From assembly GCF_000026145.1 (NCBI RefSeq), contig NC_009445.1:2852001-2916000 (forward strand): 64,000 nt of DNA, written 5' to 3'. The notes beneath the pieces were generated by a model. It did no database searches, was not told the DNA's origin, and saw nothing but the letters and a program-made list of their open reading frames with translations. A program made the translations under genes and the position numbers. Positions within the stretch are counted from its first letter, which is position 1. The number at the start of each line of letters is the position of its first letter. Shown here piece by piece: positions 1-64,000 of the stretch. This DNA is from Bradyrhizobium sp. ORS 278. GTDB taxonomy: Bacteria; Pseudomonadota; Alphaproteobacteria; Rhizobiales; Xanthobacteraceae.

Positions 1-2
1 GC

Positions 3-1937
3 CTGATCGTCGACGCCACCGTCATCATGGTGGAGGCGATCTTCCGCCGCCTGACCCAGACCACGCCGTTGTCCGCGGCCGAGTCGAGCCACATCTCGCC
101 CGAGACGATGATGGGGATGAAGAGCCACGCGATCCTGTCGGCCGCCGCCGACGTGTCGCGCTCGATCTTCTTCGCCGCCGCCATCATCATCGCCGCCTTC
201 CTGCCGCTGTTCACCTTGAGCGGCGTCGAGGGCAACATCTTCGGGCCGATGGCGCGCACCTATGCCTATGCGCTCGCCGGCGGCCTGCTTGCGACCTTCA
301 CGGTGACGCCGGCGCTCAGCGCGATCATCCTGCCGGCGCATGTCGAGGAGACCGAGACGCGGCTGATGCGGATCCTGCACGCGATCTACGCCCCGGTGCT
401 GCGCTGGGCGGTGGGCAACCGCAACCTGGTGATGGCCGGCGCGGTCGGCCTGGTGCTGCTCACCGTGGTGGTCGGCCGGCTGCTCGGCCTCGAGTTCCTG
501 CCCAAGCTGGAAGAGGGAAATCTCTGGATCCGCGCCACCCTGCCGCCGACGATCTCGCTGCAGGAGGGCAATTCCTACGTCAACGAGATGCGCAAGATGA
601 TCCGGGCGCGTCCCGAGGTCGAGGCGGTGGTCTCGCAGCATGGCCGTCCCGACGACGGCACCGACGCGGCGGGATTCTTCAATGCCGAGTTCTTCGCGCC
701 GCTGAAGCCGGTCAAGGACTGGCCGGGCACCAAGGACAAGGATCAGCTCACGGCCGAGCTGTTGAAGCAGCTCGACGACCGCTTCCCGGGCGTCGAGTTC
801 AACTTCTCGCAATATCTGCAGGACAACGTCTCCGAAGCCGTGTCCGGCGTGAAGGGCGAGAACTCGATCAAGCTCTATGGCAACGACCTGCAGGCGCTCA
901 CCGACACGGCCAACAAGATCAAGCAGGTGCTGTCGACGGTTCAGGGAGTCACCGACCTCGCGGTGTTCACCTCGCTCGGCCAGCCGACGGTGCAAATCGA
1001 CATCGACCGCGCCAAGGCCGCGCGCTATGGGCTGGCGCCCGGCGACATCAACGCGACCATCAAGGTCGCGATCGGCGGCGATACCGCCGGAGACCTCTAT
1101 GAGCCCGGAAGCGACCGGCATTTTCCGATCATCGTCCGCCTCGCGCCGGAGTATCGCAAGAGCGCCGAGGCGATCGAAAATCTGCGCATCGGCGCGCAGG
1201 GGCCGAACGGCATCACGCAGATTCCGCTGAGCGAGGTCGCGACCATCAAGCTGGTGTCGGGCGCGGCCTATATCTATCGCGAGCAACAGGAGCGCTATCT
1301 CCCGATCAAGTTCTCGGTGCGCGAGCGCGACCTCGGCAGCGCCATTCAGGAGGCGCAGCAGAAGGTCGCCGATCAGGTGCAGCTGCCGCCCGGATCGCAT
1401 CTGGAGTGGGTCGGTGAGTTTGGCAATCTGCAGGACGCGATCAAGCGGCTGTCGATCGTGGTGCCGATCAGCCTCGCTTTGATCGGCGTGCTCTTGTGGT
1501 TCAATTTCGGCTCGATGGCCGACACCTTGCTCGCGATGAGCGTGATCCCGATGGCGATCTTCGGCGGCGTCGTTGGCCTCGTGCTGACCGGCATTCCCTT
1601 CAGCGTGTCGGCGGCGATCGGCTTCATCGCCTTGTTCGGCATCGCCGTGATGGACGGCATCATCATCCTGTCGCAGTTCAACCAGCTGATCGACGAGGGT
1701 GTCGACCGCATCGAGGCCGTCATTCGCACCGGCGAATTACAGTTGCGTCCGGTGCTGATGACCTGCGTCGTCGCCGGCATCGGCCTGATGCCGGCCGCGG
1801 TGTCGACCGGCATCGGCTCGCAGGTGCAGAAGCCGCTCGCGATCGTCGTGGTCACCGGCATGATGCTGGCGCCTGCTGTCATCCTGATCACGCTGCCGGT
1901 CCTGATCTCGCTGTTCTCCCGCCGAAGGGTCCGCTAG
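3..1937 (+). CDS. Heavy-metal RND efflux pump, CzcA/CusA type (5' end missing)
   Basis: Inner-membrane proton-driven pump subunit that would work with a periplasmic adaptor and an outer-membrane channel. The reading frame is open from base 3, where LIVDATVIMVE matches the TM4 signature of the heavy-metal RND branch, so the gene starts upstream of the window; about 644 residues are visible, compared with roughly 1040 for the family. Later segments include LLWFNFGSMADTLL and LFGIAVMDGIIILSQFN, as expected for the TM10-TM12 block, with the second periplasmic porter domain between. The stop shares the bases CTAG with the stop of the convergent ABC ATPase gene, a 4-base tail-to-tail overlap. The substrate cannot be told from this fragment; a divalent metal ion is likely from the family. 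Confidence 0.9.
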   Translation: MIVDATVIMVEAIFRRLTQTTPLSAAESSHISPETMMGMKSHAILSAAADVSRSIFFAAAIIIAAFLPLFTLSGVEGNIFGPMARTYAYALAGGLLATFTVTPALSAIILPAHVEETETRLMRILHAIYAPVLRWAVGNRNLVMAGAVGLVLLTVVVGRLLGLEFLPKLEEGNLWIRATLPPTISLQEGNSYVNEMRKMIRARPEVEAVVSQHGRPDDGTDAAGFFNAEFFAPLKPVKDWPGTKDKDQLTAELLKQLDDRFPGVEFNFSQYLQDNVSEAVSGVKGENSIKLYGNDLQALTDTANKIKQVLSTVQGVTDLAVFTSLGQPTVQIDIDRAKAARYGLAPGDINATIKVAIGGDTAGDLYEPGSDRHFPIIVRLAPEYRKSAEAIENLRIGAQGPNGITQIPLSEVATIKLVSGAAYIYREQQERYLPIKFSVRERDLGSAIQEAQQKVADQVQLPPGSHLEWVGEFGNLQDAIKRLSIVVPISLALIGVLLWFNFGSMADTLLAMSVIPMAIFGGVVGLVLTGIPFSVSAAIGFIALFGIAVMDGIIILSQFNQLIDEGVDRIEAVIRTGELQLRPVLMTCVVAGIGLMPAAVSTGIGSQVQKPLAIVVVTGMMLAPAVILITLPVLISLFSRRRVR

Positions 1938-2635
1938 ATGCGCATGTGCTCGTCGATCCGCGCCGCTGAATCCGCATCGATGGCGGCAGCATCCACGATC
2001 TCGCCACGCTTGAACACGAGGTAGCGATCGCTGATCGACAACGCGAACGGCAGATGCTGCTCGACCACGATCATGGAGGTGCCGATCTCGTGGCGGACCC
2101 GCACCAGCACCTCGGACAGACGATCGACGACGGACGGCTGCAGACCTTCGGTGACCTCGTCGAGCAGCAGCACGTCGGGCTTGGCCATCAGCGCGCGGGC
2201 GACGATCAGCATCTTCTGCTCGCCGCCCGACAGTGTGCCCGCGCGCTGGCTGAGCCGTTTGGTCAGCACTGGAAACCAGCCGCCGACCTGCTCGAACAGC
2301 GCATCGATGTCCTTGTCCGACAGCAGCCCGAGCCGGAGATTGTCGCGGACGGACAGGTCCTGGAACAGGGCATGCTCCTGCGGCACATAGACCAGACCCA
2401 TCTTGCGCTTCAGATGCGGCGCCACCCGCGTCACGTCCTTGCCCGCGAGCCTGACGCTGCCGCGCCAGGCCGGCAGGAAGCCGAGAATGGCCTTGAGCAG
2501 CGAGGTCTTGCCCATGCCGTTCTTGCCGACGATGGCCAGCGTCTCGGCCTTCGCCAGCGCAAAGCCGACATTGCTGATGACCTCAGAGGAACCATAGCCG
2601 CTGGCGAGCTCGTTGACTTCCAGCATGGTGCTCAT
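1934..2635 (-). CDS. ABC transporter ATP-binding protein, LivF/UrtE type
   Basis: Second ATPase of a branched-chain-amino-acid/urea/amide-type importer, 233 residues, the usual LivF/UrtE length. Walker A is GKNGMGKTS near residue 37, the signature is LSGGEQ and Walker B is VLLLDEVTEGL. Its ATG overlaps the stop of the upstream permease-ATPase fusion by 4 bases (ATGA), which indicates translational coupling. It is the last gene of the locus that starts with amiC and amiR, so its cargo is probably a short amide or urea-like compound rather than leucine; that is inferred from the neighbours. Confidence 0.93.
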   Translation of the reverse strand: MSTMLEVNELASGYGSSEVISNVGFALAKAETLAIVGKNGMGKTSLLKAILGFLPAWRGSVRLAGKDVTRVAPHLKRKMGLVYVPQEHALFQDLSVRDNLRLGLLSDKDIDALFEQVGGWFPVLTKRLSQRAGTLSGGEQKMLIVARALMAKPDVLLLDEVTEGLQPSVVDRLSEVLVRVRHEIGTSMIVVEQHLPFALSISDRYLVFKRGEIVDAAAIDADSAARIDEHMRI

Positions 2636-4446
2636 GCCGGCACCTCCGCATGCGTCACGTGCTGTCCGGTATAGATCTCGCGCACCAGCTCGCTGTTGAC
2701 GACCTCGTCGACCGAGCCGTCGAGCGCGAGCCGGCCCTGATGCAGCACGATGATGCGCGAGGAGATCTCGCGAACGAAATCGAGATCGTGCTCGACGAGC
2801 AGAATGCAGAGGCGGTCGCGCCGGGCGAGGGTGGTCAGGATGTCGGCAAATCCCTGCCGCTCGGCGCGCGTCAGGCCGGCGGTGGGCTCGTCGAGCAGCA
2901 GCACGTCCGGCTCGAGCGACAGCACCATCGCCAGCTCAAGCGCCTGCTTCAGCCCATGGCTGAGATTGCGCGCCTCCTCGTCGAGCCGTTCGCCGAGGCC
3001 GGAGCGTTCAACGACGGACATCGCCGCTGGCGGAAGAGCCAAGGTGTCCGAACGTGATGTGAGCGCGGGCGGATCGGCATGCGTCCGCGCGACGCGCAGG
3101 CATTCCGCGACGGTCAGCGTCTCAAAGACAGACGCCGTCTGGAACTTGCGGCCCAGACCGAAACGCACGACGCGATCCGGCGGCAGCCGGGCGATGTCAT
3201 GGCCGGCGATCGAGACGTCGCCGGTCGAGCGCTCGCGTCCGTCGGACAGGCAACGGATCAGGGTGGTTTTACCGGCACCGTTGGGACCGACCAAGCTCAG
3301 CAATTCGCCGCGGTAGGCCGTGAACTGCACGCCGTCCAAGACGGCGAGACTGCCGTAGCGCTTGCCGAGTGCGCGTACTTCGATCGCGACGGCATCAGGA
3401 TTGCTGACGGCGGTGGCGGTGACAGCCGGCTGCAGACGCGTCTGAGCGCCTGCCGAACGCCCGCGCTTGACCAGGCGCATCACTGCGCCGAGCAGGCCAT
3501 CCGGAAAAACGAGGATCACAGCGATCAGCGCCACGCCGACGATCAGCTCCCAGACGTAGGGAAGGCTGTTGGCGAGATAGGCGCTGGCGACCTCGATGCA
3601 CAGCGCGCCAATCACTGGGCCGATCACGGTGCCGCGGCCGCCGAGCGCGACCATGATCACGAGGTTGGTGCCGAAGGTGAAGCTGGCATTCTCGGGAGCC
3701 GCGACCGCGCCGAAGCCGGCATAGAAGAAGCCGGCCAAGGCGGAGACGATCGCGCAGAGCACCAGGACGACGATCCGCAGGCGGGAGGTGTCGATGCCGA
3801 GATAGGTGCAGCGCGCGTCATTGTCGCGCAGCGCTGACAGCAGCCGGCCGGTGTCGCTGCGCATCACGACGAGCGCAAGCACCGCGGTTGCGAGCAGTCC
3901 GAGACCGGCAAGGCGCAGCCAGGTCTCGATCTCCAGGTCGAAACTCTCGAAGCCGACGAGGCCACTCGACGATCCTGTGAACGTGCCGCCGGAGTAGAGG
4001 ATCTGCACCAGCACGATCGGCACGACCAGCGAGATCACCGACGCGTACAGCGGCGTCGAGCCGGGATAGAACGACAGCCAGCCGGTGAAGGCGGCAACGG
4101 CCGCTGCAACCGCGACCGCGGCGCCGATCGCAGCAAAAATCTGCCACGTGCCGAAGCCGTATTCGGTGAACATGATCGCGAGCGCATAGGCGCCGATGCC
4201 GAAGAACGCGGATTGCCCGAACGTCAGCGTGCCGCAATAGCCCCACATGATGTCGACGGTGATCGCCGCGATCGCCACGAAGCAGGCGCGCACCAGGATG
4301 TTCACGAGATAGGTGTCGAGCAGCAGCGGCGCGACGAGGATCACAGCGGCGGCGAGCGCCACCAGCAACGCGGGAACGATCACGCGCGGCAGCGCCCGGC
4401 TCGTGGATGATGTTGCAGGAGAGGCGAGGGGGCGCGCATCAGGCAC
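2632..4446 (-). CDS. Fused ABC permease (LivM/UrtC) and ATPase (LivG/UrtD)
   Basis: Inner-membrane importer subunit of 604 residues joining two usually separate proteins. Residues about 20-330 are a LivM-type permease with multiple hydrophobic segments; residues about 350-604 are an ATPase with Walker A GPNGAGKTT, signature LSHGLKQ and Walker B VLLLDEPTAGL. LSHGxKQ is the form typical of UrtD-like urea/amide ATPases. The start chosen is GTG at 4446, with GGAGGG eight bases upstream and an 8-base overlap with the end of the permease gene before it; a longer frame to 4497 adds arginine-rich residues without family likeness. The frame is continuous, so the fusion is real in this sequence. Confidence 0.9.
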   Translation of the reverse strand: MPDARPLASPATSSTSRALPRVIVPALLVALAAAVILVAPLLLDTYLVNILVRACFVAIAAITVDIMWGYCGTLTFGQSAFFGIGAYALAIMFTEYGFGTWQIFAAIGAAVAVAAAVAAFTGWLSFYPGSTPLYASVISLVVPIVLVQILYSGGTFTGSSSGLVGFESFDLEIETWLRLAGLGLLATAVLALVVMRSDTGRLLSALRDNDARCTYLGIDTSRLRIVVLVLCAIVSALAGFFYAGFGAVAAPENASFTFGTNLVIMVALGGRGTVIGPVIGALCIEVASAYLANSLPYVWELIVGVALIAVILVFPDGLLGAVMRLVKRGRSAGAQTRLQPAVTATAVSNPDAVAIEVRALGKRYGSLAVLDGVQFTAYRGELLSLVGPNGAGKTTLIRCLSDGRERSTGDVSIAGHDIARLPPDRVVRFGLGRKFQTASVFETLTVAECLRVARTHADPPALTSRSDTLALPPAAMSVVERSGLGERLDEEARNLSHGLKQALELAMVLSLEPDVLLLDEPTAGLTRAERQGFADILTTLARRDRLCILLVEHDLDFVREISSRIIVLHQGRLALDGSVDEVVNSELVREIYTGQHVTHAEVPA

Positions 4447-5275
4447 GGGCAAAGCCCTCCGGCCGGATCCGCAACACGATCGCGGCGCAGATCGCAATGG
4501 TCAGGCCACCCAGGATCGGATTGACGAAGGTCGAGACCAGCACCTGCAGCGTTCCCAGCACGGCGCAGGAGCCGGCCAGCGCCAGCAGCGAGCCGCCCGA
4601 GACCATCACCAGCATGAAGGCGCCGATCAGCCAGGGCACGCCCATGTTCGGATCGACGCTCGATAGCGGCGTGATCAGCGCGCCGGACAGCGCGGCGAGT
4701 CCGCTGCCGAGCGCGAAGGTGATCAACCGGACGCGCGATGAATCGACCCCGAGTCCCTGCGCCAGCATCTCGTTCATGATCACGGCCTTTGTCGAGAGAC
4801 CCAGTCGCGTGCCATTGAGCAGGCCGGTGAAGAGCAGGCCGACGATAGCGGCGGCTACGATCATCACCAGCCGGTAGGCCGAGTAATCGGCGCCGAACAG
4901 ATGCACCGTGCCCGAGATCGGCGCCTGCACGAACTGCACCTCGCGGCCGAACATCAAGGTGATGAGCTGTCCCAGCACGATGCCGAGGCCCCAGGTAGCG
5001 AGGATCGCATCGAGCGGGCGCTGATAGAGACGGCGGACAATAACAATTTCAGTAGCCCCGCCACAGATCGCGCCGGCGATGAAGGCCAGCGGCAGAACCA
5101 GGAACCAGGGCAGGCCCAGCTGCGCGCCGACGAGGGCCGAGTAAGCGCCGACGGTGAGGAAGGCGGCATGGGCGAAGTTGATAATCTTCATCACGCCGAA
5201 CACGATCAGGAGACCGGCGGCGATGATGAAGAGCATGGCGGCCGTCGTGACGGCATCGAGGGCGACGGTCAGCAT
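4439..5275 (-). CDS. ABC permease, LivH/UrtB type
   Basis: First permease subunit of the amide/urea-type importer, 278 residues, almost wholly hydrophobic. The segment GVMKIINFAHAAFLTVGAY is the usual LivH/UrtB hallmark near the N-terminus. I chose ATG at 5275, which has GGAAG a few bases upstream; a GTG four codons earlier at 5287 lacks a visible Shine-Dalgarno. The stop overlaps the start of the permease-ATPase fusion. It lies between the binding-protein gene and that fusion, in the standard order for this transporter class. Confidence 0.93.
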   Translation of the reverse strand: MLTVALDAVTTAAMLFIIAAGLLIVFGVMKIINFAHAAFLTVGAYSALVGAQLGLPWFLVLPLAFIAGAICGGATEIVIVRRLYQRPLDAILATWGLGIVLGQLITLMFGREVQFVQAPISGTVHLFGADYSAYRLVMIVAAAIVGLLFTGLLNGTRLGLSTKAVIMNEMLAQGLGVDSSRVRLITFALGSGLAALSGALITPLSSVDPNMGVPWLIGAFMLVMVSGGSLLALAGSCAVLGTLQVLVSTFVNPILGGLTIAICAAIVLRIRPEGFARA

Positions 5276-5350
5276 GGTCACTTCCACTTGAGAGAAGCGG
5301 GGCGGGCTGTAGTCCGCCCCGCGGGATCATACGCGATCAGGCGTGCTGTT

Positions 5351-6511
5351 TCACGACTTGCCGGGGCACTGCGCGCCGGGATCGACGTCCTTGAAGCTCT
5401 GGATCACCTTGACGCTGCCGTCGGCCTGAACCTGGCCGAGATACATGGTCAGCGGCGCGTGGCGCTGCTTGTCCATCTTGATGGTGCCGCGGGGACCATC
5501 GACCGAGACCTCGGCGAGCGCCTTCAGTACTTTGTCCTGATCGGTGCTGCCGGCCTTCTCGACCGCGGCCTTGTAGGCGTAGACGGCCTCGTACTGCGGA
5601 ACCGAGAGATCATTCGGGGTCTTGAGCTCGGCGCCGAACTTCTTCGCCATCGAGGCCAGGAAGGTCTTGTTGGCCGGCGTGTCGATGCCGGTCACGTAGG
5701 AGGCAGACAGATAGATGCCGGCAGCATCGGCGCCCATGCCCTTGGCTGTGCCTTCGTCCACGGCGAGATTGCCGTAGGGCAGGTTCACGCCGGCGGCGCG
5801 CAGCTGCTTGGTGAGGGTGACGTTCGGCGCGCCGCCCGCGGTCGAGGTGATCAGCGCATCGGCGCCAGAGGCCTTCAGCTTGGAGATGATCGAGGTCCAG
5901 TCGGAGCCGTCCATCGGCAGATATTCCTCGCCGACGACTTTGCCGCCGGTCTTCTCGATATACATCTTCGTAAACGCGAGCATGCCGCGGCCGAAGGCAT
6001 AATCGGAGCCGATCAGGAAGTAGTTCTTCGCCTTCTTCTCCTTGTTGAAGTAGTCGACGATCGGCGGCACCTGCTGGTCCGGCACCCAGGCGTTGACGTA
6101 GAGATAGGGGCTGCACGACTTACCCTCGTAGAACGAGGTGTAGATGTAGGGCGTCTTGCCGCGCGCGACGATCGGCAGGCCGGCATTGCGGGCCGCGCTG
6201 GTCTCCATCGAGATCAGCACGTTGACCTTCTTCTGGAAGATCAGCGCGTCGAACGCCTTCTGCGCGCCGGCAGCGCCAGAAGCGTCGTCAGCGACTTCCA
6301 GCTCCAGCTTGCGGCCGAGCACGCCGCCCTTGGCGTTGATCTCCTCGACCGCCAGCTCGGCGGATTGCACCACCGACGGCGCGACGACGGAGTTGGCGCC
6401 GGACAGGCCGACGGGAACGCCGATCTTGATCGGATCGGCGGCGAAAGCGGACGAGAGCGCGGTCGCCGCGAAGGCGAGCGCGAGTGAAGTGGTGAGCAAA
6501 CGTGATGTCAT
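5351..6511 (-). CDS. Periplasmic substrate-binding protein, AmiC/UrtA-like
   Basis: Exported binding protein of the importer, 386 residues from ATG at 6511, which has GGAGG seven bases upstream; a start 8 codons earlier would put that ribosome site inside the gene. The N-terminus SRLLTTSLALAFAATALSSA is a signal peptide with cleavage near AFA-ADP. The mature part starts IKIGVPVGLSG and has the type I periplasmic-binding fold seen in urea and amide receptors. It is a distant relative of the cytosolic sensor AmiC encoded upstream in the same locus, so one locus carries two related ligand binders in different compartments. The ligand is inferred to be a short-chain amide, nitrile or urea. Confidence 0.92.
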   Translation of the reverse strand: MTSRLLTTSLALAFAATALSSAFAADPIKIGVPVGLSGANSVVAPSVVQSAELAVEEINAKGGVLGRKLELEVADDASGAAGAQKAFDALIFQKKVNVLISMETSAARNAGLPIVARGKTPYIYTSFYEGKSCSPYLYVNAWVPDQQVPPIVDYFNKEKKAKNYFLIGSDYAFGRGMLAFTKMYIEKTGGKVVGEEYLPMDGSDWTSIISKLKASGADALITSTAGGAPNVTLTKQLRAAGVNLPYGNLAVDEGTAKGMGADAAGIYLSASYVTGIDTPANKTFLASMAKKFGAELKTPNDLSVPQYEAVYAYKAAVEKAGSTDQDKVLKALAEVSVDGPRGTIKMDKQRHAPLTMYLGQVQADGSVKVIQSFKDVDPGAQCPGKS

Positions 6512-6553
6512 CGTTGGTCCTCCATGAATGGTCAAAACAGAAAGGCGAAGTTG

Positions 6554-7429
6554 TCAGTACCAACCGCGCTTGACCTCGCTGCCGAGCATCTCGTCGTAGA
6601 CGTCGGAGCGACGGTCGCGCAGGACCTGGTTGAAGGCGTTCCAGTTGCGGGCGCGGCGGGCCTCGCCGAGCGCCACATCGGCGATCACGATCTCCTCCTT
6701 GTCGCGGCTCGCAGGACCGGCGACCGGCCAGCCGGTGTAGCTGACGATCAGGCTCTGGCCTTCGAACGGCTGACCGCGCTCGACGCCGACGCGGTCGGCG
6801 CAGGCGATGAAGATGGAGTTGGAATGCGCCGCCGCCATCGCCAGGATGTTGGCCATGGCCTCGCGTCCCGGCGCCTGGCCAGGGATCGGCACCCAGTTCG
6901 TCGGCACGCAGACGATGTCGGCGCCCTGCAGCGCGTTGAGGCGATAGGTCTCCGGGAACCACCCGTCATAGCAGATCGCCATGCCGATGCGGCCGATCTC
7001 GGTGTGGTAGACGGGGAAGCCCAGATTGCCGGGCTCGAAATACAGGTTCTCCTCGTTCCACAGGTGCACCTTGCGGAACGTGCCGATGTAGCCCTTCGGC
7101 CCGATCAGCACCGCGCTGTTGTAGAGCTTGGTCCCGTCGCGCTCGCATATGCCGGCGACGAGATGCAGGCCGTGCTTGGCCGCGATCTCGCTCCATGCGG
7201 TCATCGCGGGGCCGTTGGGAATTGTCTCCGAGGCGGCGAAGGCCTCCTCGCGGGATTTGAACACGTAGCCGGAGGAGGCGAGTTCGGGGAGCACCACGAG
7301 CTTGGCGCCTTGCGCCACCGCCTGTTGGATCAAATCGAGGCTGTGGGCGAGGTTGGTGGCCAACTCGCCGACCATCGGCTGCATCTGGATGCAGGCGATC
7401 CGCAGTTTGCTGTCGTCATCCGTCGTCAA
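6554..7429 (-). CDS. Nitrilase-superfamily amide/nitrile hydrolase
   Basis: Cytosolic carbon-nitrogen hydrolase expected to release ammonia from an amide or nitrile. The catalytic triad is visible: Glu49 in LPELASSGY, Lys120 in FRKVHLW and Cys153 in AICYDGWFPE. I chose the TTG at 7429, which has GGAG nine bases upstream and gives 291 residues; the frame is open to 7588, but that extension runs through the leader terminator and has no family likeness. It is first in the transport operon and directly follows the amiR leader, so it is the likely main target of AmiR antitermination. It is shorter than classical AmiE (about 345 residues) and belongs to a different branch, so the exact substrate is unknown. 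Confidence 0.9.
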   Translation of the reverse strand: MTTDDDSKLRIACIQMQPMVGELATNLAHSLDLIQQAVAQGAKLVVLPELASSGYVFKSREEAFAASETIPNGPAMTAWSEIAAKHGLHLVAGICERDGTKLYNSAVLIGPKGYIGTFRKVHLWNEENLYFEPGNLGFPVYHTEIGRIGMAICYDGWFPETYRLNALQGADIVCVPTNWVPIPGQAPGREAMANILAMAAAHSNSIFIACADRVGVERGQPFEGQSLIVSYTGWPVAGPASRDKEEIVIADVALGEARRARNWNAFNQVLRDRRSDVYDEMLGSEVKRGWY

Positions 7430-7473
7430 GGCACGAGTCTCCGTTGCGTTCGCGAGGATCGCGCGCGCCAAAC

Positions 7474-7514
7474 AAAAAGCCCCCGACTGCGCCTTGCGGC
7501 GCAATACGAGGGCT
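7474..7514 (-). terminator. Intrinsic terminator in the leader of the amide operon
   Basis: Read on the minus strand, arm AGCCCTCGTATTGCGCC, loop GCAA, and arm GGCGCAGTCGGGGGCT are followed by TTTTTG. It lies between the stop of amiR and the TTG start of the hydrolase, the position at which an ANTAR protein relieves termination. Without antitermination, transcripts entering from amiR should end here. Confidence 0.85.
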
Positions 7515-7567
7515 GCATAGCCTGATGTGAAATGGCCGACCGGCCATTGGCGGACATGCGATGTCCG
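7511..7567 (-). promoter_or_regulatory. Hairpin cluster before the terminator, candidate ANTAR (AmiR) target
   Basis: Three hairpins lie just before the terminator on the minus strand: GGACAT-cgc-ATGTCC (7552-7566), AATGGCC-ggtc-GGCCATT (7531-7548) and GGCT-atgc-AGCC (7511-7522). The last uses the same AGCC bases that form the 5' arm of the terminator, so the two cannot form together. A fourth hairpin, GCCCA-N5-TGGGC (7641-7655), lies nearer amiR. ANTAR targets are known to be paired hexaloop hairpins with A at loop position 1 and G at 4, the second overlapping a terminator. Taking GGC/GCC as the stem, the overlapping loop is TATGCA, which has G at 4 but T at 1, so the match is partial. Confidence 0.6.
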
Positions 7568-7669
7568 CAACGACCACAAGTAACTCAAATGCGCGATACG
7601 AAGTCAACGCCGTCGCCTGCAAAAATTTGAGGCCGCCGCTGCCCAACGCGTGGGCGCAACAATTGGCCC

Positions 7670-8311
7670 TCAGCGGGAAACCGGCGCATCCAGCACCCCC
7701 AATCCGCCCAATGTCTCCTGTGCGTTGATGATCGAGATCGCGATGTCGGCCATCGCCACGCGCTTCTGCGTCGCCTGGGCGCGGATCAGCTCATAGGCCT
7801 CGACCTCGCCCACCTGCTTCAACCCCATCAGGATCTTCACCGCCTTGTCGACGTCGCGCCGCGCTTTCAACGTCTCCTCCAGCTTCTGCACCTTGCCTTC
7901 GAGCCGTCGCGTGTAGCCGCGCAGCGAGCGGGCCAGCACGAGCGAAGAGAGGATGCCGAACGAGCGGATCGGCTTGTTGACGACGCCATGCGCGTTGCTG
8001 TCGAGCAGGCGCTTGAGGATGGTCGGATTCTCGTAGTCGACGATGGCGATGAAGGTGAGCGGATGCTCGGTGGTGCCTTCCGGGAAGATCATCTCCTCCG
8101 AGGTCTCGATCAGCTGGAACACCGTGTCGATGTCGTGCGGGATCGCGGCCGGCGGCGGCCACACGCCGCGCACGTTGCAGCCGATGCGCTTGAGCTGATC
8201 GATCAGTGCGTCGCCTTCGGCATCGCGCGGATGGATGACCAGCACGCGGGCGCCTCGCAGCTCCTCGATGAGGCGGCGCACGCCGGGCTTCATGCGGTCA
8301 TCCGGCCTCAT
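7670..8311 (-). CDS. amiR: AmiR-type ANTAR antitermination regulator
   Basis: RNA-binding antiterminator of 213 residues. An N-terminal pseudo-receiver domain (about 1-125) is followed by a coiled coil (LEGKVQKLEETLKARRDVDK) and an ANTAR domain with the pattern ILMGLKQVGEVEAYELIR and IAISII. In Pseudomonas AmiR is held inactive by AmiC until an amide binds, then prevents termination ahead of the amidase gene. Its ATG overlaps the amiC stop by 4 bases, matching the need for a fixed AmiC:AmiR ratio. The leader just downstream contains hairpins and a terminator, the expected substrate. Confidence 0.93.
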   Translation of the reverse strand: MRPDDRMKPGVRRLIEELRGARVLVIHPRDAEGDALIDQLKRIGCNVRGVWPPPAAIPHDIDTVFQLIETSEEMIFPEGTTEHPLTFIAIVDYENPTILKRLLDSNAHGVVNKPIRSFGILSSLVLARSLRGYTRRLEGKVQKLEETLKARRDVDKAVKILMGLKQVGEVEAYELIRAQATQKRVAMADIAISIINAQETLGGLGVLDAPVSR

Positions 8312-9483
8312 GCTGACAGCGCCTCTTCGCTCAGCCAGCGGCCGCCGATCGGCGACACCGACAGATACGGATCCGGCTTGATCGGGCTCTTACTCTCCCA
8401 GACGATGTCAAACTGGCCGTCGGCGCGGACGCGGCCGATCCGCGGCGTCGTCCAGACATGGTTGTTGTCGGGATCGATTCGGATCGGTCCCTCCGGTGCT
8501 TCGAGGCTCAGGCCAAGCGCGGCTTCCACCAGTCTCTGCGTATCGAGGCTGCCGGCCTGTTCGAGCGCGCGCGCGAACAGCTTGATCTGCGCATAGGCCG
8601 AGGCGCTCCACATGCTGACCGGCGTGTCGGCCCCGAAGGTGGCCGCGAACGCCGCCTTGAAGCGGTCGTTGCTGTCCCGCGCAAGCGTGCCGAAATAGCT
8701 CGCGGCCGTGAGATGGCCCGCGCAATATTCGGCGCCGATGGCGCGCACCTCGCCCTCGGCCATCGTGAGGCTCGCGATCGGCAGCCGCTTCGGATCGAAG
8801 CCTGCCTCCGCGTACATCCGATAGAACCGCTGCGCGGTACGGCCGACGATGGTCGAGAACACGACGTCTGGCACGGCGTCCTTGATGGCCGCAAGCCCGC
8901 GCGTCAGCTCGGCGTCGGTCGCCTCCATCGTCACATATTGCTCGCCGACGACGCGGCCGGCATAGGACTCGACGAGGTCGCGCATGATGCGGTTGGATTC
9001 GCGCGGATAGATGTAGTCCGAGCCGATCAGATAGACGCGCGGTCCATGCTTGCGCACGATGTATTCGGCGAGCTGGAACGCATTCTGGTTCGGCGCCGGG
9101 CCGGTGTAGATCACGTTCGGGGAGTATTCGAAACCTTCGTAGAGCGAGGGATACCACAGCAGGCCGTTGCGGCGCTCGATCGCCGGCAGCACCGCCTTGC
9201 GCTCCGCCGACGTCGAGCAGCCGAAAATGATGGAGGCGCCGTCCTCGGTGAGCAGGCGGTCGGCGAGCTTGCGGAAGGTTTCAGGCTGCGAGCCCGGATC
9301 ATAGGCGATGACCTCGATCTCGCGGCCGAGCACGCCGCCCGCCTTGTTGATCTCCTGGATCGCGAGCGCCGTGCCGAAGAAGTGCTCGGACTCCGTGACC
9401 TGCATCAGGCCGCTGCGCGAGAACAGCACGCCGACGCGCCAGACATCCTTGTCGGATGATTTTGCGGCCGGTCTCGTCGTCAT
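8308..9483 (-). CDS. amiC: AmiC-type cytosolic amide sensor
   Basis: Ligand-sensing negative regulator of AmiR, 391 residues. It has the type I periplasmic-binding fold (VWRVGVLFSRSGLMQVTES, YPSLYEGFEYSPNVIYTGP) but no signal peptide, as expected for a cytosolic sensor. Three ATG codons are stacked at 9489, 9486 and 9483; the last has the best spacing (7 bases) from GGAGG and is chosen. amiC and amiR overlap by 4 bases and are transcribed toward the hydrolase and transporter genes. The ligand is presumably the amide, or a product analogue, handled by this locus. Confidence 0.92.
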   Translation of the reverse strand: MTTRPAAKSSDKDVWRVGVLFSRSGLMQVTESEHFFGTALAIQEINKAGGVLGREIEVIAYDPGSQPETFRKLADRLLTEDGASIIFGCSTSAERKAVLPAIERRNGLLWYPSLYEGFEYSPNVIYTGPAPNQNAFQLAEYIVRKHGPRVYLIGSDYIYPRESNRIMRDLVESYAGRVVGEQYVTMEATDAELTRGLAAIKDAVPDVVFSTIVGRTAQRFYRMYAEAGFDPKRLPIASLTMAEGEVRAIGAEYCAGHLTAASYFGTLARDSNDRFKAAFAATFGADTPVSMWSASAYAQIKLFARALEQAGSLDTQRLVEAALGLSLEAPEGPIRIDPDNNHVWTTPRIGRVRADGQFDIVWESKSPIKPDPYLSVSPIGGRWLSEEALSA

Positions 9484-9489
9484 CATCAT

Positions 9490-10237
9490 GCCTCCAGGTC
9501 GACGGGCCGGCGCGGCCGGCTCGGGAAGCGCGGACTATTGCCACTCGGCGCGCGGTTGGCAACGGGGGCGACATAGGCAGGTCCGGTTCCAGGTGTCAGA
9601 CGAGCCGCAGCATCGCCGCGACGCAGAGCGCGTCCGGATCATGCGATGTTCGGGCCCTCGTCGATGATGAGGGCGCAGGGAATGCCGGGCGCTGGCCGCA
9701 CCCATGGCCCGCCTGCAGAAAGAAAAGCAGGCGGCAGTCACCACAGGTCAGCCGAGACATTCCGGCATTCCCTGCGCGGCGGGCTTCACGCTTATACGCG
9801 CTCTCCTCGGGGACCGGCTGGTTGACCCCGTCGGCCGCGGAGCTCGTCAGACCTCCGCACACCTTGGCCTCAGCACCGGGAGGCCAGGACCACGCGACTT
9901 CACGTACGCAAGTGCATCGCTCGTCCGCACGTCACGCGCGCCGATGCCCCGACGTCCACCGCATTGCCGGCCCAACGTGTCGTGACGACGCGTACGTCCC
10001 TCATCCGGACCGGAACGGGGATGTTATAGGTCTGATTTGCTGATTTTCGGAAGTTATTTATTTTTCAAGGGGGCTCTTGAAACGGGCTTTGTCATTGCGA
10101 TCGCAGCCGAAAATAGCATTTATGCGCAGGGTCGAAAGTCCTCCTCCCGCGTTGACCGTGTCGGGTTAAGTCGGCCGCGCTTTGTGGCCCCGTTGTAACG
10201 GGCGCCGTTCAACACGCGGCCAGACTGGAAAGTTGAG
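9490..10237. other. Intergenic stretch with no convincing gene
   Basis: About 750 bases separate amiC from the AI-2E permease gene. Short open frames exist but lack family likeness and overlap an inverted repeat at 9673-9777. The last 200 bases before the permease start are AT-richer (around 10041-10070), where promoter elements would be expected, but I cannot assign them. Confidence 0.6.
9673..9777. repeat. Long inverted repeat, likely dispersed intergenic element
   Basis: Perfect 16-base arms GCGCAGGGAATGCCGG (9673-9688) and CCGGCATTCCCTGCGC (9762-9777) enclose about 73 bases holding a second hairpin, GCCTGC-N10-GCAGGC (9711-9732). The element lies in gene-free DNA. Membership of a repeat family is inferred from this form; no second copy was seen in the window. 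Confidence 0.7.
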
Positions 10238-11317
10238 ATGCGCAGTTTCGAAGACCGAGTCCTGCTATTCCTGCTCGCCGTGATCACGCTCGCGCTCGGC
10301 TGGATCCTGCTGCCGTTCTATGGCGCGCTGCTGTGGGGCGTGGTCGGCGCGATCGTGTTCGCGCCGCTGCATCGCCGGGTGTCACAGTCGATGCGCGGTC
10401 GTGACGGGTTGGCGGCGGCCCTTGTCGTGCTGCTGGTGGTTCTGATCATCATCATTCCATTCTCGCTGATCGCGGCGGCGCTGGCGCAGCAGGCGGCCGG
10501 TGTGTACGGGCAGGTGCAGGGCGGCCAGTTGGATGTCACGCAGTACTTCCAGAAGATGCTGGATGCGCTGCCCAGTTGGATCGTCGATCTGCTGAACCGG
10601 TTCGGGCTCGGCAGTCTGGCGGGACTGAAGGACCGGCTGTCGGCGCTGCTGTTGCGCGGCAGCCAGGTGATCGCAGGTCAGGCGCTGAACATCGGGCAGG
10701 GCACGTTCGAGTTCTTCGTCAGCCTGTTCCTGATGCTCTATCTGCTGTTCTTCCTGCTGCGCGATGAGGAGACGTTGTCGCGGCGGATCGCGGACGCCAT
10801 CCCGCTGCGCGACGAGCAACGCGACGCGCTGCTTGCAAAATTCATCATCGTGATCCGCGCGACGATGAAGGGCAATCTGGCGGTCGCTCTGGCGCAGGGC
10901 GCGCTGGGCGGCCTGATCTTCTGGTTCCTCGGCATCACCGCGCCGCTGCTGTGGGCCGTGGTGATGGCGTTCATGTCGCTGCTGCCCGCGGTCGGCGCGG
11001 GGATCGTGTGGTTTCCGGTTGCGCTGTATCTGCTGGCCACCGGCTCGATCTGGCACGGCGTGATCCTGATCGCCTACGGCGCGCTGGTGATCGGTCTCGT
11101 CGACAATCTCTTGCGTCCGATCCTGGTCGGGCAGGACACCAAGATGCCGGACTATGTGGTGCTGCTGTCGACCCTGGGTGGGATCGAAGTGTTCGGCTTG
11201 AACGGCTTCATCATCGGCCCGGTGATCGCGGCGATGTTCATCGCGGTGTGGGACATGTTCACGGTGGTGCGCAGCGAGAATCGCGCGGTGGCTGACCCGA
11301 CACGTAGCGATGCGTAG
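10238..11317 (+). CDS. AI-2E family (PerM/UPF0118) transporter
   Basis: Polytopic inner-membrane protein of 359 residues with about seven to eight hydrophobic segments. The central FLMLYLLFFLLRDEETLSRR and C-terminal stretches such as LVDNLLRPILVGQDTKMPDY and GLNGFIIGPVIAAMFIAVWD are characteristic of the AI-2E/PerM family. Members include autoinducer-2 exporters and sodium/proton antiporters, so the cargo is not known. GGAAAG sits five bases before the ATG. It is a single gene bounded by long non-coding DNA on both sides. Confidence 0.9.
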   Translation: MRSFEDRVLLFLLAVITLALGWILLPFYGALLWGVVGAIVFAPLHRRVSQSMRGRDGLAAALVVLLVVLIIIIPFSLIAAALAQQAAGVYGQVQGGQLDVTQYFQKMLDALPSWIVDLLNRFGLGSLAGLKDRLSALLLRGSQVIAGQALNIGQGTFEFFVSLFLMLYLLFFLLRDEETLSRRIADAIPLRDEQRDALLAKFIIVIRATMKGNLAVALAQGALGGLIFWFLGITAPLLWAVVMAFMSLLPAVGAGIVWFPVALYLLATGSIWHGVILIAYGALVIGLVDNLLRPILVGQDTKMPDYVVLLSTLGGIEVFGLNGFIIGPVIAAMFIAVWDMFTVVRSENRAVADPTRSDA

Positions 11318-11396
11318 CCCGGGCGAGCGAAGCGACCCTGGGATCTCCGGCACAGCGCGTGAGAACCCGCATGTCGCTGCGCTCATGCGGGCTACG
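11317..11396. repeat. Palindromic repeat, TAGCCCG...CGGGCTA type
   Basis: Imperfect long palindrome opening TAGCCCGGGCGAGCGAAGCG and closing with the inverse form GTCGCTGCGCTCATGCGGGC followed by TA. It is the first of three different palindromic units stacked between the AI-2E permease gene and the amidohydrolase gene. Confidence 0.65.
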
Positions 11397-11422
11397 GCAA
11401 AGCATGCGCGAAACAAATTAGG

Positions 11423-11523
11423 TGTCATGCCCGCGCAGGCGGGCATCCAGTACGCCGCGGCGCCGCGGGTCGATCACGACTGTCTCGGCGTACTGGATCG
11501 TCCGCCTTCGCGGACGATGACAG
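11423..11523. repeat. Dispersed palindromic element, ATCCAGTAC/GTACTGGAT type, copy 1
   Basis: A hairpin (GCCCGCGCAGGCGGGC) plus ATCCAGTAC, a 36-base variable core, then GTACTGGAT plus a hairpin (CGTCCGCCTTCGCGGACG) and ATGACAG. The same architecture recurs at 26871-26975 and 59247-59349 with unrelated cores, so it is a repeat family in this genome. Confidence 0.8.
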
Positions 11524-11556
11524 CGGAGCTTGTGGTAACCTGCTCGCGCCCCATTT

Positions 11557-11671
11557 CGTCGTTGCGAGCAAAGCGACTTGTCCGCCATGGCTCGAAGGAC
11601 GGTGGCGGTAGCGTTCCAGAGTCCCGCCCACCACACTGGATTGCTTCGTCGCTTCGCCCCTCGCAATGACG
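11557..11671. repeat. Dispersed palindromic element with GTCRTTGCGAG ends
   Basis: The left end CGTCGTTGCGAGCAAAGCG (11557-11575) is nearly inverted at the right end GCTTCGCCCCTCGCAATGAC (11651-11670), with a second pairing of GACTTG and TTCGTCGC inside. It is the third palindromic unit in this gap; 11318-11694 holds no gene. Confidence 0.7.
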
Positions 11672-11694
11672 GCGATTGAGGCTGCAGTCTCGGC

Positions 11695-12654
11695 TCAGAA
11701 GCCGTACAGCCGCGCGGGGTTGTCGACCAGGATCTTCTTGCGGATCGCGGCATCCGGCGCCCACACCGGGAGCTGGTTCATCAGGCGGCCGTCGTCGATT
11801 TGATAGAACGGCCTCACATCCGTCACCTTCAGCTCAGGATGCGGTGACGAATCCGGGTGCGGCCAGTCGGTGCCCCAGACGATGCGGTCGGGGTTGGCGG
11901 CGATGAGAGCCTTCGCGAACGGGATGACGTCGGTGTAGTCGGGGCTCTTGGTCGAGGCGCGGTAGGCGCCGGAGATTTTCACATAGGCCTTGCCGCTGCG
12001 GACGAGGTCGATGAGGTCGGAGAAGCCGGGCTGCTCGAGGCCGAGTTCGGCCTGCGCGCCGCCGAAATGATCGAACACGGCCGCGACCTGCGACTGCATC
12101 ACCAGGTCCTTGATCGCCGCGATCATCGGCGTGTTGGTGTAGAGCTGAACGTGCCAGCCGCGCGCCTTCATGCGGTCGACGGCGGCCTGGAAGCGGGCGC
12201 GGCCGACATTGGGATCGTTGATGCCGCCGGTTGCGAGATTGAGGCGGATGCCGCGAAAGCCGTCGGCGTTCATCGCATCGAGCTGCGCCTCGGAGGTCTT
12301 GTCATCGATCACAGCGACGCCGCGGGCGTCGTTGCCGCGTGCCTTCATCCCGAACAAGGTCGCTGAATTGTCGGTGCCGTAGACGCTCGGCGTCACGATC
12401 ACCACGCGCTTGATGTGCAGCGCTTTGTGCAGGGCGGCCATTTCTTCCGGCGAGGCTGGCTCGGGCGTATAGACGCGAGTGGCGGCGAAAGGAAACTTCT
12501 CCGGGTCGCCATGGATATGGGTGTGGCAGTCGCAGGCGTCGGCCGGCACGTCGAAATCGACCGGCGTAGCCGGTTGTGAGGGGTTTGCGCGGGCTGTCGT
12601 CATCGTCACTCCGGCGGCGAGCGAGGCCAGCAGCAGGCTTCGGCGGTTGAGCAT
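11695..12654 (-). CDS. Amidohydrolase, LigI-like, with a Tat-like leader
   Basis: Metal-dependent hydrolase of the TIM-barrel amidohydrolase_2 family, 319 residues. Visible motifs are DCHTHIHG (metal His pair), VFDHFGG and WGTDWPHP, the set seen in 2-pyrone-4,6-dicarboxylate lactonase relatives. Unlike LigI it starts LNRRSLLLASLAAGV, a twin-arginine-like leader ending near ARA, so a periplasmic location is possible. GGGGAGA precedes the ATG at good spacing. The nearest genes (AI-2E permease and TolC) give no pathway hint. The substrate is probably a lactone or cyclic carboxylate by family, but not determined. Confidence 0.85.
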   Translation of the reverse strand: MLNRRSLLLASLAAGVTMTTARANPSQPATPVDFDVPADACDCHTHIHGDPEKFPFAATRVYTPEPASPEEMAALHKALHIKRVVIVTPSVYGTDNSATLFGMKARGNDARGVAVIDDKTSEAQLDAMNADGFRGIRLNLATGGINDPNVGRARFQAAVDRMKARGWHVQLYTNTPMIAAIKDLVMQSQVAAVFDHFGGAQAELGLEQPGFSDLIDLVRSGKAYVKISGAYRASTKSPDYTDVIPFAKALIAANPDRIVWGTDWPHPDSSPHPELKVTDVRPFYQIDDGRLMNQLPVWAPDAAIRKKILVDNPARLYGF

Positions 12655-12762
12655 GGTGGGTCTCCCCGGATGTCGCGCGTGCGTTGCGGGTGACGCGCTT
12701 GGTGTTGCGGGAGGAGCGTGAACCGGCGCGGGGCAGGGGGCAAGAGCGAAGCCAGCTATTGG

Positions 12763-12920
12763 TCGTCATCCCCGCGGAAGCGGGGATCCATAGCCACAGG
12801 GCGTCGTGTGGCGGGCACGGTTGGCTCCGATCTCGTGTCAACACATCGCCCTGTGGTTATGGGTCCCGGGTCGGCGCCTCAACGGCGCTTACGCGCCGTG
12901 GAGGCTTGCCCGGGACGACA
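12763..12920. repeat. Palindromic intergenic repeat
   Basis: CATAGCCACAGGGCG (12789-12803) is matched in inverse, with one change, by CGCCCTGTGGTTATG (12847-12861). The unit is flanked by hairpins (CCCCGCGGAAGCGGGG on the left, TCCCGGG...CCCGGGA on the right). It lies between the start of the amidohydrolase gene and the end of the tolC gene. Confidence 0.7.
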
Positions 12921-12986
12921 GCGGAGAGCGAGGGGACTCGGCCCCATCTCATGTCGGTCCGATGACTCGCGGCCCCGTAAGCCGCC

Positions 12987-14414
12987 CTACTGCCCCGACG
13001 GCGTGCGCAGGCCGTGCCAGGCGTCGCGGACCTGGTGATAGTGGACCTCGGGCAGATAGTCCGGCGTGTTCAAATTGAGGTTCTTGACGTCGAGGCGGCC
13101 CACCGCGCTGAGCAGCGTGTAGGAGGCGATGACGCGGTCGCGCTGAGCGCCGATCAGGCGGGCCTTGGCCTGGATCAAATCGGCCTGCGAGTTGAGTACG
13201 TCGACGGTGGTGCGCTGGCCGCCCTGCGCCTCGCGCGAGACGCCCTGCAGCGCGACGGTGGCGGCCTTCACCTCGGCCTCGGAGGCGCTGACGGCGACCT
13301 TGGCACCCTCATTGGCGACCCAGGCGCTGACCACGGCGGTGCGCGTCTGGTTGCGAACCTGATCGAGCACCAGCCGGCTTTGCGCGGCGAGCTCCTTGGC
13401 CTGCCGGGTCTGCGAGGCCGCGGTACCGCCGTCATAGATCGGCGCGGTCACGGCGCCGACGATCGAGGCCTGGTCGGTGCCGAAGGTGCCGAGCGTCTGG
13501 TCCGAATCGCGGCTGCGGCTGACGCTGCCTTGCAAGGTCACGCTCGGCAGCAGCGCGCCCTCGGCGATGTGGATCGAGGTCGAGGCGGCGTCGACGTCGA
13601 AGCTCGCGGCGGCAACCGCCGGATTCTCTTTGTTGGCGAGCGCGACGGCATCCTCCCGCGAGCGCGGCAGCAACCGGTCGATCGGATCGGCGGCGCGCAG
13701 CTGGCCCGGCGTCATGCCGATCACCTGCGCATAGGTGGCCTGGCTGATGGCGAGGTTCACCTCGGCCGCGTTCAGATCGGAGAGGCCGCGCGACAGCCGG
13801 GCTTCCGCTTGCGAGGCGTCTGTCGGCGTGACGTCGCCGGCATTGAGGCGGCGCTGCGTCACCGCCAGCGTCTCGCGCAGGAAGGCGACGTTCGACTTCT
13901 GCGCCTCGACCAGCGACTGGTTGGCGAGCACGTTGGTGTAGGCGGTGACGGCGTCGAGCAGGATGCCTTGGCCGACATTGCGCAGCGCCTCGCGGCCGGA
14001 CTGCACCTGCAGCTCGGCCATGCGCACGCTGTTGGCGGTGCGGAAGCCGTTGAACAAGGTCTGCGTCACCGTCAGGCCGATGGTCCAAGGCTTCAAGGTC
14101 GCGGTCTGGATGGTGTTGCCCGGCAGGAGATTGCGCACGGCCTGCAGGCCGCTGCTCAGGCTCGCGACCAGCTGCGGGCGATATCCGGCCAGCGCCTGCG
14201 GCACGTTCTCGTCCGTGGCGCGCTGCCGCGCGCGTTCGGCGTTGAGCGCCGGGTTGGTCTGATAGGCCTTGGCGAGCGCGGCCGCGAGATCCTCGGCGCG
14301 CGCGGGCGCGCAGACGGCAAGGCTGACAACAAGGCTGGCGGCGAGGATCAGGCCGGAGCCGATCCGCCATGCGCGCACCCTGCCGATGCCAAATTCTTTG
14401 GCTCGACCCACCAT
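12987..14414 (-). CDS. TolC-family outer-membrane efflux protein
   Basis: Outer-membrane channel of type I secretion or RND/MFS efflux, 475 residues. A leader (GLILAASLVVSLAVCAPARA) is followed by EDLAAALAKAYQTNPALNAER, the usual start of mature TolC, and two TolC repeats rich in Ala, Gln and Asn (for example TQTLFNGFRTANSVRMAELQ and TAPIYDGGTAASQTRQAKE). The C-terminal tail after LLSAVGRLDVKNL is short. No pump gene is adjacent, so it may serve several systems. A CtrA-like site lies 25 bases upstream of the start. Confidence 0.93.
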   Translation of the reverse strand: MVGRAKEFGIGRVRAWRIGSGLILAASLVVSLAVCAPARAEDLAAALAKAYQTNPALNAERARQRATDENVPQALAGYRPQLVASLSSGLQAVRNLLPGNTIQTATLKPWTIGLTVTQTLFNGFRTANSVRMAELQVQSGREALRNVGQGILLDAVTAYTNVLANQSLVEAQKSNVAFLRETLAVTQRRLNAGDVTPTDASQAEARLSRGLSDLNAAEVNLAISQATYAQVIGMTPGQLRAADPIDRLLPRSREDAVALANKENPAVAAASFDVDAASTSIHIAEGALLPSVTLQGSVSRSRDSDQTLGTFGTDQASIVGAVTAPIYDGGTAASQTRQAKELAAQSRLVLDQVRNQTRTAVVSAWVANEGAKVAVSASEAEVKAATVALQGVSREAQGGQRTTVDVLNSQADLIQAKARLIGAQRDRVIASYTLLSAVGRLDVKNLNLNTPDYLPEVHYHQVRDAWHGLRTPSGQ

Positions 14415-14438
14415 CCGACTCCGCCGCGTCCCACTATC

Positions 14439-14454
14439 TTAACCAATTGTTTAC
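14439..14454 (-). promoter_or_regulatory. CtrA-like box upstream of the tolC-type gene
   Basis: TTAA-CCAATTG-TTTAC has the 4-7-5 layout of the CtrA site (TTAA-N7-TTAAC) with one mismatch, 25 bases from the start codon. Random occurrence is possible in such a short motif. Confidence 0.35.
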
Positions 14455-14666
14455 CTGTTTACGGCGGGGAACTGCCACACACAAACCGTTGGTGCGGAAT
14501 TCGGCAGGCTTTTCCATGGTTTGTTGTGGCGGTCCCGCCACAGACGACGACGCCGAGAGTGGGGTCGCCTGGTCCCGCGGTAGGCGGGTGAGTGACGCGA
14601 CGAGACGGCGTGACCGTGCGCGACGAATCACTTCGACAGTTGTGAGCTATTGCGACACGCTCGCTG

Positions 14667-14785
14667 CACCTCGCCCGCTTGGGGAGAGGTCGGATGGCCT
14701 CGTCAGATGCAAATCCGGGTGAGGGGGCTCTTTGCAGGGTCGGTGATGGTGGTTGCCCCTCCCGTGGAACGGGGAGAGGAGCGCA
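14667..14785. repeat. Intergenic repeat, CTCGCCCGCTTGGGGAGAGG type
   Basis: CTCGCCCGCTTGGGGAGAGG near 14670 and CCCGTGGAACGGGGAGAGG near 14761, plus GGGTGAGGGGG and TGCCCCTCCC, form an imperfect palindromic array in the 425-base gap between tolC and the enoyl-CoA hydratase gene. The form resembles common rhizobial intergenic elements; no gene is seen in 14415-14839. Confidence 0.5.
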
Positions 14786-14839
14786 CCCTTCGTGTGGCGG
14801 GGTTCGAACGACTTCAGGGCGAACCCCGCCAGGTCCCGG

Positions 14840-15619
14840 TCAGCGGTTCTTATTCACCGGCTTGCGCTTCTCGATGAAGGCGGCCATCCCCTCTGCGCGG
14901 TCCTCCAGCGCGAAGGTGGCGTGGAAGAGGTTGCGCTCGACGTTCATGCCCTCGGACAGCTGCGTCTCGAAGGCGCGGTTGACGGCCTCCTTGGCCATGG
15001 CGGCGGCGGGCCGCGACATCGCGGCGATCTTCTCGGCCGCGGCCATCGTCTCTTCCATCAACTTGTCGGCGGGCACGATGCGGCTGACCAGGCCGGCGCG
15101 CTCGGCTTCGGCCGCGTCCATCATGCGGCCGGTGAGGCAGAGGTCCATCGCCTTGGCCTTGCCGATCGCGCGCGTCAGGCGTTGCGTGCCGCCGATGCCG
15201 GGGATAGTGCCGAGCGTGATCTCGGGCTGGCCGAACTTGGCGGTGTCGGAGCAGATGATGAAGTCGCACATCATCGCGAGCTCGCAGCCGCCGCCGAGCG
15301 CATAGCCCGAGACGGCGGCGATGGTCGGCTTGCGACAGCGCGCGACGCGGTCGCCGCCGATCGCAGTGAAGTCGCTCGAGAACATGTCGATGAAAGTCTT
15401 CGGCTGCATCTCCTTGATGTCGGCGCCGGCGGCAAACGCCTTCTCGCTGCCGGTGATGACGATGCAGCCGATGGCGTCGTCGGCCTCGAGATCGTCGACG
15501 GCCGCGGCGATCTCGCGGAAGACGCCGAACGACAATGCGTTGAGCATCTTCGGCCGATTCAAGGTGATGACGCCGACCGCGCCTTTGCCCTCGACGATGA
15601 TGTGCTCGTAAACGCTCAT
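14840..15619 (-). CDS. Enoyl-CoA hydratase/isomerase (crotonase family)
   Basis: Hydrates trans-2-enoyl-CoA to 3-hydroxyacyl-CoA in fatty-acid beta-oxidation. At 259 residues it has the standard single-domain length. Motifs are [12 protein letters not shown], the oxyanion-hole segment [25 protein letters not shown], and the catalytic-Glu region [18 protein letters not shown]. The ATG at 15619 is preceded by GGTGG; a frame extension to 15640 lacks likeness. It stands alone between repeats and a small membrane-protein gene. Crotonase members vary in reaction, but the retained Glu residues fit a true hydratase. Confidence 0.93.
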
Positions 15620-15700
15620 GTTTCCACCCTGCAAAATCAAACAGCGGGCAATCTGCCCGCTGGATGGCTGCGCATCAAGTAGGGGTGGCGGCGCCGATCG

Positions 15701-16075
15701 TCAGATCATGAACATCCGCGCGGCGGAGCCCAGGGTGAGCAGGGTGCCGCAGGCGATGAAGATCTTGCCGATGATCGAGGCCTTGTCCCAGCCCGAGCTG
15801 TCGTCCGTGCTGACCATCACCATATTGACGGTGGTCGGCTCGGCCGCGGCGGGCTCGCTCTCGGCGGCTTGAGCAGCGGGCGCCGCCTGCGCCTCGGCCG
15901 TCATCGGAGCCGGAAACACGTCTTGTTTTGCGGCGGCCGTGCCGTCCGAACCGACCGGCAGGAACGGGCTGTAGCTCTGCGAGTCAGCCGCGCGCACGGA
16001 TCCAGTGCCTGCGAGGCAGAGGACGAGCGCGGCCGCTATCATGAATGCTGTACGTCCACTGGCTTGGATCGTCAT
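15701..16075 (-). CDS. Small secreted or membrane-anchored protein, function unknown
   Basis: 124 residues with a leader (TAFMIAAALVLCLAGTGSVRA), an Ala/Pro-rich middle (AQAAPAAQAAESEPAAAEPT) and a final hydrophobic segment (IIGKIFIACGTLLTLGSAAR). This is the layout of a periplasmic linker held in the membrane by its C-terminus. I prefer ATG at 16075 (GGAG about ten bases upstream) over a GTG at 16093. It is divergent from the sigF-like ECF gene, 333 bases away. I do not recognise the family. Confidence 0.65.
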   Translation of the reverse strand: MTIQASGRTAFMIAAALVLCLAGTGSVRAADSQSYSPFLPVGSDGTAAAKQDVFPAPMTAEAQAAPAAQAAESEPAAAEPTTVNMVMVSTDDSSGWDKASIIGKIFIACGTLLTLGSAARMFMI

Positions 16076-16363
16076 CTCAGGTCTTCTCCCCACCCTGCCA
16101 GCCCCATGACAGAGTGAGACCCCGACAGATGTCGAGATCGGGGCAGAAAATGGGTATCTTCCTGCTGCTCACGGCAAAAGCGAGGCGACGCCGGACGCCG
16201 GCGGCCTTGGCTTCTCACCTCAGAACCCAGATCCTCCTGTGATCGATTCGGTGCTAAGAGCGGTTTTGAGCTTTGCGCGCGTGCGTGATGGCGGTGTGGC
16301 GCAACTCGGCTGGTTCGGAGGCCAAGCTGGATATCACGAGTTTGTGATTAGGTCTGTGGCGGG

Positions 16364-16388
16364 GTAACAATCAGACGATCCGGTCGAA
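16364..16388 (+). promoter_or_regulatory. ECF-type promoter, SigF-like, for the sigma/NrsF operon
   Basis: GTAACA-N15-CGAA lies 20 bases before the GTG start of the ECF gene. It resembles the Caulobacter SigF promoter, recalled as GTAACC-N16-CGAA, and its position would allow autoregulation. The spacer is one base short of the recalled form. The remainder of 16076-16363 shows no gene. Confidence 0.5.
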
Positions 16389-16408
16389 CCTGTGGGGGTG
16401 GAGCGTAG

Positions 16409-16954
16409 GTGCGCGAGCGTGACGACGAGTGGACGGGCTGGATGCGCCAGGCCGTCGCCGGAGATGACCAGGCCTACCATCGTCTGCTGAAGGCGATCAC
16501 GCCGGTGCTGCGCGCAGCATCGCGGCGAGGGCTCACGCGCGCCGGACAGCCGCCGGATCAGGCCGAGGACATCGTGCAGGAAATTCTGTTGGCGATTCAT
16601 CTCAAGCGGCACACCTGGGACGTCAACGCGCCGTTCGCGCCCTGGCTGTTTGCGATCGCCCGCAACAAGCTGATCGACATGCTGCGCCGACGCGGCCGGC
16701 GGGTGTTCGTCGACATCGACGATTTCGCCGAGACGCTGGCCGACGAGCCGCCGGCGCCGAGCGTCTCCGCCGGCGAGGTCGAGACTCAGCTGAAGACGCT
16801 GCCGCAGCGCCAGCGCGATGTGCTGCAGGCGATCGCGGTCGAGGCCTCCTCGATCAAGCAGACGGCGCAGAAGTTTTCGATGAGCGAGGGCGCGGTGCGG
16901 GTCGCGCTGCACCGGGCGCTCGCGAGCCTCACGGCCAAGCTACGGGATACGTGA
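16409..16954 (+). CDS. ECF sigma factor, SigF/ECF16-like
   Basis: Extracytoplasmic-function sigma factor of 181 residues. Region 2 has the sequence DIVQEILLAIHLKRHTWD and the -10 recognition part APFAPWLFAIARNKLIDMLR; region 4 has LPQRQRDVLQAIAVEASSIK and a helix-turn-helix ending EGAVRVALHRAL. The start is GTG at 16409, with a purine-rich GGGGGTGGAG upstream. Its stop overlaps the next gene, a DUF1109/NrsF-type anti-sigma protein, the pairing known in Caulobacter, where the system answers to heavy metals or oxidative stress. The inducer here is unknown. Confidence 0.9.
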   Translation: MRERDDEWTGWMRQAVAGDDQAYHRLLKAITPVLRAASRRGLTRAGQPPDQAEDIVQEILLAIHLKRHTWDVNAPFAPWLFAIARNKLIDMLRRRGRRVFVDIDDFAETLADEPPAPSVSAGEVETQLKTLPQRQRDVLQAIAVEASSIKQTAQKFSMSEGAVRVALHRALASLTAKLRDT

Positions 16955-17595
16955 CCATGGACACCGATCAGCTCATCCGCTCGCTTGCTGCTGACAATGC
17001 GCAACGCGCCCAGCCTGTCGGCATCGTCCTGGCGCTGGCCTTGATGGCGGCCACGCCGGTCTCGACGGCGATGCTGCTGGTCGGCCTCGGCATCCGCCCC
17101 GACATCTGGCTCGCCGTGCGCAATCCGTTCTTCGACCTGAAGTTCGTGGTCACCGCGGCGCTGGCGATCCCGGCGCTGATCATCAGCCTGCATCTGTCGC
17201 GTCCCGAGGCGTCGCTGCACGGCTGGAGCTGGCTCCTGATCGCGCCGGTCCTCGTCCTTGTCGGCGGCATCGCCGCGGAGATGATGCTGCCGCAGCGGGC
17301 GCCGATGATGGCGCGCATGGTCGGGCACAATTCGATGCTGTGCATGAGCGCGATCCCGGTGCTGTCGCTGCCGGTTTTGGCCGCCGCCCTGTTCGGGCTG
17401 CGGCACGGCGCGCCGTCGCGCCCGGCGGTCGCAGGCGCCGTCGCCGGACTGGTGTCGGCCGGCATCGCGGCGACGCTCTACGCGGCGCATTGCAATGACG
17501 ATTCGCCGCTGTTCGTCGCCACCTGGTACACCGCCGCGGCGCTGATCGTGGCCGGCCTCGGCGCCGCCATCGGCGCGCGTGTTCTGCGCTATTGA
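16951..17595 (+). CDS. NrsF-type membrane anti-sigma factor (DUF1109)
   Basis: Inner-membrane regulator of 214 residues with six hydrophobic segments, from PVGIVLALALMAATPVSTA to LIVAGLGAAIGARVL. Conserved Cys and His residues occur late (GHNSMLCMSAIPVL, AAHCNDDSPLFVATWY), as in NrsF, where a pair of cysteines is needed for signal sensing. The start GTG overlaps the sigma stop by 4 bases; ATG at 16957 is the alternative. It should hold the preceding ECF factor at the membrane until a signal arrives. Confidence 0.88.
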   Translation: MTMDTDQLIRSLAADNAQRAQPVGIVLALALMAATPVSTAMLLVGLGIRPDIWLAVRNPFFDLKFVVTAALAIPALIISLHLSRPEASLHGWSWLLIAPVLVLVGGIAAEMMLPQRAPMMARMVGHNSMLCMSAIPVLSLPVLAAALFGLRHGAPSRPAVAGAVAGLVSAGIAATLYAAHCNDDSPLFVATWYTAAALIVAGLGAAIGARVLRY

Positions 17596-17611
17596 GGCCG
17601 CGAAGGGGCGC

Positions 17612-18721
17612 TCACACCTCGGCCGGCGCGGCGGCGTCCTGCACGCGGTGGAAGCGCAGCACCTGCTGCGCCGTTGAGCGGCGGAGCCGCTCATAGGTGA
17701 CCTTGGCCGAGACGAGGTCGGTCGGCGTCGCGCCCGTCAGCTCATCACGCATCGTGATCATCGACTTGACCACCGGCCATGACAGGCCGGCGACCTTGGC
17801 GAGGATCATCACGCCCTCGGCGCGGCTCTCGATCATGATGCTCTCGGCGACGGCGATCGGCACGTTGGCCATGGCCGCGACGGCGGCGTTGGCCTCGTCG
17901 AACTTCTTCTGCTCCATGAACTGCGCCACGAGCTGCGGGTCGAGCCGGCCGTCGGCATGCAACGAGCGCACCAGCGCGTGCGCGATCTCGGTCTGGCTGG
18001 TCAGCGCCACGGCGCTCGACCGCGCGCACCGGCTCGCCGTCCGCACCGCCGAGGAGACCTCCGGCGCCAGCTTCGGATTGTCCGCCTCAAGCCGCGCGCG
18101 CACGGTGACGGACGCCTTGGCGACGAGCTTCAGATAAAAGTGGCGCGGCAGGTTGGGCCGCATCGCGAGGCACGCGGCGAGGTTCTCGTCGAGCGCGGCG
18201 CGATCGACCAAGCTCTCGAAGTTGCGCTCCGACAGTTCGGCGCCGGGATTGCTGACGGTGCTTTGCACCACCGCGTCGTTGCCGCGCCGGAGCAGAATGT
18301 CGGTGACCGCACGGCTCAGCACGCGGCGGATCGAGATCGCGAGCAGATGCGCCTGGCTCTTGGTCTCGGCGGTCCGGATCAGTGCGGCGTCATCGAGCCG
18401 CTCGGACTTCGACAACACGGGACCGGCGACCTCGATGGCGTCGTCATCGGCCAGCCGGTGCAGCGTACGCGGCGGCGCCGCATCGATTGTCGCCAGGCGG
18501 TTCGCCAGCAGAGCCCGCGCGGAGATCTCGATGTGATCGATCAGGCATGCGAAGACGTCATCGAACAGCGCCACCTGATCGTCGGCAAAATCCGTCGCGC
18601 CGTCGACGAACAGGTCCGTCACCTTGCGCAGCGTCTCGACCCGTCGCGCCACGGTGCCGTGCGCGAGCGTGTCCTCCAGCTCGTCCAGCAGGCTCTCGTT
18701 CGGCGCGGACTTCGCGGGCAT
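17612..18721 (-). CDS. DUF2336 protein, paralogue 1
   Basis: 369-residue soluble, helix-rich protein starting PAKSAPNESLLDELEDTL; the conserved core includes ERNFESLVDRAALDENLAACL and AVAESIMIESRAEGVMILAK. The family is alphaproteobacterial and of unknown role. The start codon lies 11 bases after the stop of the diguanylate-cyclase gene on the same strand, so the two are probably co-transcribed; the open frame continues upstream to 19069, but that part is a shadow of the cyclase gene. A second DUF2336 gene is at 56893-57846. A link to cyclic-di-GMP signalling is inferred only from the neighbour. Confidence 0.8.
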   Translation of the reverse strand: MPAKSAPNESLLDELEDTLAHGTVARRVETLRKVTDLFVDGATDFADDQVALFDDVFACLIDHIEISARALLANRLATIDAAPPRTLHRLADDDAIEVAGPVLSKSERLDDAALIRTAETKSQAHLLAISIRRVLSRAVTDILLRRGNDAVVQSTVSNPGAELSERNFESLVDRAALDENLAACLAMRPNLPRHFYLKLVAKASVTVRARLEADNPKLAPEVSSAVRTASRCARSSAVALTSQTEIAHALVRSLHADGRLDPQLVAQFMEQKKFDEANAAVAAMANVPIAVAESIMIESRAEGVMILAKVAGLSWPVVKSMITMRDELTGATPTDLVSAKVTYERLRRSTAQQVLRFHRVQDAAAPAEV

Positions 18722-18731
18722 GCTGGGATGC

Positions 18732-19880
18732 TCAGGTGCCGGTGACGCGATTGCGCCCATTGGCCTTGGAGTCGTAGAGCGCATGATCCGCGCGGGCGAG
18801 CAGGGACTCGGCGGTCTCGTCGCCGCGCCGCGTCGCGACGCCCGCCGAGAACGTGACCTGCAGGCCGGCGGAGAACGCGCTCCAGTCGAGCTCGGCAATA
18901 ATCCGGCGCAGCCGTTCGGCGAGCCGTGCGGCGGGCTCCGCCGGCGCGCCCGGGAGCACCAGCAGGAATTCCTCTCCGCCATAGCGTCCAAAACGGTCAC
19001 TGCCGCGAATGTTGGCGTACATCGTGATCGCGAAGGTGCGCAGCACGTCGTCGCCGGTTGGATGGCCATGGGTGTCGTTGATGCGCTTGAACCAGTCGAG
19101 GTCGATCAGCACGATCGAGCAGGGCCGGCCGGCCTGGCGGCAGCGCGCCATTTCCTCATCGAGCACCTGCATGATCGAACGGCGGTTCAGCGCGCCGGTC
19201 AGCTCGTCGAGCTCGGCGAGCTCCTCGATGCGGCGATAGGCCTCCTTCAGCTTCTGACCGCGTAGATACAGCGTCTCGCGCAGGCCCGAGGAGAAGATGC
19301 CGAGGAACATGCAGCCGGCGATGGTGAGCAGGAACACCAGGAGGGTCGCGAGCCGCTCCAGGGCGTTGCCGGTTGGCATGCCCAGTGGCTTGTCCGTCAG
19401 GAGGAATAGGCCGGCGAGGCCGAGCGCCAGGAAGGTCCAGCAGATCGCGCTCTGGCGTGGCGTGGCGCGGAGCGAGCCGAAGGCGACGACCAGATACAGC
19501 GTGCACAGGAAGACGATGCTGACTTCCGGCGCAATGTAGCAGAAACCGACCGTCATCATCATGCTGGCGATCGACTGCGGCACGACCAGATAGTGGTCGC
19601 GGAAGCGGTCGTTGAACCCGCTCTCCGACAGCATCGTCCACAGAGCGACGGTCAGCACGCCAATCGCGGCATAAGAGGGCGCGATCGTGGGCGGTACGGT
19701 ACCGGCCTGGGCATAGATGAACAGGATCACCGCGTCGATCAGGTAGCAGCCGGCGATCATCGCCAGCATCTGCCGGCGCCGTCCGGCGCGGCGGACATGC
19801 AGATCGGGCGGCGGCAGCGCGCGCGAGCCGTCCACCTCGGCAACATCGGCATTTCGATAGGGCGGCGCCGTAGTGTCCAT
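18732..19880 (-). CDS. Membrane diguanylate cyclase (GGDEF) with intact I-site
   Basis: 382 residues. Six hydrophobic segments (about 38-200) precede a short coiled linker (LKEAYRRIEELAELDELTG) and a GGDEF domain. The active-site loop is YGGEEF, and RGSD lies five residues before it, the RxxD inhibitory site, so this should be an active, product-inhibited enzyme making cyclic-di-GMP. The N-terminal domain is of the multi-helix membrane-sensor type. It is upstream of and close to the DUF2336 gene on the same strand. Confidence 0.92.
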   Translation of the reverse strand: MDTTAPPYRNADVAEVDGSRALPPPDLHVRRAGRRRQMLAMIAGCYLIDAVILFIYAQAGTVPPTIAPSYAAIGVLTVALWTMLSESGFNDRFRDHYLVVPQSIASMMMTVGFCYIAPEVSIVFLCTLYLVVAFGSLRATPRQSAICWTFLALGLAGLFLLTDKPLGMPTGNALERLATLLVFLLTIAGCMFLGIFSSGLRETLYLRGQKLKEAYRRIEELAELDELTGALNRRSIMQVLDEEMARCRQAGRPCSIVLIDLDWFKRINDTHGHPTGDDVLRTFAITMYANIRGSDRFGRYGGEEFLLVLPGAPAEPAARLAERLRRIIAELDWSAFSAGLQVTFSAGVATRRGDETAESLLARADHALYDSKANGRNRVTGT

Positions 19881-20211
19881 TTGCTCGCATTTCTTCGGAG
19901 TTCAACCGAAAATCTACGCGGGAAAGCCTTTAACTTTGGTATCTAGGGAACTGGAATGCGCGCGAGGCCGCGCGTCGTGACAAGGCATTCCACGGCTTCT
20001 TTGACGGCTCGATCGGGCAATGCGTGGGGCGGGGACGTAACATGGTAGGCGGGAACCCGCCGGGCGCGATCGCCTCGGTGCGGGCGTCGAAATTCGTACG
20101 TCTGTGCGCCAGCTCACATCCGGGGACGTATCTTTCCGGTATTTTGAGGAATTTTGCGGTTGAATTCGAACCGCAATCTCATTCCTCCAGACCAATCTCG
20201 CGAGACGGCCA
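19881..20211. other. Divergent intergenic region before an ECF sigma operon
   Basis: 331 bases with no gene. An inverted repeat GCGGTT-N7-AACCGC (20156-20174) lies about 38 bases before the sigma start and could be an operator or a promoter-proximal hairpin. I see no clear promoter hexamers. Confidence 0.45.
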
Positions 20212-20781
20212 TTGAGCGTGACAGCAGCGGCGTCAGATGAAACCCTGATTGCCCGGATCGCTCAAGGCGACCGGCTCGCCATGCAGGTGCTGTATGGACG
20301 GCACCATGTCAGGGTGTACCGTTTCGGGCTGCGGCTCGTACGGGACGAACAGGTCGCGGAAGATCTCATCAGCGAGGTCTTTCTCGACGTGTGGCGTCAG
20401 GCCGGCAAGTTTGAGGGCCGCTCTGCCGTCTCAACCTGGCTCCTGGCCATTACGCGGTTCAAGGCCCTTTCGGCACTTCGGCGCCGCAAGGACGTTGAAC
20501 TGGAGGACGACGCCGCGAACGCGATCGAGGACACGTCCGACGATCCGGAAGTGGCGGCGCAGAAGAAGAATACCGGAGAAGCCTTGCGCAAGTGCCTGAC
20601 TGCGCTTTCGCCTGATCACCGGGAGATCGTCGATCTCGTCTACTACCATGAGAAGTCCGTGGAGGAGGTGGCCGAGATCGTCGGAATTCCGGAAAACACC
20701 GTCAAGACGCGCCTGTTCTATGCGCGCAAGAAATTGGCCGAACTCCTGAAGGCGGCCGGCATTGAAAGAGGCTGGCCATGA
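20212..20781 (+). CDS. ECF sigma factor with a non-zinc anti-sigma partner
   Basis: 189 residues. Region 2 has AEDLISEVFLDVWRQAGKF and STWLLAITRFKALSALRR; region 4 has LSPDHREIVDLVYYHEKSVE and a helix-turn-helix at EIVGIPENTVKTRLFYARKK. The start is either TTG at 20212 or GTG at 20218; neither has a clear ribosome site. Its stop overlaps the ATG of the anti-sigma gene (ATGA), the usual translational coupling. The signal is unknown. Confidence 0.9.
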   Translation: MSVTAAASDETLIARIAQGDRLAMQVLYGRHHVRVYRFGLRLVRDEQVAEDLISEVFLDVWRQAGKFEGRSAVSTWLLAITRFKALSALRRRKDVELEDDAANAIEDTSDDPEVAAQKKNTGEALRKCLTALSPDHREIVDLVYYHEKSVEEVAEIVGIPENTVKTRLFYARKKLAELLKAAGIERGWP

Positions 20782-21731
20782 TGGCTTTGAGCAGGAAAAT
20801 GCTGGAGCAAGAGCCCGGTGACATCGAACTGCTGCTGCCGTGGTACGCTGCCGGCACGCTGAGCGCGCGCGACATGCGCCGTGTCGAGGAGGCGCTGGGC
20901 CAGGATGCCGATCTCGCCCGGCAATATGCCGAGATCCAGAAGGAATATGCCGAGACCATCGCGCTGAACGAGAGTCTCGGCGCGCCGTCGATGCGCGCGA
21001 TGCAGAAGCTGTTCGCCGCGATCGAGGCCGAGCCGGAGCAGGCGCCGAAGGCGCTGCCCGGTGCCGGCGCGCGCATCATGGCGTTCTTCGAGAGCCTGTC
21101 GCCACGCACGCTGGCCTGGACCGTGAGCCTCGGCGCGCTGCTGGTGGTGGCGCAGGCGGGTGTGATCGGCAGCGTACTGCTGCGCTCGCAGGCGACGTAC
21201 CAGACCGCGTCGATGGCCGAGGACAAGGCCGCCCAAGACAAGGCCGCCCAAGACAAGGCCGTGCAAGACAAGGCTGCTCAAGACAGGGTCGCCGAATACA
21301 AGGCCGCGCCGCCCGCTCCGGCGGCGGACCCGAAAGCCGCCGGCCCGAGGTTGGCCCCGCCACCCCCAAGCCCCGCGCCACCGGTCGCCGCCGTGGCGCC
21401 TGCGCCGGCCGAGCCGCGCGCAACGGACAGCATGAGGCGGTCGCGCGTGGCCGAGGCGCCGGCTCCGGCGGCGCCGCTGATCCGCGGCCTCGGGCCGCAG
21501 CCGGCCGCGGTTGCGCCCGTCTACGCGCTGGTGCGGTTCGTGCCGGACGCGCGGATGGCGGATATCACCGCGCTGCTGGACAGCTATCAGGCCTTGATCG
21601 TCGACGGCGCCAAGGGCGGGGTCTTCAAGCTGCAGCTTGGCAGTCAGCCGCTGTCGAAGGCCGACGCCGATGGCCTGATCGGCCGCCTGTCGCGCGAGAA
21701 GATCGTCAGCATCGCGGTGGCCGCTCAGTAA
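20778..21731 (+). CDS. Anti-sigma factor, single-pass membrane protein with Pro/Ala linker
   Basis: 317 residues. The N-terminal part IELLLPWYAAGTLSARDMRR matches the RskA-like anti-sigma entry domain but has no HxxxCxxC zinc motif. One membrane segment (TLAWTVSLGALLVVAQAGV) follows, then the repeat (AQDKA)n and a Pro/Ala-rich stretch to about 240, and a folded C-terminal end (VYALVRFVPDARMADITALL to the end) that is likely periplasmic. It presumably sequesters the ECF factor just upstream. Confidence 0.8.
   Translation: MMALSRKMLEQEPGDIELLLPWYAAGTLSARDMRRVEEALGQDADLARQYAEIQKEYAETIALNESLGAPSMRAMQKLFAAIEAEPEQAPKALPGAGARIMAFFESLSPRTLAWTVSLGALLVVAQAGVIGSVLLRSQATYQTASMAEDKAAQDKAAQDKAVQDKAAQDRVAEYKAAPPAPAADPKAAGPRLAPPPPSPAPPVAAVAPAPAEPRATDSMRRSRVAEAPAPAAPLIRGLGPQPAAVAPVYALVRFVPDARMADITALLDSYQALIVDGAKGGVFKLQLGSQPLSKADADGLIGRLSREKIVSIAVAAQ
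21231..21305 (+). repeat. Tandem 15-base repeat inside the anti-sigma gene
   Basis: Five 15-base units of the form GCCCAAGACAAGGCC, the first two identical and the last three changed, encode AQDKA, AQDKA, VQDKA, AQDRV and AEYKA. The unit is a whole number of codons, so copy-number change would keep the frame and alter only the linker length. Confidence 0.9.
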
Positions 21732-21929
21732 TCCGCGTCGTCCAGGACGTCACTCGAGGCGTCGTGCGGTGATGGAGCGCGCGATCGCCGCCGGCCGGCA
21801 GGCGCGGCGACGGCGATGTAGGTCCCGCGGTTCGACTCCGGCAGCAGCTGATCCTTCGTGTCGGTCGCGCCGGCGCAGCACCAGCCTGTCAACGTTTTCG
21901 TGAACGTTCCAAAAATCCGTCCGTCACGT

Positions 21930-22071
21930 TGAACGTGTGCCCTGGCGGTTACGACAGAAGGTATGTGGGAGCGGTGATCCCCTCCCCATAGCTATATCAG
22001 GCGCGAGCGCCCATCCACCCCAAGCGCCCATATGGCTCGAGCCGTCCGGTTGTCCCCCCGGACGGCTCTTT
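21930..22071 (+). ncRNA. Candidate small RNA with a CCCCTCCCC loop and intrinsic terminator
   Basis: In a 610-base gene-free gap, a hairpin TATGTGGGAG-N10-CTCCCCATA (21962-21990) exposing a C-rich loop is followed by a GC-rich stretch and an intrinsic terminator. This is the form of a free-standing sRNA able to pair with purine-rich ribosome sites. TTGAAC near 21930 could be a -35 element, but I find no certain -10. The rest of the gap shows nothing else. Confidence 0.35.
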
Positions 22072-22076
22072 CATTT
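22039..22076 (+). terminator. Intrinsic terminator
   Basis: GAGCCGTCCGG (22039-22049), loop, CCGGACGGCTC (22058-22068), then TTTCATTT. It is 308 bases past the anti-sigma gene, too far to be simply that gene's terminator unless the 3' region is long; it may end a small RNA. Confidence 0.75.
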
Positions 22077-22341
22077 CGGGCGAAGCGATGAAGCGAAGCC
22101 CCGCTAGCCGTCAACCGGCGTCACATCTTCTGGTTGCCCGATGAGATGAGTGGTCGCGCGGGCGTTGTCGCCGCGCCGGCAGGGCTCGTAGAAGCACGGA
22201 TAAATCTTCCGGTGGACTACGGTTTTGCCGTCGGCGAAGATGGCGATAGCTAGACTTTGTTAACCTTTTCCACAAAATATTCACGTCACGTTGCGTTGAT
22301 TCGTGCCGAGTGCGTCCGTCCCCTTTCTTGCGGGCTCCCCT

Positions 22342-23085
22342 ATGACACATCGACTGGACGTGGCTTGCAGCCGCGAACTGGCTGCGCGTTGGCGCGCGCT
22401 CGCCGAACGGCGCCTCGATCACCTCACCGAGCTGTTCGATAGCGGCCGCTGGCGGCGTTATTACACCGAGCAATCCTTCCTCGACGACCTTCGTCACGCC
22501 AAGGCCGCGGTTGAGACCTGGACATCGCTGGCTGCCGCCAAGGTTGAGCTCGCCAAGGTCGATCCTATCAAGGTCGACCCGGTCATGGTCGACCCTGTCA
22601 AGCTCGAGCCCATCAAGATCGTGCCGGCCAGCGTTGTGTCGGCCAAGACAGCGGTCGCGGCTCCGATAATGGTCGCGGCTCCGCCAGTGGAGCCGGAGAG
22701 ACTTCCCGAGCCGATCAGGCTCTACGCCCTCGATGAGCGCAGCTTCGAGCACCGGCCGATCGAGCTGCCGCGCTCGCTCGATACCATCCTTGCGAGATCC
22801 GAAATCATCGTCGAGCCCGAGATCGCGCTGGCCGAGCCGGACATGGAGCCCGACGTCGTCATCGAGCCCAACGATGTCGTCGAGACCGACTACGCCTTCG
22901 AGTACGACGAGGTCGCTGAGCACGACGTCGCGCCGGAGCTGACAGACGCTCCCTTGCACATCGACATGTCGGCGCTCGAGCAGGCCTTGAGCATCGGCAT
23001 CGAAGGCGACGTGGAGTATGACGAGCCGGTGGTCGACCTCGACGCCATCGAGCGCCGCTATCCGGCGCTGGCTGTCGCTTATTAG
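22342..23085 (+). CDS. TIGR03809-family conserved protein
   Basis: 247 residues from ATG at 22342; the frame could start at a GTG at 22303, but family likeness begins after it. The N-terminal part RWRALAERRLDHLTELFDSG plus RWRRYYTEQSFLDDL is what I recognise as the family core (about residues 14-55). The rest is acidic and Pro-rich, with an imperfect repeat of VDPIKVDPV type near 70-95. No membrane segment or signal is seen. In Bradyrhizobium and Rhodopseudomonas this family lies beside TIGR03808, as here. The role is unknown. Confidence 0.65.
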   Translation: MTHRLDVACSRELAARWRALAERRLDHLTELFDSGRWRRYYTEQSFLDDLRHAKAAVETWTSLAAAKVELAKVDPIKVDPVMVDPVKLEPIKIVPASVVSAKTAVAAPIMVAAPPVEPERLPEPIRLYALDERSFEHRPIELPRSLDTILARSEIIVEPEIALAEPDMEPDVVIEPNDVVETDYAFEYDEVAEHDVAPELTDAPLHIDMSALEQALSIGIEGDVEYDEPVVDLDAIERRYPALAVAY

Positions 23086-23220
23086 TCCAGCTGTCTCACG
23101 ACCACCGACATTCGGGCTCAATCGCCAACGCGCAGCCGCTTCGCGGCTTCGGATCGACGATTGCCCCCGAATGACCGCGCGAACCTCGCTCAGGCGGGGG
23201 GCCGCAGCAGGGCGCGTCAG

Positions 23221-24594
23221 TCATCGCCTGACGGCGTTGCCGGCCATGGTCAGCTGCGCAAAGCGTTGCGCACCGTCCTGCGTGAGGTCTGACGTCACCG
23301 GCTTGATGTGATCGAGCCCGATCACCGCGCCGCGCGGGGTGCCGGAGATCAAGTTGTTGCTGACGAGCGCAGTGCCCGCACCCTGAACCACGGACACGCC
23401 GATGCCGGCGAGCGCGTTGCGTACCACGTTGCCGGAGATGACGACGTCGCGGAGGTAGCGGCCCCAGCCGGCGACGATGCCATAGGACGGGGCGTTCTCC
23501 ACCACGTTGCCCGTCACGGAGGAATCCGCCTCGACATAGATGCCGATGCCGGCATCGTCGTCCGGCGCGGTACCGATCGGCCGCTTGGGGATCAGGTTGC
23601 GGATGATGTTGCCCTGGACCACGGCAATGCGACCGCCTTCGTTGAAGTTGCAGACGGAGACGCCGAACGCGGCGCCGTCGACCGTGTTGCCGCTGATGAC
23701 GGCGCCTTCGAACGCAAACTCCGAATACAGCGCGACCTCGCGCACATCGGTGACGCTGTTGCCGACGATCTGGATGTTTGAGGCCGAGTTGCCGCGAACG
23801 GCCGAGTAGTCGCAGTTCCTGATGCGATTGCCTCTCACGATGACATTGCCGGCGCGGAAGGCGTTGATGGCATTGCCGTACTGGCCGGAGCCGCCGGGGC
23901 CGGCCTTGATGTCCTCGATGTGATTGTCGAGCACCATGGTGCCGTCGTCGCCGATCGCGGTCCGCAGGATCTCGATGCCGTTGTCGCGCGTGCCCTTGAT
24001 GGTGTTGCGCGACACGATCAGGCCGAGCGCGTCGAACGACACGATGGCAGTGACCGCGATGTCGATGATGACGTTGCCGCTGACGTCGCCGGACACCTGC
24101 TCGAGCCAGATGCCGCTGCCGCCGGAGCGGGTGATCTCGCAATCGATGATCCTGACATCGTTGCCGGCGGCCACGTGCAGCAGTCCGCGGCGCTGGGGCA
24201 GGGCGATGCCGCCGCCATCGAGCGAGACGGCGGTGACATCAGCACCGTCGGCGCCTTCGGCCGAGAGCAGCGAGGGCGCGCCGCCGGTGAACACGAGCCT
24301 GGTGGCGCCGCGGACGCCGATCAGCTTGCTGCCTTTGGACAGCCGCAGCATGGAGCTCCGGTAAACGCCGGGCGGCAGCGCCAGCGGCGCCTGCGCCCGC
24401 GTTGCCTCATCGATCGCCCGCTGCAGGGCGCGGGTCTGATCGTCGGGGCTGTTCGGCTTGACGCCGTACTGCGTGGCGTCGCGGCCGAGCGTGGAGATCA
24501 AGGGAGCGCCCTCTGCGGCAACAGTCGGCAAAGCAAGGGCTCCGGCGGCCCCGGCAGCCGATCCAGCGAGAATGCGGCGGCGATTGACGTCCAT
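23221..24594 (-). CDS. Tat-exported right-handed beta-helix protein (TIGR03808 family)
   Basis: 457 residues. VNRRRILAGSAAGAAGALAL is a twin-arginine signal, so the protein is exported folded. After a short domain (RDATQYGVKPNSPDDQTRAL) come repeated rungs such as NVIIDIAVTAIVSFDALGL, NRIRNCDYSAVRGNSASNI and GNVVENAPSYGIVAGWGRYL, typical of pectate-lyase-like beta-helices. Start at 24594 is chosen because the Tat motif follows at once. Such folds often bind or cleave polysaccharide, but no catalytic set is evident. It is convergent with the TIGR03809 gene. Confidence 0.82.
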   Translation of the reverse strand: MDVNRRRILAGSAAGAAGALALPTVAAEGAPLISTLGRDATQYGVKPNSPDDQTRALQRAIDEATRAQAPLALPPGVYRSSMLRLSKGSKLIGVRGATRLVFTGGAPSLLSAEGADGADVTAVSLDGGGIALPQRRGLLHVAAGNDVRIIDCEITRSGGSGIWLEQVSGDVSGNVIIDIAVTAIVSFDALGLIVSRNTIKGTRDNGIEILRTAIGDDGTMVLDNHIEDIKAGPGGSGQYGNAINAFRAGNVIVRGNRIRNCDYSAVRGNSASNIQIVGNSVTDVREVALYSEFAFEGAVISGNTVDGAAFGVSVCNFNEGGRIAVVQGNIIRNLIPKRPIGTAPDDDAGIGIYVEADSSVTGNVVENAPSYGIVAGWGRYLRDVVISGNVVRNALAGIGVSVVQGAGTALVSNNLISGTPRGAVIGLDHIKPVTSDLTQDGAQRFAQLTMAGNAVRR

Positions 24595-24787
24595 GGTCAG
24601 CGTCTCTGGCAAAAGATGACGTGCTGACACGACTTAAGCCGAAAGCCTCAATCCTGATGCTGAGGATGAGCGCTGCCGCGGGAGATTGTTGCCGGAAGGG
24701 TTAAAGCTTCACATCGATGGCCGCGCCCGTGACGTGACCCTCGTTTGCGGGGCTGCGCCAGCGAGCCGGCATTGGACGCCCTCCTGA

Positions 24788-24821
24788 CCGGAACCAATCG
24801 GGCGCGCCGAGCTTGTTCCGG
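24788..24821. repeat. Inverted repeat before a GlsB-type gene
   Basis: CCGGAAC and GTTCCGG (7 bases each, perfect) separated by 20 bases, about 25 bases before the start. GGAAC recalls the -35 of EcfG promoters, but the expected CGTT does not occur at the right spacing, so an operator is as likely. Confidence 0.4.
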
Positions 24822-24845
24822 CGACGGATCGAGGAGGAGTGACTG

Positions 24846-25133
24846 ATGCATTTATCCAATGAGAGCCTGCTGGTGATTCTGTTCGTGGGCATTGTCGCCG
24901 GCTGGCTGGCGGGCCGCGTCATGGAAGGTGGCGGCTTCGGGCTCATCGGCGATCTGATCGTCGGCCTGCTCGGCGCGTTCGTCGGCAACTGGCTGCTGCC
25001 ACGGCTCGGCATTCACCTGGGTGTCGGGCTGGTCGCCGCGATCATCAACGCCTTCATCGGCGCGGTGGTCCTGTTGCTGATCCTGCGCCTGATCGGCGGC
25101 GGATTTGGCCGCCGACGCCGCTGGAGCGCTTGA
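24846..25133 (+). CDS. GlsB/YeaQ/YmgE-family small membrane protein
   Basis: 95 residues with three hydrophobic stretches (LLVILFVGIVAGWLAGRVM, LIVGLLGAFVGNWLLP, VVLLLILRLIGGGFG) and the family pattern GWLAGRVMEGGGFGLIGDLI. A GGAGGAG ribosome site is six bases before the ATG. Members are small stress-induced inner-membrane proteins; the older name 'transglycosylase-associated' is not supported by function. Confidence 0.9.
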   Translation: MHLSNESLLVILFVGIVAGWLAGRVMEGGGFGLIGDLIVGLLGAFVGNWLLPRLGIHLGVGLVAAIINAFIGAVVLLLILRLIGGGFGRRRRWSA

Positions 25134-25173
25134 CGTCAGCCGCTGATGGCGAGCCTGACCATTTGGGCCGCCA

Positions 25174-25845
25174 TCAGCTCGATCGATCTCGGCTGGTGCG
25201 ACTGGTTTCCTGTCGCGCCAGCCTTATCAGCTCGATCAGCATCGCCTCGCCGGCGTCCACCAGCGCGTCCAGTGTCATGCGCGAACTGCCGTGCGGCAGC
25301 ACGGTCCCCGCCCGGGGGAGTGGAGGGATGTGGATGAAGGCGGCGAGCCGCGGGCCGTTCGCGTCCCGCGTCGCCTCGATGGCTCGCCAGCTTAGATAGT
25401 TGCAGAGATAGCTGCCTGCGTCGCGGGACGGCCTCGCGTCGATGCCGGTGGCGCGCGCTGCGCGCAGCAGCCGCGCCATGTGCGGGCCGAAGACCAGGGG
25501 ATGAGCGCCCGGCACGATGACACCCTTGCTGGCGACGCGACGGTCGGCATCGGGGAAGGTGGTGGTAATAGCGTTGCGGGCGCGGGTCTCGATGCGGAGA
25601 TAGGAGGTTCGTCCGGCGAGTCCGAACATCAGCAGCGCATGCGGGCGGCGCTCGGCGATCAGCGCAGGCAGCTCGCGATCGACGGTCGCGTAGGTGACAT
25701 GGAAGATGTGGCTGCTGACGTCGGCATCGTCGAGCGCGGGCCGCCGCAGCTCGGCCAGACGCTTTACCAGCGGCATGGTCGGGTTGATTGGTGCGCCGGG
25801 GAACGGGCCGAAGCCGGTGATCAGAATGCGGACGCGCCCGCTCAA
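25174..25845 (-). CDS. Pyroglutamyl-peptidase I-like cysteine peptidase (C15)
   Basis: 223 residues. The N-terminus ILITGFGPFPGAPINPT and the catalytic landmarks LRIETRARN (Glu), GSYLCNYLSW (Cys) and FIHIPP (His) are those of family C15, which removes N-terminal pyroglutamate. I start it at TTG 25845, which overlaps the meaB stop (AATTGAG); the frame runs on upstream to 26400 but that is a shadow of meaB. Coupled translation with meaB is probable. An end at residue 223 is typical of the family. Confidence 0.85.
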   Translation of the reverse strand: MSGRVRILITGFGPFPGAPINPTMPLVKRLAELRRPALDDADVSSHIFHVTYATVDRELPALIAERRPHALLMFGLAGRTSYLRIETRARNAITTTFPDADRRVASKGVIVPGAHPLVFGPHMARLLRAARATGIDARPSRDAGSYLCNYLSWRAIEATRDANGPRLAAFIHIPPLPRAGTVLPHGSSRMTLDALVDAGEAMLIELIRLARQETSRTSRDRSS

Positions 25846-26831
25846 TTCAGCATCTCCGCAAGCTGCTCGGCGGCCAGCGCCGGCGCGACGCGCCCTTCGG
25901 CGACGTCGGTTTCGAGCTTCTTCACCTTGCTGCGAATGGAGGGATCGGTACGCAGCCGCGCCATCAGGCGTTGCTCCAGCATCGTCCACATCCACTTTAC
26001 CTGCTGGTGGCGGCGGCGCGCCGCGAATTCGCCGGAGGCGATCATCGCCTTGCGATGGTCGAGCACCTTCTGCCACAGCTCGGCAATGCCCGTCCCCGCC
26101 ATCGCCGAATAGGTCACGACCGGCGGATGCCAGTGCTCGGAGCGTGGCGAGAGCAGATGCAGCGCGCCGCGATAGTCGGCAGCGGTGATGTTGGCGCGCT
26201 TGACGTTGTCGCCGTCGGCCTTGTTGATCGCGATCATGTCGGCGAGCTCGACCAGGCCCTTCTTGATGCCCTGCAGCTCGTCGCCCCCGCCCGGCAGCAT
26301 CAAGGCGAGGAAGAAGTCGGTCATGTCGCAGACCGCGGTCTCGGACTGGCCGATGCCGACGGTCTCGACCAGCACGACGTCGAAGCCCGCGGCCTCGCAC
26401 AACAGCATCGCCTCGCGGGTCTTGGCGGCGACGCCGCCGAGCGTGCCGGAGGACGGCGAGGGGCGGATGAAGGCGTGCTCGTGATGCGACAGCCGCGCCA
26501 TCCGCGTCTTGTCGCCGAGGATGGAACCGCCTGTGCGCGCCGAGGACGGATCGACCGCGAGCACGGCGACCTTCTGGCCCTGCTCGATCAGATACATGCC
26601 GAGCGCGTCGATCGTGGTCGACTTGCCGACGCCGGGCGAGCCGGTGATGCCGACGCGGATCGCGTTGCCGGTCCGCGGCAGCAGCGCCTGCACCAGCTCG
26701 CGCGCGGCCGCCTGGTGATCTGCGCGGCGGCTCTCGACCAGGGTGATCGCGCGCGCCAGCGCGGCGCGGCTGCCGGCGCGGATGTCGTCGGTCAATGAGG
26801 TGACGTTCACCGAAGGTGCGGGGGAGGACAT
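25842..26831 (-). CDS. meaB: MeaB/ArgK-type GTPase chaperone of methylmalonyl-CoA mutase
   Basis: 329 residues. The P-loop is GSPGVGKSTT and further landmarks are VDPSSARTGGSILGDKTRM and VLVETVGIGQSETAV, all characteristic of MeaB. It helps load and protect the B12 cofactor of methylmalonyl-CoA mutase, whose subunit genes lie upstream at 27902-32583. It is separated from mutB by a DUF3298-type gene and a repeat, so it may have its own promoter. Confidence 0.95.
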   Translation of the reverse strand: MSSPAPSVNVTSLTDDIRAGSRAALARAITLVESRRADHQAAARELVQALLPRTGNAIRVGITGSPGVGKSTTIDALGMYLIEQGQKVAVLAVDPSSARTGGSILGDKTRMARLSHHEHAFIRPSPSSGTLGGVAAKTREAMLLCEAAGFDVVLVETVGIGQSETAVCDMTDFFLALMLPGGGDELQGIKKGLVELADMIAINKADGDNVKRANITAADYRGALHLLSPRSEHWHPPVVTYSAMAGTGIAELWQKVLDHRKAMIASGEFAARRRHQQVKWMWTMLEQRLMARLRTDPSIRSKVKKLETDVAEGRVAPALAAEQLAEMLN

Positions 26832-26870
26832 GCCTCCCTTATAGCCGAAGAGCGTTCGTCATCTCCACTG

Positions 26871-26975
26871 CTGTCATGCTCCGCGAAGGCGGAGCATCCA
26901 GTACTCCGCGGCAGCAGTAGATCGAGCCGACGTGTCACGGCGTACTGGATCGTCCGCCTTCGCGGACGATGACAG
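26871..26975. repeat. Dispersed palindromic element, ATCCAGTAC/GTACTGGAT type, copy 2
   Basis: CTGTCAT, hairpin GCTCCGCGAAGGCGGAGC, ATCCAGTAC, 37-base core, GTACTGGAT, hairpin CGTCCGCCTTCGCGGACG, ATGACAG. The ends are shared with copies at 11423 and 59247; the core is different. It separates meaB from the DUF3298 gene. Confidence 0.85.
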
Positions 26976-27019
26976 CTGTTGCCTATACAATCAACATGCC
27001 AGGATTTGAAAACGGTCGG

Positions 27020-27784
27020 CTAGTTGTCCTCGGCGTCACCTTTCGGCCGAGCGCCGCCAAAGATCGCCTGGCCTTCTGCGCTGAGATACGGCTTCAGCGT
27101 CTCCCAGGGCACGAAGGCGACGTACTGGCCCTCGGCATAGGGACCGACGGCGTAGGGCGGGTAGTGGAAGGTGAGACCGGAGCTCTTGCCGGCCTCTGTC
27201 GAGGGAGCGAGCGTCACGGCGCCGATCTTCAAGAGCTTCGGCTCCAATCCCTTGAACCATTCGGCTGTCGCGGTCTCCGTCGCGTCGCGCTTCTTCTTCT
27301 GGGCCTTCAGCGAGGTGATCACCGCCGCGAGCATGGCTTTCATCGCCGGGCCGTTGTCGGCGGTCTCGGTGAAGAACGGACGGATGCTGATCGGTTTGGC
27401 GGCGGACTTGTCCCAGAGGATGGTGTTGACGTCGCTGTTAGGATGCGCGCCGCGCGTGTCCATGTAGTCGTCCCTAAGGATGCTGATGTAGCGATCGGCG
27501 ACGACGGAGCGGACGGAGTATTTGCGCTCGAACCGCCAGTTGCCATCGCGGAACAGCTTCGGGTCTTTCTTGAACTCATTGAAGGCATCGGCGTCAATCT
27601 TATCCATCCCCTTTTGGCCGTCCGCGAGGCAATAGCCGGCGAGCGGCGGATCGGCCTTGATCTGCGCATCGAGGGTGACCGAGGCCGAGAACAACTGGCC
27701 CATTCTCACGATGTCCGGCTCGGAGGTGGGAGACACGCCAAACAGGCCCAGAACGGCAGCAATGCAAATCGAGAAACGGGTCAT
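27020..27784 (-). CDS. RsiV/DUF3298-type exported protein
   Basis: 254 residues from ATG at 27784, with a leader (FSICIAAVLGLFGVS) followed by a folded domain. The closing motif YPPYAVGPYAEGQYVAFVP plus WETLKPYL is the DUF3298 hallmark, seen in periplasmic lysozyme-sensing RsiV and in lipoproteins. There is no sigma factor beside it, so an anti-sigma role is unlikely. A frame extension to 27817 is possible. Confidence 0.8.
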   Translation of the reverse strand: MTRFSICIAAVLGLFGVSPTSEPDIVRMGQLFSASVTLDAQIKADPPLAGYCLADGQKGMDKIDADAFNEFKKDPKLFRDGNWRFERKYSVRSVVADRYISILRDDYMDTRGAHPNSDVNTILWDKSAAKPISIRPFFTETADNGPAMKAMLAAVITSLKAQKKKRDATETATAEWFKGLEPKLLKIGAVTLAPSTEAGKSSGLTFHYPPYAVGPYAEGQYVAFVPWETLKPYLSAEGQAIFGGARPKGDAEDN

Positions 27785-27901
27785 GGCAATGAATATCCGG
27801 TGGCTGAGGATGCGCATCGCCCGAGATGGCGCGGGTTCAAACCAACCGGCCCGCGATCTCGTGACCGAGCGCCGTCAAATGATGCGTAAATGGCTGGCGC
27901 G

Positions 27902-30058
27902 CTACTCCGCCGCCTCGCTGTGGCCCAGCCGCGCATTGAGCTTGTGGATCAGCTCCTCGGCGGCATCCGCGATGACGGTGCCCGGCGGGAAGATCGCCTC
28001 GGCGCCGGATTTGTACAGCGCATCGTAATCCTGCGGCGGCACCACGCCGCCGACAATGATCATGATGTCCTCGCGGCCCTGCTTCTTGAGCGCGGCCTTG
28101 AGCTCCGGCACGGCGGTGAGATGCGCGGCTGCGAGCGACGAGACGCCGAGAATGTGCACGTCGTTCTCGACCGCTTGGCGCGCGGCCTCGTCGGCGGTGG
28201 CGAACAGCGGCCCGATGTCGACGTCGAAGCCGATGTCGGCGAAGGCTGACGCGATCACCTTCTGGCCGCGGTCGTGACCGTCCTGGCCGATCTTGGCGAC
28301 GAGGATGCGCGGCCTTCGGCCTTCCGCTTCCTCGAACGACTCGATCAAGGTCTGCAGCTTCTCGGCTTTGCCGGACATGGCGGCGATCTCCCGCTTGTAG
28401 ACGCCGGTGATGGACTTGATCTCGGCGCGATGGCGGCCGAACACCTTCTCCAGCGCATCGGAGATCTCGCCGACGGTCGCCTTCGCGCGCGCGGCCTCGA
28501 TCGCCAGCGCCAGCAGGTTGCCGTTGCCGTCGCCGGCCGAGCGCGTCAGCGCCGCGAGCGCCGCATCGACCTCGGCCTGCTTGCGCTCGGATTTCAACCT
28601 GGAGAGCTTGTCGATCTGCAGCCGGCGCACGGTGGAATTGTCGACCTTCAGCACGTCGAGCGGCGGCTCGTCGGTCGGCTTGTACTTGTTGACGCCGATC
28701 ACCGACTGGCGGCCGGTGTCGATGCGCGCCTGCGTCTTGGCCGAGGCCTCCTCGATGCGCAGCTTCGGCACGCCGGCCTCGATCGCCTTGGCCATTCCGC
28801 CGAGTTCCTCGATCTCCTGGATGTGGCCCCAGGCCTTGGCGGCGAGATCGCGGGTGAGGCGCTCGACGTAATACGAGCCGCCCCAGGGATCGATGATGCG
28901 GGTGGTGCCGCTTTCCTGCTGCAGGAACAATTGCGTGTTGCGGGCGATGCGCGCGGAGAAGTCGGTCGGCAGCGCCAGCGCCTCGTCGAGCGCATTGGTG
29001 TGCAGCGACTGCGTGTGGCCTTGGGTCGCCGCCATGGCCTCGACCGCAGTACGCACCACGTTGTTGTAGACGTCCTGTGCCGTCAGCGACCAGCCCGAGG
29101 TCTGGCTGTGCGTGCGCAGGGACAGCGAGCGCGGATCTTTCGGATTGAACGGCTTCAGGAGCTTGGCCCACAGCAGCCGCGCGGCGCGCAGCTTGGCGAC
29201 CTCCATGAAGAAGTTCATGCCGATCGCCCAGAAGAACGACAGCCTCGGCGCGAAGCGGTCGACGTCGAGACCCGCCGCGATGCCGGCGCGCAAGTACTCG
29301 ACGCCGTCGGCGAGCGTATAGGCGAGCTCGAGGTCCTGCGTCGCGCCGGCCTCCTGCATGTGATAGCCGGAGATCGAGATGGAATTGAACTTCGGCATCC
29401 GCTGCGAGGTGAAGGCGAAGATGTCCGAGATGATCCGCATCGAGGGCGCAGGCGGATAGATGTAGGTATTGCGCACCATGAACTCCTTCAGAATGTCGTT
29501 CTGAATGGTGCCCGACAGCTTCTCCGGCGGCACGCCTTGCTCTTCCGCCGCGACGACGAACAAAGCGAGGATCGGCAGCACCGCGCCGTTCATGGTCATC
29601 GACACGCTCATCTGGTCGAGCGGGATGCCGGCGAACAAGGTGCGCATGTCGTAGATCGAGTCGATCGCGACGCCGGCCATGCCGACGTCGCCGCCGACGC
29701 GCGGATGATCGGAATCATAGCCGCGGTGGGTGGCGAGATCGAACGCGACCGAGAGACCCTTCTGGCCCGCGGCGAGGTTGCGCCGGTAGAACGCGTTGGA
29801 ATCCTCGGCCGTGGAGAAGCCGGCATATTGCCGGACCGTCCAGGGCTGGTTGACATACATGGTCGGGTAGGGGCCGCGCAGATACGGCGCTGTGCCCGGC
29901 CATGTCTCCAGGAAATCGATGCCGGCGAGATCGGCCTCGCCATAAGCCGGCTTCACCGGGATGCCCTCCGGCGTCAGCCACGGCTCTGCGGCGCCGGCGG
30001 GCGCGGGGGCGGCGGTGGGTTCGAACGCGATGTCAGCGAAATTCGGAATGCGGGTCAT
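27902..30058 (-). CDS. mutB: Methylmalonyl-CoA mutase, large (catalytic) subunit
   Basis: Interconverts succinyl-CoA and (R)-methylmalonyl-CoA using adenosylcobalamin; joins propionyl-CoA to the TCA cycle. 718 residues. The N-terminal TIM barrel has YMRTLF-type contacts ([19 protein letters not shown]), and the C-terminal B12 domain has [10 protein letters not shown], the His that ligates cobalt, and [14 protein letters not shown]. The start at 30058 overlaps the end of a 60-residue frame. It is the last gene of the mutA operon. Confidence 0.97.
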
Positions 30059-30237
30059 TTCCGGGCTTCCTCAAACTGGCGGCTGCGCTCGATCAGGTGC
30101 CGCACGTTGCTCTGATAGGTCGGGTCGTTCATGCGATCCTCTGCCGCGACGTCTGTCCCCAGCAACAACAGGCGAGCGAATAGCCTGCCGTCGAGCAACT
30201 CGATCAGTGCTTCAAGGATCTTGAGCACGACTGTCAC
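30055..30237 (-). CDS. Short protein between the GFA gene and mutB
   Basis: 60 residues from GTG at 30237, with GAGGGAGC immediately before it; the stop overlaps the mutB ATG by 4 bases. The start is 20 bases past the GFA stop. The sequence has a hydrophobic first half ([19 protein letters not shown]) and a polar end ([20 protein letters not shown]). No family is recognised. The tight spacing fits a real coupled gene, but it may be only a leader frame for mutB. Confidence 0.45.
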
Positions 30238-30256
30238 GCTCCCTCTTGCTCCCGCC

Positions 30257-30727
30257 TCAATCATGGTCCGGATGCTGATGGCTGACGATGCGCGCCATCT
30301 TCTCCGGTCCGTAATTCTGCTGCGTCGTCTGGCTCGGCAGGTTGGCGATCGCGACCACCCAGCCGAGCCGGGATTCCGAGCCGAACTGCCGCGTCGGCAC
30401 GACGCGATCGGGCCGGTCGAAGGTCCCGGTCATGATCTCGATCCGCGGCCCGTCGATGGCGCCGAAGCCGAGCGGCGTGCCGCAAGCGGCGCAGAAATAG
30501 CGGTTTGCGATCGAGGAGGAGCGGAACGTTCCCGGCGTACCGCGGGTCCAGGCAAAGCTGTCATGATTGATGTCGGCGAGCGACGCGAACGGTGAGCCCG
30601 TCGCCTTCTGGCACATCCGGCAATGGCAGATGCTCACGCGCGTCGGCGCCGCCATCAGCGCATAGCGGATCGTGCCGCATTGGCAGCCGCCGGTGAGGAC
30701 GGGTTTGCTGGCCTCGGTCATGCTCAC
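30257..30727 (-). CDS. GFA/CENP-V family zinc protein
   Basis: 156 residues. Cys motifs GGCQCGTIRY, CHCRMCQK and CAACGTPLGF form the two zinc sites of the GFA (glutathione-dependent formaldehyde-activating) family. Its ATG overlaps the mutA stop by 4 bases, so it is translated with mutA. Family members are often wrongly called formaldehyde enzymes; a function in propionate metabolism is not established. Confidence 0.9.
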   Translation of the reverse strand: MSMTEASKPVLTGGCQCGTIRYALMAAPTRVSICHCRMCQKATGSPFASLADINHDSFAWTRGTPGTFRSSSIANRYFCAACGTPLGFGAIDGPRIEIMTGTFDRPDRVVPTRQFGSESRLGWVVAIANLPSQTTQQNYGPEKMARIVSHQHPDHD

Positions 30728-32583
30728 TCCAGATGCGTATAGGCGTCTTCGAGCGTTGCCAGCGCGTCACCGCCTGCGAATACGAAGCTGCCGATCCCGG
30801 CCTCGCGCAAGGCTTCTTCCTGCTCGCCGCCGCGGCCTGCCAGATAGATATGTCGCGCGCCGGCCGCTTGCAGGGCCTTGGCTGCGGGAACCGCGGCATC
30901 GGCGTAGACCTTGTCGGATGAGCAGAGGCAGGCGATCGCCGCTCCCGAGGCGCGGTACGCCGCCGCGAGCGCGGCTGGGTCGGAGCCGCCCTCGCCATCG
31001 ACCGCGGCGATGCCGCCGGCCTCGAAGAAGCTGCGGGCAAAGGTCGCGCGCGCGGTGTAGTCGGCGGCGGAGCCGAGATTGGCGAGGAACACGTGCGGCC
31101 GTCCGCCCTTGCTCTTCAGCAGGGCGTCCGAGCGGTCGCGCAACTTCTCGAACGCGTCTGCAAGACGGATCGGGGCGAGCGGCGCGAAGCTGAGCGCAGC
31201 TTTGACCGGAGGCGGCGAGGGCAGCGGCGCGACCGCCTCAACGCTCACATCAGCCTCGTTCAAGTTCGGAAACTCGCTGGCGCCGGTCAGCACGTCGCGG
31301 CGTCTGGCGATGTTGACGTCGCGCGCCTGCTTCACGGCGGCGACCTTGCTCTGGATCAGGCCGGCCTGCAGCGCGGCGACGATCCCGCCGGCCTTCTCGA
31401 TCTCCTGGAACAGCGCCCAGGCGGTGGTGCTCAACTCGCTCGTCAGCGCCTCGATGCCGCCGGCGCCGGCCGCGGGATCGGCGACGCGGGCGAGATTGCT
31501 CTCCTCAAGCAGCACCAGCTGCGTGTTGCGCGCGACGCGGCGAGCAAACGCATCGGGCAGTCCGAGCGCTGCGGTGTGCGGCAGCACGGTGATCGCATTG
31601 GCGCCGCCGAGGCCCGCGGCGAGCGTCGCGATGGTGGCGCGCAGCATGTTCACATAGGGATCGCGCCGGGTGAGCATGCGCCACGCCGTCTCGCCGGAGA
31701 CGACGAGCGGCTTCGGTTGCAGGCCGCAGGCCTCTTCGATGCGCGCCCAAAGCCGGCGCAGGCTACGGAATTTCGCCAGCGTCAGGAACTGATCAGTATC
31801 GGCCGCGAGCCGCGCGAAGATCAGGCCACGCGCGGTCTCCAACGCGATGCCGCCCGCTTCGAGCGCCCGCAGATAGGCGACGCCGGAGGCCAGCACGAAG
31901 GCGAGCTCCTGCGCCTCCGAACCACCGGCGTCGTGCACCACGCGGCCATCCGCGGCCAGGAAGGGACCCTGGAAGCCGGCGCCGTGCAATTGCTTCACCA
32001 AGTCGACGGCGCTGCCGGCAAGCGCGCCCGCATCATGGGCGCTCGCGCCGCTACTGGCTGCATCGCCGATCGGATCGAGGCCGAAGCGGATGTCGCAAGC
32101 GCCCGGCTTGAACCCGCGCTGCTTGACGTAGTCCGCGAGCAGTGCGGCGGCAGATGCGTCAGTTGCCTGCAATTCGATGGCAATCGCAGCGTCGAGATGC
32201 ACGCCATCCAGCGCGCGGGCCAGCGCGTCCGCGGTGGCGGCGAGGCCGAAGCCATGCGCGGCGTTGGCGCCGGCGAATACCAGCGTCAGCCCGGTCGCGC
32301 CGTTTTCGAGGTCGAGCAGCGCCTGCGCATTGGCCTTGCCGGCATCGCGATGGTCGACGCGCTGCATGATCTGCCACGCCGCCGCCGGCGCGCGGCCGGC
32401 GACCGGCGCGGCGCCCTGGGCGCGCGAATAGATCGGCTGGATCTTCAGGCCGTCATAGGTCTTGCCGACCAGCTTCTCGAACGCCGCGCCCTTCAACACG
32501 CCGTCGACCAGCTTGCGCCAGTCCGCCTCGCTAGCCGGCGCGAAATCGGCGGCCAATCGCAGCTGTTCGGTGTCGGTGGTCAT
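30724..32583 (-). CDS. mutA: Methylmalonyl-CoA mutase, small subunit
   Basis: 619 residues, related to mutB throughout but without the B12-ligating DxHxxG; at that place it has NLGSAADYTAR. It has the substrate-barrel fold (LTLAKFRSLRRLWARIEEAC and so on) and serves as the structural partner in heterodimeric mutases. It opens the operon mutA-GFA-small ORF-mutB. There is no gene in the 100 bases between its start and folK. Confidence 0.92.
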   Translation of the reverse strand: MTTDTEQLRLAADFAPASEADWRKLVDGVLKGAAFEKLVGKTYDGLKIQPIYSRAQGAAPVAGRAPAAAWQIMQRVDHRDAGKANAQALLDLENGATGLTLVFAGANAAHGFGLAATADALARALDGVHLDAAIAIELQATDASAAALLADYVKQRGFKPGACDIRFGLDPIGDAASSGASAHDAGALAGSAVDLVKQLHGAGFQGPFLAADGRVVHDAGGSEAQELAFVLASGVAYLRALEAGGIALETARGLIFARLAADTDQFLTLAKFRSLRRLWARIEEACGLQPKPLVVSGETAWRMLTRRDPYVNMLRATIATLAAGLGGANAITVLPHTAALGLPDAFARRVARNTQLVLLEESNLARVADPAAGAGGIEALTSELSTTAWALFQEIEKAGGIVAALQAGLIQSKVAAVKQARDVNIARRRDVLTGASEFPNLNEADVSVEAVAPLPSPPPVKAALSFAPLAPIRLADAFEKLRDRSDALLKSKGGRPHVFLANLGSAADYTARATFARSFFEAGGIAAVDGEGGSDPAALAAAYRASGAAIACLCSSDKVYADAAVPAAKALQAAGARHIYLAGRGGEQEEALREAGIGSFVFAGGDALATLEDAYTHLE

Positions 32584-32685
32584 GCGGCCCGTATCTCCCG
32601 GAAGCGTCTGTTATGGCGATTATTGTGGCGCAAAATGCCACGTCGCGACCGCCAAGCCAAACGGTTGTTTCGCCGGAGATGTCAG

Positions 32686-33177
32686 CTATTCGGCTGAAGG
32701 CAGCGGCTGGATTCCGTCACGTGAAACAGCGCCCAGCGCCTCTTCCACCCGGCGGCCGGCAATCCGGCGCTCGGGGACGATCTCGGCGAGCGGGACCAGC
32801 ACGAAACCTCGCTCGAACAGGCGGGGATGCGGCAGTGTGAGATCGGGCGTGTCGAGCGTCACATCGTCATAGGCGATCAGGTCGAGATCGAGCGTGCGCG
32901 GGCCCCAGCGGGTCTCCCGGGCGCGGTCGCGGCCGAACAGGCGCTCGACGTCATGCAGGATGGCGAGCAGCGGATGCGGGGCGACCGCCGTCTCGACCGC
33001 GATGCAGGCGTTGACGAACGGTGGCTGCTGCACCTCGCCCCAGGGCGGCGTCATGTAGTCGGAGGAGCGCGCCACAAGCGTGGCATCGGCGCGCCGGCAG
33101 ATCTCCGCGATCGCCTGCACGAAGGTCGCCCTGACGTCGCCGACATTGCCGCCGAGGGCGATCAGCGCGCTCGCCAT
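32686..33177 (-). CDS. folK: HPPK, folate biosynthesis
   Basis: 2-Amino-4-hydroxy-6-hydroxymethyldihydropteridine pyrophosphokinase, 163 residues: ALIALGGNVGDVRATF, RETRWGPRTLDLDLIAYDDV and LPHPRLFERGFVLVPLAEI are the family fingerprints. It transfers pyrophosphate from ATP to the pterin. It is the last gene in folP-folB-folK, starting 4 bases after the folB stop. Confidence 0.95.
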   Translation of the reverse strand: MASALIALGGNVGDVRATFVQAIAEICRRADATLVARSSDYMTPPWGEVQQPPFVNACIAVETAVAPHPLLAILHDVERLFGRDRARETRWGPRTLDLDLIAYDDVTLDTPDLTLPHPRLFERGFVLVPLAEIVPERRIAGRRVEEALGAVSRDGIQPLPSAE

Positions 33178-33181
33178 CTGA

Positions 33182-33550
33182 TCACGGATGCCGCGAGCGC
33201 GTCAGCACGACGCCGACATCCTCGAAGATCGCGGCGATCGGCGCATGCGGCTTGTGCACGGTCACCTTCACGGCGCGGATGCGGACGAAGGTGGACAGGA
33301 TGGCATCGGCGACCGCGCCGGCGGCGCGTTCGAGCAGGCGGTAGTTGGTGTCCTTGAACGCGGCGGTCGCCGTCTCCACCACGTCTGAATAGGAGACGGT
33401 GTCGGCGAGCCGGTCGCTGCGCGAGGAGTCCGACAGGTCCGTGTAGAGCTCGAGATCGATCACGAAGCGCTGGCCGACCTCGCTCTCATGCTCCATCACG
33501 CCGTGACGGGCATGAATGAGGACGCCCTTGATGAAGATCGTATCGGTCAT
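33182..33550 (-). CDS. folB: Dihydroneopterin aldolase
   Basis: 122 residues. IFIKGVLIHARHGVMEHE is the usual start and KVTVHKPHAPI carries the conserved Lys. It makes the hydroxymethylpterin used by FolK. The start overlaps the folP stop by 4 bases. Confidence 0.95.
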   Translation of the reverse strand: MTDTIFIKGVLIHARHGVMEHESEVGQRFVIDLELYTDLSDSSRSDRLADTVSYSDVVETATAAFKDTNYRLLERAAGAVADAILSTFVRIRAVKVTVHKPHAPIAAIFEDVGVVLTRSRHP

Positions 33551-34404
33551 CCCAGTGCCTCGATGCTTGCGGCCACGCGCACGGCCTGGACCGTCTCGGC
33601 GACGTCATGCGCCCGGATGATCGCAGCCCCGCGCTGCGCCGCGATCAGATGCGCCGCGATCGAGCCGCCGAGCCGCTCTCGCGGCTCCGACGTCACGACC
33701 GAGCTGATGAAACGCTTGCGCGAGGCGCCGACCAAAAGCGGCAGGCCGAAGCGCGCGAACGCATCGAGCCGCGCCAGCGCCCGCATGCTCTGCTCGGCGG
33801 TCTTGCCGAAACCGATGCCGGGATCGAGCACGATGTTGCCATCGGGAATGCCGGCCTTGGCGGCGATGTCGAGCGAGCGCGTGAAGAAGCGGAGCATGTC
33901 GTCAATGATGTCGATCTGCGCATCGACCGCGGCGCGGTTGTGCATCACCACGACCGGAGCGCGATGCGTGGCGACCACATCGGCCATTGCCGGATCGCGC
34001 TGTAGGCCCCAGACATCGTTGGCGATCACAGCGCCATGGTTGAGCGCATGATCGACAACCTCAGATTTCATACTGTCGATCGACACAGGCACACCGAGCG
34101 CAACGATCGCGGGCAGGACGGGTTCGAGCCGCGCCAACTCTTCATCTGCCGTGACAGGCTCCGCGCCCTTGTAGGGACGGGTCGACTCGGCTCCGATGTC
34201 GATGATGTCCGCGCCGGCCGCGATCATCGCCTGGGCCTGGTCGAGCGCGCGGTCCGGCGCGTTGAAACGGCCGCCGTCGGAGAACGAATCCGGCGTGACG
34301 TTCAGGATGCCCATGACGGCCGGATACGGACGCGCCAGCCACGGCCGCAGCAGCGGGTGGCTCGCGGTGAGATCCGAGGCGGCGTGCGGCAAGATGGCGC
34401 TCAT
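33547..34404 (-). CDS. folP: Dihydropteroate synthase
   Basis: 285 residues from ATG at 34404; an upstream extension to 34455 has no likeness. Signatures are MGILNVTPDSFSDGG and DIIDIGAESTRP. It condenses the pterin pyrophosphate with para-aminobenzoate and is the sulfonamide target. It opens the folP-folB-folK operon. Confidence 0.96.
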   Translation of the reverse strand: MSAILPHAASDLTASHPLLRPWLARPYPAVMGILNVTPDSFSDGGRFNAPDRALDQAQAMIAAGADIIDIGAESTRPYKGAEPVTADEELARLEPVLPAIVALGVPVSIDSMKSEVVDHALNHGAVIANDVWGLQRDPAMADVVATHRAPVVVMHNRAAVDAQIDIIDDMLRFFTRSLDIAAKAGIPDGNIVLDPGIGFGKTAEQSMRALARLDAFARFGLPLLVGASRKRFISSVVTSEPRERLGGSIAAHLIAAQRGAAIIRAHDVAETVQAVRVAASIEALG

Positions 34405-34483
34405 GGCCGCCGCTTTGCGCGGTTGCCAGCGGCGAGTCAAGACGTCGCGCTGCACAAGCGGCGCGCAGCGGCCCGACGTGCGA

Positions 34484-34891
34484 TCAATAGCTGATTTTCG
34501 GGTCCAGCCGGCGCGCCTTTTCGATCAGCTGGCCAACCGACTTCTCGGACGGCAGGATGCGGACCAGCCGCCGCCGCGTGTTCACTTCCTTGATGTTCTG
34601 CGCCAGCTTGGCCGGATTGCGATGCGCCAGCTCGCGCACCGTGGTGACGCCGGCGGCGCGCACCAGGCAGACCTTGGCCTTGCCCATGCCGGGAATGCGC
34701 ATGTAATCGGCCACGTTCGCCCAATCGAGCAGCTGCTGCTCGCTGATCCCGGTCTTGGCAGCGAGTGCCTTACGCCCTTTCACGGTGCGGGCGGCTTCGA
34801 GAAACGCATCGGTGGTGCGAATGCCCAGGGCTTTCAGCTTGGCGGCGTAGAAGGCCGTCATGCCTTCGAGTTCGGTGATCGGATATGTCAT
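34484..34891 (-). CDS. DUF4332 (helix-hairpin-helix) protein
   Basis: 135 residues: YPITELEGMTAFYAAKLKAL at the start and YMRIPGMGKAKVCLVRAAGV in the middle are two helix-hairpin-helix-like units. DUF4332 proteins are small and presumably bind nucleic acid; the role is unknown. It lies about 80 bases upstream of folP on the same strand. Confidence 0.85.
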   Translation of the reverse strand: MTYPITELEGMTAFYAAKLKALGIRTTDAFLEAARTVKGRKALAAKTGISEQQLLDWANVADYMRIPGMGKAKVCLVRAAGVTTVRELAHRNPAKLAQNIKEVNTRRRLVRILPSEKSVGQLIEKARRLDPKISY

Positions 34892-35505
34892 GATACTCGG
34901 CGCGCGAAGGTGCTTCAGTCGAAATCGTTCAGGCCCCGCGTGCCTAACCGTATCGTGCCCAGCTGGTCCGTTCCGATTTGGTCGCGGCCGAACTCGGAAA
35001 GTTCAAGGCCGGCCAATCATCGGCCGCACTGGACAGGCCAGCAAACAGATGGTGAGAGTTTTGGTTGCAGAGGATCTCGGGATGGAGACATCCAGGCTTT
35101 TCAGCCTCGTCAGCCACGGCTCTATCGATGCTGGCCTTTCTGGCCAGCGGCTCAATCAGCTCGTTCATGTGAACCCCGTCGTCGTCCAGTCCCCCAAGAC
35201 CAGACGTCCTCGCTGTATTCATCTTGATCGGACGATTTATGAATTACAAGCGACGAGCATGGCTGGCGCGCGAATCGATTCGCGATCGATGGTCAACTGT
35301 TGCAGCGATGCAAGACCAATTGTTGAATCACCGGATGAAACCTGCGTCTCTCCCACACCGATGGTAAGAAGAGCGCATCCGCTCGCAAAGAGGTGAGGCA
35401 CCCTGACGCTGGTTCCGATGTGCGAAACTAAAGTATGTTACCGGTGTCGAACGCGCTCCGCGCCACGTGCGATGCGAAACAAACATTCTCGAAAGACGGA
35501 TCAAC
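34892..35505. other. 614-base gap without a convincing gene
   Basis: The sequence is visibly less GC-rich than its surroundings. Frames in it, including about 90 residues on the minus strand (34944-35222) and 178 on the plus strand (34860-35396), show no likeness, no ribosome site and unbalanced composition. It may be a remnant of a lost gene or a regulatory region for the ATPase gene that follows. Confidence 0.5.
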
Positions 35506-37110
35506 ATGGCACCATCCGGAAAATCCTTGGCTGATACCGACGACAAGATTCTCGTAGGTGCCGGTGAGCAGCCGGCGTGGTTGACGCTGGCGCTTGCCAA
35601 TCGCCATGGGCTCGTGACGGGCGCGACCGGTACCGGCAAGACCGTATCGCTGCAGGTGATGGCCGAAGGTTTTGCGCGCGCCGGTGTTCCGGTCTTCGCC
35701 TCCGACATCAAGGGTGATCTCTCGGGCATCTCGCAGATCGGCGAAGCGAAGGATTTCATCGTCAAGCGCGCGAGCGAGCTCGGCCTCACCTATCAGCCCG
35801 ATCAGTTCTCGACGGTATTTTGGGATGTGTTCGGCGAGCAGGGCCATCCGGTACGCGCGACCGTCACCGAGATGGGACCGCTGCTGCTGGCAAGGATGCT
35901 CGATCTCAACGACGTTCAAGAGGGTGTGCTCAACGTCGCGTTCCGCGTCGCCGACGAGAACGGTCTCGCGCTGATCGACATGAAGGATCTGCGCGCGCTG
36001 CTCGATGCGATCATTCCGGACACCAAGAAGGGTGCCGATGCCGAGGCGGATCCGCTCGCGCCGATCCGCAAGGCCGCACAGTCGTTCGGCAACGTCACGC
36101 GCGCGACCGTCGGCACGATTCAGCGTCAGCTGCTGGTGCTCGAGAACCAGGGTGGTACGAAGTTCTTCGGCGAGCCCGCGCTGTCGCTGCAGGACTTCAT
36201 GAAGACCGACCGCGACGGCCGCGGCATGATCAACATCCTCGTCGCCGACAAGCTGCTGCAGAACCCGCGGCTCTACGCGACGTTCCTGCTGTGGATGCTG
36301 TCGGAGCTGTTCGAGGAGCTCCCGGAGGTCGGCGACGTCGCCAAGCCCAAGCTCGTCTTCTTCTTCGACGAGGCGCATCTGTTGTTCAACGATGCGCCGA
36401 AGGCGCTGATGGACAAGATCGAGCAGGTCGTTCGCCTGATCCGCTCCAAGGGCGTCGGCGTGTATTTCGTCACGCAGAACCCGCTCGACGTTCCCGATCG
36501 CGTGCTCGGGCAGCTGGGCAACCGCGTGCAGCACGCGCTGCGCGCCTTCACGCCGCGCGATCAGAAGGCGGTGGCGGCGGCCGCCGATACGTTCCGTCCC
36601 AATCCCAAGCTCGATACGGCCAAGGTGATCACGGAACTCGGCAAGGGCGAGGCCTTGGTGTCGTTCCTGGAAGGCAACGGTACGCCGGCGATGGTCGAGC
36701 GCGTGCTGATCCGGCCGCCATCCGCACGGATCGGGCCGGTCACGCCTGAGGAGCGCAAGGCGATCATCGCCGCCAGCCCGGTCAAGGGCAAGTACGACAC
36801 CGAGATCGATGCGGAGTCCGCCTACGAGATCCTGCAGAAGCGGATCGCCGGGACGGCGACGGCTGAGCCAGGCTCCGGCAGCGTGCTGGGCAAGATCGGC
36901 GACATCGCAGCGACGATCTTCGGCACCAACGTCAAGCGCGGCCAACTGTCGACCACGCAGGTGATCGCGCGCAACGTCGCTCGCCAGGTCACCGACAAGG
37001 TCGTCGGCGGCATCGCGGCCGATCTCGGCAAGCAGGTCGGCGGCTCGCTCGGCGGCTCGATCGGCCGCAGCCTCGTGCGCGGCGCGCTCGGCGGATTGCT
37101 GCGGCGCTGA
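35506..37110 (+). CDS. HerA-like ATPase, DUF853 family
   Basis: 534 residues. Walker A is GATGTGKTVSLQ near residue 40 and Walker B KPKLVFFFDEAHLLF near 285. The family is related to HerA/FtsK-type motors and to YjgR. The start ATG at 35506 is supported by GACGGAT upstream; the frame is open from 35467. The Gly/Arg-rich C-terminus (GGSLGGSIGRSLVRGALGG) resembles the YjgR tail. It is monocistronic; a DNA-processing role is inferred by family. Confidence 0.88.
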   Translation: MAPSGKSLADTDDKILVGAGEQPAWLTLALANRHGLVTGATGTGKTVSLQVMAEGFARAGVPVFASDIKGDLSGISQIGEAKDFIVKRASELGLTYQPDQFSTVFWDVFGEQGHPVRATVTEMGPLLLARMLDLNDVQEGVLNVAFRVADENGLALIDMKDLRALLDAIIPDTKKGADAEADPLAPIRKAAQSFGNVTRATVGTIQRQLLVLENQGGTKFFGEPALSLQDFMKTDRDGRGMINILVADKLLQNPRLYATFLLWMLSELFEELPEVGDVAKPKLVFFFDEAHLLFNDAPKALMDKIEQVVRLIRSKGVGVYFVTQNPLDVPDRVLGQLGNRVQHALRAFTPRDQKAVAAAADTFRPNPKLDTAKVITELGKGEALVSFLEGNGTPAMVERVLIRPPSARIGPVTPEERKAIIAASPVKGKYDTEIDAESAYEILQKRIAGTATAEPGSGSVLGKIGDIAATIFGTNVKRGQLSTTQVIARNVARQVTDKVVGGIAADLGKQVGGSLGGSIGRSLVRGALGGLLRR

Positions 37111-37213
37111 GCCATGCCGTCTTCGCCAGCGTGATGCTCGCGGCATCACGCTGGTCCGGACCGCGCAACGGGGCTACAAGCAAGCCAACGCTCGTCACTT
37201 GCGAAGGGATCCC

Positions 37214-38623
37214 GTGGCCATGGCCAATGCGCAGCTTCAATCCGTTCTCGACCACATCGATGCCGATTTCGACAACAGCCTGGACCGTCTGTTCCAGCTG
37301 ATCCGCATCAAGTCCATCTCGGCCGATCCGGCCTTTACCGACGATTGCAAGGCGGCGGCCGATCATCTCGCCAAGGATCTCGCAACGCTCGGCTTCGCCA
37401 CCGAGGTGCGTCCGACGGCAGGACACCCGGCCGTGGTGGGAAAGAGCAACGGTCATGGCGCGGCCAAACCGCACGTGCTGTTCTATGGCCATTATGACGT
37501 ACAGCCGGTCGATCCGCTCGATCTCTGGCACCGTCCGCCGTTCGAGCCCGTCGTCACCGATCATGCCGACGGCCGCAAGATCATCGTCGCGCGCGGCGCC
37601 GAGGACGACAAGGGCCAGCTGATGACCTTCGTCGAGGCCTGCCGCGCCTGGAAGAAGGTGACGGGATCGCTGCCGCTCGGCATCACCATGCTGATCGAGG
37701 GCGAGGAGGAGGTCGGCTCGAAGAACTTCGTGCCGTTCCTCGAGGCCAACAAGGATGAGTTCAAAGCCGACTTCGCGCTCGTCTGCGACACCGGCATGTG
37801 GGACCCGAACACGCCGGCGATCACGACATCGCTGCGCGGTCTTCTCTATGAAGAGCTCAAGATCAAGGCCGCCAATCGCGACTTGCATTCGGGCGTGTTC
37901 GGTGGCGGCGCGCGCAATCCGATCCGGGTGCTGACCGAGGTGCTCGGCGGTCTGTTCGACGCCGACGGCCGCATCACCATTCCCGGCTTCTACGACGGCG
38001 TGAAGGACGTGCCGCCGGAAGTCCTCGAGCAGTGGAAGAAGCTGAACCTGACGCCGGAGAGCTTCCTCAAGCCGATCGGGTTGTCGATCCCCGCCGGCGA
38101 GAAGGATCGCCTGCTGATCGAGCAGATCTCGTCGCGCCCGACCTGCGACATCAACGGCATCTGGGGCGGCTATATCGGCGAGGGCTCGAAGACTGTCATT
38201 CCGTCGCTGGCCCATGCGAAGGTTTCATTCCGCCTCGTCGAAGGCCAGGACCCGTTGAAGATCCGCAAGGCGTTCCGCGACTACGTATCGGCGCGCATCC
38301 CCGGCGACTGCTCGGTCGAGTTCGGCGATCACTCGGCGGGTGCCGCGATCGCGCTCGACTGGAGCATGAAGCCGCTCGCCGCCGCCAAGCAGGCGCTGAC
38401 CGAGGAGTGGGGCAAGGAGACCATCCTGATGGGCTCAGGTGCCTCGATCCCGATCGTCACCGACTTCAAGAAGACGCTCGGCCTCGACTCGCTCCTGGTC
38501 GGTTTCGGTCTCGACGACGACAACATCCATTCGCCGAACGAGAAGTACGACCTCAAGAGCTACCACAAGGGCATCCGCTCCTGGGCCCGCATCCTCGCAG
38601 CGCTGGCGGAGATGCCGCGTTAG
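37214..38623 (+). CDS. M20-family dipeptidase
   Basis: Zinc metallopeptidase of 469 residues. The ligand motifs are FYGHYDVQP (His), ARGAEDDKGQ (bridging Asp), IEGEEEVGS (catalytic and ligand Glu), VCDTGMWD and, at the end, NIHSPNEKY. A lid domain lies between about 200 and 350. Start could be GTG at 37214, with AAGGG before it, or ATG at 37220. This subgroup cleaves dipeptides such as carnosine-like substrates. It stands alone. Confidence 0.93.
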   Translation: MAMANAQLQSVLDHIDADFDNSLDRLFQLIRIKSISADPAFTDDCKAAADHLAKDLATLGFATEVRPTAGHPAVVGKSNGHGAAKPHVLFYGHYDVQPVDPLDLWHRPPFEPVVTDHADGRKIIVARGAEDDKGQLMTFVEACRAWKKVTGSLPLGITMLIEGEEEVGSKNFVPFLEANKDEFKADFALVCDTGMWDPNTPAITTSLRGLLYEELKIKAANRDLHSGVFGGGARNPIRVLTEVLGGLFDADGRITIPGFYDGVKDVPPEVLEQWKKLNLTPESFLKPIGLSIPAGEKDRLLIEQISSRPTCDINGIWGGYIGEGSKTVIPSLAHAKVSFRLVEGQDPLKIRKAFRDYVSARIPGDCSVEFGDHSAGAAIALDWSMKPLAAAKQALTEEWGKETILMGSGASIPIVTDFKKTLGLDSLLVGFGLDDDNIHSPNEKYDLKSYHKGIRSWARILAALAEMPR

Positions 38624-38755
38624 CCAAGGAACTCTCGCGGCCGCGTCTTGAAGACTGCCAGTCGGTCGCTGACGATGTTGTGAGGGGGTGCGACAGAGAA
38701 GCCCTTTCTCGCCCGGTCAGGGTACCATACAACCTTGATCGGCAGGAAAGGGCTG

Positions 38756-39703
38756 ATGGTCGAAACCGAGATCTTTGGCAAGCGATTGAAGGCGGGCCTG
38801 CGGCTCGAACAGGCCCCGACGCTCGTCACCCGTGCGTTCGCCGACAGTGTGCTTGAAGCCGCAGAATGCCGGTCCGACGATCCGCAAAAAGGCTTGTCCC
38901 ATCCGCTGCCGCTTGACGATGCCTACATGGTCAGCGTGAAGTTTCGCGACTATCCCGATTGCGAATGCTGGGAGAATGGGCGAACCGTTGCAAAGAAGGA
39001 CATCTTCGCCGGCGGCACCTATCTCTACGACATGAAGCGCGCGCCCTGCTACGTCATCGACAAGCCGTTTCATTCGATCTTCTACCGTCTGTCGCGCGAG
39101 GTCATCGAGGGCACGGCGCGCGAGATGTTCAGCGCGTCCGTCGGTGAATTGTCCTACGAGCCGGCGGTGGGCGTCGACGATCCGGTCATGCGGCATCTCA
39201 GCCATGCCATGAGCGAGGCATTGGGACGACCTGATGAGGCCAACCGGCTGTTCGTCGATCATCTGTCGATGACGATCGTCGCCCATGTCGTGCGGACATA
39301 CGGCGGCTCCGGCGAACCGGCACCGCTGTTGCCGGGCGGGCTCGCCGCCTGGCAGGTGCGCCGTGCCTGCGATCTGATCGAGGCCAGGCTCTCCGGCAGC
39401 ATCCTGCTCCAGGACATCGCGTCGGAGTTCGATCTGTCGCCGAGCTACTTCGCACGAGCTTTCAAGAAGTCGGTCGGCGTGGCTCCGCATCAATGGCTGC
39501 TGCAGCGCCGGGTCGCGCGGGCGCGTGATCTGCTTGTGCAGGGCGAGCTCAGTCTGGGGATGATCGCCCTGGAAGTCGGCTTCGCCGATCAGAGCCACTT
39601 CACCCGGACCTTCACGCGGCTGGTCGGGACCAGTCCGGACCGCTGGCGCCGGTCGAAGGGGCGTGCGGCGATCAGACGCGCTGCCGCGCAGGACGCTCAC
39701 TGA
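38756..39703 (+). CDS. AraC-family transcription regulator
   Basis: 315 residues. The N-terminal sensor half has no close likeness I can name; the C-terminal helix-turn-helix pair is clear in LQDIASEFDLSPSYFARAFK and MIALEVGFADQSHFTRTFTR. Start at 38756 has AAAGGG in front. It lies on the same strand and 124 bases before an alpha/beta-hydrolase gene, its likely target. Confidence 0.92.
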   Translation: MVETEIFGKRLKAGLRLEQAPTLVTRAFADSVLEAAECRSDDPQKGLSHPLPLDDAYMVSVKFRDYPDCECWENGRTVAKKDIFAGGTYLYDMKRAPCYVIDKPFHSIFYRLSREVIEGTAREMFSASVGELSYEPAVGVDDPVMRHLSHAMSEALGRPDEANRLFVDHLSMTIVAHVVRTYGGSGEPAPLLPGGLAAWQVRRACDLIEARLSGSILLQDIASEFDLSPSYFARAFKKSVGVAPHQWLLQRRVARARDLLVQGELSLGMIALEVGFADQSHFTRTFTRLVGTSPDRWRRSKGRAAIRRAAAQDAH

Positions 39704-39826
39704 CACCTACGCCGGTTTTGGACAATTCGAGCCGGTCCGAGGCAAGAGCGGCAGCGCCGTCCAGGCAACACTACTGTCGTCGCGCCCAATGTCGGGCGCC
39801 CCGCTGATCATGGCAGGAGAGCGACG

Positions 39827-40663
39827 ATGGCATTTGTGACGACCCGAGACGGCGTCGACATCTTTTTCAAGGACTGGGGTCCGAAGACGGCGCAGCCGAT
39901 CGTGTTCCATCATGGCTGGCCGCTGTGCTCCGACGATTGGGACAATCAGATGCTGTTCTTTCTCGCGAACGGCTATCGCGTCATCGGGATCGACCGCCGC
40001 GGCCATGGGCGCTCGGCGCAGGTCAGCGATGATCACGACATGGACCATTACGCGGCCGACGCAGCCGCTGTCGTCGAGCGCCTGGATCTGCGCCACGCTG
40101 TCCACATCGGTCACTCGACGGGCGGTGGTGAGGCGACGCGCTATGTCGCGCGTCATGGTCAGCCGCAGGGGCGCGTGGCCAAGCTCGTCTTGATCGGGGC
40201 GGTGCCGCCGATCATGGTCAAGACTCCTGGCAATCCCTTGGGACTGCCGATCGAGGTGTTCGACGGATTGCGCAAGGCGCTCGCCGACAACCGGACGCAG
40301 TTCTACACCGAGTTTCCCTCTGGCCCGTTCTACAGCTTCAACCGCCCGGGCGCGACGCCGTTGGACAGCGTCATCCATAACTGGTGGCGTCAGGGCATGA
40401 TGGGCGGCGCCAAGGCTCATTACGATGGGATCAAGGCGTTCTCGGAAACTGACTTCAGCGACGATCTGTCGAAGATCGACGTGCCCACGCTGGTGATGCA
40501 CGGCGACGACGACCAGAGCGTTCCGATCGACGCGTCCGCGCGGCTGTCGGTCAAGCTTCTGAAGCGTGGCAGGCTCAAGGTCTACGAGACGTTTCCCCAC
40601 GGCATGTGCACCACCCACCACGAGGTGATCAATCCGGACCTGCTTGCCTTCGTGCAGGCGTGA
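39827..40663 (+). CDS. Alpha/beta hydrolase, non-heme haloperoxidase type
   Basis: 278 residues. The nucleophile elbow is GHSTGGGEA (Ser), the acid lies in HGDDDQSVP (Asp) and the His in FPHGMCTTH; the entry HHGWPLCSDDWDNQML is typical of the cofactor-free haloperoxidase/arylesterase group. GGAG precedes the ATG. It is followed 27 bases later by a NAD(P)-binding SDR gene, suggesting a two-gene operon controlled by the AraC-type regulator. Confidence 0.92.
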   Translation: MAFVTTRDGVDIFFKDWGPKTAQPIVFHHGWPLCSDDWDNQMLFFLANGYRVIGIDRRGHGRSAQVSDDHDMDHYAADAAAVVERLDLRHAVHIGHSTGGGEATRYVARHGQPQGRVAKLVLIGAVPPIMVKTPGNPLGLPIEVFDGLRKALADNRTQFYTEFPSGPFYSFNRPGATPLDSVIHNWWRQGMMGGAKAHYDGIKAFSETDFSDDLSKIDVPTLVMHGDDDQSVPIDASARLSVKLLKRGRLKVYETFPHGMCTTHHEVINPDLLAFVQA

Positions 40664-40690
40664 GACTCGAACTCATCAGGAGACAAAACA

Positions 40691-41437
40691 ATGAAGATCG
40701 TCGTTATTGGCGGCACGGGGCTGATCGGATCGAAGCTGGTGGCGCGGCTTGTCGCGCAAGGTTATGACGCCGTGCCGGCGTCACCGAAGTCCGGGGTGAA
40801 CAGCGTGACGGGCGAGGGCCTTGGCCGTGCGCTCGAAGGCGCCGAAGTCGTCGTCGACGTGTCGAATGCGCCGGATTTCAGCCCGGCGGCGGTGCTCGAC
40901 TTCTTCGAGCGTTCGAGCCGCAACCTGGTCACCGCGGGCAAGGCCGCCGGCATCAAGCACTACGTCGCGCTGTCGATCGTCGGCACCGACAGGATGGCCG
41001 ATCTGGCCTATTTCCGCGCCAAGGTCGCGCAAGAGCAGGTGATCAAGACGTCCGGCCTCTCTTACACCATCGTGCGGGCGACGCAGTTCTTCGAGTTTGT
41101 CCGCGGCATCGCCGATGCAGGCGCGGTCGATGGAAAGGTCGTCGTGCCCTCGGCGTTGTTCCAGCCGATCGCAGCCGATGATGTCGCCGCGGCGCTTGCC
41201 GACGTCGCCGTGCAGGTGCCACTCAATGCGACGATCGATGTTGCCGGTCCTGACAAGCAGCCTTTCGCCAGCTTCGTCTCGCGGCATTTGCGGGCTGCGG
41301 GCGATGGCCGGGAGGTGGTTGCCGATCCGAAGGCAGGCTATTTCGGCGCCGCCATCGACGACCAGTCGCTGACACCGCTCGGGACGGCACGGCTGGGTGC
41401 GATCGATTTCGACAGTTGGCTCACCTCGGCTGCCTAG
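40691..41437 (+). CDS. Atypical SDR / NmrA-like NAD(P)-binding protein
   Basis: 248 residues with KIVVIGGTGLIGSKLVARL, the glycine-rich dinucleotide motif. The rest, with IKHYVALSIVGTDRMADLAY and YTIVRATQFFEF, is of the NmrA-like/atypical SDR type that lacks the full catalytic tetrad and can act as a redox sensor or reductase. AGGAGA sits eight bases before the ATG. It probably forms an operon with the hydrolase. Confidence 0.88.
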   Translation: MKIVVIGGTGLIGSKLVARLVAQGYDAVPASPKSGVNSVTGEGLGRALEGAEVVVDVSNAPDFSPAAVLDFFERSSRNLVTAGKAAGIKHYVALSIVGTDRMADLAYFRAKVAQEQVIKTSGLSYTIVRATQFFEFVRGIADAGAVDGKVVVPSALFQPIAADDVAAALADVAVQVPLNATIDVAGPDKQPFASFVSRHLRAAGDGREVVADPKAGYFGAAIDDQSLTPLGTARLGAIDFDSWLTSAA

Positions 41438-41444
41438 GCCGACA

Positions 41445-42668
41445 TCAGGCCGCCGTCTCGACCGGCCTCGTCGTGAGCTGGCGGCCTGCGACCTTGCGCA
41501 GCGCCGCGAGATTGGCCTCCGCGGAGGCCAGTCTCCAGCACGACTTGCCGCTCGCCTTGGCTTCATACAGCGCGGCGTCCGCCGCAAACAGCAGCGACTC
41601 CGGCTCGATGCCGTGATCGGGCGCAGCGGCAATGCCGATGCTCATGCCGATGTCTACGCGCGCGCCGCCCGGTAAGAGGATGGGCGCGGTCATCGCCTCG
41701 ATGAGGCGCTCGCTGAGCGCGAGCGCGTGATCAAGCGCTGGATCGGTGGAGGTGGAGAGCACAACGAACTCATCGCCGCCAATCCGGGCGATGACGTCGG
41801 ACGGCCCGACGATGTCCTTGAGCGTCCGGCCGACGATTTTCAACAGCTCGTCGCCGGCGGCATGGCCGAAGGTGTCGTTGACCGGCTTGAAGCCGTCGAG
41901 ATCGAGATAGAGCACGGCGAAGCCGCGCTGTCCGGAGACCTTGCCATCGAGACGGCTCTGCAGCGCGTCGATCAGGCCAGCGCGGTTCTTCAAGCCCGTG
42001 AGCGGATCGCGCCGGGCCTGCTCGTCGCTCTCGCGCTTGGCATGCATGACGGCGACGAGCATCTTGTTGAGGCGGAAGGCGGCGCCGGTCATCGCGAGGA
42101 AGTACACCGGCATCTGCAGGTACATCGCAAATAGCAGCGGCTCGCGTGACAGCGCGACGCCGGGGATGACCGGGCCGATGCTGCACAGGATCATCGTGCC
42201 GACGAGACGTGGCGCGCTGAAATTGCGGAAGCAGATGCCGCCGACCATCGCGGCCGAGGAGATGCAGGTCAGTGACGCCGCGATCCAGTCGCCGGATCCC
42301 AGGCTGATGCCGACGCCAAAGCCGACGCTGGCGCTCCAGCCCACCGCGAGCAGGATGTGGATGTCGGTCGGTGTCGAGATCCCCGCGCCCGCGCGGCGAT
42401 AGGCGATGATCATCACGATCAGCCGCGACAGGCAGATTGCGACTTCCATCACGAGCCAGCTGATGAAAAGCATGGTCGGCGTGCGCAGCGCCAGTGCGGC
42501 CGCCACGGCGACGGTGTTGATCGCGCCACCGGCGAACACCGACCAGCAGCCGAATAGCTCGCCGATCAATGCAAGGCGGATGTCCGGTGACACCGGATAT
42601 CCCGGGTCTGCCAGCCAGCGCGTCACGCGCCAGCGTGGCAGACTGAAAGCCAGACCATCACCCCGCAT
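41445..42668 (-). CDS. Membrane diguanylate cyclase without I-site
   Basis: 407 residues from ATG at 42668 (GGAGG seven bases upstream; the frame is open to 42707). Hydrophobic segments occupy about 30-200, and a GGDEF domain follows with RDPLTGLKNRAGLIDALQSR and the active-site loop IGGDEF. Five residues before it stands GPSD, so the RxxD inhibitory site is lost. It is probably active and insensitive to feedback. It is convergent with the SDR gene, its stop only 8 bases away. Confidence 0.9.
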   Translation of the reverse strand: MRGDGLAFSLPRWRVTRWLADPGYPVSPDIRLALIGELFGCWSVFAGGAINTVAVAAALALRTPTMLFISWLVMEVAICLSRLIVMIIAYRRAGAGISTPTDIHILLAVGWSASVGFGVGISLGSGDWIAASLTCISSAAMVGGICFRNFSAPRLVGTMILCSIGPVIPGVALSREPLLFAMYLQMPVYFLAMTGAAFRLNKMLVAVMHAKRESDEQARRDPLTGLKNRAGLIDALQSRLDGKVSGQRGFAVLYLDLDGFKPVNDTFGHAAGDELLKIVGRTLKDIVGPSDVIARIGGDEFVVLSTSTDPALDHALALSERLIEAMTAPILLPGGARVDIGMSIGIAAAPDHGIEPESLLFAADAALYEAKASGKSCWRLASAEANLAALRKVAGRQLTTRPVETAA

Positions 42669-42808
42669 TTCAATACCTCCGCGGGGTTGCAATAAGCGCG
42701 AAGGCACTTAACAGGTCTTTAGGGAGGTATCAGCGTCTCGCTGCATGCTTGATGGACGGTAAAATTTAACTCGAATCTACGCCGTCCAGGCTGAACACCG
42801 AGCCGTCC

Positions 42809-43906
42809 TCAACCCGACGTCCGCACGCGGGCGCGCTCCTCTGCGATCGGCGCGACCTCGACCGTCGCGTTGCCGAGCGCACGGTCGCGCTCGAACACAA
42901 GGCGGACACGCTGGCCGACCGGCGTGAGTCCGATGAGATTGCGAACCTGGGTCGCGCTGCGCACCGGCATGTCATTCGCCTTCACGATGACATCGCCCTT
43001 GCGCAGGCCGGCGCGCTCCGCCGGCGAGCCGGCTGCCACGTCGGCGACGCGGGCACCGACGACAAGGCCGTCCGCCGCCGAATCCAGATCGAGCAGGGTG
43101 ACGCCGATGCGGCCGCGATCGACGCGGCCGTTCGCGACCAGTTGCTCCATCACGCGACGGGCCATGTTGATCGGCACAGCGAAGCCGATGCCGACATTGC
43201 CGCCGCCGGGCGAGATGATCGCCGTGTTGATGCCGACCAGTTCGCCGCGCAGATTGATCAGCGCGCCGCCGGAATTGCCGGGATTGATCGCGGCATCGGT
43301 CTGGATGAAGTCTTCATAGCCCTGCTTGCCGAGCCCGGTACGTCCGAGCGCGCTGACGAGGCCGGAGGTGACGGTCTGTCCCAGGCCGAAGGGATTGCCG
43401 ACCGCGATCACGAAGTCGCCGACCTCCAGCGCATCGCTGTCGCCGAGCGCGATCGCCTTCAGTTCGGTCGGGTCCTTGATCTGCAGCAGTGCGATGTCGG
43501 TGGCGGGATCGCGTCCGACCAGGCGAGCGGAGAACTTGCGGCCATCCTTGGTTCGGATCTGGGCACTGGTGACATGCTCGACGACATGGTTGGCCGTCAT
43601 CACGTAGCCGCGCTGCGCATCCACGATGACGCCGGAGCCGGTCGCGCTGATCTGCTTCTCGACCTGCTTCGGCACGTCGAAGAAGTCGCGGAACAGCGGG
43701 TCCTGATACAGCGGATTGTCCTGCCGGACCTTGCCCTCGACCGAGATGTTGACGACGGCGGGCGTCACCTCCTTGACCAGCGGCGCCAGCGTCGGGACGC
43801 GGCCGAGCTTGAGATCCGGGATCTGGGCGAGGGCAGGGGCATACAGAAGGGAGAGCAGGATCGCCGGCAGCAGGACCAAAGGCCGGGTACAACGCAGAAG
43901 CTGCAT
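42809..43906 (-). CDS. Deg/HtrA-type periplasmic serine protease
   Basis: 365 residues with a signal peptide (LLPAILLSLLYAPALA). The catalytic triad is His in MTANHVVEH, Asp in DPATDIALLQ and Ser in NPGNSGGAL. A single PDZ domain follows (LRKGDVIVKANDMPV), giving a DegS/HhoB-like layout instead of the two-PDZ DegP. It is divergent from groES across 221 bases and so belongs to a protein-quality-control block. Confidence 0.93.
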   Translation of the reverse strand: MQLLRCTRPLVLLPAILLSLLYAPALAQIPDLKLGRVPTLAPLVKEVTPAVVNISVEGKVRQDNPLYQDPLFRDFFDVPKQVEKQISATGSGVIVDAQRGYVMTANHVVEHVTSAQIRTKDGRKFSARLVGRDPATDIALLQIKDPTELKAIALGDSDALEVGDFVIAVGNPFGLGQTVTSGLVSALGRTGLGKQGYEDFIQTDAAINPGNSGGALINLRGELVGINTAIISPGGGNVGIGFAVPINMARRVMEQLVANGRVDRGRIGVTLLDLDSAADGLVVGARVADVAAGSPAERAGLRKGDVIVKANDMPVRSATQVRNLIGLTPVGQRVRLVFERDRALGNATVEVAPIAEERARVRTSG

Positions 43907-43985
43907 CGTGTTTTCCTCGACGGAAGGGGGCGGATTTTGGCACCCGTAGAACTGGTCAGGACGGCTGCCGCGGTCAAGAGCCGAC

Positions 43986-44012
43986 CTGGCAATCGTTCCT
44001 GCCGAGTGCCAA
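43986..44012 (+). promoter_or_regulatory. CIRCE-like operator (HrcA site), degenerate
   Basis: CTGGCAATC-N9-GAGTGCCAA against the consensus TTAGCACTC-N9-GAGTGCTAA: the right half agrees at 8 of 9 positions and the left at 6 of 9, with the exact 9-base spacer. It is 115 bases upstream of groES. The left half is weak, so HrcA control is likely but not certain. Confidence 0.6.
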
Positions 44013-44029
44013 AAATTTTGCGTGACCCT

Positions 44030-44057
44030 CTTGAACGAAAATCTCGGCTTTCCTAGG
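44030..44057 (+). promoter_or_regulatory. RpoH-type heat-shock promoter of groES
   Basis: CTTG (44030-44033), an 18-base spacer and CCTAGG (44052-44057), with the downstream CTAGGTCGTTGCTCGCC matching 15 of 17 bases at the hsp20 promoter. The CTTG/CYTA layout fits the alphaproteobacterial RpoH class. The CIRCE-like site lies just upstream. Confidence 0.6.
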
Positions 44058-44127
44058 TCGTTGCTCGCCCGGGGGCCTCATGGGACCCGAGGCTTATGAC
44101 ATCGCTGATCTGTAAAGGAGGATGTGC

Positions 44128-44442
44128 ATGCATTTCCGTCCATTGCACGACCGCGTGCTCGTGCGCCGTATCGATGCCGAGGAGAAGACCAAGGGCGGCA
44201 TCATCATTCCCGACACCGCCAAGGAGAAGCCGCAGGAGGGCGAGATCGTCGCCGCCGGTCCCGGCGCGCGGAATGAGCAGGGACAACTCGTGCCGCTCGA
44301 CGTCAAGCCCGGCGACCGCGTGCTGTTCGGCAAGTGGTCGGGGACCGAGGTGAAGATCGACGGCAAGGATCTCCTGATCATGAAGGAGAGCGACCTGCTC
44401 GGCATCGTCGACGCCCCCGTCGCGGCGAAGAAAGCCGCGTGA
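44128..44442 (+). CDS. groES: Co-chaperonin GroES
   Basis: 104 residues beginning [18 protein letters not shown] after the initiator Met. AAGGAGG sits 6 bases before ATG 44128; an ATG two codons earlier is too close to that site. GroES caps GroEL. It is 43 bases ahead of groEL and forms the classic operon. Confidence 0.97.
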
Positions 44443-44455
44443 TCCCTCAAACTGA

Positions 44456-46105
<1,650 letters not shown>

Positions 46106-46113
46106 TCGCGATC

Positions 46114-46150
46114 AGCCGTGACGGACTGCGCCAGCGCAGCCGTCACGGCT
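46114..46150 (+). terminator. Strong hairpin after groEL
   Basis: AGCCGTGACGG-A-CTGCGC, short loop, GCGCAG-C-CGTCACGGCT, a near-perfect stem starting 9 bases after the groEL stop. The run of U is missing (TTCAAAAG follows), so it is a weak terminator or 3' end stabiliser. Confidence 0.55.
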
Positions 46151-46378
46151 TCAAAAGAGCGGTTTCAAAAGAAAGTCTGTTGTTCGCATCGCCGGCCGCG
46201 GATCGGCCACAACGCGCGACTATGAGTCAGAGCCACGACTGCGATTTGTCCAGAGCCGGCCACAATCCCCGGAGAGCGGCCGGCCTGCTGACTGACCGAC
46301 GGTCGACGGGAGGTGTGGTTGGGCGCTGTCGCGCCGCCCGGTCTCAGTGCAGCGCAACGCGCGTTTGCAAGGGCAAAC

Positions 46379-46609
46379 ATGTCTGCCTGGCAGTACAATC
46401 ATCCGCCGCCCAATCCGACAGCCGTCATGCCGATCGCCGATCCTCGGCGGCTGACGCGGTTTCTCATCGAGAGCGAGCAGCGCGTGGTCGCGCATTGCCA
46501 GGCCGTGCTGTCGCGTGGCGACATCGATCCGCGCGAGCGCGAGCGGCTGGTCAGTGTCTTGCGCGAGGCGACGATGCGGCTGCAACGGCTGTCCGCGGTG
46601 GCCGCGTAG
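46379..46609 (+). CDS. Small hypothetical protein between groEL and hsp20
   Basis: 76 residues. ATG 46379 is preceded by AAGGG about five bases away. The second half (LTRFLIESEQRVVAHCQAVL then RERERLVSVLREATMRL) looks like a two-helix coiled domain, and a Pro-rich start precedes it. No family is recognised. The frame is open further upstream, but without likeness. It lies in the heat-shock block, but a link is only positional. Confidence 0.5.
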   Translation: MSAWQYNHPPPNPTAVMPIADPRRLTRFLIESEQRVVAHCQAVLSRGDIDPRERERLVSVLREATMRLQRLSAVAA

Positions 46610-46656
46610 CCCTCGAGAAAACGCCGGGGCTGCGGCAAAAAATTTGTCGGTGGGCC

Positions 46657-46683
46657 CTTGAACCCGGCGTCGGTTGATCTAAG
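46657..46683 (+). promoter_or_regulatory. RpoH-type promoter of hsp20
   Basis: CTTG (46657-46660), 17-base spacer, TCTAAG (46678-46683), followed by CTAAGTCGTTGGTCGCC that matches 15 of 17 bases at the groES promoter. Both promoters are also preceded by a similar AT-rich stretch (AAAAATTTTG and AAAAAATTTG). Confidence 0.6.
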
Positions 46684-46695
46684 TCGTTGGTCGCC

Positions 46696-46831
46696 GCGTC
46701 TCGCGGTGCCGGGTGCCTTCAGGGCCCGGCTGTGCTTTGGGCGCTGACCGGTTGTTGGGTCCTCAGAACGAAGCCTGCATCGGCCCGGCGCTCCTTCGTA
46801 TCCATCTTGCTCCTAGGAGGACTTGGCTATG
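46696..46831 (+). promoter_or_regulatory. ROSE-type RNA thermometer in the hsp20 leader
   Basis: The leader has hairpins GCCGGG-N11-CCCGGC (46708-46730) and ACGAAG-N20-CTTCGT (46768-46799) and a final segment CTTGCTCCTAGGAGG (46806-46820) in which CTCC pairs with GGAG of the ribosome site across a TA loop and a bulged G, the ROSE hallmark. The known Bradyrhizobium ROSE ends in TTGCTCCTTGGAGG. At low temperature the ribosome site should be masked. Confidence 0.85.
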
Positions 46832-47278
46832 AGGACGTATGATTTCAGCCCGCTGTGGCGTTCGACCATCGGTTTCGATCGCCTGTTCAGCCTGCTCGAC
46901 GAGACCCAGCGCGCCGTCGAGGACAACTATCCCCCTTGCAACATCGAGCGGATCGGCGACGACCGCTATCAGATCTCGCTGGCCCTGGCCGGCTTCGCGC
47001 CGGATGAGCTCTCCATCACGGCCGAGCACAATGTCCTGACGGTGGAAGGCCGGAAGGTCGAGAGGGAGAGCCGCGAGTACCTCTATCAGGGCATCTCGTC
47101 GCGGCCCTTCAAACGGCAGTTCAACCTCGCCGACTACGTGCAGGTGACGAACGCCTTCTTCGACAACGGCCTGCTGCGGATCGAAATGGTGCGCGAAATC
47201 CCCGAGGCCATGAAGCCGCGCCGCATCGCCATCGGCACGTCGCCGGTCGAGCAGATCGCGCCGCAGCAGGCCGCCTGA
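46829..47278 (+). CDS. Small heat-shock protein, Hsp20/alpha-crystallin family
   Basis: 149 residues from ATG 46829. An alpha-crystallin domain spans about 38-130 (YPPCNIERIGDDRYQISLAL, ITAEHNVLTVEGRK, NLADYVQVTNAFFDNGLLRI). It binds unfolding proteins as an ATP-independent holdase, IbpA-like. AGGAGG lies eight bases before the ATG and is part of the ROSE hairpin. A further small gene follows within 90 bases. Confidence 0.95.
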   Translation: MRTYDFSPLWRSTIGFDRLFSLLDETQRAVEDNYPPCNIERIGDDRYQISLALAGFAPDELSITAEHNVLTVEGRKVERESREYLYQGISSRPFKRQFNLADYVQVTNAFFDNGLLRIEMVREIPEAMKPRRIAIGTSPVEQIAPQQAA

Positions 47279-47366
47279 CATGTTCGACGAGCGACGCGGG
47301 CCGGCCGCGGCCCGCGCCGCCTTCATCATCTGTCTCTTGTGAAAGGAGCGTAGGAGGAGAGACGCC

Positions 47367-47906
47367 ATGAGCGAGCATCGTGTTTCGATCACCGCGGGCA
47401 CTGCCGGCTTCCATCCGGTCTCGCATTACGAATCGCCGGCCGACCTGCTGAATGACGGCAAGCTGTGCCGGACCGAGAAGCGGCTGATCCTGTCGTCCTG
47501 GGCGTCGGACATGTATGCCGTCGAGTCGCAGCCCGGCCTGCGCAAGATTCCAGGCATTTCCAGGCCGCTCCGCGTGTCCGACATTCTCGGCGCGCTGCGC
47601 CAGCTGGACCGCGAAGACCAGCCGCCACGCCCGCGCGGCGGCGCTGCGATGCGCATCGTGCCACGCGTCGACGTCGACGCCGACGGTGGTACGGGGGGCG
47701 ATGCTCTCGCGAGCGGAAGCCGGATGCGGCCGGCGCCCCGGCTGCGTTTTTCGCGCGAAGCCAATGTGCGGCGCTACCGCAAGCTGCTGGCCACTCGGCT
47801 TGCCGAGCACGAGCGGCGCTTCGTCGAGCGACGGCTGGCGGAGGAGTTGCAGCAGTTGCAGGGTGCGCCGGACCGGCACCGGCCGGCTCGCGCCGCGTGC
47901 AGCTGA
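47367..47906 (+). CDS. Conserved hypothetical protein downstream of hsp20
   Basis: 179 residues. The middle HYESPADLLNDGKLCRTEKR then LILSSWASDMYAVESQPGL resembles a short alphaproteobacterial motif of the form SPxxLLxDxxLxxxEKRxIL-SWxxD, often found in Hsp20-linked proteins. The rest is Arg-rich and ends in coiled helices (LAEHERRFVERRLAEELQQL). GTAGGAGGAGAG precedes the ATG. It probably shares the hsp20 transcript. Confidence 0.75.
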   Translation: MSEHRVSITAGTAGFHPVSHYESPADLLNDGKLCRTEKRLILSSWASDMYAVESQPGLRKIPGISRPLRVSDILGALRQLDREDQPPRPRGGAAMRIVPRVDVDADGGTGGDALASGSRMRPAPRLRFSREANVRRYRKLLATRLAEHERRFVERRLAEELQQLQGAPDRHRPARAACS

Positions 47907-47919
47907 GGAGCAAGTAAAA

Positions 47920-47945
47920 AACGCCGCCCGGAATTGGGCGGCGTT
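47920..47945 (+). terminator. Intrinsic terminator after the hsp20 operon
   Basis: AACGCCGCCC, GGAATT, GGGCGGCGTT then TTCATT on the plus strand; an A-run before it also gives a U-tract on the minus strand, so it may serve the convergent aldolase-II gene as well. Confidence 0.85.
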
Positions 47946-48002
47946 TCATTCCAAATAGCGTAGAGGGTGATGAACTGTTGATAGCCGATCAGCCCAGCAA
48001 GA

Positions 48003-48782
48003 TCAATTGCGATAGCCTGGATTGATCCGGTCGAGCCGGCGCAGCAGCGGCGGCCAGACCAGCTGGGTCGAACGGAGCTCGATGCGTTCCGCGTTGTCGA
48101 ACAGCTTGGCGTTCTTGTCGACGACCTCCTCGCGTACCGGATAGGCCGTGGGTCCGAGCGTGCGGGTACGCACCTGGATCGAGCAGGCGCGCTCCAGGTG
48201 ATACATGCGCTCGAACGCCGAGGCGACCGAACGTCCGACGGTCAGCGTACCGTGATTGCGCAGTAGCATGTGGTTCTTGGTGCCGAGGTCGCGCTGCAGC
48301 CGGGGCCGCTCATCATGGTCCAGTGCCACGCCTTCGTAGTCGTGATAGGCGAGGTCGTGGGTCACGTATTGCGCGATCTGGTTCAGCGGCAGCAGGCCGT
48401 CGGCGCAGCTCGACACCGCGACGCCGTCGAGCGTATGCAGGTGGATGACGCAGCCGGCATCCTCGCGCACCTCGTGAATCGCCGAGTGGATGGTGAAGCC
48501 GGCGGGATTGATGCTGTACTCGCTCTCGGACAGCTGGTTGCCGTAGAGGTCGACCTTGATCAGGCTCGACGCGGTGATCTCCTCGAACAACAGGCCGTAG
48601 GGGTTGATGAGGAAGTGATGCTCGGGGCCGGGGACGCGGGCCGAGATGTGTGTGTCGACCAGATCGTCCCAGCCGAACATCGCCACCAGACGGTAGGCTG
48701 CGGCGAGATTGACCCGCTGCGACCACTCCGCTTCCGTCATGTTCGACGGCACTTCCTTCAGACGCGCTTCGGCTGGCGACAT
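48003..48782 (-). CDS. Class II aldolase/adducin family protein
   Basis: 259 residues from ATG 48782, with GGAG six bases before it. A zinc-binding His pair in CVIHLHTLDGVAVSS and a third in LRNHGTLTVG, with NPYGLLFEEIT, fit the aldolase-II fold. Members cleave sugar phosphates such as fuculose-1-phosphate or act in other ways; the substrate is not clear. It is 106 bases past the start of a large membrane-protein gene's end on the same strand. Confidence 0.88.
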   Translation of the reverse strand: MSPAEARLKEVPSNMTEAEWSQRVNLAAAYRLVAMFGWDDLVDTHISARVPGPEHHFLINPYGLLFEEITASSLIKVDLYGNQLSESEYSINPAGFTIHSAIHEVREDAGCVIHLHTLDGVAVSSCADGLLPLNQIAQYVTHDLAYHDYEGVALDHDERPRLQRDLGTKNHMLLRNHGTLTVGRSVASAFERMYHLERACSIQVRTRTLGPTAYPVREEVVDKNAKLFDNAERIELRSTQLVWPPLLRRLDRINPGYRN

Positions 48783-48888
48783 GGCATGCTCCGGTCTCGA
48801 GAGGTTGACCCGAGCGTAAGCTGCCTCTCCCGGCTCGGCAAGGCGCGGAGCCGGGAGGGCAGTCATGTCGATTGGCGGAGCAGATCGC

Positions 48889-50541
48889 TCAAGGCGCCGG
48901 AATGGAGAGCAGGCTGGAGATGCTCCGGCCGCGGATGTCGTAGACCCGGGCGAACACGACGTCGTCGCGCTTGATCTCGACCATCACGGGGGCGGTCAGT
49001 CCCTTGCAGTAGAACTCGCCGAGCGTCATCGCAAAGTCGGCGGCATGACTGTCCCAGCCGATGGTGAAGTCGGGGCCGAGTGCGACCTGCGCCGGCCGTT
49101 GCGGACCGCACACCGCGACCTTCCATTTGTGCCCGATCGGCGGCACTTCCTGGCGCTCGTCGAGCTGCTCCTTGAGACCGTCGGAGGCCTGCTTCAGCGC
49201 GAGGCCCCAATAATCCAGCATGAAGCGCGCATCCGCCTCGCGGACGGTGCCGGCGATGTAGTTGAAATGCGTATATTGATAGGGGTGCAGCCGGATCATC
49301 TCGGCCAGCGGCAGGAGCAGTCCGAAGCAGAAGGCGGCGATCGCCACGGGCTGCCAGCTGCGGCGCTCGTCATTGTTGAGCCAGGACAACAGCCACGAGA
49401 ACGCGATGCCGCCGAGCAGCGCCATCGGCGGGATCACGAATACGAAATGGCGGATGCCGTTGTAGAGCGCCGGGCGTTTGACGATCGCGATCAGGATCGG
49501 CAGCGTTGCCGCCAAGGTCAGCATCAACAGGATGCTCTTCTGTCGCGCCGGCATATTCGGCCGCGACAGCGACATCAGCGAGGCCACCACGCCCGCCACG
49601 AACAGCGCGATCATCAGCTCGGGCAATTGCAGCGCAAACAGCGTGGGCAGATAGGACCACGGCATGTCCGGTACCGAGACGAGCGCCCCGTCGAACATCT
49701 CCTTCCACGGCTTCTCGAAGAAGTGCGAGAAATAGGTGAGCGCGCGGAACGGATTCGCCGGCTCGATGATCGACCAAGGCCAGATCAGGCCCATGACCAG
49801 ATAGCCGAGGATCAGGCCGGGGATCAGCATATAGAGCACGCTGGCGAAACGGCGCACCGCCTCGCGGGCGCCTTGCGTGCGGTATTCCTCCAGGAACAGC
49901 GGCATGAAACCGATCATGGCGTACACCACCGCCATGCCGCCGAGGATGCGCGAGCCGATCGAGAAGCCGGCGCCCAGGCCGAGGATCAGGATGGTGCGCG
50001 GCGAGGGGTAGGGGTACTCGTCGGCGAGACGCACCAGCCCCATCAGCAGCACGACCATGGCGACCGCGAAGGGGGCATCCTTCGGGTTCATGAACATGTG
50101 GCCGTAGAAGATCGGGCACAGCGCCAGCAGCAGCAGCGCCGCCAGCCCGGCGACCGCACCGCCGATGCGGCGCGCGAGGCGCCATGTCACGCCGAGCCCG
50201 ATCAGGCCGACGATCGCGCCGACCAGCCGGCGGGTCTCGAACAGCTCCAGCGGCAGGATCTTGTGCAGCAACGCTGCAACCATGTCGAACCCACCTCCGT
50301 ACATATAGAGGTTGGCGAACGACAGCGCCGCCTGATCCCTGAAACCGGAACCGTACATGCGCAACAACAGATCGGCATATTCGGCATGGGTGTAGTCGTC
50401 CCAGCCGAGGCCATAGTCGCGGAATGTCAGTCCGGCCACCACCGCGACAGCGGCGAGCGCGAACATGGCGAGATCGTCACAAGTCCGCTCGAGGGTCCGC
50501 CGCGTCGGCGTCTCGAGGACCGAAGTGGTTATCGATGTCAT
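48889..50541 (-). CDS. Polytopic GT-C-like glycosyltransferase or membrane protein
   Basis: 550 residues with about ten hydrophobic segments. The first loop has GLGWDDYTHAEYADLLL, an acidic pair in the place where GT-C glycosyltransferases bind a lipid-phosphate sugar, and the next has HMFMNPKDAPFAVAMV. The C-terminal part is soluble (VALGPDFTIGWDSHAADFAM). It may transfer a sugar to lipid or protein on the outer side of the inner membrane. No partner gene is near. Confidence 0.72.
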   Translation of the reverse strand: MTSITTSVLETPTRRTLERTCDDLAMFALAAVAVVAGLTFRDYGLGWDDYTHAEYADLLLRMYGSGFRDQAALSFANLYMYGGGFDMVAALLHKILPLELFETRRLVGAIVGLIGLGVTWRLARRIGGAVAGLAALLLLALCPIFYGHMFMNPKDAPFAVAMVVLLMGLVRLADEYPYPSPRTILILGLGAGFSIGSRILGGMAVVYAMIGFMPLFLEEYRTQGAREAVRRFASVLYMLIPGLILGYLVMGLIWPWSIIEPANPFRALTYFSHFFEKPWKEMFDGALVSVPDMPWSYLPTLFALQLPELMIALFVAGVVASLMSLSRPNMPARQKSILLMLTLAATLPILIAIVKRPALYNGIRHFVFVIPPMALLGGIAFSWLLSWLNNDERRSWQPVAIAAFCFGLLLPLAEMIRLHPYQYTHFNYIAGTVREADARFMLDYWGLALKQASDGLKEQLDERQEVPPIGHKWKVAVCGPQRPAQVALGPDFTIGWDSHAADFAMTLGEFYCKGLTAPVMVEIKRDDVVFARVYDIRGRSISSLLSIPAP

Positions 50542-50984
50542 GGCTGATAAGTGACCCGGCGTCCCCTAGCGACCCCGCTTCCGAGCTTCGAAGGCTTTCT
50601 TCCCCGTTTGCGTATAGCGCGTCCCCGTTTCCGAGGTGATGGAAATATGAGCGTCACGCGTCCGTCGCAGTGCAGCAGGGGCCCGAATTTCGGCTGCTTG
50701 GCGCCATATTGGCACAGCGACATGAACGCGTCCTGAACCGTGTGGCTCGGGACAAACCCGGAGGAACCCCTGACGGTTCCGTGGGTTGGCGGGAGTGAAT
50801 GTGGCACGATCATGGCGTCGCTGGCGGCTGGGCCGGGGGACGCTGACTGCTCTGATCGAACTTCTGCTGCAAATTGTCGCGGATTTCGACTAGAACCCGG
50901 GTTCACCGGACGCGGGCAGCCGCGGGCAACTAGTGTGATAGGGTCGGGACGCGGCCCGACCGACGCATTAGGGGATAGGTTCGA
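50542..50984. other. Gap with a GGAAC palindrome and no convincing gene
   Basis: 443 bases. At 50763-50787 GGAAC-N16-GGTT resembles an EcfG promoter (GGAAC-N16-CGTT) with one mismatch, but the palindrome GGAACC-N6-GGTTCC (50763-50780) explains part of it. A minus-strand frame (50538 up to about 50723) overlaps the start of the membrane-protein gene, but its Arg-rich composition makes it doubtful. Confidence 0.4.
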
Positions 50985-51905
50985 ATGATGAGTGGGATGT
51001 TGGCCGCTGGGGCCCTGGCCGTGCTGGTCGGGCTTGGAGCGATCGCTTGGGGTATTCCGATCAAGGACTTCAGCTTGGGAAGCACGCTGATCCTGTCCGG
51101 GACCCTTGGCGTCTGCAGCGGGCTCATCCTGTTCGGCCTGTCTGCGCTTCTCAACGAGCTGAAGGTGATCTCGCACCGCCTGCGCGCACGGTCGCCCTCG
51201 GAGAGCGAGGCAAGGCCCTTGCAGCTGCCGGGCATCGGCAGCAAGGCCGATCTCGACTCGCCCCCGCTTCCTCCGGCAGACGACGCTTGGCGCGAGGGTG
51301 GCTCGCCGCGCGCGCGGCCGCGGATGCCCGACCTGTCGTCGCCCTTGTCGTCGGCGCCGCTTCCGCCGTCACCGCCGTTGTCCGCAACGCTTCGCGCCGC
51401 CGCCTCCCCGCTGGAGGAGGATGAGCCGGCCGCGGAGCCCGCCGAGCGGCCCCGACGCAATCTGCTGTTCGCCTCGACCTCCCGCCGCGAGCGGGAGCGG
51501 GCCGAAAAGCGCGGCGCCGAGTCGATGCCGACGGATTTCCGCTCGCCGCCGCGCAGCGAACCCCCGGCGATGCCGCTCGATGAGCCGGCCCCCGAGGCTG
51601 CTCCTCCGGGTCTGGATCAGGGCTGGTCGCGCCCCGAACGGGCGCGTCCTCAGGAGGCGCTGCGGCCGCCGTTTCCGCGGCGCCTGGCACGTGCCGCACC
51701 CGCCTTCGTCGAGTCGGAGCCCGCTCCCGTGCCCGAGCCGCAGGACATGGATGCGCCGGCGGCGAGCATCATCAAGTCGGGCGTCGTGGACGGGATGGCC
51801 TATTCGCTCTACTCCGACGGCTCGATCGAGGCGCAGATGCCGGAGGGGATGATGCGTTTTGCGTCGATCGACGAGCTGCGCACCCATCTGGAAGGCCGCA
51901 GCTGA
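50985..51905 (+). CDS. Pro-rich membrane protein of unknown function
   Basis: 306 residues. Two N-terminal membrane segments (GMLAAGALAVLVGLGAIAWG, LILSGTLGVCSGLILFGLSA) are followed by a Pro/Ala/Arg-rich disordered stretch (about 60-255). A compact end (IIKSGVVDGMAYSLYSDGSI) and AQMPEGMMRFASIDELRTHL appears folded. ATG 50985 or 50988 may be the start; GGGGATAGG precedes it. The type is common in Bradyrhizobium but the role is unknown. Confidence 0.8.
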   Translation: MMSGMLAAGALAVLVGLGAIAWGIPIKDFSLGSTLILSGTLGVCSGLILFGLSALLNELKVISHRLRARSPSESEARPLQLPGIGSKADLDSPPLPPADDAWREGGSPRARPRMPDLSSPLSSAPLPPSPPLSATLRAAASPLEEDEPAAEPAERPRRNLLFASTSRRERERAEKRGAESMPTDFRSPPRSEPPAMPLDEPAPEAAPPGLDQGWSRPERARPQEALRPPFPRRLARAAPAFVESEPAPVPEPQDMDAPAASIIKSGVVDGMAYSLYSDGSIEAQMPEGMMRFASIDELRTHLEGRS

Positions 51906-52100
51906 TCGCCTTGCGCGCCGCAAGACTGGCATTTGGCACACAGTACTGAAAACGGCACAGATGTCTCAAGAAGAAGTCCTCACCTTCTTGTCATTTTGCC
52001 AGTCATTTGCCCATATTGCTTGGAGAAATGACAGATGACGCTCTCACCCGCGTCGGGTGATACTTGCGAATGAAAGTCAGTGGATGGGGACGGAGCTTTG

Positions 52101-52517
52101 ATGACCGAAGGGGCCGGCAAGAGCTTTATCGATCTGACGGCCGACATCGTCTCGGCCTATCTCAGCAACAACCCGACCCCGGCGGCGGAAATCCCGTCGC
52201 TGATCAGCCAGGTGCACGCGGCGCTGACGCGCGTGGCGGCGGGGCGTAGCGAGCCGGCGCCCGAGCCGACCCGGCCGGCCGTGCCGGTGAAGAAATCCAT
52301 CCACCCCGATTATCTGGTCTGTCTCGAGGACGGCAAGCGCTTCAAGTCGCTGCGCCGGCATCTGCGCACGCAGTACAACATGACGCCGGAGCAGTACCGC
52401 GACAAATGGAACCTGCCGCCGGATTATCCGATGGTGGCGCCGAACTACGCCGTCACGCGCTCGCAACTCGCCAAGAAGATGGGCTTGGGACAGCAGCGAC
52501 CCGAGCGCGAGAAGTAG
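52101..52517 (+). CDS. MucR/Ros-type transcription regulator
   Basis: 138 residues. The C-terminal domain [20 protein letters not shown] and [20 protein letters not shown] is the MucR DNA-binding core. In the classical Ros finger the first ligand pair is C-x2-C; here it is CLED, so the second Cys is Asp and one His follows (RRHLRTQYN). Such variants are known to fold without zinc. ATG 52101 has GGAG upstream; an earlier start at 52080 is possible. It governs exopolysaccharide and motility in relatives. Confidence 0.93.
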
Positions 52518-52523
52518 CCGACA

Positions 52524-52949
52524 TCACGAGGCCGCGGCAAGCGCCTCGCGTGCGTCGCTGCGGATGCGCTCGACCATCGAGCGCAGGCCGTTGGAGCGCT
52601 GCGGCGTCAGGTGCTCGCGGAACCCGAGCTCGTCGAACACGGCGGGCGCGTCGATGGTCAGGATCTCCTGCGGTGTGCGCCCCGAATACAAAGTCAGCAG
52701 GATCGCGATCAGGCCGCGCACGATGTGGGCATCGCTGTCGCCGAGATAGTTCAGCACCGGCACGGCGCGGCTGTCATCCATGTGCTTGGACAGCCAGACC
52801 TGGCTCGCACAGCCCTGCACCTTGTTGGCAGCGGAGTGCTCGTCCTCCGGCATCGGCGCCAAGGTGCGGCCGAGCTCGATCACGTATCGGTAGCGGTCGT
52901 CCCAATCGTCCAGCAGGGCGAAATTGTCGCGGATCTCGTCGATGGTCAT
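52524..52949 (-). CDS. sufE: SufE-type sulfur-transfer protein
   Basis: 141 residues from ATG 52949. NKVQGCASQVWLSKHM holds the sulfur-accepting Cys. SufE takes persulfide sulfur from SufS for Fe-S cluster assembly. The start follows MRFRTGLKST, which I leave out because it lacks likeness. It is convergent with mucR; the suf operon itself is not in the window. Confidence 0.93.
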   Translation of the reverse strand: MTIDEIRDNFALLDDWDDRYRYVIELGRTLAPMPEDEHSAANKVQGCASQVWLSKHMDDSRAVPVLNYLGDSDAHIVRGLIAILLTLYSGRTPQEILTIDAPAVFDELGFREHLTPQRSNGLRSMVERIRSDAREALAAAS

Positions 52950-53024
52950 GGTGCTCTTCAGTCCCGTCCTGAACCTCATATAGGGGTTCGGCGGGACGAA
53001 AGCGACAGCCGGTTCCGCCGACGA

Positions 53025-53489
53025 TCAGGGCGTCGGCGGCAGCTGCCATTCGGCGCTGAGATCGTCGGCCGAGAGCGTGTCGGCCGGCGCCTCGCCCGCG
53101 GGAACTTCCTCGGTCACAGGCGCATCGATCGAGCCGGTATGGTCGTTGCCGCGCCGCTCGAGGCTGGCCGGCTTCACCGGGCCGATGAACTTGTCCGCTG
53201 CGGTCGGCTTCTCGGCGGTCTCGGGCTTGTCGGTGATGATCTGATAGATCTTGCGCGCGCCTTCCTGCGCGCGGTGACCGACCACCGTGGCGGCCTGACC
53301 GCCGACCTCGCAAGCTTGCGGCTGGCGCTTGCAGAACTGGCTCATGTCGGAGATCGCCGCGGTCGCCGCCTGCACGGCCTCTTGCGCATTGATCTGCGGC
53401 AGCTTGTCGGACTCCGGCGTCTTCTCGCGCGGCAGCAGCACCAGCACGAGCCCGAGCCAGAATGCCATCCGAAGCAGAAAGAACATCAC
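53025..53489 (-). CDS. DUF5330-family membrane-anchored protein
   Basis: 154 residues. An N-terminal hydrophobic segment (FFLLRMAFWLGLVLVLLP) is followed by a soluble domain with ISDMSQFCKRQPQACEVGGQ, whose two Cys could form a disulfide, and an acidic, Pro-rich tail. The whole fits DUF5330, a rhizobial family of unknown role. Confidence 0.82.
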   Translation of the reverse strand: MMFFLLRMAFWLGLVLVLLPREKTPESDKLPQINAQEAVQAATAAISDMSQFCKRQPQACEVGGQAATVVGHRAQEGARKIYQIITDKPETAEKPTAADKFIGPVKPASLERRGNDHTGSIDAPVTEEVPAGEAPADTLSADDLSAEWQLPPTP

Positions 53490-53871
53490 GCAACCCCGGC
53501 CGTGCTGCTGATCCCGCGTCCGTCCTCAATGGCGCAACCGAGATCTCAGCTCTCTTGTTCTATGTCGCGACTGCTTGCTTTGGGCTTAATTGGTTGAGAA
53601 TTAGGAAAGCGGACGGCCGAACTTTTTTCGGCGTAAATTTTTGGTTGGCGCAAGCTGAAAGCGGCATGCAACCGGCTGTAGCTTGCGATGCTTTCGCAAC
53701 CGGTGAAGCCGCCGGAAACGATGCGTTCACCATCATGTCCGATTGGCAAGGTGACCGCAGTCTGGCCCTTAGCGTTCGCTTAATGCGAGTCTGACACGGT
53801 GCTTCCGACGACAGGGGGCGTCCCGGCGCGTTCTTTGTGAGAACGAACCGACAGGCCGAGGCGCGAGAGCC
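53490..53871. other. Gap upstream of a histidine kinase, with a CtrA-like box
   Basis: 382 bases, less GC-rich than its surroundings, with no gene. TTAG-CGTTCGC-TTAA (53769-53783) keeps the 4-7-4 layout of a CtrA site with one mismatch. It lies 89 bases before the GTG start of the DivJ-like kinase. Confidence 0.4.
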
Positions 53872-55704
53872 GTGAGTGTGTTGAGTATCATCCGCGATTG
53901 TCTTGATGCTTTGCTGCATCCGTCGGCTCGAACTGATGCGATGACACGCGCGCGCCATCGCGCTTTCATCGCGCCGCGCCTGCTCGGCAGCCTCGCCGCT
54001 TTTGCCGTGTTCCCGGCCTACCTCGCAATGCGCGGCGCACCGAGTGCGCTCGAGGTCGGCGCGCTGGCCTGGCTGATCGCGCCAATTTTGTTGTCCTGGT
54101 ATCTGTCGCGCACCGGCCGTTATGAGAGCGCCTGCGCGCTGTCGTCGCTGGCGCTGTCCGCATTGATCATGGCGGTGTCGATCGAGACCGGAGGCATCGA
54201 ATCCTTCGCGGCTGTCTGGCTGATCGTCGTCCCCCTCGAGGCATCATTTTCGGCCTCGCGCCGCGTCGTGGTGTTCTCCGCAGCGCTCGCGCTGTCCTGC
54301 GCGCTGCTGCTGATTGTGATCGGCCATTGTGGCTGGCTGCCGAAGCCCGAGACCAATCCGGCGCTGCGCACGAGCCTGCTCGCCTTCGGCGTTGCCTCGG
54401 CGACGCTGTACGCGGCCGTGCTCGCCTTTGCCGCCGACACCCTCGCGCGCACCAGCGTGACGCTGCTGTCGATGGAGGAGGAGCGCTATCGTCTGCTCGC
54501 GCGCAACATGAGCGACGTGATTTCCCGCCATCGCCGCAACGGCGCTGTCATGTTCATTTCGCCCGCTGTGGAAACGCTGCTCGGCGCGCCGGTTGCGCAG
54601 CTCCACGGCCACGGCCTGTTCGAGCGCGTGCATGTCGCGGATCGCCCGGCCTATCTGACCGCGCTGTCCGAAGCGGCCGGCGGCAGCGAAGCCTCGAGCG
54701 TCGAGTTCCGCCTGCGCCGCGATGCGCCGGGCGAGGGCCGCGCTGGGCAGCAGTCCGTCGATTTCATCTGGGTCGAGATGCGCTGCCGGCCGCTCGATCG
54801 CGCCGGAGTCACCTGCGCGGGCACCGATCAGGAGGTGGTCGCGGTCATGCGCGACGTCACCGACCGCAAGCTGCAGGAGCAGGCGCTGGAGCTTGCGCGC
54901 AGCGCCGCGGAACGCGCCGACGCCGCCAAGACGCGATTCCTCGCGACCATGAGCCACGAGCTGCGTACGCCGCTGAATGCCATCATCGGCTTCTCCGAGA
55001 TGCTGATGCAGGAGCAGGTGCTCGTGCTCAACGCCGCGCGACGCCGCGAATATGCGCAGCTGATCAACGATTCCGGCCAGCATCTGCTGTCGGTCGTGAA
55101 CGGCATCCTCGACATGTCGAAGATGGAGTCCGGCCATTTCGAGCTGACGCCGGAGCCGTTTGCGCCGCGCACCGCGCTGTTCAATTGCTGCAATCTGCTG
55201 GCGCTGCGTGCGCGCGAGAACGGTGTCGATCTGGCGGCGGATGCGCCGCATGACCTGCCTGTCATCACCGGCGATCCGCGCGCATTCAAGCAGATCGTGA
55301 TCAACCTCGTCTCCAATGCCATCAAGTTCACCGAGCGTGGCGGTCGTGTCACGGTGTCCGCCGGCGTCGACGGCGCGCGCCTGTTGTTGCGAATCACCGA
55401 CACGGGTGTCGGCATCGCGGCCGACGATCTCAAGCGCATCGGCGATCCGTTCTTCCAGGCCGGCAAGACCTATCAGCGCCGTCACGAGGGAACCGGACTT
55501 GGCCTGTCGATCGTCAAGAGTCTCGTGACCTTGCACGGCGGCGAAATGTCGATAGAAAGCAAGCTCGACGAGGGAACGACGGTCACGATCGCGCTGCCGA
55601 TCAACTGCGTCGCGGAGATGGCCGCTGGTGCCACCGTCACGCCGCTGTCGCCCGCGCGGTCCGCCCAGGCGGGGCAGGTGATGCAGGTGAAGAAGAGTGC
55701 CTAG
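53872..55704 (+). CDS. DivJ/PdhS-like membrane histidine kinase
   Basis: 610 residues from GTG 53872. Six hydrophobic segments (about 25-195) are followed by a PAS domain (about 205-320), then the dimerization helix FLATMSHELRTPLNAIIGFS with the phosphorylated His, and the catalytic domain with NLVSNAIKFTERGG, DTGVGIAADD and GTGLGLSIVKSL. Length and layout match DivJ of Caulobacter, a kinase for DivK, the cell-division response regulator; other PdhS kinases are possible. The next gene overlaps its stop. Confidence 0.88.
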   Translation: MSVLSIIRDCLDALLHPSARTDAMTRARHRAFIAPRLLGSLAAFAVFPAYLAMRGAPSALEVGALAWLIAPILLSWYLSRTGRYESACALSSLALSALIMAVSIETGGIESFAAVWLIVVPLEASFSASRRVVVFSAALALSCALLLIVIGHCGWLPKPETNPALRTSLLAFGVASATLYAAVLAFAADTLARTSVTLLSMEEERYRLLARNMSDVISRHRRNGAVMFISPAVETLLGAPVAQLHGHGLFERVHVADRPAYLTALSEAAGGSEASSVEFRLRRDAPGEGRAGQQSVDFIWVEMRCRPLDRAGVTCAGTDQEVVAVMRDVTDRKLQEQALELARSAAERADAAKTRFLATMSHELRTPLNAIIGFSEMLMQEQVLVLNAARRREYAQLINDSGQHLLSVVNGILDMSKMESGHFELTPEPFAPRTALFNCCNLLALRARENGVDLAADAPHDLPVITGDPRAFKQIVINLVSNAIKFTERGGRVTVSAGVDGARLLLRITDTGVGIAADDLKRIGDPFFQAGKTYQRRHEGTGLGLSIVKSLVTLHGGEMSIESKLDEGTTVTIALPINCVAEMAAGATVTPLSPARSAQAGQVMQVKKSA

Positions 55705-56392
55705 ACGAGCTGCAGAGGATGATGAGGCGCCGCCGCGCCGTCGCAAGCGCACGGCTGCAACTGCTGCCGTGGTCGAAGTGGCGGACGAACGCGGCTGGCT
55801 GATGCGTGCCGTGCTCTACAGCCCGAAGGACATGTTTGCCGGGCTGTTGGCCTGCGCCGCGGCGAGCGCGATCATCGTCAATGCCGTGTTCCTGCAATCG
55901 GGTCCGCATCCCGCGCCGATGTTCGGTTCCATCGTGACCATTCCGCCGGTCCTTGCGAATTCCAATCCAATGCCGCGACCGCGCCCGGCGGAGGCGATGT
56001 CTCCGTTCGATCCGAAGGTGATCGAAACCCGGCCGCCGGAGACCCGCGCGGCGGAGCCGAAGGTGGCGGAGCCGCGGGTGGCCGACACGCGCTCCGATCA
56101 GAAATACGCCGATCCTCTCGCTGATCTCGTCCGTTCGGTCAGTGGCGGCCAGGCCGCTACGCCGCGTCCGCAGCCGACGCAGCAGGGCGGCAATGCACGC
56201 CGGGTCGCGGCCGTTCAGCGTGCGCTGACCGAATATGGCTATGGCCAGCTGAAGCCGACCGGGATGATCGGATCCGACACCCAGACAGCGATCCAGAAAT
56301 TCGAGCGCGAGCGCAAGCTGCCGGTGACCGGACAGGTGTCGGACCGCCTGGTCCGCGAGCTGGCAATTGTCATCGGGCACCCGATCGAATAG
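55697..56392 (+). CDS. Peptidoglycan-binding membrane protein
   Basis: 231 residues from GTG 55697, which overlaps the kinase stop by 8 bases. A basic start (PPRRRKRTA) and one membrane segment (FAGLLACAAASAIIVNAVFL) precede a Pro-rich linker, and the C-terminal 70 residues (RVAAVQRALTEYGYGQLKPT, IGSDTQTAIQKFERERKLPV) form a PG_binding_1 domain. Topology puts that domain in the periplasm. Coupling to the kinase suggests a role in envelope or division sensing, which is inference. Confidence 0.85.
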   Translation: MPRRAAEDDEAPPRRRKRTAATAAVVEVADERGWLMRAVLYSPKDMFAGLLACAAASAIIVNAVFLQSGPHPAPMFGSIVTIPPVLANSNPMPRPRPAEAMSPFDPKVIETRPPETRAAEPKVAEPRVADTRSDQKYADPLADLVRSVSGGQAATPRPQPTQQGGNARRVAAVQRALTEYGYGQLKPTGMIGSDTQTAIQKFERERKLPVTGQVSDRLVRELAIVIGHPIE

Positions 56393-56444
56393 AGCAGGCC
56401 ACGAGCTGCGATCGGCAGCACGCTCTCAAGCGGCCTAAGACATC

Positions 56445-56795
56445 ATGCGACTGAAGACGAGCATCTGGGTCAGCGCCTATCTGCGCCGCTGTCAGTCGGC
56501 CGGTGTGTTCGGCGCGATCAGCCATCGCGGTGCGGAGGAGGCGGGGGCCGTCTTCGTCAAGGTCGCGCTGATGGACCGCACCGCGCAGCTCTACGCTCCG
56601 GCGCCGCAGACGGTCTATGACGACAGCCGGCCGCTCGAACGTCTCTTCGTTGCCGTGTCGCCGCAGCCCTTGCCGGAATTCGAGATCGACGAAAGATTGC
56701 GCAAGGAGCTGCGCTTCGATCCCGATGCCTGGATCGTCGAGACCGAGGACAAGCAGGGTCGCCACTTCCTCGACCTCGCGCCCGAGCAGCCCTAG
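56445..56795 (+). CDS. DUF1491-family protein
   Basis: 116 residues: LKTSIWVSAYLRRCQSAGVF at the start, GAVFVKVALMDRTAQLYAPA in the middle and DAWIVETEDKQGRHFLDL at the end are the family pattern. Function is unknown; it is cytosolic by composition. It is 52 bases after the peptidoglycan-binding gene and may share its transcript. Confidence 0.88.
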   Translation: MRLKTSIWVSAYLRRCQSAGVFGAISHRGAEEAGAVFVKVALMDRTAQLYAPAPQTVYDDSRPLERLFVAVSPQPLPEFEIDERLRKELRFDPDAWIVETEDKQGRHFLDLAPEQP

Positions 56796-56892
56796 GTCAC
56801 GATGCGTTTCTACGGAAACTCATCATGATCTTATCTCTTTGTCTCGAGCATGATCTCTTCGGAAACCGGTTTCCACGTCTTCGGATCATACC

Positions 56893-57846
56893 CTAGCGCT
56901 TGAAGCCGTCGGTGCCGGTGCGCACGATCGGCTTGGCCGGCGCATGCGTGCCGGCGCGCGCGCTGCCACGGACATGCTGCCGCTCGTCGTCGTACAGCGC
57001 CGTCCGGTGCTTCGCCCGGATCGCGGCCATCGCGGAGCCGCGCCACGCCGCCAGCATGATCAGCGCGGCGCGCTCGCTGAGCCGCTCGTAAAAGCGCGAC
57101 AGCCGGAACACGGTCTGGACCGACTGGCCCATCTCGGGCTTGAGAAACAGCAGCACGCGTTCGAACGCCGGTGGCGGCATGCCGAGCGCCTTGGCCGCGC
57201 AGGCGAGCGGCTCGCCGGCGGAATCATTGACGATCTCACGGCTGACACGCGAGGGCAGGATCAGGCTTTCGCCGAGCTCCATCGTGAATGTGTCGACGTC
57301 GGCGTTGAAGGCGGCCATCTCCAGCGCCTCGATCGCATGCACCGCGCGGTGCAGGGGCGTCGGAGCCGCCGGCTTCAGCGGCGTGGTCGCGAGATTCTGC
57401 AGGATCGCGATGCGCTCGTGGGACGCTGCGCGCATGAACATCTCGCTCAGCTCGGCAGCCTCCTTCGGCTGCATCGACAATCCCGCGTCATCGCGCGCCG
57501 CCGGTTTCGGCTGAGGTGCGCGCAGCGCTGCTGGAATGAGTCCGGCGAGCGGCGGCGCCGGCTCGTCCTGCGCCGGGCGCAAACCGAGCTTCTTCAGGAT
57601 CTCGACCGGCGTTCCCGGGTAGATCGCAAGCCGGGCGCGCACCGCCGCGCGTGTCGCATCATCGACATCGTCGACGAGGCGTGACGCCAGCTCGACGAAT
57701 TGCCGCTCCTCATCCGCTGAATGTGCGCTTGCCTGCACGTAGAGATCGGTCAGCACGCGCAGCAGTGTGGGCTTGATGTCGACGCCCTCGCGACGCGAGA
57801 GCGTGAGCAGCCCGTCGAAGCCGGGGAACAGCGATGATCTTGTCAT
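56893..57846 (-). CDS. DUF2336 protein, paralogue 2
   Basis: 317 residues from ATG 57846. The start SSLFPGFDGLLTLSRREGVD is followed by a helix-rich domain ending near PKAAELSEMFMR and by FERVLLFLKPEMGQSVQTVF. It has the DUF2336 layout but differs widely from the copy at 17612-18721. No clear ribosome site is seen before the ATG. Two CtrA-type boxes lie 51-191 bases upstream, so cell-cycle regulation is plausible. Confidence 0.8.
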   Translation of the reverse strand: MTRSSLFPGFDGLLTLSRREGVDIKPTLLRVLTDLYVQASAHSADEERQFVELASRLVDDVDDATRAAVRARLAIYPGTPVEILKKLGLRPAQDEPAPPLAGLIPAALRAPQPKPAARDDAGLSMQPKEAAELSEMFMRAASHERIAILQNLATTPLKPAAPTPLHRAVHAIEALEMAAFNADVDTFTMELGESLILPSRVSREIVNDSAGEPLACAAKALGMPPPAFERVLLFLKPEMGQSVQTVFRLSRFYERLSERAALIMLAAWRGSAMAAIRAKHRTALYDDERQHVRGSARAGTHAPAKPIVRTGTDGFKR

Positions 57847-57896
57847 GTCGGGTACGCAACTTCGGCAATCGTTGCGCCCATTAGATCGCACTTGTT

Positions 57897-57911
57897 TTAA
57901 TGGCGCGTTAA
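57897..57911 (-). promoter_or_regulatory. CtrA-like box, upstream of DUF2336 paralogue 2
   Basis: TTAA-TGGCGCG-TTAA, full 4-7-4 spacing, 51 bases before the DUF2336 start. The motif is symmetric enough to serve either strand. Confidence 0.55.
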
Positions 57912-58021
57912 GGAAAACAATCGGTGAAGATCGGCCGAATATGCCCGGTGAGACAAAGGCGCAACGCTGGCTTGCCATCTCTCATGCCGATGCACGCGAT
58001 CCGTGTTTCGATCGCGCTGCA

Positions 58022-58037
58022 TTAAGATCCTCTTAAC
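58022..58037 (+). promoter_or_regulatory. CtrA box, complete
   Basis: TTAA-GATCCTC-TTAAC, an exact match to the CtrA consensus TTAA-N7-TTAAC. It lies between the divergent DUF2336 gene and the small gene at 58233. The rest of 57847-58232 shows no gene. Confidence 0.6.
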
Positions 58038-58232
58038 CACGTCCTGATCTTAATCGATCCGTTCGATGATCTCGCCTTGGCCTCGTCACTGCGCCAGCCT
58101 GATCTTCGCCACCTGGAATGCCGCGTCGTTCACCCGGCATTCGTGATCGTCAGTTTGCGTGCCCCAGTGCCTGCGAAGTTCGGGCGGCGGGGAGTTTGGG
58201 GGTCAGAACTTCGGGCACGAAAGAGAGTTGAC

Positions 58233-58421
58233 ATGGCGACCATCATTGAATTCCCGGCGGATGTTGCGCGTCGCGCGCGGCCTGCCGTGACCGGCGCGCC
58301 GGAGGAGGGCATGGGAACGATCCTGATTCTTCCCGTCGTTCGGATCGAGCGCGAAACCACGACCGATGATCGCGGGCCCCGCGAGGGCGCCGCGCCGAGC
58401 CGCCGCCGCCGTCGCCGCTGA
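58233..58421 (+). CDS. Small Arg-rich protein, function unknown
   Basis: 62 residues: ATIIEFPADVARRARP at the start and GTILILPVVRIERETT in the middle, ending in RRRRRR. Small proteins with an IIEFP start are frequent in Bradyrhizobium. GAAAGAGAG precedes the ATG. No function is known. A lipoprotein gene starts 16 bases after it. Confidence 0.6.
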   Translation: MATIIEFPADVARRARPAVTGAPEEGMGTILILPVVRIERETTTDDRGPREGAAPSRRRRRR

Positions 58422-58437
58422 GATCAGGGGACTGGGA

Positions 58438-59199
58438 ATGCCGGACGTGATGGTTCGGGTCCGGCGCGCCGCTCCGGCCGTCGCACTCATCCTTTCGAGC
58501 GGACTGCTCGGCGCCTGCAGCGGCGGTGATTTCGGCCGCACCCGCGCCGACATGCGCAACGACGACATGCACAAATGGATCGGGGCGGAAGCCACCGCCA
58601 GCGTGGGCGTCAAGCCGTCACAGTTCCAGCTGACCGACAATGAGCGCCAACTGCGCGATCTCGCTTATCCGCTGATCGAGCCACCGCATTCACGTCCTGC
58701 ATGGAAAGCGGTGTTCGGCGACTACGCACCGTCTGCGTCGCCGTGGCGGCAGAAGGTGGCGTTCGATCGCACCGCCTATGGCCGGGCGCTGATCGACGAG
58801 CCGCATCGCTCGCATTCGTCGCGCTACGCGCAGCTGATCGACGACGTCCGCGACGACATCACCCGCTTCGAGCCGTTCTTCGCCTCCGCGATCCGCGTCA
58901 TCGATCTCGATCGCAAGCGCGACGCCAGCATGAAGTACATGACCGAACTGTCGCCGCGCGAGAAGGCGGACGCGGTCGCGCGCATGCAGGAGAACTCGCT
59001 GATCGTGCAATGGGTGCAGATCAGCCTGGAGCAGCGCGTCTCGTCCTATCGCTGGGCGCTGGAGCGCCTGGTGCTCCAGGCCCCCGACGGCATGGCTGCC
59101 GAGGCCGACCGCCTGATCAACGAGCTGGCGGCGCAGACCGCCAATCCGCCGGTGGCGGCGCGGCCCCTGATCGAGCGGCCGCTGACGACGCGCGGCTGA
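58438..59199 (+). CDS. Lipoprotein of unknown function
   Basis: 253 residues from ATG 58438. The leader (APAVALILSSGLLGACSGG) ends with a lipobox LLGAC, so the Cys is lipidated. The rest is helix-rich and soluble, with DNERQLRDLAYPLIEPPHSR. No family is recognised. GGGGACTGGGA precedes the start, 16 bases after the small gene, so both may be co-transcribed. Confidence 0.8.
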   Translation: MPDVMVRVRRAAPAVALILSSGLLGACSGGDFGRTRADMRNDDMHKWIGAEATASVGVKPSQFQLTDNERQLRDLAYPLIEPPHSRPAWKAVFGDYAPSASPWRQKVAFDRTAYGRALIDEPHRSHSSRYAQLIDDVRDDITRFEPFFASAIRVIDLDRKRDASMKYMTELSPREKADAVARMQENSLIVQWVQISLEQRVSSYRWALERLVLQAPDGMAAEADRLINELAAQTANPPVAARPLIERPLTTRG

Positions 59200-59246
59200 T
59201 TCAACGACCATTCCTGATCACTTTGATCCGGATGTGTAGACCCCCG

Positions 59247-59349
59247 CTGTCATCGTCCGCGAAGGCGGACGATCCAGTACGCCGTGACCTCTTGGTTCAA
59301 TCACTTCTCCCACGGAGTACTGGATGCTCCGCCTTCGCCGAGCATCACG
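59247..59349. repeat. Dispersed palindromic element, ATCCAGTAC/GTACTGGAT type, copy 3
   Basis: CTGTCAT, hairpin CGTCCGCGAAGGCGGACG, ATCCAGTAC, 36-base core, GTACTGGAT, hairpin GCTCCGCCTTCGCCGAGC, ATCAC. It lies between the lipoprotein gene and the end of the convergent CoA-transferase gene. Confidence 0.85.
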
Positions 59350-59418
59350 GCGCGGAATGGACTGCGCAAGCTCAACTCGGACCTCACGCTTGACTGGTTC
59401 GGCTATGCTCTTGGTCAG

Positions 59419-60909
59419 TCACTCCGGCCTGAGCAGGCGGAACGCCTCTTCCAGCAGATGCGGCGTGTGCTTGCCGGTGGAGTCGCGGCAGGCGCGCTCG
59501 AAATAGTCCGACAGGGCAGGGCGGAATTTGGGATGTGCTGCCTGCTCGATCACCGTGCGGGCGCGCTGCTTCGGCGACAGGCCGCGCAGATCGGCGAGGC
59601 CGCGCTCGGTGACCAGGATCTGCACGTCGTGCTCGGTGTGGTCGACATGCGTCACCATCGGCACGATGCAGGAGATGGTGCCGGCCTTCGCCGTCGACGG
59701 CGTCATGAAGATCGACAGATAGGCGTTGCGGGCAAAGTCGCCGGAGCCGCCGATGCCGTTCATGATGCTGCTGCCGCGGACATGCGTCGAGTTGACGTTG
59801 CCGTAGATGTCGGCCTCGATCAGGCCGTTCATCGCGATCACGCCGAGCCTGCGGATCACCTCGGGATGGTTGGAGATCTCCTGCGGCCGCAGTACGATGC
59901 GATCGCGCAGAAACTCGATCTCGCGATTGAACTCGATCGCGGCCTCCGAGCTCAGCGACAGTGCGGTCGCCGACGCGAGATCCATCCGGCCCGAGCGGAG
60001 CAGGTTGAGCATGCCGTCCTGCAGCACCTCGGTGTAGGCGGTCAGATGCGGGAAGGGCCCGTCATCAAGCCCGGCCATCACGGCATTGGCGACATTGCCG
60101 ACACCGGATTGCAGCGGCAGCAGGCTGCGCGGCAGCCGGCCCTGCTTCACCTCGTGCGCGAAGAACTCCAGGATGTGGCCCGCGATCGCGCGCGAGACAT
60201 CGTCTGGCGGCGCGAAGGTAGTGTTGCGGTCCGGCGCGTGGGTCTCGACGACGGCGATGACCTTGTTCGGATTGCAGCGATAGGTGGTCTCGCCGATGCG
60301 GTCGCCGGGCGCGATGATGGGGATCGGCTTGCGATGCGGCGGCAGCCGGGTGCCGTAGTAGACATCGTGCATGCCGAGCAGCGCGGGGTTCATCCACGAA
60401 TTGACCTCGATGATCACGCGATCGGCCTGATCGAGCCAGGTCTTGTTGTTGCCGATCGAGGTCGACGGGATCAGCCGGCCGTCCGGCAGGATGCCGGCGC
60501 ATTCGATCACCGCGACGTCGAGATGGCCGAGGAAGCCGAACCATACGAATTGCGCGACGTGGCTGAGATGCAGGTCGATATATTCGATGCTGCCGGCGTT
60601 GATGCGCTGGCGCGTTGTCGGATCGGACTGATAGGGCAGGCGCAGGTCGATGCCGTTGGCCTTGGCGAGCGCGCCGTCGAGTTCGGGCGCGGTCGAGGCG
60701 CCGGTCCAGACGCCGATGCGGAAGGGCTCGCCGCGCGCATGCGCCTGCTCGATGCGCCGCGCCAGCGCCATCGGCACCGCCTTGGGATAGCCCGAGCCGG
60801 TGAAGCCGCTCATGCCGACATGGCTGCCCGGCGTGACCAGTGCGGCGGCCTCATCCGCCGACATGATCTTGGCGCGCAGCGCCTGCGACATCACCTGCGA
60901 AGAACTCAT
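59419..60909 (-). CDS. Acetyl-CoA hydrolase/succinyl-CoA:carboxylate CoA-transferase
   Basis: 496 residues. GMSGFTGSGYPKAVPMAL at the start, SGVGNVANAVMAGLDDGPF in the middle and LTAYTEVLQDGMLNLLRS, which carries the catalytic Glu in TEV, are typical of the Cat1/AarC/ScpC family. It exchanges CoA between succinate and acetate or propionate. As the window also has mutA, mutB and meaB, a propionyl-CoA role (ScpC) is possible but the genes are not adjacent. Confidence 0.92.
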   Translation of the reverse strand: MSSSQVMSQALRAKIMSADEAAALVTPGSHVGMSGFTGSGYPKAVPMALARRIEQAHARGEPFRIGVWTGASTAPELDGALAKANGIDLRLPYQSDPTTRQRINAGSIEYIDLHLSHVAQFVWFGFLGHLDVAVIECAGILPDGRLIPSTSIGNNKTWLDQADRVIIEVNSWMNPALLGMHDVYYGTRLPPHRKPIPIIAPGDRIGETTYRCNPNKVIAVVETHAPDRNTTFAPPDDVSRAIAGHILEFFAHEVKQGRLPRSLLPLQSGVGNVANAVMAGLDDGPFPHLTAYTEVLQDGMLNLLRSGRMDLASATALSLSSEAAIEFNREIEFLRDRIVLRPQEISNHPEVIRRLGVIAMNGLIEADIYGNVNSTHVRGSSIMNGIGGSGDFARNAYLSIFMTPSTAKAGTISCIVPMVTHVDHTEHDVQILVTERGLADLRGLSPKQRARTVIEQAAHPKFRPALSDYFERACRDSTGKHTPHLLEEAFRLLRPE

Positions 60910-61056
60910 CGTGCCAGCTCCAACGCGGACTGTCGGGTCCGCCCAAGTGCGCGCTGTTTAGGATGAGCCTTTCGGTGCTGTCTTGATACGGGTCAATCGC
61001 AGGGCTATCGCATATGGCATGCGGAGCTGTCTTGGCGAGCGATCCCGCCGATGATT

Positions 61057-61109
61057 CTCTCCGTCATGCCCTGGCTTGTCCGCGTCAAGCCCGGCCATGA
61101 CGCGGAGAG
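61057..61109. repeat. Palindromic intergenic element
   Basis: CTCTCCG-TCATG...CATGA-CGCGGAGAG with an inner GCTTG/CAAGC pair forms one long hairpin of about 53 bases between the CoA-transferase gene and the end of the CYTH gene. Type differs from the other elements. Confidence 0.7.
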
Positions 61110-61174
61110 AGATGAGCGCAAAACTGCGCTTGCCGTCGGCGATTGTCCTGGGATCAATCGGTGCGGGGCGCGCA

Positions 61175-61678
61175 TCACAGCCCTGCACCGCACGCGCGAC
61201 GCAGTTCCCGCACCTTGCTGGCGTGCAGACGCTCGCTCAGCAGGTTGGCCTTGCTGTAGCGTGGGTCGCCTGTGACCTCGTCGCCGACCCAGTCGGGACG
61301 CGTCACGACGGTCGTCTCGCTCGGCAGCTCGATCTCGGCGATGATGATCCCCTCGAGCGCGCCGCGATAGACGTCGACCTCCCAGATGCCGCTTTCGCCG
61401 GGCACATAGTGGCGCGTCTTCTCCAGGATGCGTCCCTCGCAATGCGCGAAGATGGCGTCCGCATGATCGCGCGGAATCTCGTATTCGAATTCCTCGCGCG
61501 ACAGTCCGCGGCGGCCGCTCTTCACGCAGAGCGTTGTCCGATCGCCATAGCAGCGGACGCGGACCTTGAGACCATCCTGGCGCGCGACGAGACCGTCGCG
61601 AAGGTCCTCACTGTGGGTGGCCAGAGCTCGCCAGGAGTCGGTCCTGACGAGAAACTTACGTTCGATTTCGAGGGGCAT
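61175..61678 (-). CDS. CYTH-domain (triphosphate tunnel) protein
   Basis: 167 residues from ATG 61678. LEIERKFLV is the ExExK signature; GLKVRVRCYGDRTTLCVKSG, EEFEYEIP and GDPRYSKANL are the further tunnel strands. Such proteins hydrolyse inorganic triphosphate or related nucleotides. A frame extension to 61741 lacks likeness. It stands alone. Confidence 0.92.
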   Translation of the reverse strand: MPLEIERKFLVRTDSWRALATHSEDLRDGLVARQDGLKVRVRCYGDRTTLCVKSGRRGLSREEFEYEIPRDHADAIFAHCEGRILEKTRHYVPGESGIWEVDVYRGALEGIIIAEIELPSETTVVTRPDWVGDEVTGDPRYSKANLLSERLHASKVRELRRACGAGL

Positions 61679-61805
61679 GACCTGTTGATGAGCGAAGCAC
61701 CGCCGTCCTGATATGTCATAGCAGCGGGGCGAGACAATCACTATGCCACGAAGGATGAAGAGCGCGTTGTCGAATTGATCGAAGGTCTGCTTAACCTCTT
61801 ACCGC

Positions 61806-62390
61806 CTAGCGCTTGCCGCGCGGCTTTTCGGTCTTCGCCGGCGCTTCGGCCTGCGGGCCACAGGTCGCTGCAGCAAGGGAAGCCTGCGCCTGCGGCATGA
61901 GGCCGGGTTCGGCCGCGAGCGCTTTCAGCACGATCAGGCCGGTCGTCGTCGGCGAATCGATGATCAGACGGTCGGCGGCCGTGACCTCCTCGTCCTCCGG
62001 CAGATCCTCGTGCTGAGCTTCGGTCATCAGATCCAGCTCGATGACGCGCTTGCCTGCAGAACGATCGTTGATCGCGTAATAGGCAAGCTCGTTGCGCGTG
62101 TAGAACGACACCGATGTATAGGCTTGGCTCACAGGCACCGTCAGCTTGAGCGGACCGTCGGACAGATCGTAACGGCAGATCGCCATCGCGAAGGCCGGGT
62201 CCATGAACGGCATCGGCGAATTGTTGGGATCGGCGAGCGGCAGCTGCGTGACGGCGTTCAGCTTGGTCATCGGCGTCAGCCGCGAATAGGCGTCCTGCGT
62301 CGAGATCCGCGGCAGCGCCAGCACGCTGACGAGATGGACCACGCCGCCGAGCAGCACGCCGACCACGATGGTGAACAGCAGCCGGATCAT
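61806..62390 (-). CDS. DUF1254-type membrane-anchored protein
   Basis: 194 residues. An N-terminal membrane segment (IRLLFTIVVGVLLGGVVHLV) is followed by a beta-rich domain with LNAVTQLPLADPNNSPMPFM and YTSVSFYTRNELAYYAIND, of DUF1254 type. Its start overlaps the stop of the DUF1214 gene by 4 bases. In other bacteria the two domains are joined in one protein; here they are two coupled genes. Confidence 0.82.
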   Translation of the reverse strand: MIRLLFTIVVGVLLGGVVHLVSVLALPRISTQDAYSRLTPMTKLNAVTQLPLADPNNSPMPFMDPAFAMAICRYDLSDGPLKLTVPVSQAYTSVSFYTRNELAYYAINDRSAGKRVIELDLMTEAQHEDLPEDEEVTAADRLIIDSPTTTGLIVLKALAAEPGLMPQAQASLAAATCGPQAEAPAKTEKPRGKR

Positions 62391-62968
62391 GACGGGCAGC
62401 CCACGGTGGTGATCGCGGGCATCGGCGCGTCGCGCTGGGTGCGCGTGGCCACGCCCACCGGCGTGTCGTAGAGGCGCAGCATCAGCGCGTAGCGCTCGAT
62501 GCCGCCGGTCGGCAGCCAGTTGCCGGCGCGCGAGCGCGCGGCGACGCGAATCTCGAACGAGCCGTCGGCGCCGCGCACCAGCTCCTGGCTGGTGAAGCCG
62601 TAACGCTCCAGCGTGTTGGCGACGAGGTGGCCCTTGCGGTCATACAGCGTGAGCGTCCAGAAGCGGGCCGGCGGCGTCACGCCGCTGACCAGGATGTCGC
62701 AGCGGCCGTCGAGCGGCTTCTTCTGATCGTCGGTGGTCGCGGTGAACGCGACGCCGTCGCCGGTGCCGATCGGCAGCTCGCCATTGCGGGTGATGGTGGC
62801 GCGCGCATAGGGGTCGACATCGGCGGTGCCGGTCTTGGGACGCGCGGTCCAGGCGCCGATCGTCAAGGTGCCGAACTCGGTGCCGCGGGTGGTGGTGATC
62901 CAGGTCGCGCCGATGCCGACGCCGGTGGCGATCAGCAGCGCGAGCAAGGTGATGAAGAGCAGCCGCAC
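62387..62968 (-). CDS. DUF1214-type membrane-anchored protein
   Basis: 193 residues. A membrane segment (LLFITLLALLIATGVGIGAT) is followed by a domain with DVDPYARATITRNGELPIG, ARFWTLTLYDRKGHLVANTL and GGIERYALMLRLYDTPVG, the DUF1214 pattern. It is coupled to the DUF1254 gene and lies 15 bases after the end of the PBP1A gene. Role unknown; the envelope location is from the membrane anchor. Confidence 0.85.
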   Translation of the reverse strand: MRLLFITLLALLIATGVGIGATWITTTRGTEFGTLTIGAWTARPKTGTADVDPYARATITRNGELPIGTGDGVAFTATTDDQKKPLDGRCDILVSGVTPPARFWTLTLYDRKGHLVANTLERYGFTSQELVRGADGSFEIRVAARSRAGNWLPTGGIERYALMLRLYDTPVGVATRTQRDAPMPAITTVGCPS

Positions 62969-62983
62969 GGGACTTCGCTGTCG

Positions 62984-64000
62984 TCAGTTCTTGCGCAAGG
63001 CAGGGGTGGTTACGCTGTCGGCGGTCGCCGTGGCGTAGTTCTCGGGGAAGGCGAGCGCGCTCGACGACACCGGCTTGCCGGGCTTCTTCGGATCGGCCGG
63101 CGCGGCCTTCTCGGCGACGCGGGCGGCGTCGTCCAGCATCTTCTCGACCTGCACCAGGATCTCGGCGCCACGGCGCGTCAGAATCGGCGGCGGGCCCGGC
63201 TTGATCTCGAGTGTCTTCGGCTGGCCGGCCTGGGCCATCGCGGCGGACACCGGCTGCGGCAGCTTCTCGCCCATGCCGACGCCGGGCAACTCCTTGACCT
63301 CGACGCCCTGATGCGCGGCGACCATGATGTCGTGCCAGGTCTGCGCCGGCAGCGAGCCGCCGGTCATGCGGTTGGTCGGCGAGTAGTCGTCGTTGCCGTA
63401 CCACACCGCGCAGGTGAAGTTGCCGGTGTAGCCGACGAACCAGGCGTCGCGATAGGCGTTGGTGGTGCCGGTTTTGCCGGCGGTCGGAATGCCGTCGAGC
63501 GCGGCGCGGCGCGCGGTGCCTTCGCTGACGACGTGGCTCATCATGCCCGCCATGTCGGCGGCGACGGAGGCGGGGATCGCCTGTTTCGGCTTCGGCCCGT
63601 CGCGGTCCCAGCGCCACACCAGATCGCCGGCGCCGGTGCGCACCTCGAGCACGGAGTGCGGCGTCACCGCCTTGCCCTTGTTCGGGAACGTCGCATACGC
63701 CACCGCATGCTCGATCACGGTGACCTCGTCTGAGCCGATCGGCATCGACGGCGTGTCGGGCAGCGGCGCCTTGATGCCGAAGCGGCGGGCGACCTCAACG
63801 ATCTTGGCGCGGCCCGCCTTCGGGCCGTCCTTGCCGCCGAGCGCGATCGACAGCTTGACCGGCACGACATTGATCGAGCGCGTGATCGCCTGGGTCAGCG
63901 TCACCGAGCCGGAATAGGAGTGGCCATAGTTCTGCGGGCACCAATTGCCGATGCAGACCGGACCGTCGACCACGATCGAGGTTGGCTTGAAGCCGTTGAG
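62984..64000 (-). CDS. Class A penicillin-binding protein, PBP1A type (5' end missing)
   Basis: Bifunctional peptidoglycan glycosyltransferase/transpeptidase; about 338 C-terminal residues are visible and the frame is open to the window edge (LNGFKPTSIVVD). The transpeptidase KTG motif is in TAGKTGTTNAYRDAWFVGYT; GNWCPQNYGHSYSGSVTL and SRSINVVPVKL are typical of PBP1A. The active-site SxxK lies beyond the edge. The end is Pro/Lys-rich. Confidence 0.93.
   Translation of the reverse strand, partial: LNGFKPTSIVVDGPVCIGNWCPQNYGHSYSGSVTLTQAITRSINVVPVKLSIALGGKDGPKAGRAKIVEVARRFGIKAPLPDTPSMPIGSDEVTVIEHAVAYATFPNKGKAVTPHSVLEVRTGAGDLVWRWDRDGPKPKQAIPASVAADMAGMMSHVVSEGTARRAALDGIPTAGKTGTTNAYRDAWFVGYTGNFTCAVWYGNDDYSPTNRMTGGSLPAQTWHDIMVAAHQGVEVKELPGVGMGEKLPQPVSAAMAQAGQPKTLEIKPGPPPILTRRGAEILVQVEKMLDDAARVAEKAAPADPKKPGKPVSSSALAFPENYATATADSVTTPALRKN

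Follow-up and report, generated by a model that had tools for sequence, protein, structure and literature searches.

The 237-nt gap between amiR and a CN-hydrolase gene on the minus strand of Bradyrhizobium sp. ORS 278 (7433-7669 of the window, the whole 64,000-nt stretch that was analysed) is very probably the leader of a hydrolase-transporter operon and an antitermination target of the adjacent AmiR, with a probability of about 0.88. Sequence comparison argues for the leader, for mutually exclusive pairing within it and for the link to AmiR. Release by an inducer, recruitment of AmiR and read-through are proposed by analogy with P. aeruginosa AmiC-AmiR and E. faecalis EutV. A preliminary description had placed here an intrinsic terminator preceded by several hairpins, one of which (GGCT-atgc-AGCC) would use the AGCC of the terminator, with amiC and amiR directly upstream. 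These points were borne out. P0, P1, P2 and the terminator were read in the sequence, and the domain matches of the two upstream proteins hold. The AGCC at 7514-7511 is common to P2 and the base of the terminator 5' arm, so that the two structures compete (Table 1).

Table 1. Features of the leader and its operon, listed in minus-strand order, followed by the second AmiR locus of the same genome. Positions are those of the window except for L068.
Feature	Position	Strand	Remarks
amiC-like sensor gene	8308..9489	-	393 aa; Peripla_BP_5, profile match
amiR	7670..8311	-	213 aa; AmiR_N pseudo-receiver and C-terminal ANTAR domain
Promoter-like sequence	7579..7607	-	TTGACT (7607-7602), 17-nt spacer, GTTACT (7584-7579); 8/12 consensus bases
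P0, extra hairpin upstream of P1	7550..7568	-	GCGGACAT-CGC-ATGTCCGC
P1 hairpin	7531..7548	-	AATGGC-CGGTCG-GCCATT; loop positions 1 and 6 pairable
Linker P1-P2	7523..7530	-	8 nt, TCACATCA
P2 antiterminator hairpin (predicted)	7511..7522	-	GGCTATGCAGCC; GGC-UAUGCA-GCC or GGCU-AUGC-AGCC; G at hexaloop position 4
Intrinsic terminator	7474..7514	-	8-bp base 7514-7507/7485-7478, apical stem, U-run 7478-7474
CN-hydrolase (nitrilase/amidase superfamily) gene	6554..7432	-	Probable start TTG at 7432
Periplasmic substrate-binding protein (Peripla_BP_6)	5351..6517	-	
UrtB/LivH-like permease	4439..5287	-	
Fused permease-ATPase (UrtC-UrtD-like)	2632..4437	-	
UrtE/LivF-like ATPase	1934..2635	-	
L068, second ORS 278 AmiR	C1:6094346-6094939		Own P1-P2-terminator leader; loops AAUGAU (P1), UAGGUA (P2)

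The order on the minus strand is amiC, amiR, leader, CN-hydrolase gene and ABC-transporter genes. The AmiC-like protein matched Peripla_BP_5 with 445 bits, and its gene adjoins amiR. Its best relatives among solved structures were 8tg1 and then P. aeruginosa AmiC (1qnl, E = 1.8e-91); judged by eye, an export signal is not obvious at its N-terminus. AmiR matched AmiR_N (PF21332, E = 3.8e-43, 146.4 bits with a cut-off of 27) and ANTAR (PF03861, E = 1e-11, 44.9 bits with a cut-off of 27.3), and is 99% identical to the AmiR of Bradyrhizobium sp. STM 3809. The TTG start of the hydrolase is our choice and agrees with where matches begin in close relatives. Among the matches listed (the best 25 for two of the proteins), none of the hydrolase and transporter proteins exceeded a curated NCBIfam cut-off. 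The same order is annotated in Rhizobium leguminosarum WSM2304, as a transporter substrate-binding domain protein, an ANTAR protein, a nitrilase family protein, a substrate-binding protein and a permease. On a Paraburkholderia plasmid (L153), an amiC-amiR pair has convergent formamidase and urt genes as neighbours, a hint that such operons may act on formamide or urea. A 333-aa open frame on the plus strand (6524-7525), opposite the hydrolase gene and the leader, is probably a by-product of high G+C content.

The leader RNA is predicted to start near 7572, downstream of the promoter-like sequence. In 35 of the 43 clade loci a TTGAC precedes P2 by 75-125 nt, compared with 3.1% of random 55-nt segments from the same loci. 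Some hairpin was found at the place of P0 in 38/41 loci, a raw count made with a loose criterion on variable sequence. Folding of 7440-7670, which the preliminary description had proposed as a check, gave -104.9 kcal/mol (z = -2.5), a value reached by 1 of 200 shuffles, and the core (7467-7568) gave -56.1 (z = -6.2) with none of 200 shuffles as good. P2 alone is weak at -3.5 kcal/mol (31/200 shuffles as good), so the terminator wins without help and is the structure of the protein-free fold. A simple terminator scan of the window missed it, probably owing to the bulge in its stem.

Loci for comparison were collected by genus, order and phylum searches (best 30 matches each) together with a scan of named genomes, and the AmiR set is accordingly a sample taken from the best matches downward. 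The element was present behind all 43 distinct AmiR proteins first examined in the clade that, like ORS 278 AmiR, has threonine at EutV position 172. It was recognized by pattern in 41 cases and by eye in two (L109 and L113, whose GGCU/AGCC arms enclose loops of 5 and 6 bases). L005 has an atypical P1, in which a 1x1 mismatch is followed by a C-G pair that closes a GGAU loop. Alignment A1 held 30 of the 37 distinct elements and left out L005 and six near-duplicates (L031/L034, L032, L052, L053, L105, L115).

Conservation of the leader with this AmiR clade was accompanied by covariation of the hairpins and terminator. Since the aligned sequences are kin, the covariation statistics are not probabilities: P1 and the terminator stem were paired in 98.7% of cells across the 30 distinct elements (87.9% in shuffles, 0/500 as high), and their covariation score was 0.460 versus 0.244 (0/500 shuffles as high), with slid controls at or below 0.183. 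Two weaker measures were less clear: of the 13 pairs, 7 had at least one change on both sides, which 12 of 500 shuffles reach, and there were 16 further pair types, which 106 of 500 reach. In L102 and L104 the shared arm carries a C-to-U change, and its partner G has become A in the 5' arm of P2 as well as in the 3' arm of the terminator. This double compensation is the clearest sign of competing pairing; both loci come from one genus and therefore count as one event. The P2 stem is nearly invariant (its outer pair is the same in 28/30), so the covariation of P2 itself rests on these two loci of a single genus. As the loci are related, linkage alone could also have kept the leader in the clade.

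The preliminary description had named two findings that would speak against it, namely a lack of conserved hairpins upstream of the terminator and transcription of the hydrolase from an own promoter downstream of 7474. The first was not found, as P1, P2 and the terminator covary. The second corresponds to an arrangement in which the role of the terminator is only to end transcription of amiC and amiR, a separate promoter serves the hydrolase operon and the hairpins would be incidental. A terminator behind amiR is sensible by itself, transcripts from upstream must also pass it, and the promoter-like box before P1 is weak at 8/12. Nevertheless, this conserved box precedes the terminator, and the stricter consensus scan gave no sign of a promoter downstream of 7474, although the upstream box went unlisted too. 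No more than 41 nt lie between the U-run and the hydrolase start codon. P1 lies outside the terminator, yet it covaries and is kept at near-fixed spacing. The P2 5' arm, likewise no part of the terminator, shows conservation and the matching change in L102 and L104. An own promoter with incidental hairpins is accordingly very unlikely, and the following concerns the leader as a target of AmiR.

A covariance model of P1 and the terminator was used to sample the distribution of the leader; several training sequences are among its matches in the genus. Strong matches (E = 1.5e-12 or better) were obtained in 19 of 265 Bradyrhizobium genomes. These are exactly the genomes with an AmiR at 75% identity or above, and each has one strong site. 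A class-wide sample of 385 genomes gave a strong match in one, ORS 278 itself; both the genus and the class searches used stricter filters, with which weak matches are lost. The ORS 278 genome contained no further model site at E = 0.01 or better (1 match in total). Plasmid loci outside the model were also considered. Ten were fetched from 140 records, and six of them had a Thr-type AmiR. Five of the six matched the model (E = 3.7e-6 or better), one with an atypical P1 (L151), and their independence is limited since the L152 leader equals that of L078 and L147/L156 resemble L006/L108. Directly downstream of the Thr-type AmiR gene of L150, on a Paraburkholderia plasmid, no such leader or terminator was seen.

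Beyond the strong matches, the genus search gave six weak ones. Three (L141-L143) lie at the 5' end of amiC in another AmiR pair, two (L144 and L146) directly behind an AmiR only 29% identical, and the last (L145) has no ami gene nearby and may be a chance match. One genome (G091) has an ORS 278-type site together with a weak site behind such a 29%-identical AmiR, about 7.7 kb apart on one strand; the weak site, its second and weak model match, has A4 in both loops. The 5' end of amiC in L141-L143 (position 1501-1570) and in L155 (position 1778-1844, a weak match) bears a hairpin-hairpin-terminator-like leader with a possible A1/G4 P2, GAGC-AGGGUA-GCUC. Autoregulation is possible there.

Alternative hairpins in leader RNAs can be controlled in many ways, and a metabolite riboswitch, a leader peptide or another RNA-binding protein might act here in place of AmiR. 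The distribution argues against this. Strong matches in the genus occur only in genomes with an ORS 278-type AmiR, and paralogous amiC-amiR pairs have hairpin-hairpin-terminator leaders of their own. In addition, no Rfam family was matched on the leader, either at the gathering threshold or at E up to 5. Control by something other than AmiR is hardly probable.

The proposed AmiR switch would operate as follows. RNA polymerase would begin near 7572 and stop by default at the intrinsic terminator near 7474. Binding of an inducer, possibly a short amide, to AmiC would release AmiR, whose dimer would be recruited to the preformed P1 (possibly also P0) and would then hold P2 folded. Folded P2 would take AGCC out of the terminator 5' arm. 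The terminator would thereby lose its bottom four pairs beside the U-run, so that polymerase could enter the hydrolase and transporter genes. Because amiC and amiR lie upstream of the terminator, they would escape it. A likely regulator is thereby proposed for an operon, so far uncharacterised, with which plant-associated bacteria would take up and hydrolyse a nitrogen compound.

The arrangement resembles P. aeruginosa amiE in its AmiC-like sensor, its AmiR_N-ANTAR regulator, and two small hairpins before an intrinsic terminator that precedes a nitrogen-releasing hydrolase operon. The target here is a CN-hydrolase with an ABC transporter, whereas that of P. aeruginosa is an amidase operon. The P. 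aeruginosa regulators are placed downstream in the same operon in the available text of PMC3369931 and PMC3369936; in ORS 278 amiC and amiR lie upstream of the leader. The leader shares with E. faecalis eutP the succession of P1, a short linker and a P2 that overlaps the terminator, and five ANTAR residues of EutV are kept. Unlike AmiR, EutV is a phosphorylated response regulator, and its loops need A1 and G4, whereas position 1 is C (P1) and U (P2) in ORS 278. The NasT targets of B. diazoefficiens (nos, nirA and others) offer a third parallel, with ANTAR antitermination of nitrogen genes in the same genus, but the regulator (NasS-NasT) and the targets differ, as far as the available text of PMC6759348 describes them. 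A search of the literature (titles and the starts of abstracts, mostly of open papers) found neither this leader nor loop variants of this kind described; some of the loci may be listed in the supplementary tables of PMC3369931.

The rule for ANTAR target loops, with A in position 1 (A1) and G in position 4 (G4), derives from EutV, NasR and the amiE leader. Three features of the dual-hexaloop motif are present in the ORS 278 leader: two small hairpins, a P2 3' arm within the terminator 5' arm, and a linker whose 8 nt fall within the 5-12 nt given for eut leaders in the available text of PMC3369931. The fourth is absent. The motif definition calls for A1 and G4 in both hexaloops, and the amiE loops are reported to have them (PMC3369931 and PMC3369936, from the portions available). 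The P1 loop of ORS 278 (CGGUCG) has neither base, and the P2 loop (UAUGCA) keeps G4 with U1 facing A6. The leader is therefore filed as a variant and not as a strict member of the motif. The recognition loops would be variants in which P2 keeps G4, and position 1 is not A and in P1 is half of a loop-closing pair.

Across the clade, U1, G4 and A6 were found in P2 in 28/28 six-base loops; L109 is misaligned at P2 in A1 and stands outside these 28, and the loop lengths of L109 and L113 differ. P1 has G at position 4 in 12 of 30 elements. Its positions 1 and 6 are pairable in 30/30 and covary, as A-U in 17, C-G in 12 and U-A in one. On the tree, the C-G loops form one subclade and the U-A loop one pair of relatives, which gives at least two independent double changes.

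These loops might simply be those of a standard A1/G4 target that have decayed, with AmiR tolerant of the change or regulation weak. P1 loops of other clade genera do have A1 (17/30), some with G4 as well (AGGGCU, AGGGUU), and both loops carry A1 and G4 at L007, the locus of a Met172 AmiR from another family of the order. The changes are ordered, however: positions 1 and 6 of P1 remain pairable throughout, P2 keeps U1, G4 and A6 in every six-base loop, and the stems are kept. Decay is therefore unlikely, and loops of a distinct kind read by AmiR are preferred.

The residues of the ANTAR domain were compared with EutV. ORS 278 AmiR keeps Arg142, Lys147, Glu160, Tyr164 and Arg175, and differs by Lys143 to Arg, Lys149 to Val, Met172 to Thr, Asn173 to Gln and Arg177 to Ala. 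In the available text on the EutV-RNA structure (PMC8934654), G4 is the base that is read, stacked on Tyr164, and A1 touches no protein. The reason for the conservation of A1 was left open, with the suggestion by those authors that it prevents cross-loop pairs. Met172 is described there as essential in EutV and is suggested to keep tetraloops out; this loop plug is outside the original motif definition. According to the available text of PMC3369931, induction was reduced by an A-to-U change in the first position of either eutP loop, and also by G32A and G56A. Met172 is present in EutV and P. aeruginosa AmiR, and the clade has Thr in 43/43. Among the matches listed, which comprise 102 distinct AmiR-like proteins, position 172 is Thr in 43, Met in 57 and a gap in 2. 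In a tree of 75 of these with P. aeruginosa AmiR, the Thr group requires a single change, with branch support of 78/80 and recovery in 76% of bootstrap trees; L010, with a gap at 172, is labelled Met on it.

Bradyrhizobium has other AmiC-AmiR pairs with their own hairpin-hairpin-terminator leaders, and a second AmiR of ORS 278 (L068) is one such case. L068 and 18 other loci were picked by leader similarity as group ii, and L182, L183, L185, L186, L190 and L191, fetched alongside, are outside it. All 19 chosen loci matched a pattern whose own requirements included U1 in the P2 loop and a closing C-G pair in P1. In this group a U/C mismatch interrupts the long P1 stem, the C-G pair closes the hexaloop, and G4 is found in 19/19. 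P2 has U1 and G4 in 19/19, with a loop of 6 or 7. Group iii (L157-L176 and L011-L013) is 23 of 33 matches at 32-35% AmiR identity, with 14 distinct leaders. Its AmiR is about 33% identical and keeps Met172, and its leaders have three hairpins. A4 was found in P0 in 23/23, in P1 in 22/23 (one G4 exception) and in P2 in 23/23, the most deviant loop set seen. From the effect of G32A and G56A, A4 would be expected to be harmful at EutV sites.

Replacement of Met172 by Thr was considered as the cause of U1 in P2 and was rejected, as the Met-type L068 and Aminobacter L149 also have U1. In the Thr172 loci seen, positions 1 and 6 are pairable in both hairpins. The Met proteins are mixed in this respect, with P2 positions 1 and 6 unpaired in L007 and group iii, U-A in group ii, and some P1 loops pairable, so that the tie between Thr172 and pairable loops is only suggestive.

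Within the AmiR family, loop position 1 is variable, and the base at position 4 depends on the group. These differences are read as a diversified recognition code, as judged from sequence; the alternative is loose recognition combined with inheritance. The guess of a variant recognition site, made in the preliminary description along with the observation that the loops miss the A1/G4 rule, is strengthened by the P1 1-6 pairs, the clade P2 loops and the loops of the paralogs. A more specific proposal is that paralogous rhizobial AmiRs evolved loop codes that insulate parallel switches in one cell. The plug-less Thr clade would read 1-6-closed, tetraloop-like loops and the G4 of P2, group ii (Met172) would read G4 in both loops with a long mismatched P1, and group iii would read A4, position 1 being structural and not base-specific. 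This proposal is tentative and has slightly less than an even chance of being right. A clade with 1-6-pairable loops and no Met172, together with the A4 group, makes the suggestions about A1 and Met172 testable on natural protein-RNA pairs. Searches that require A1/G4 would miss such switches.

Two other RNA elements were matched in the window. A ROSE heat-shock thermosensor element lies at 46709-46835 on the plus strand (Rfam RF00435, 58.5 bits), and a Rhizobiales-2 RNA at 21967-22068 on the same strand (Rfam RF01723, 97.5 bits).
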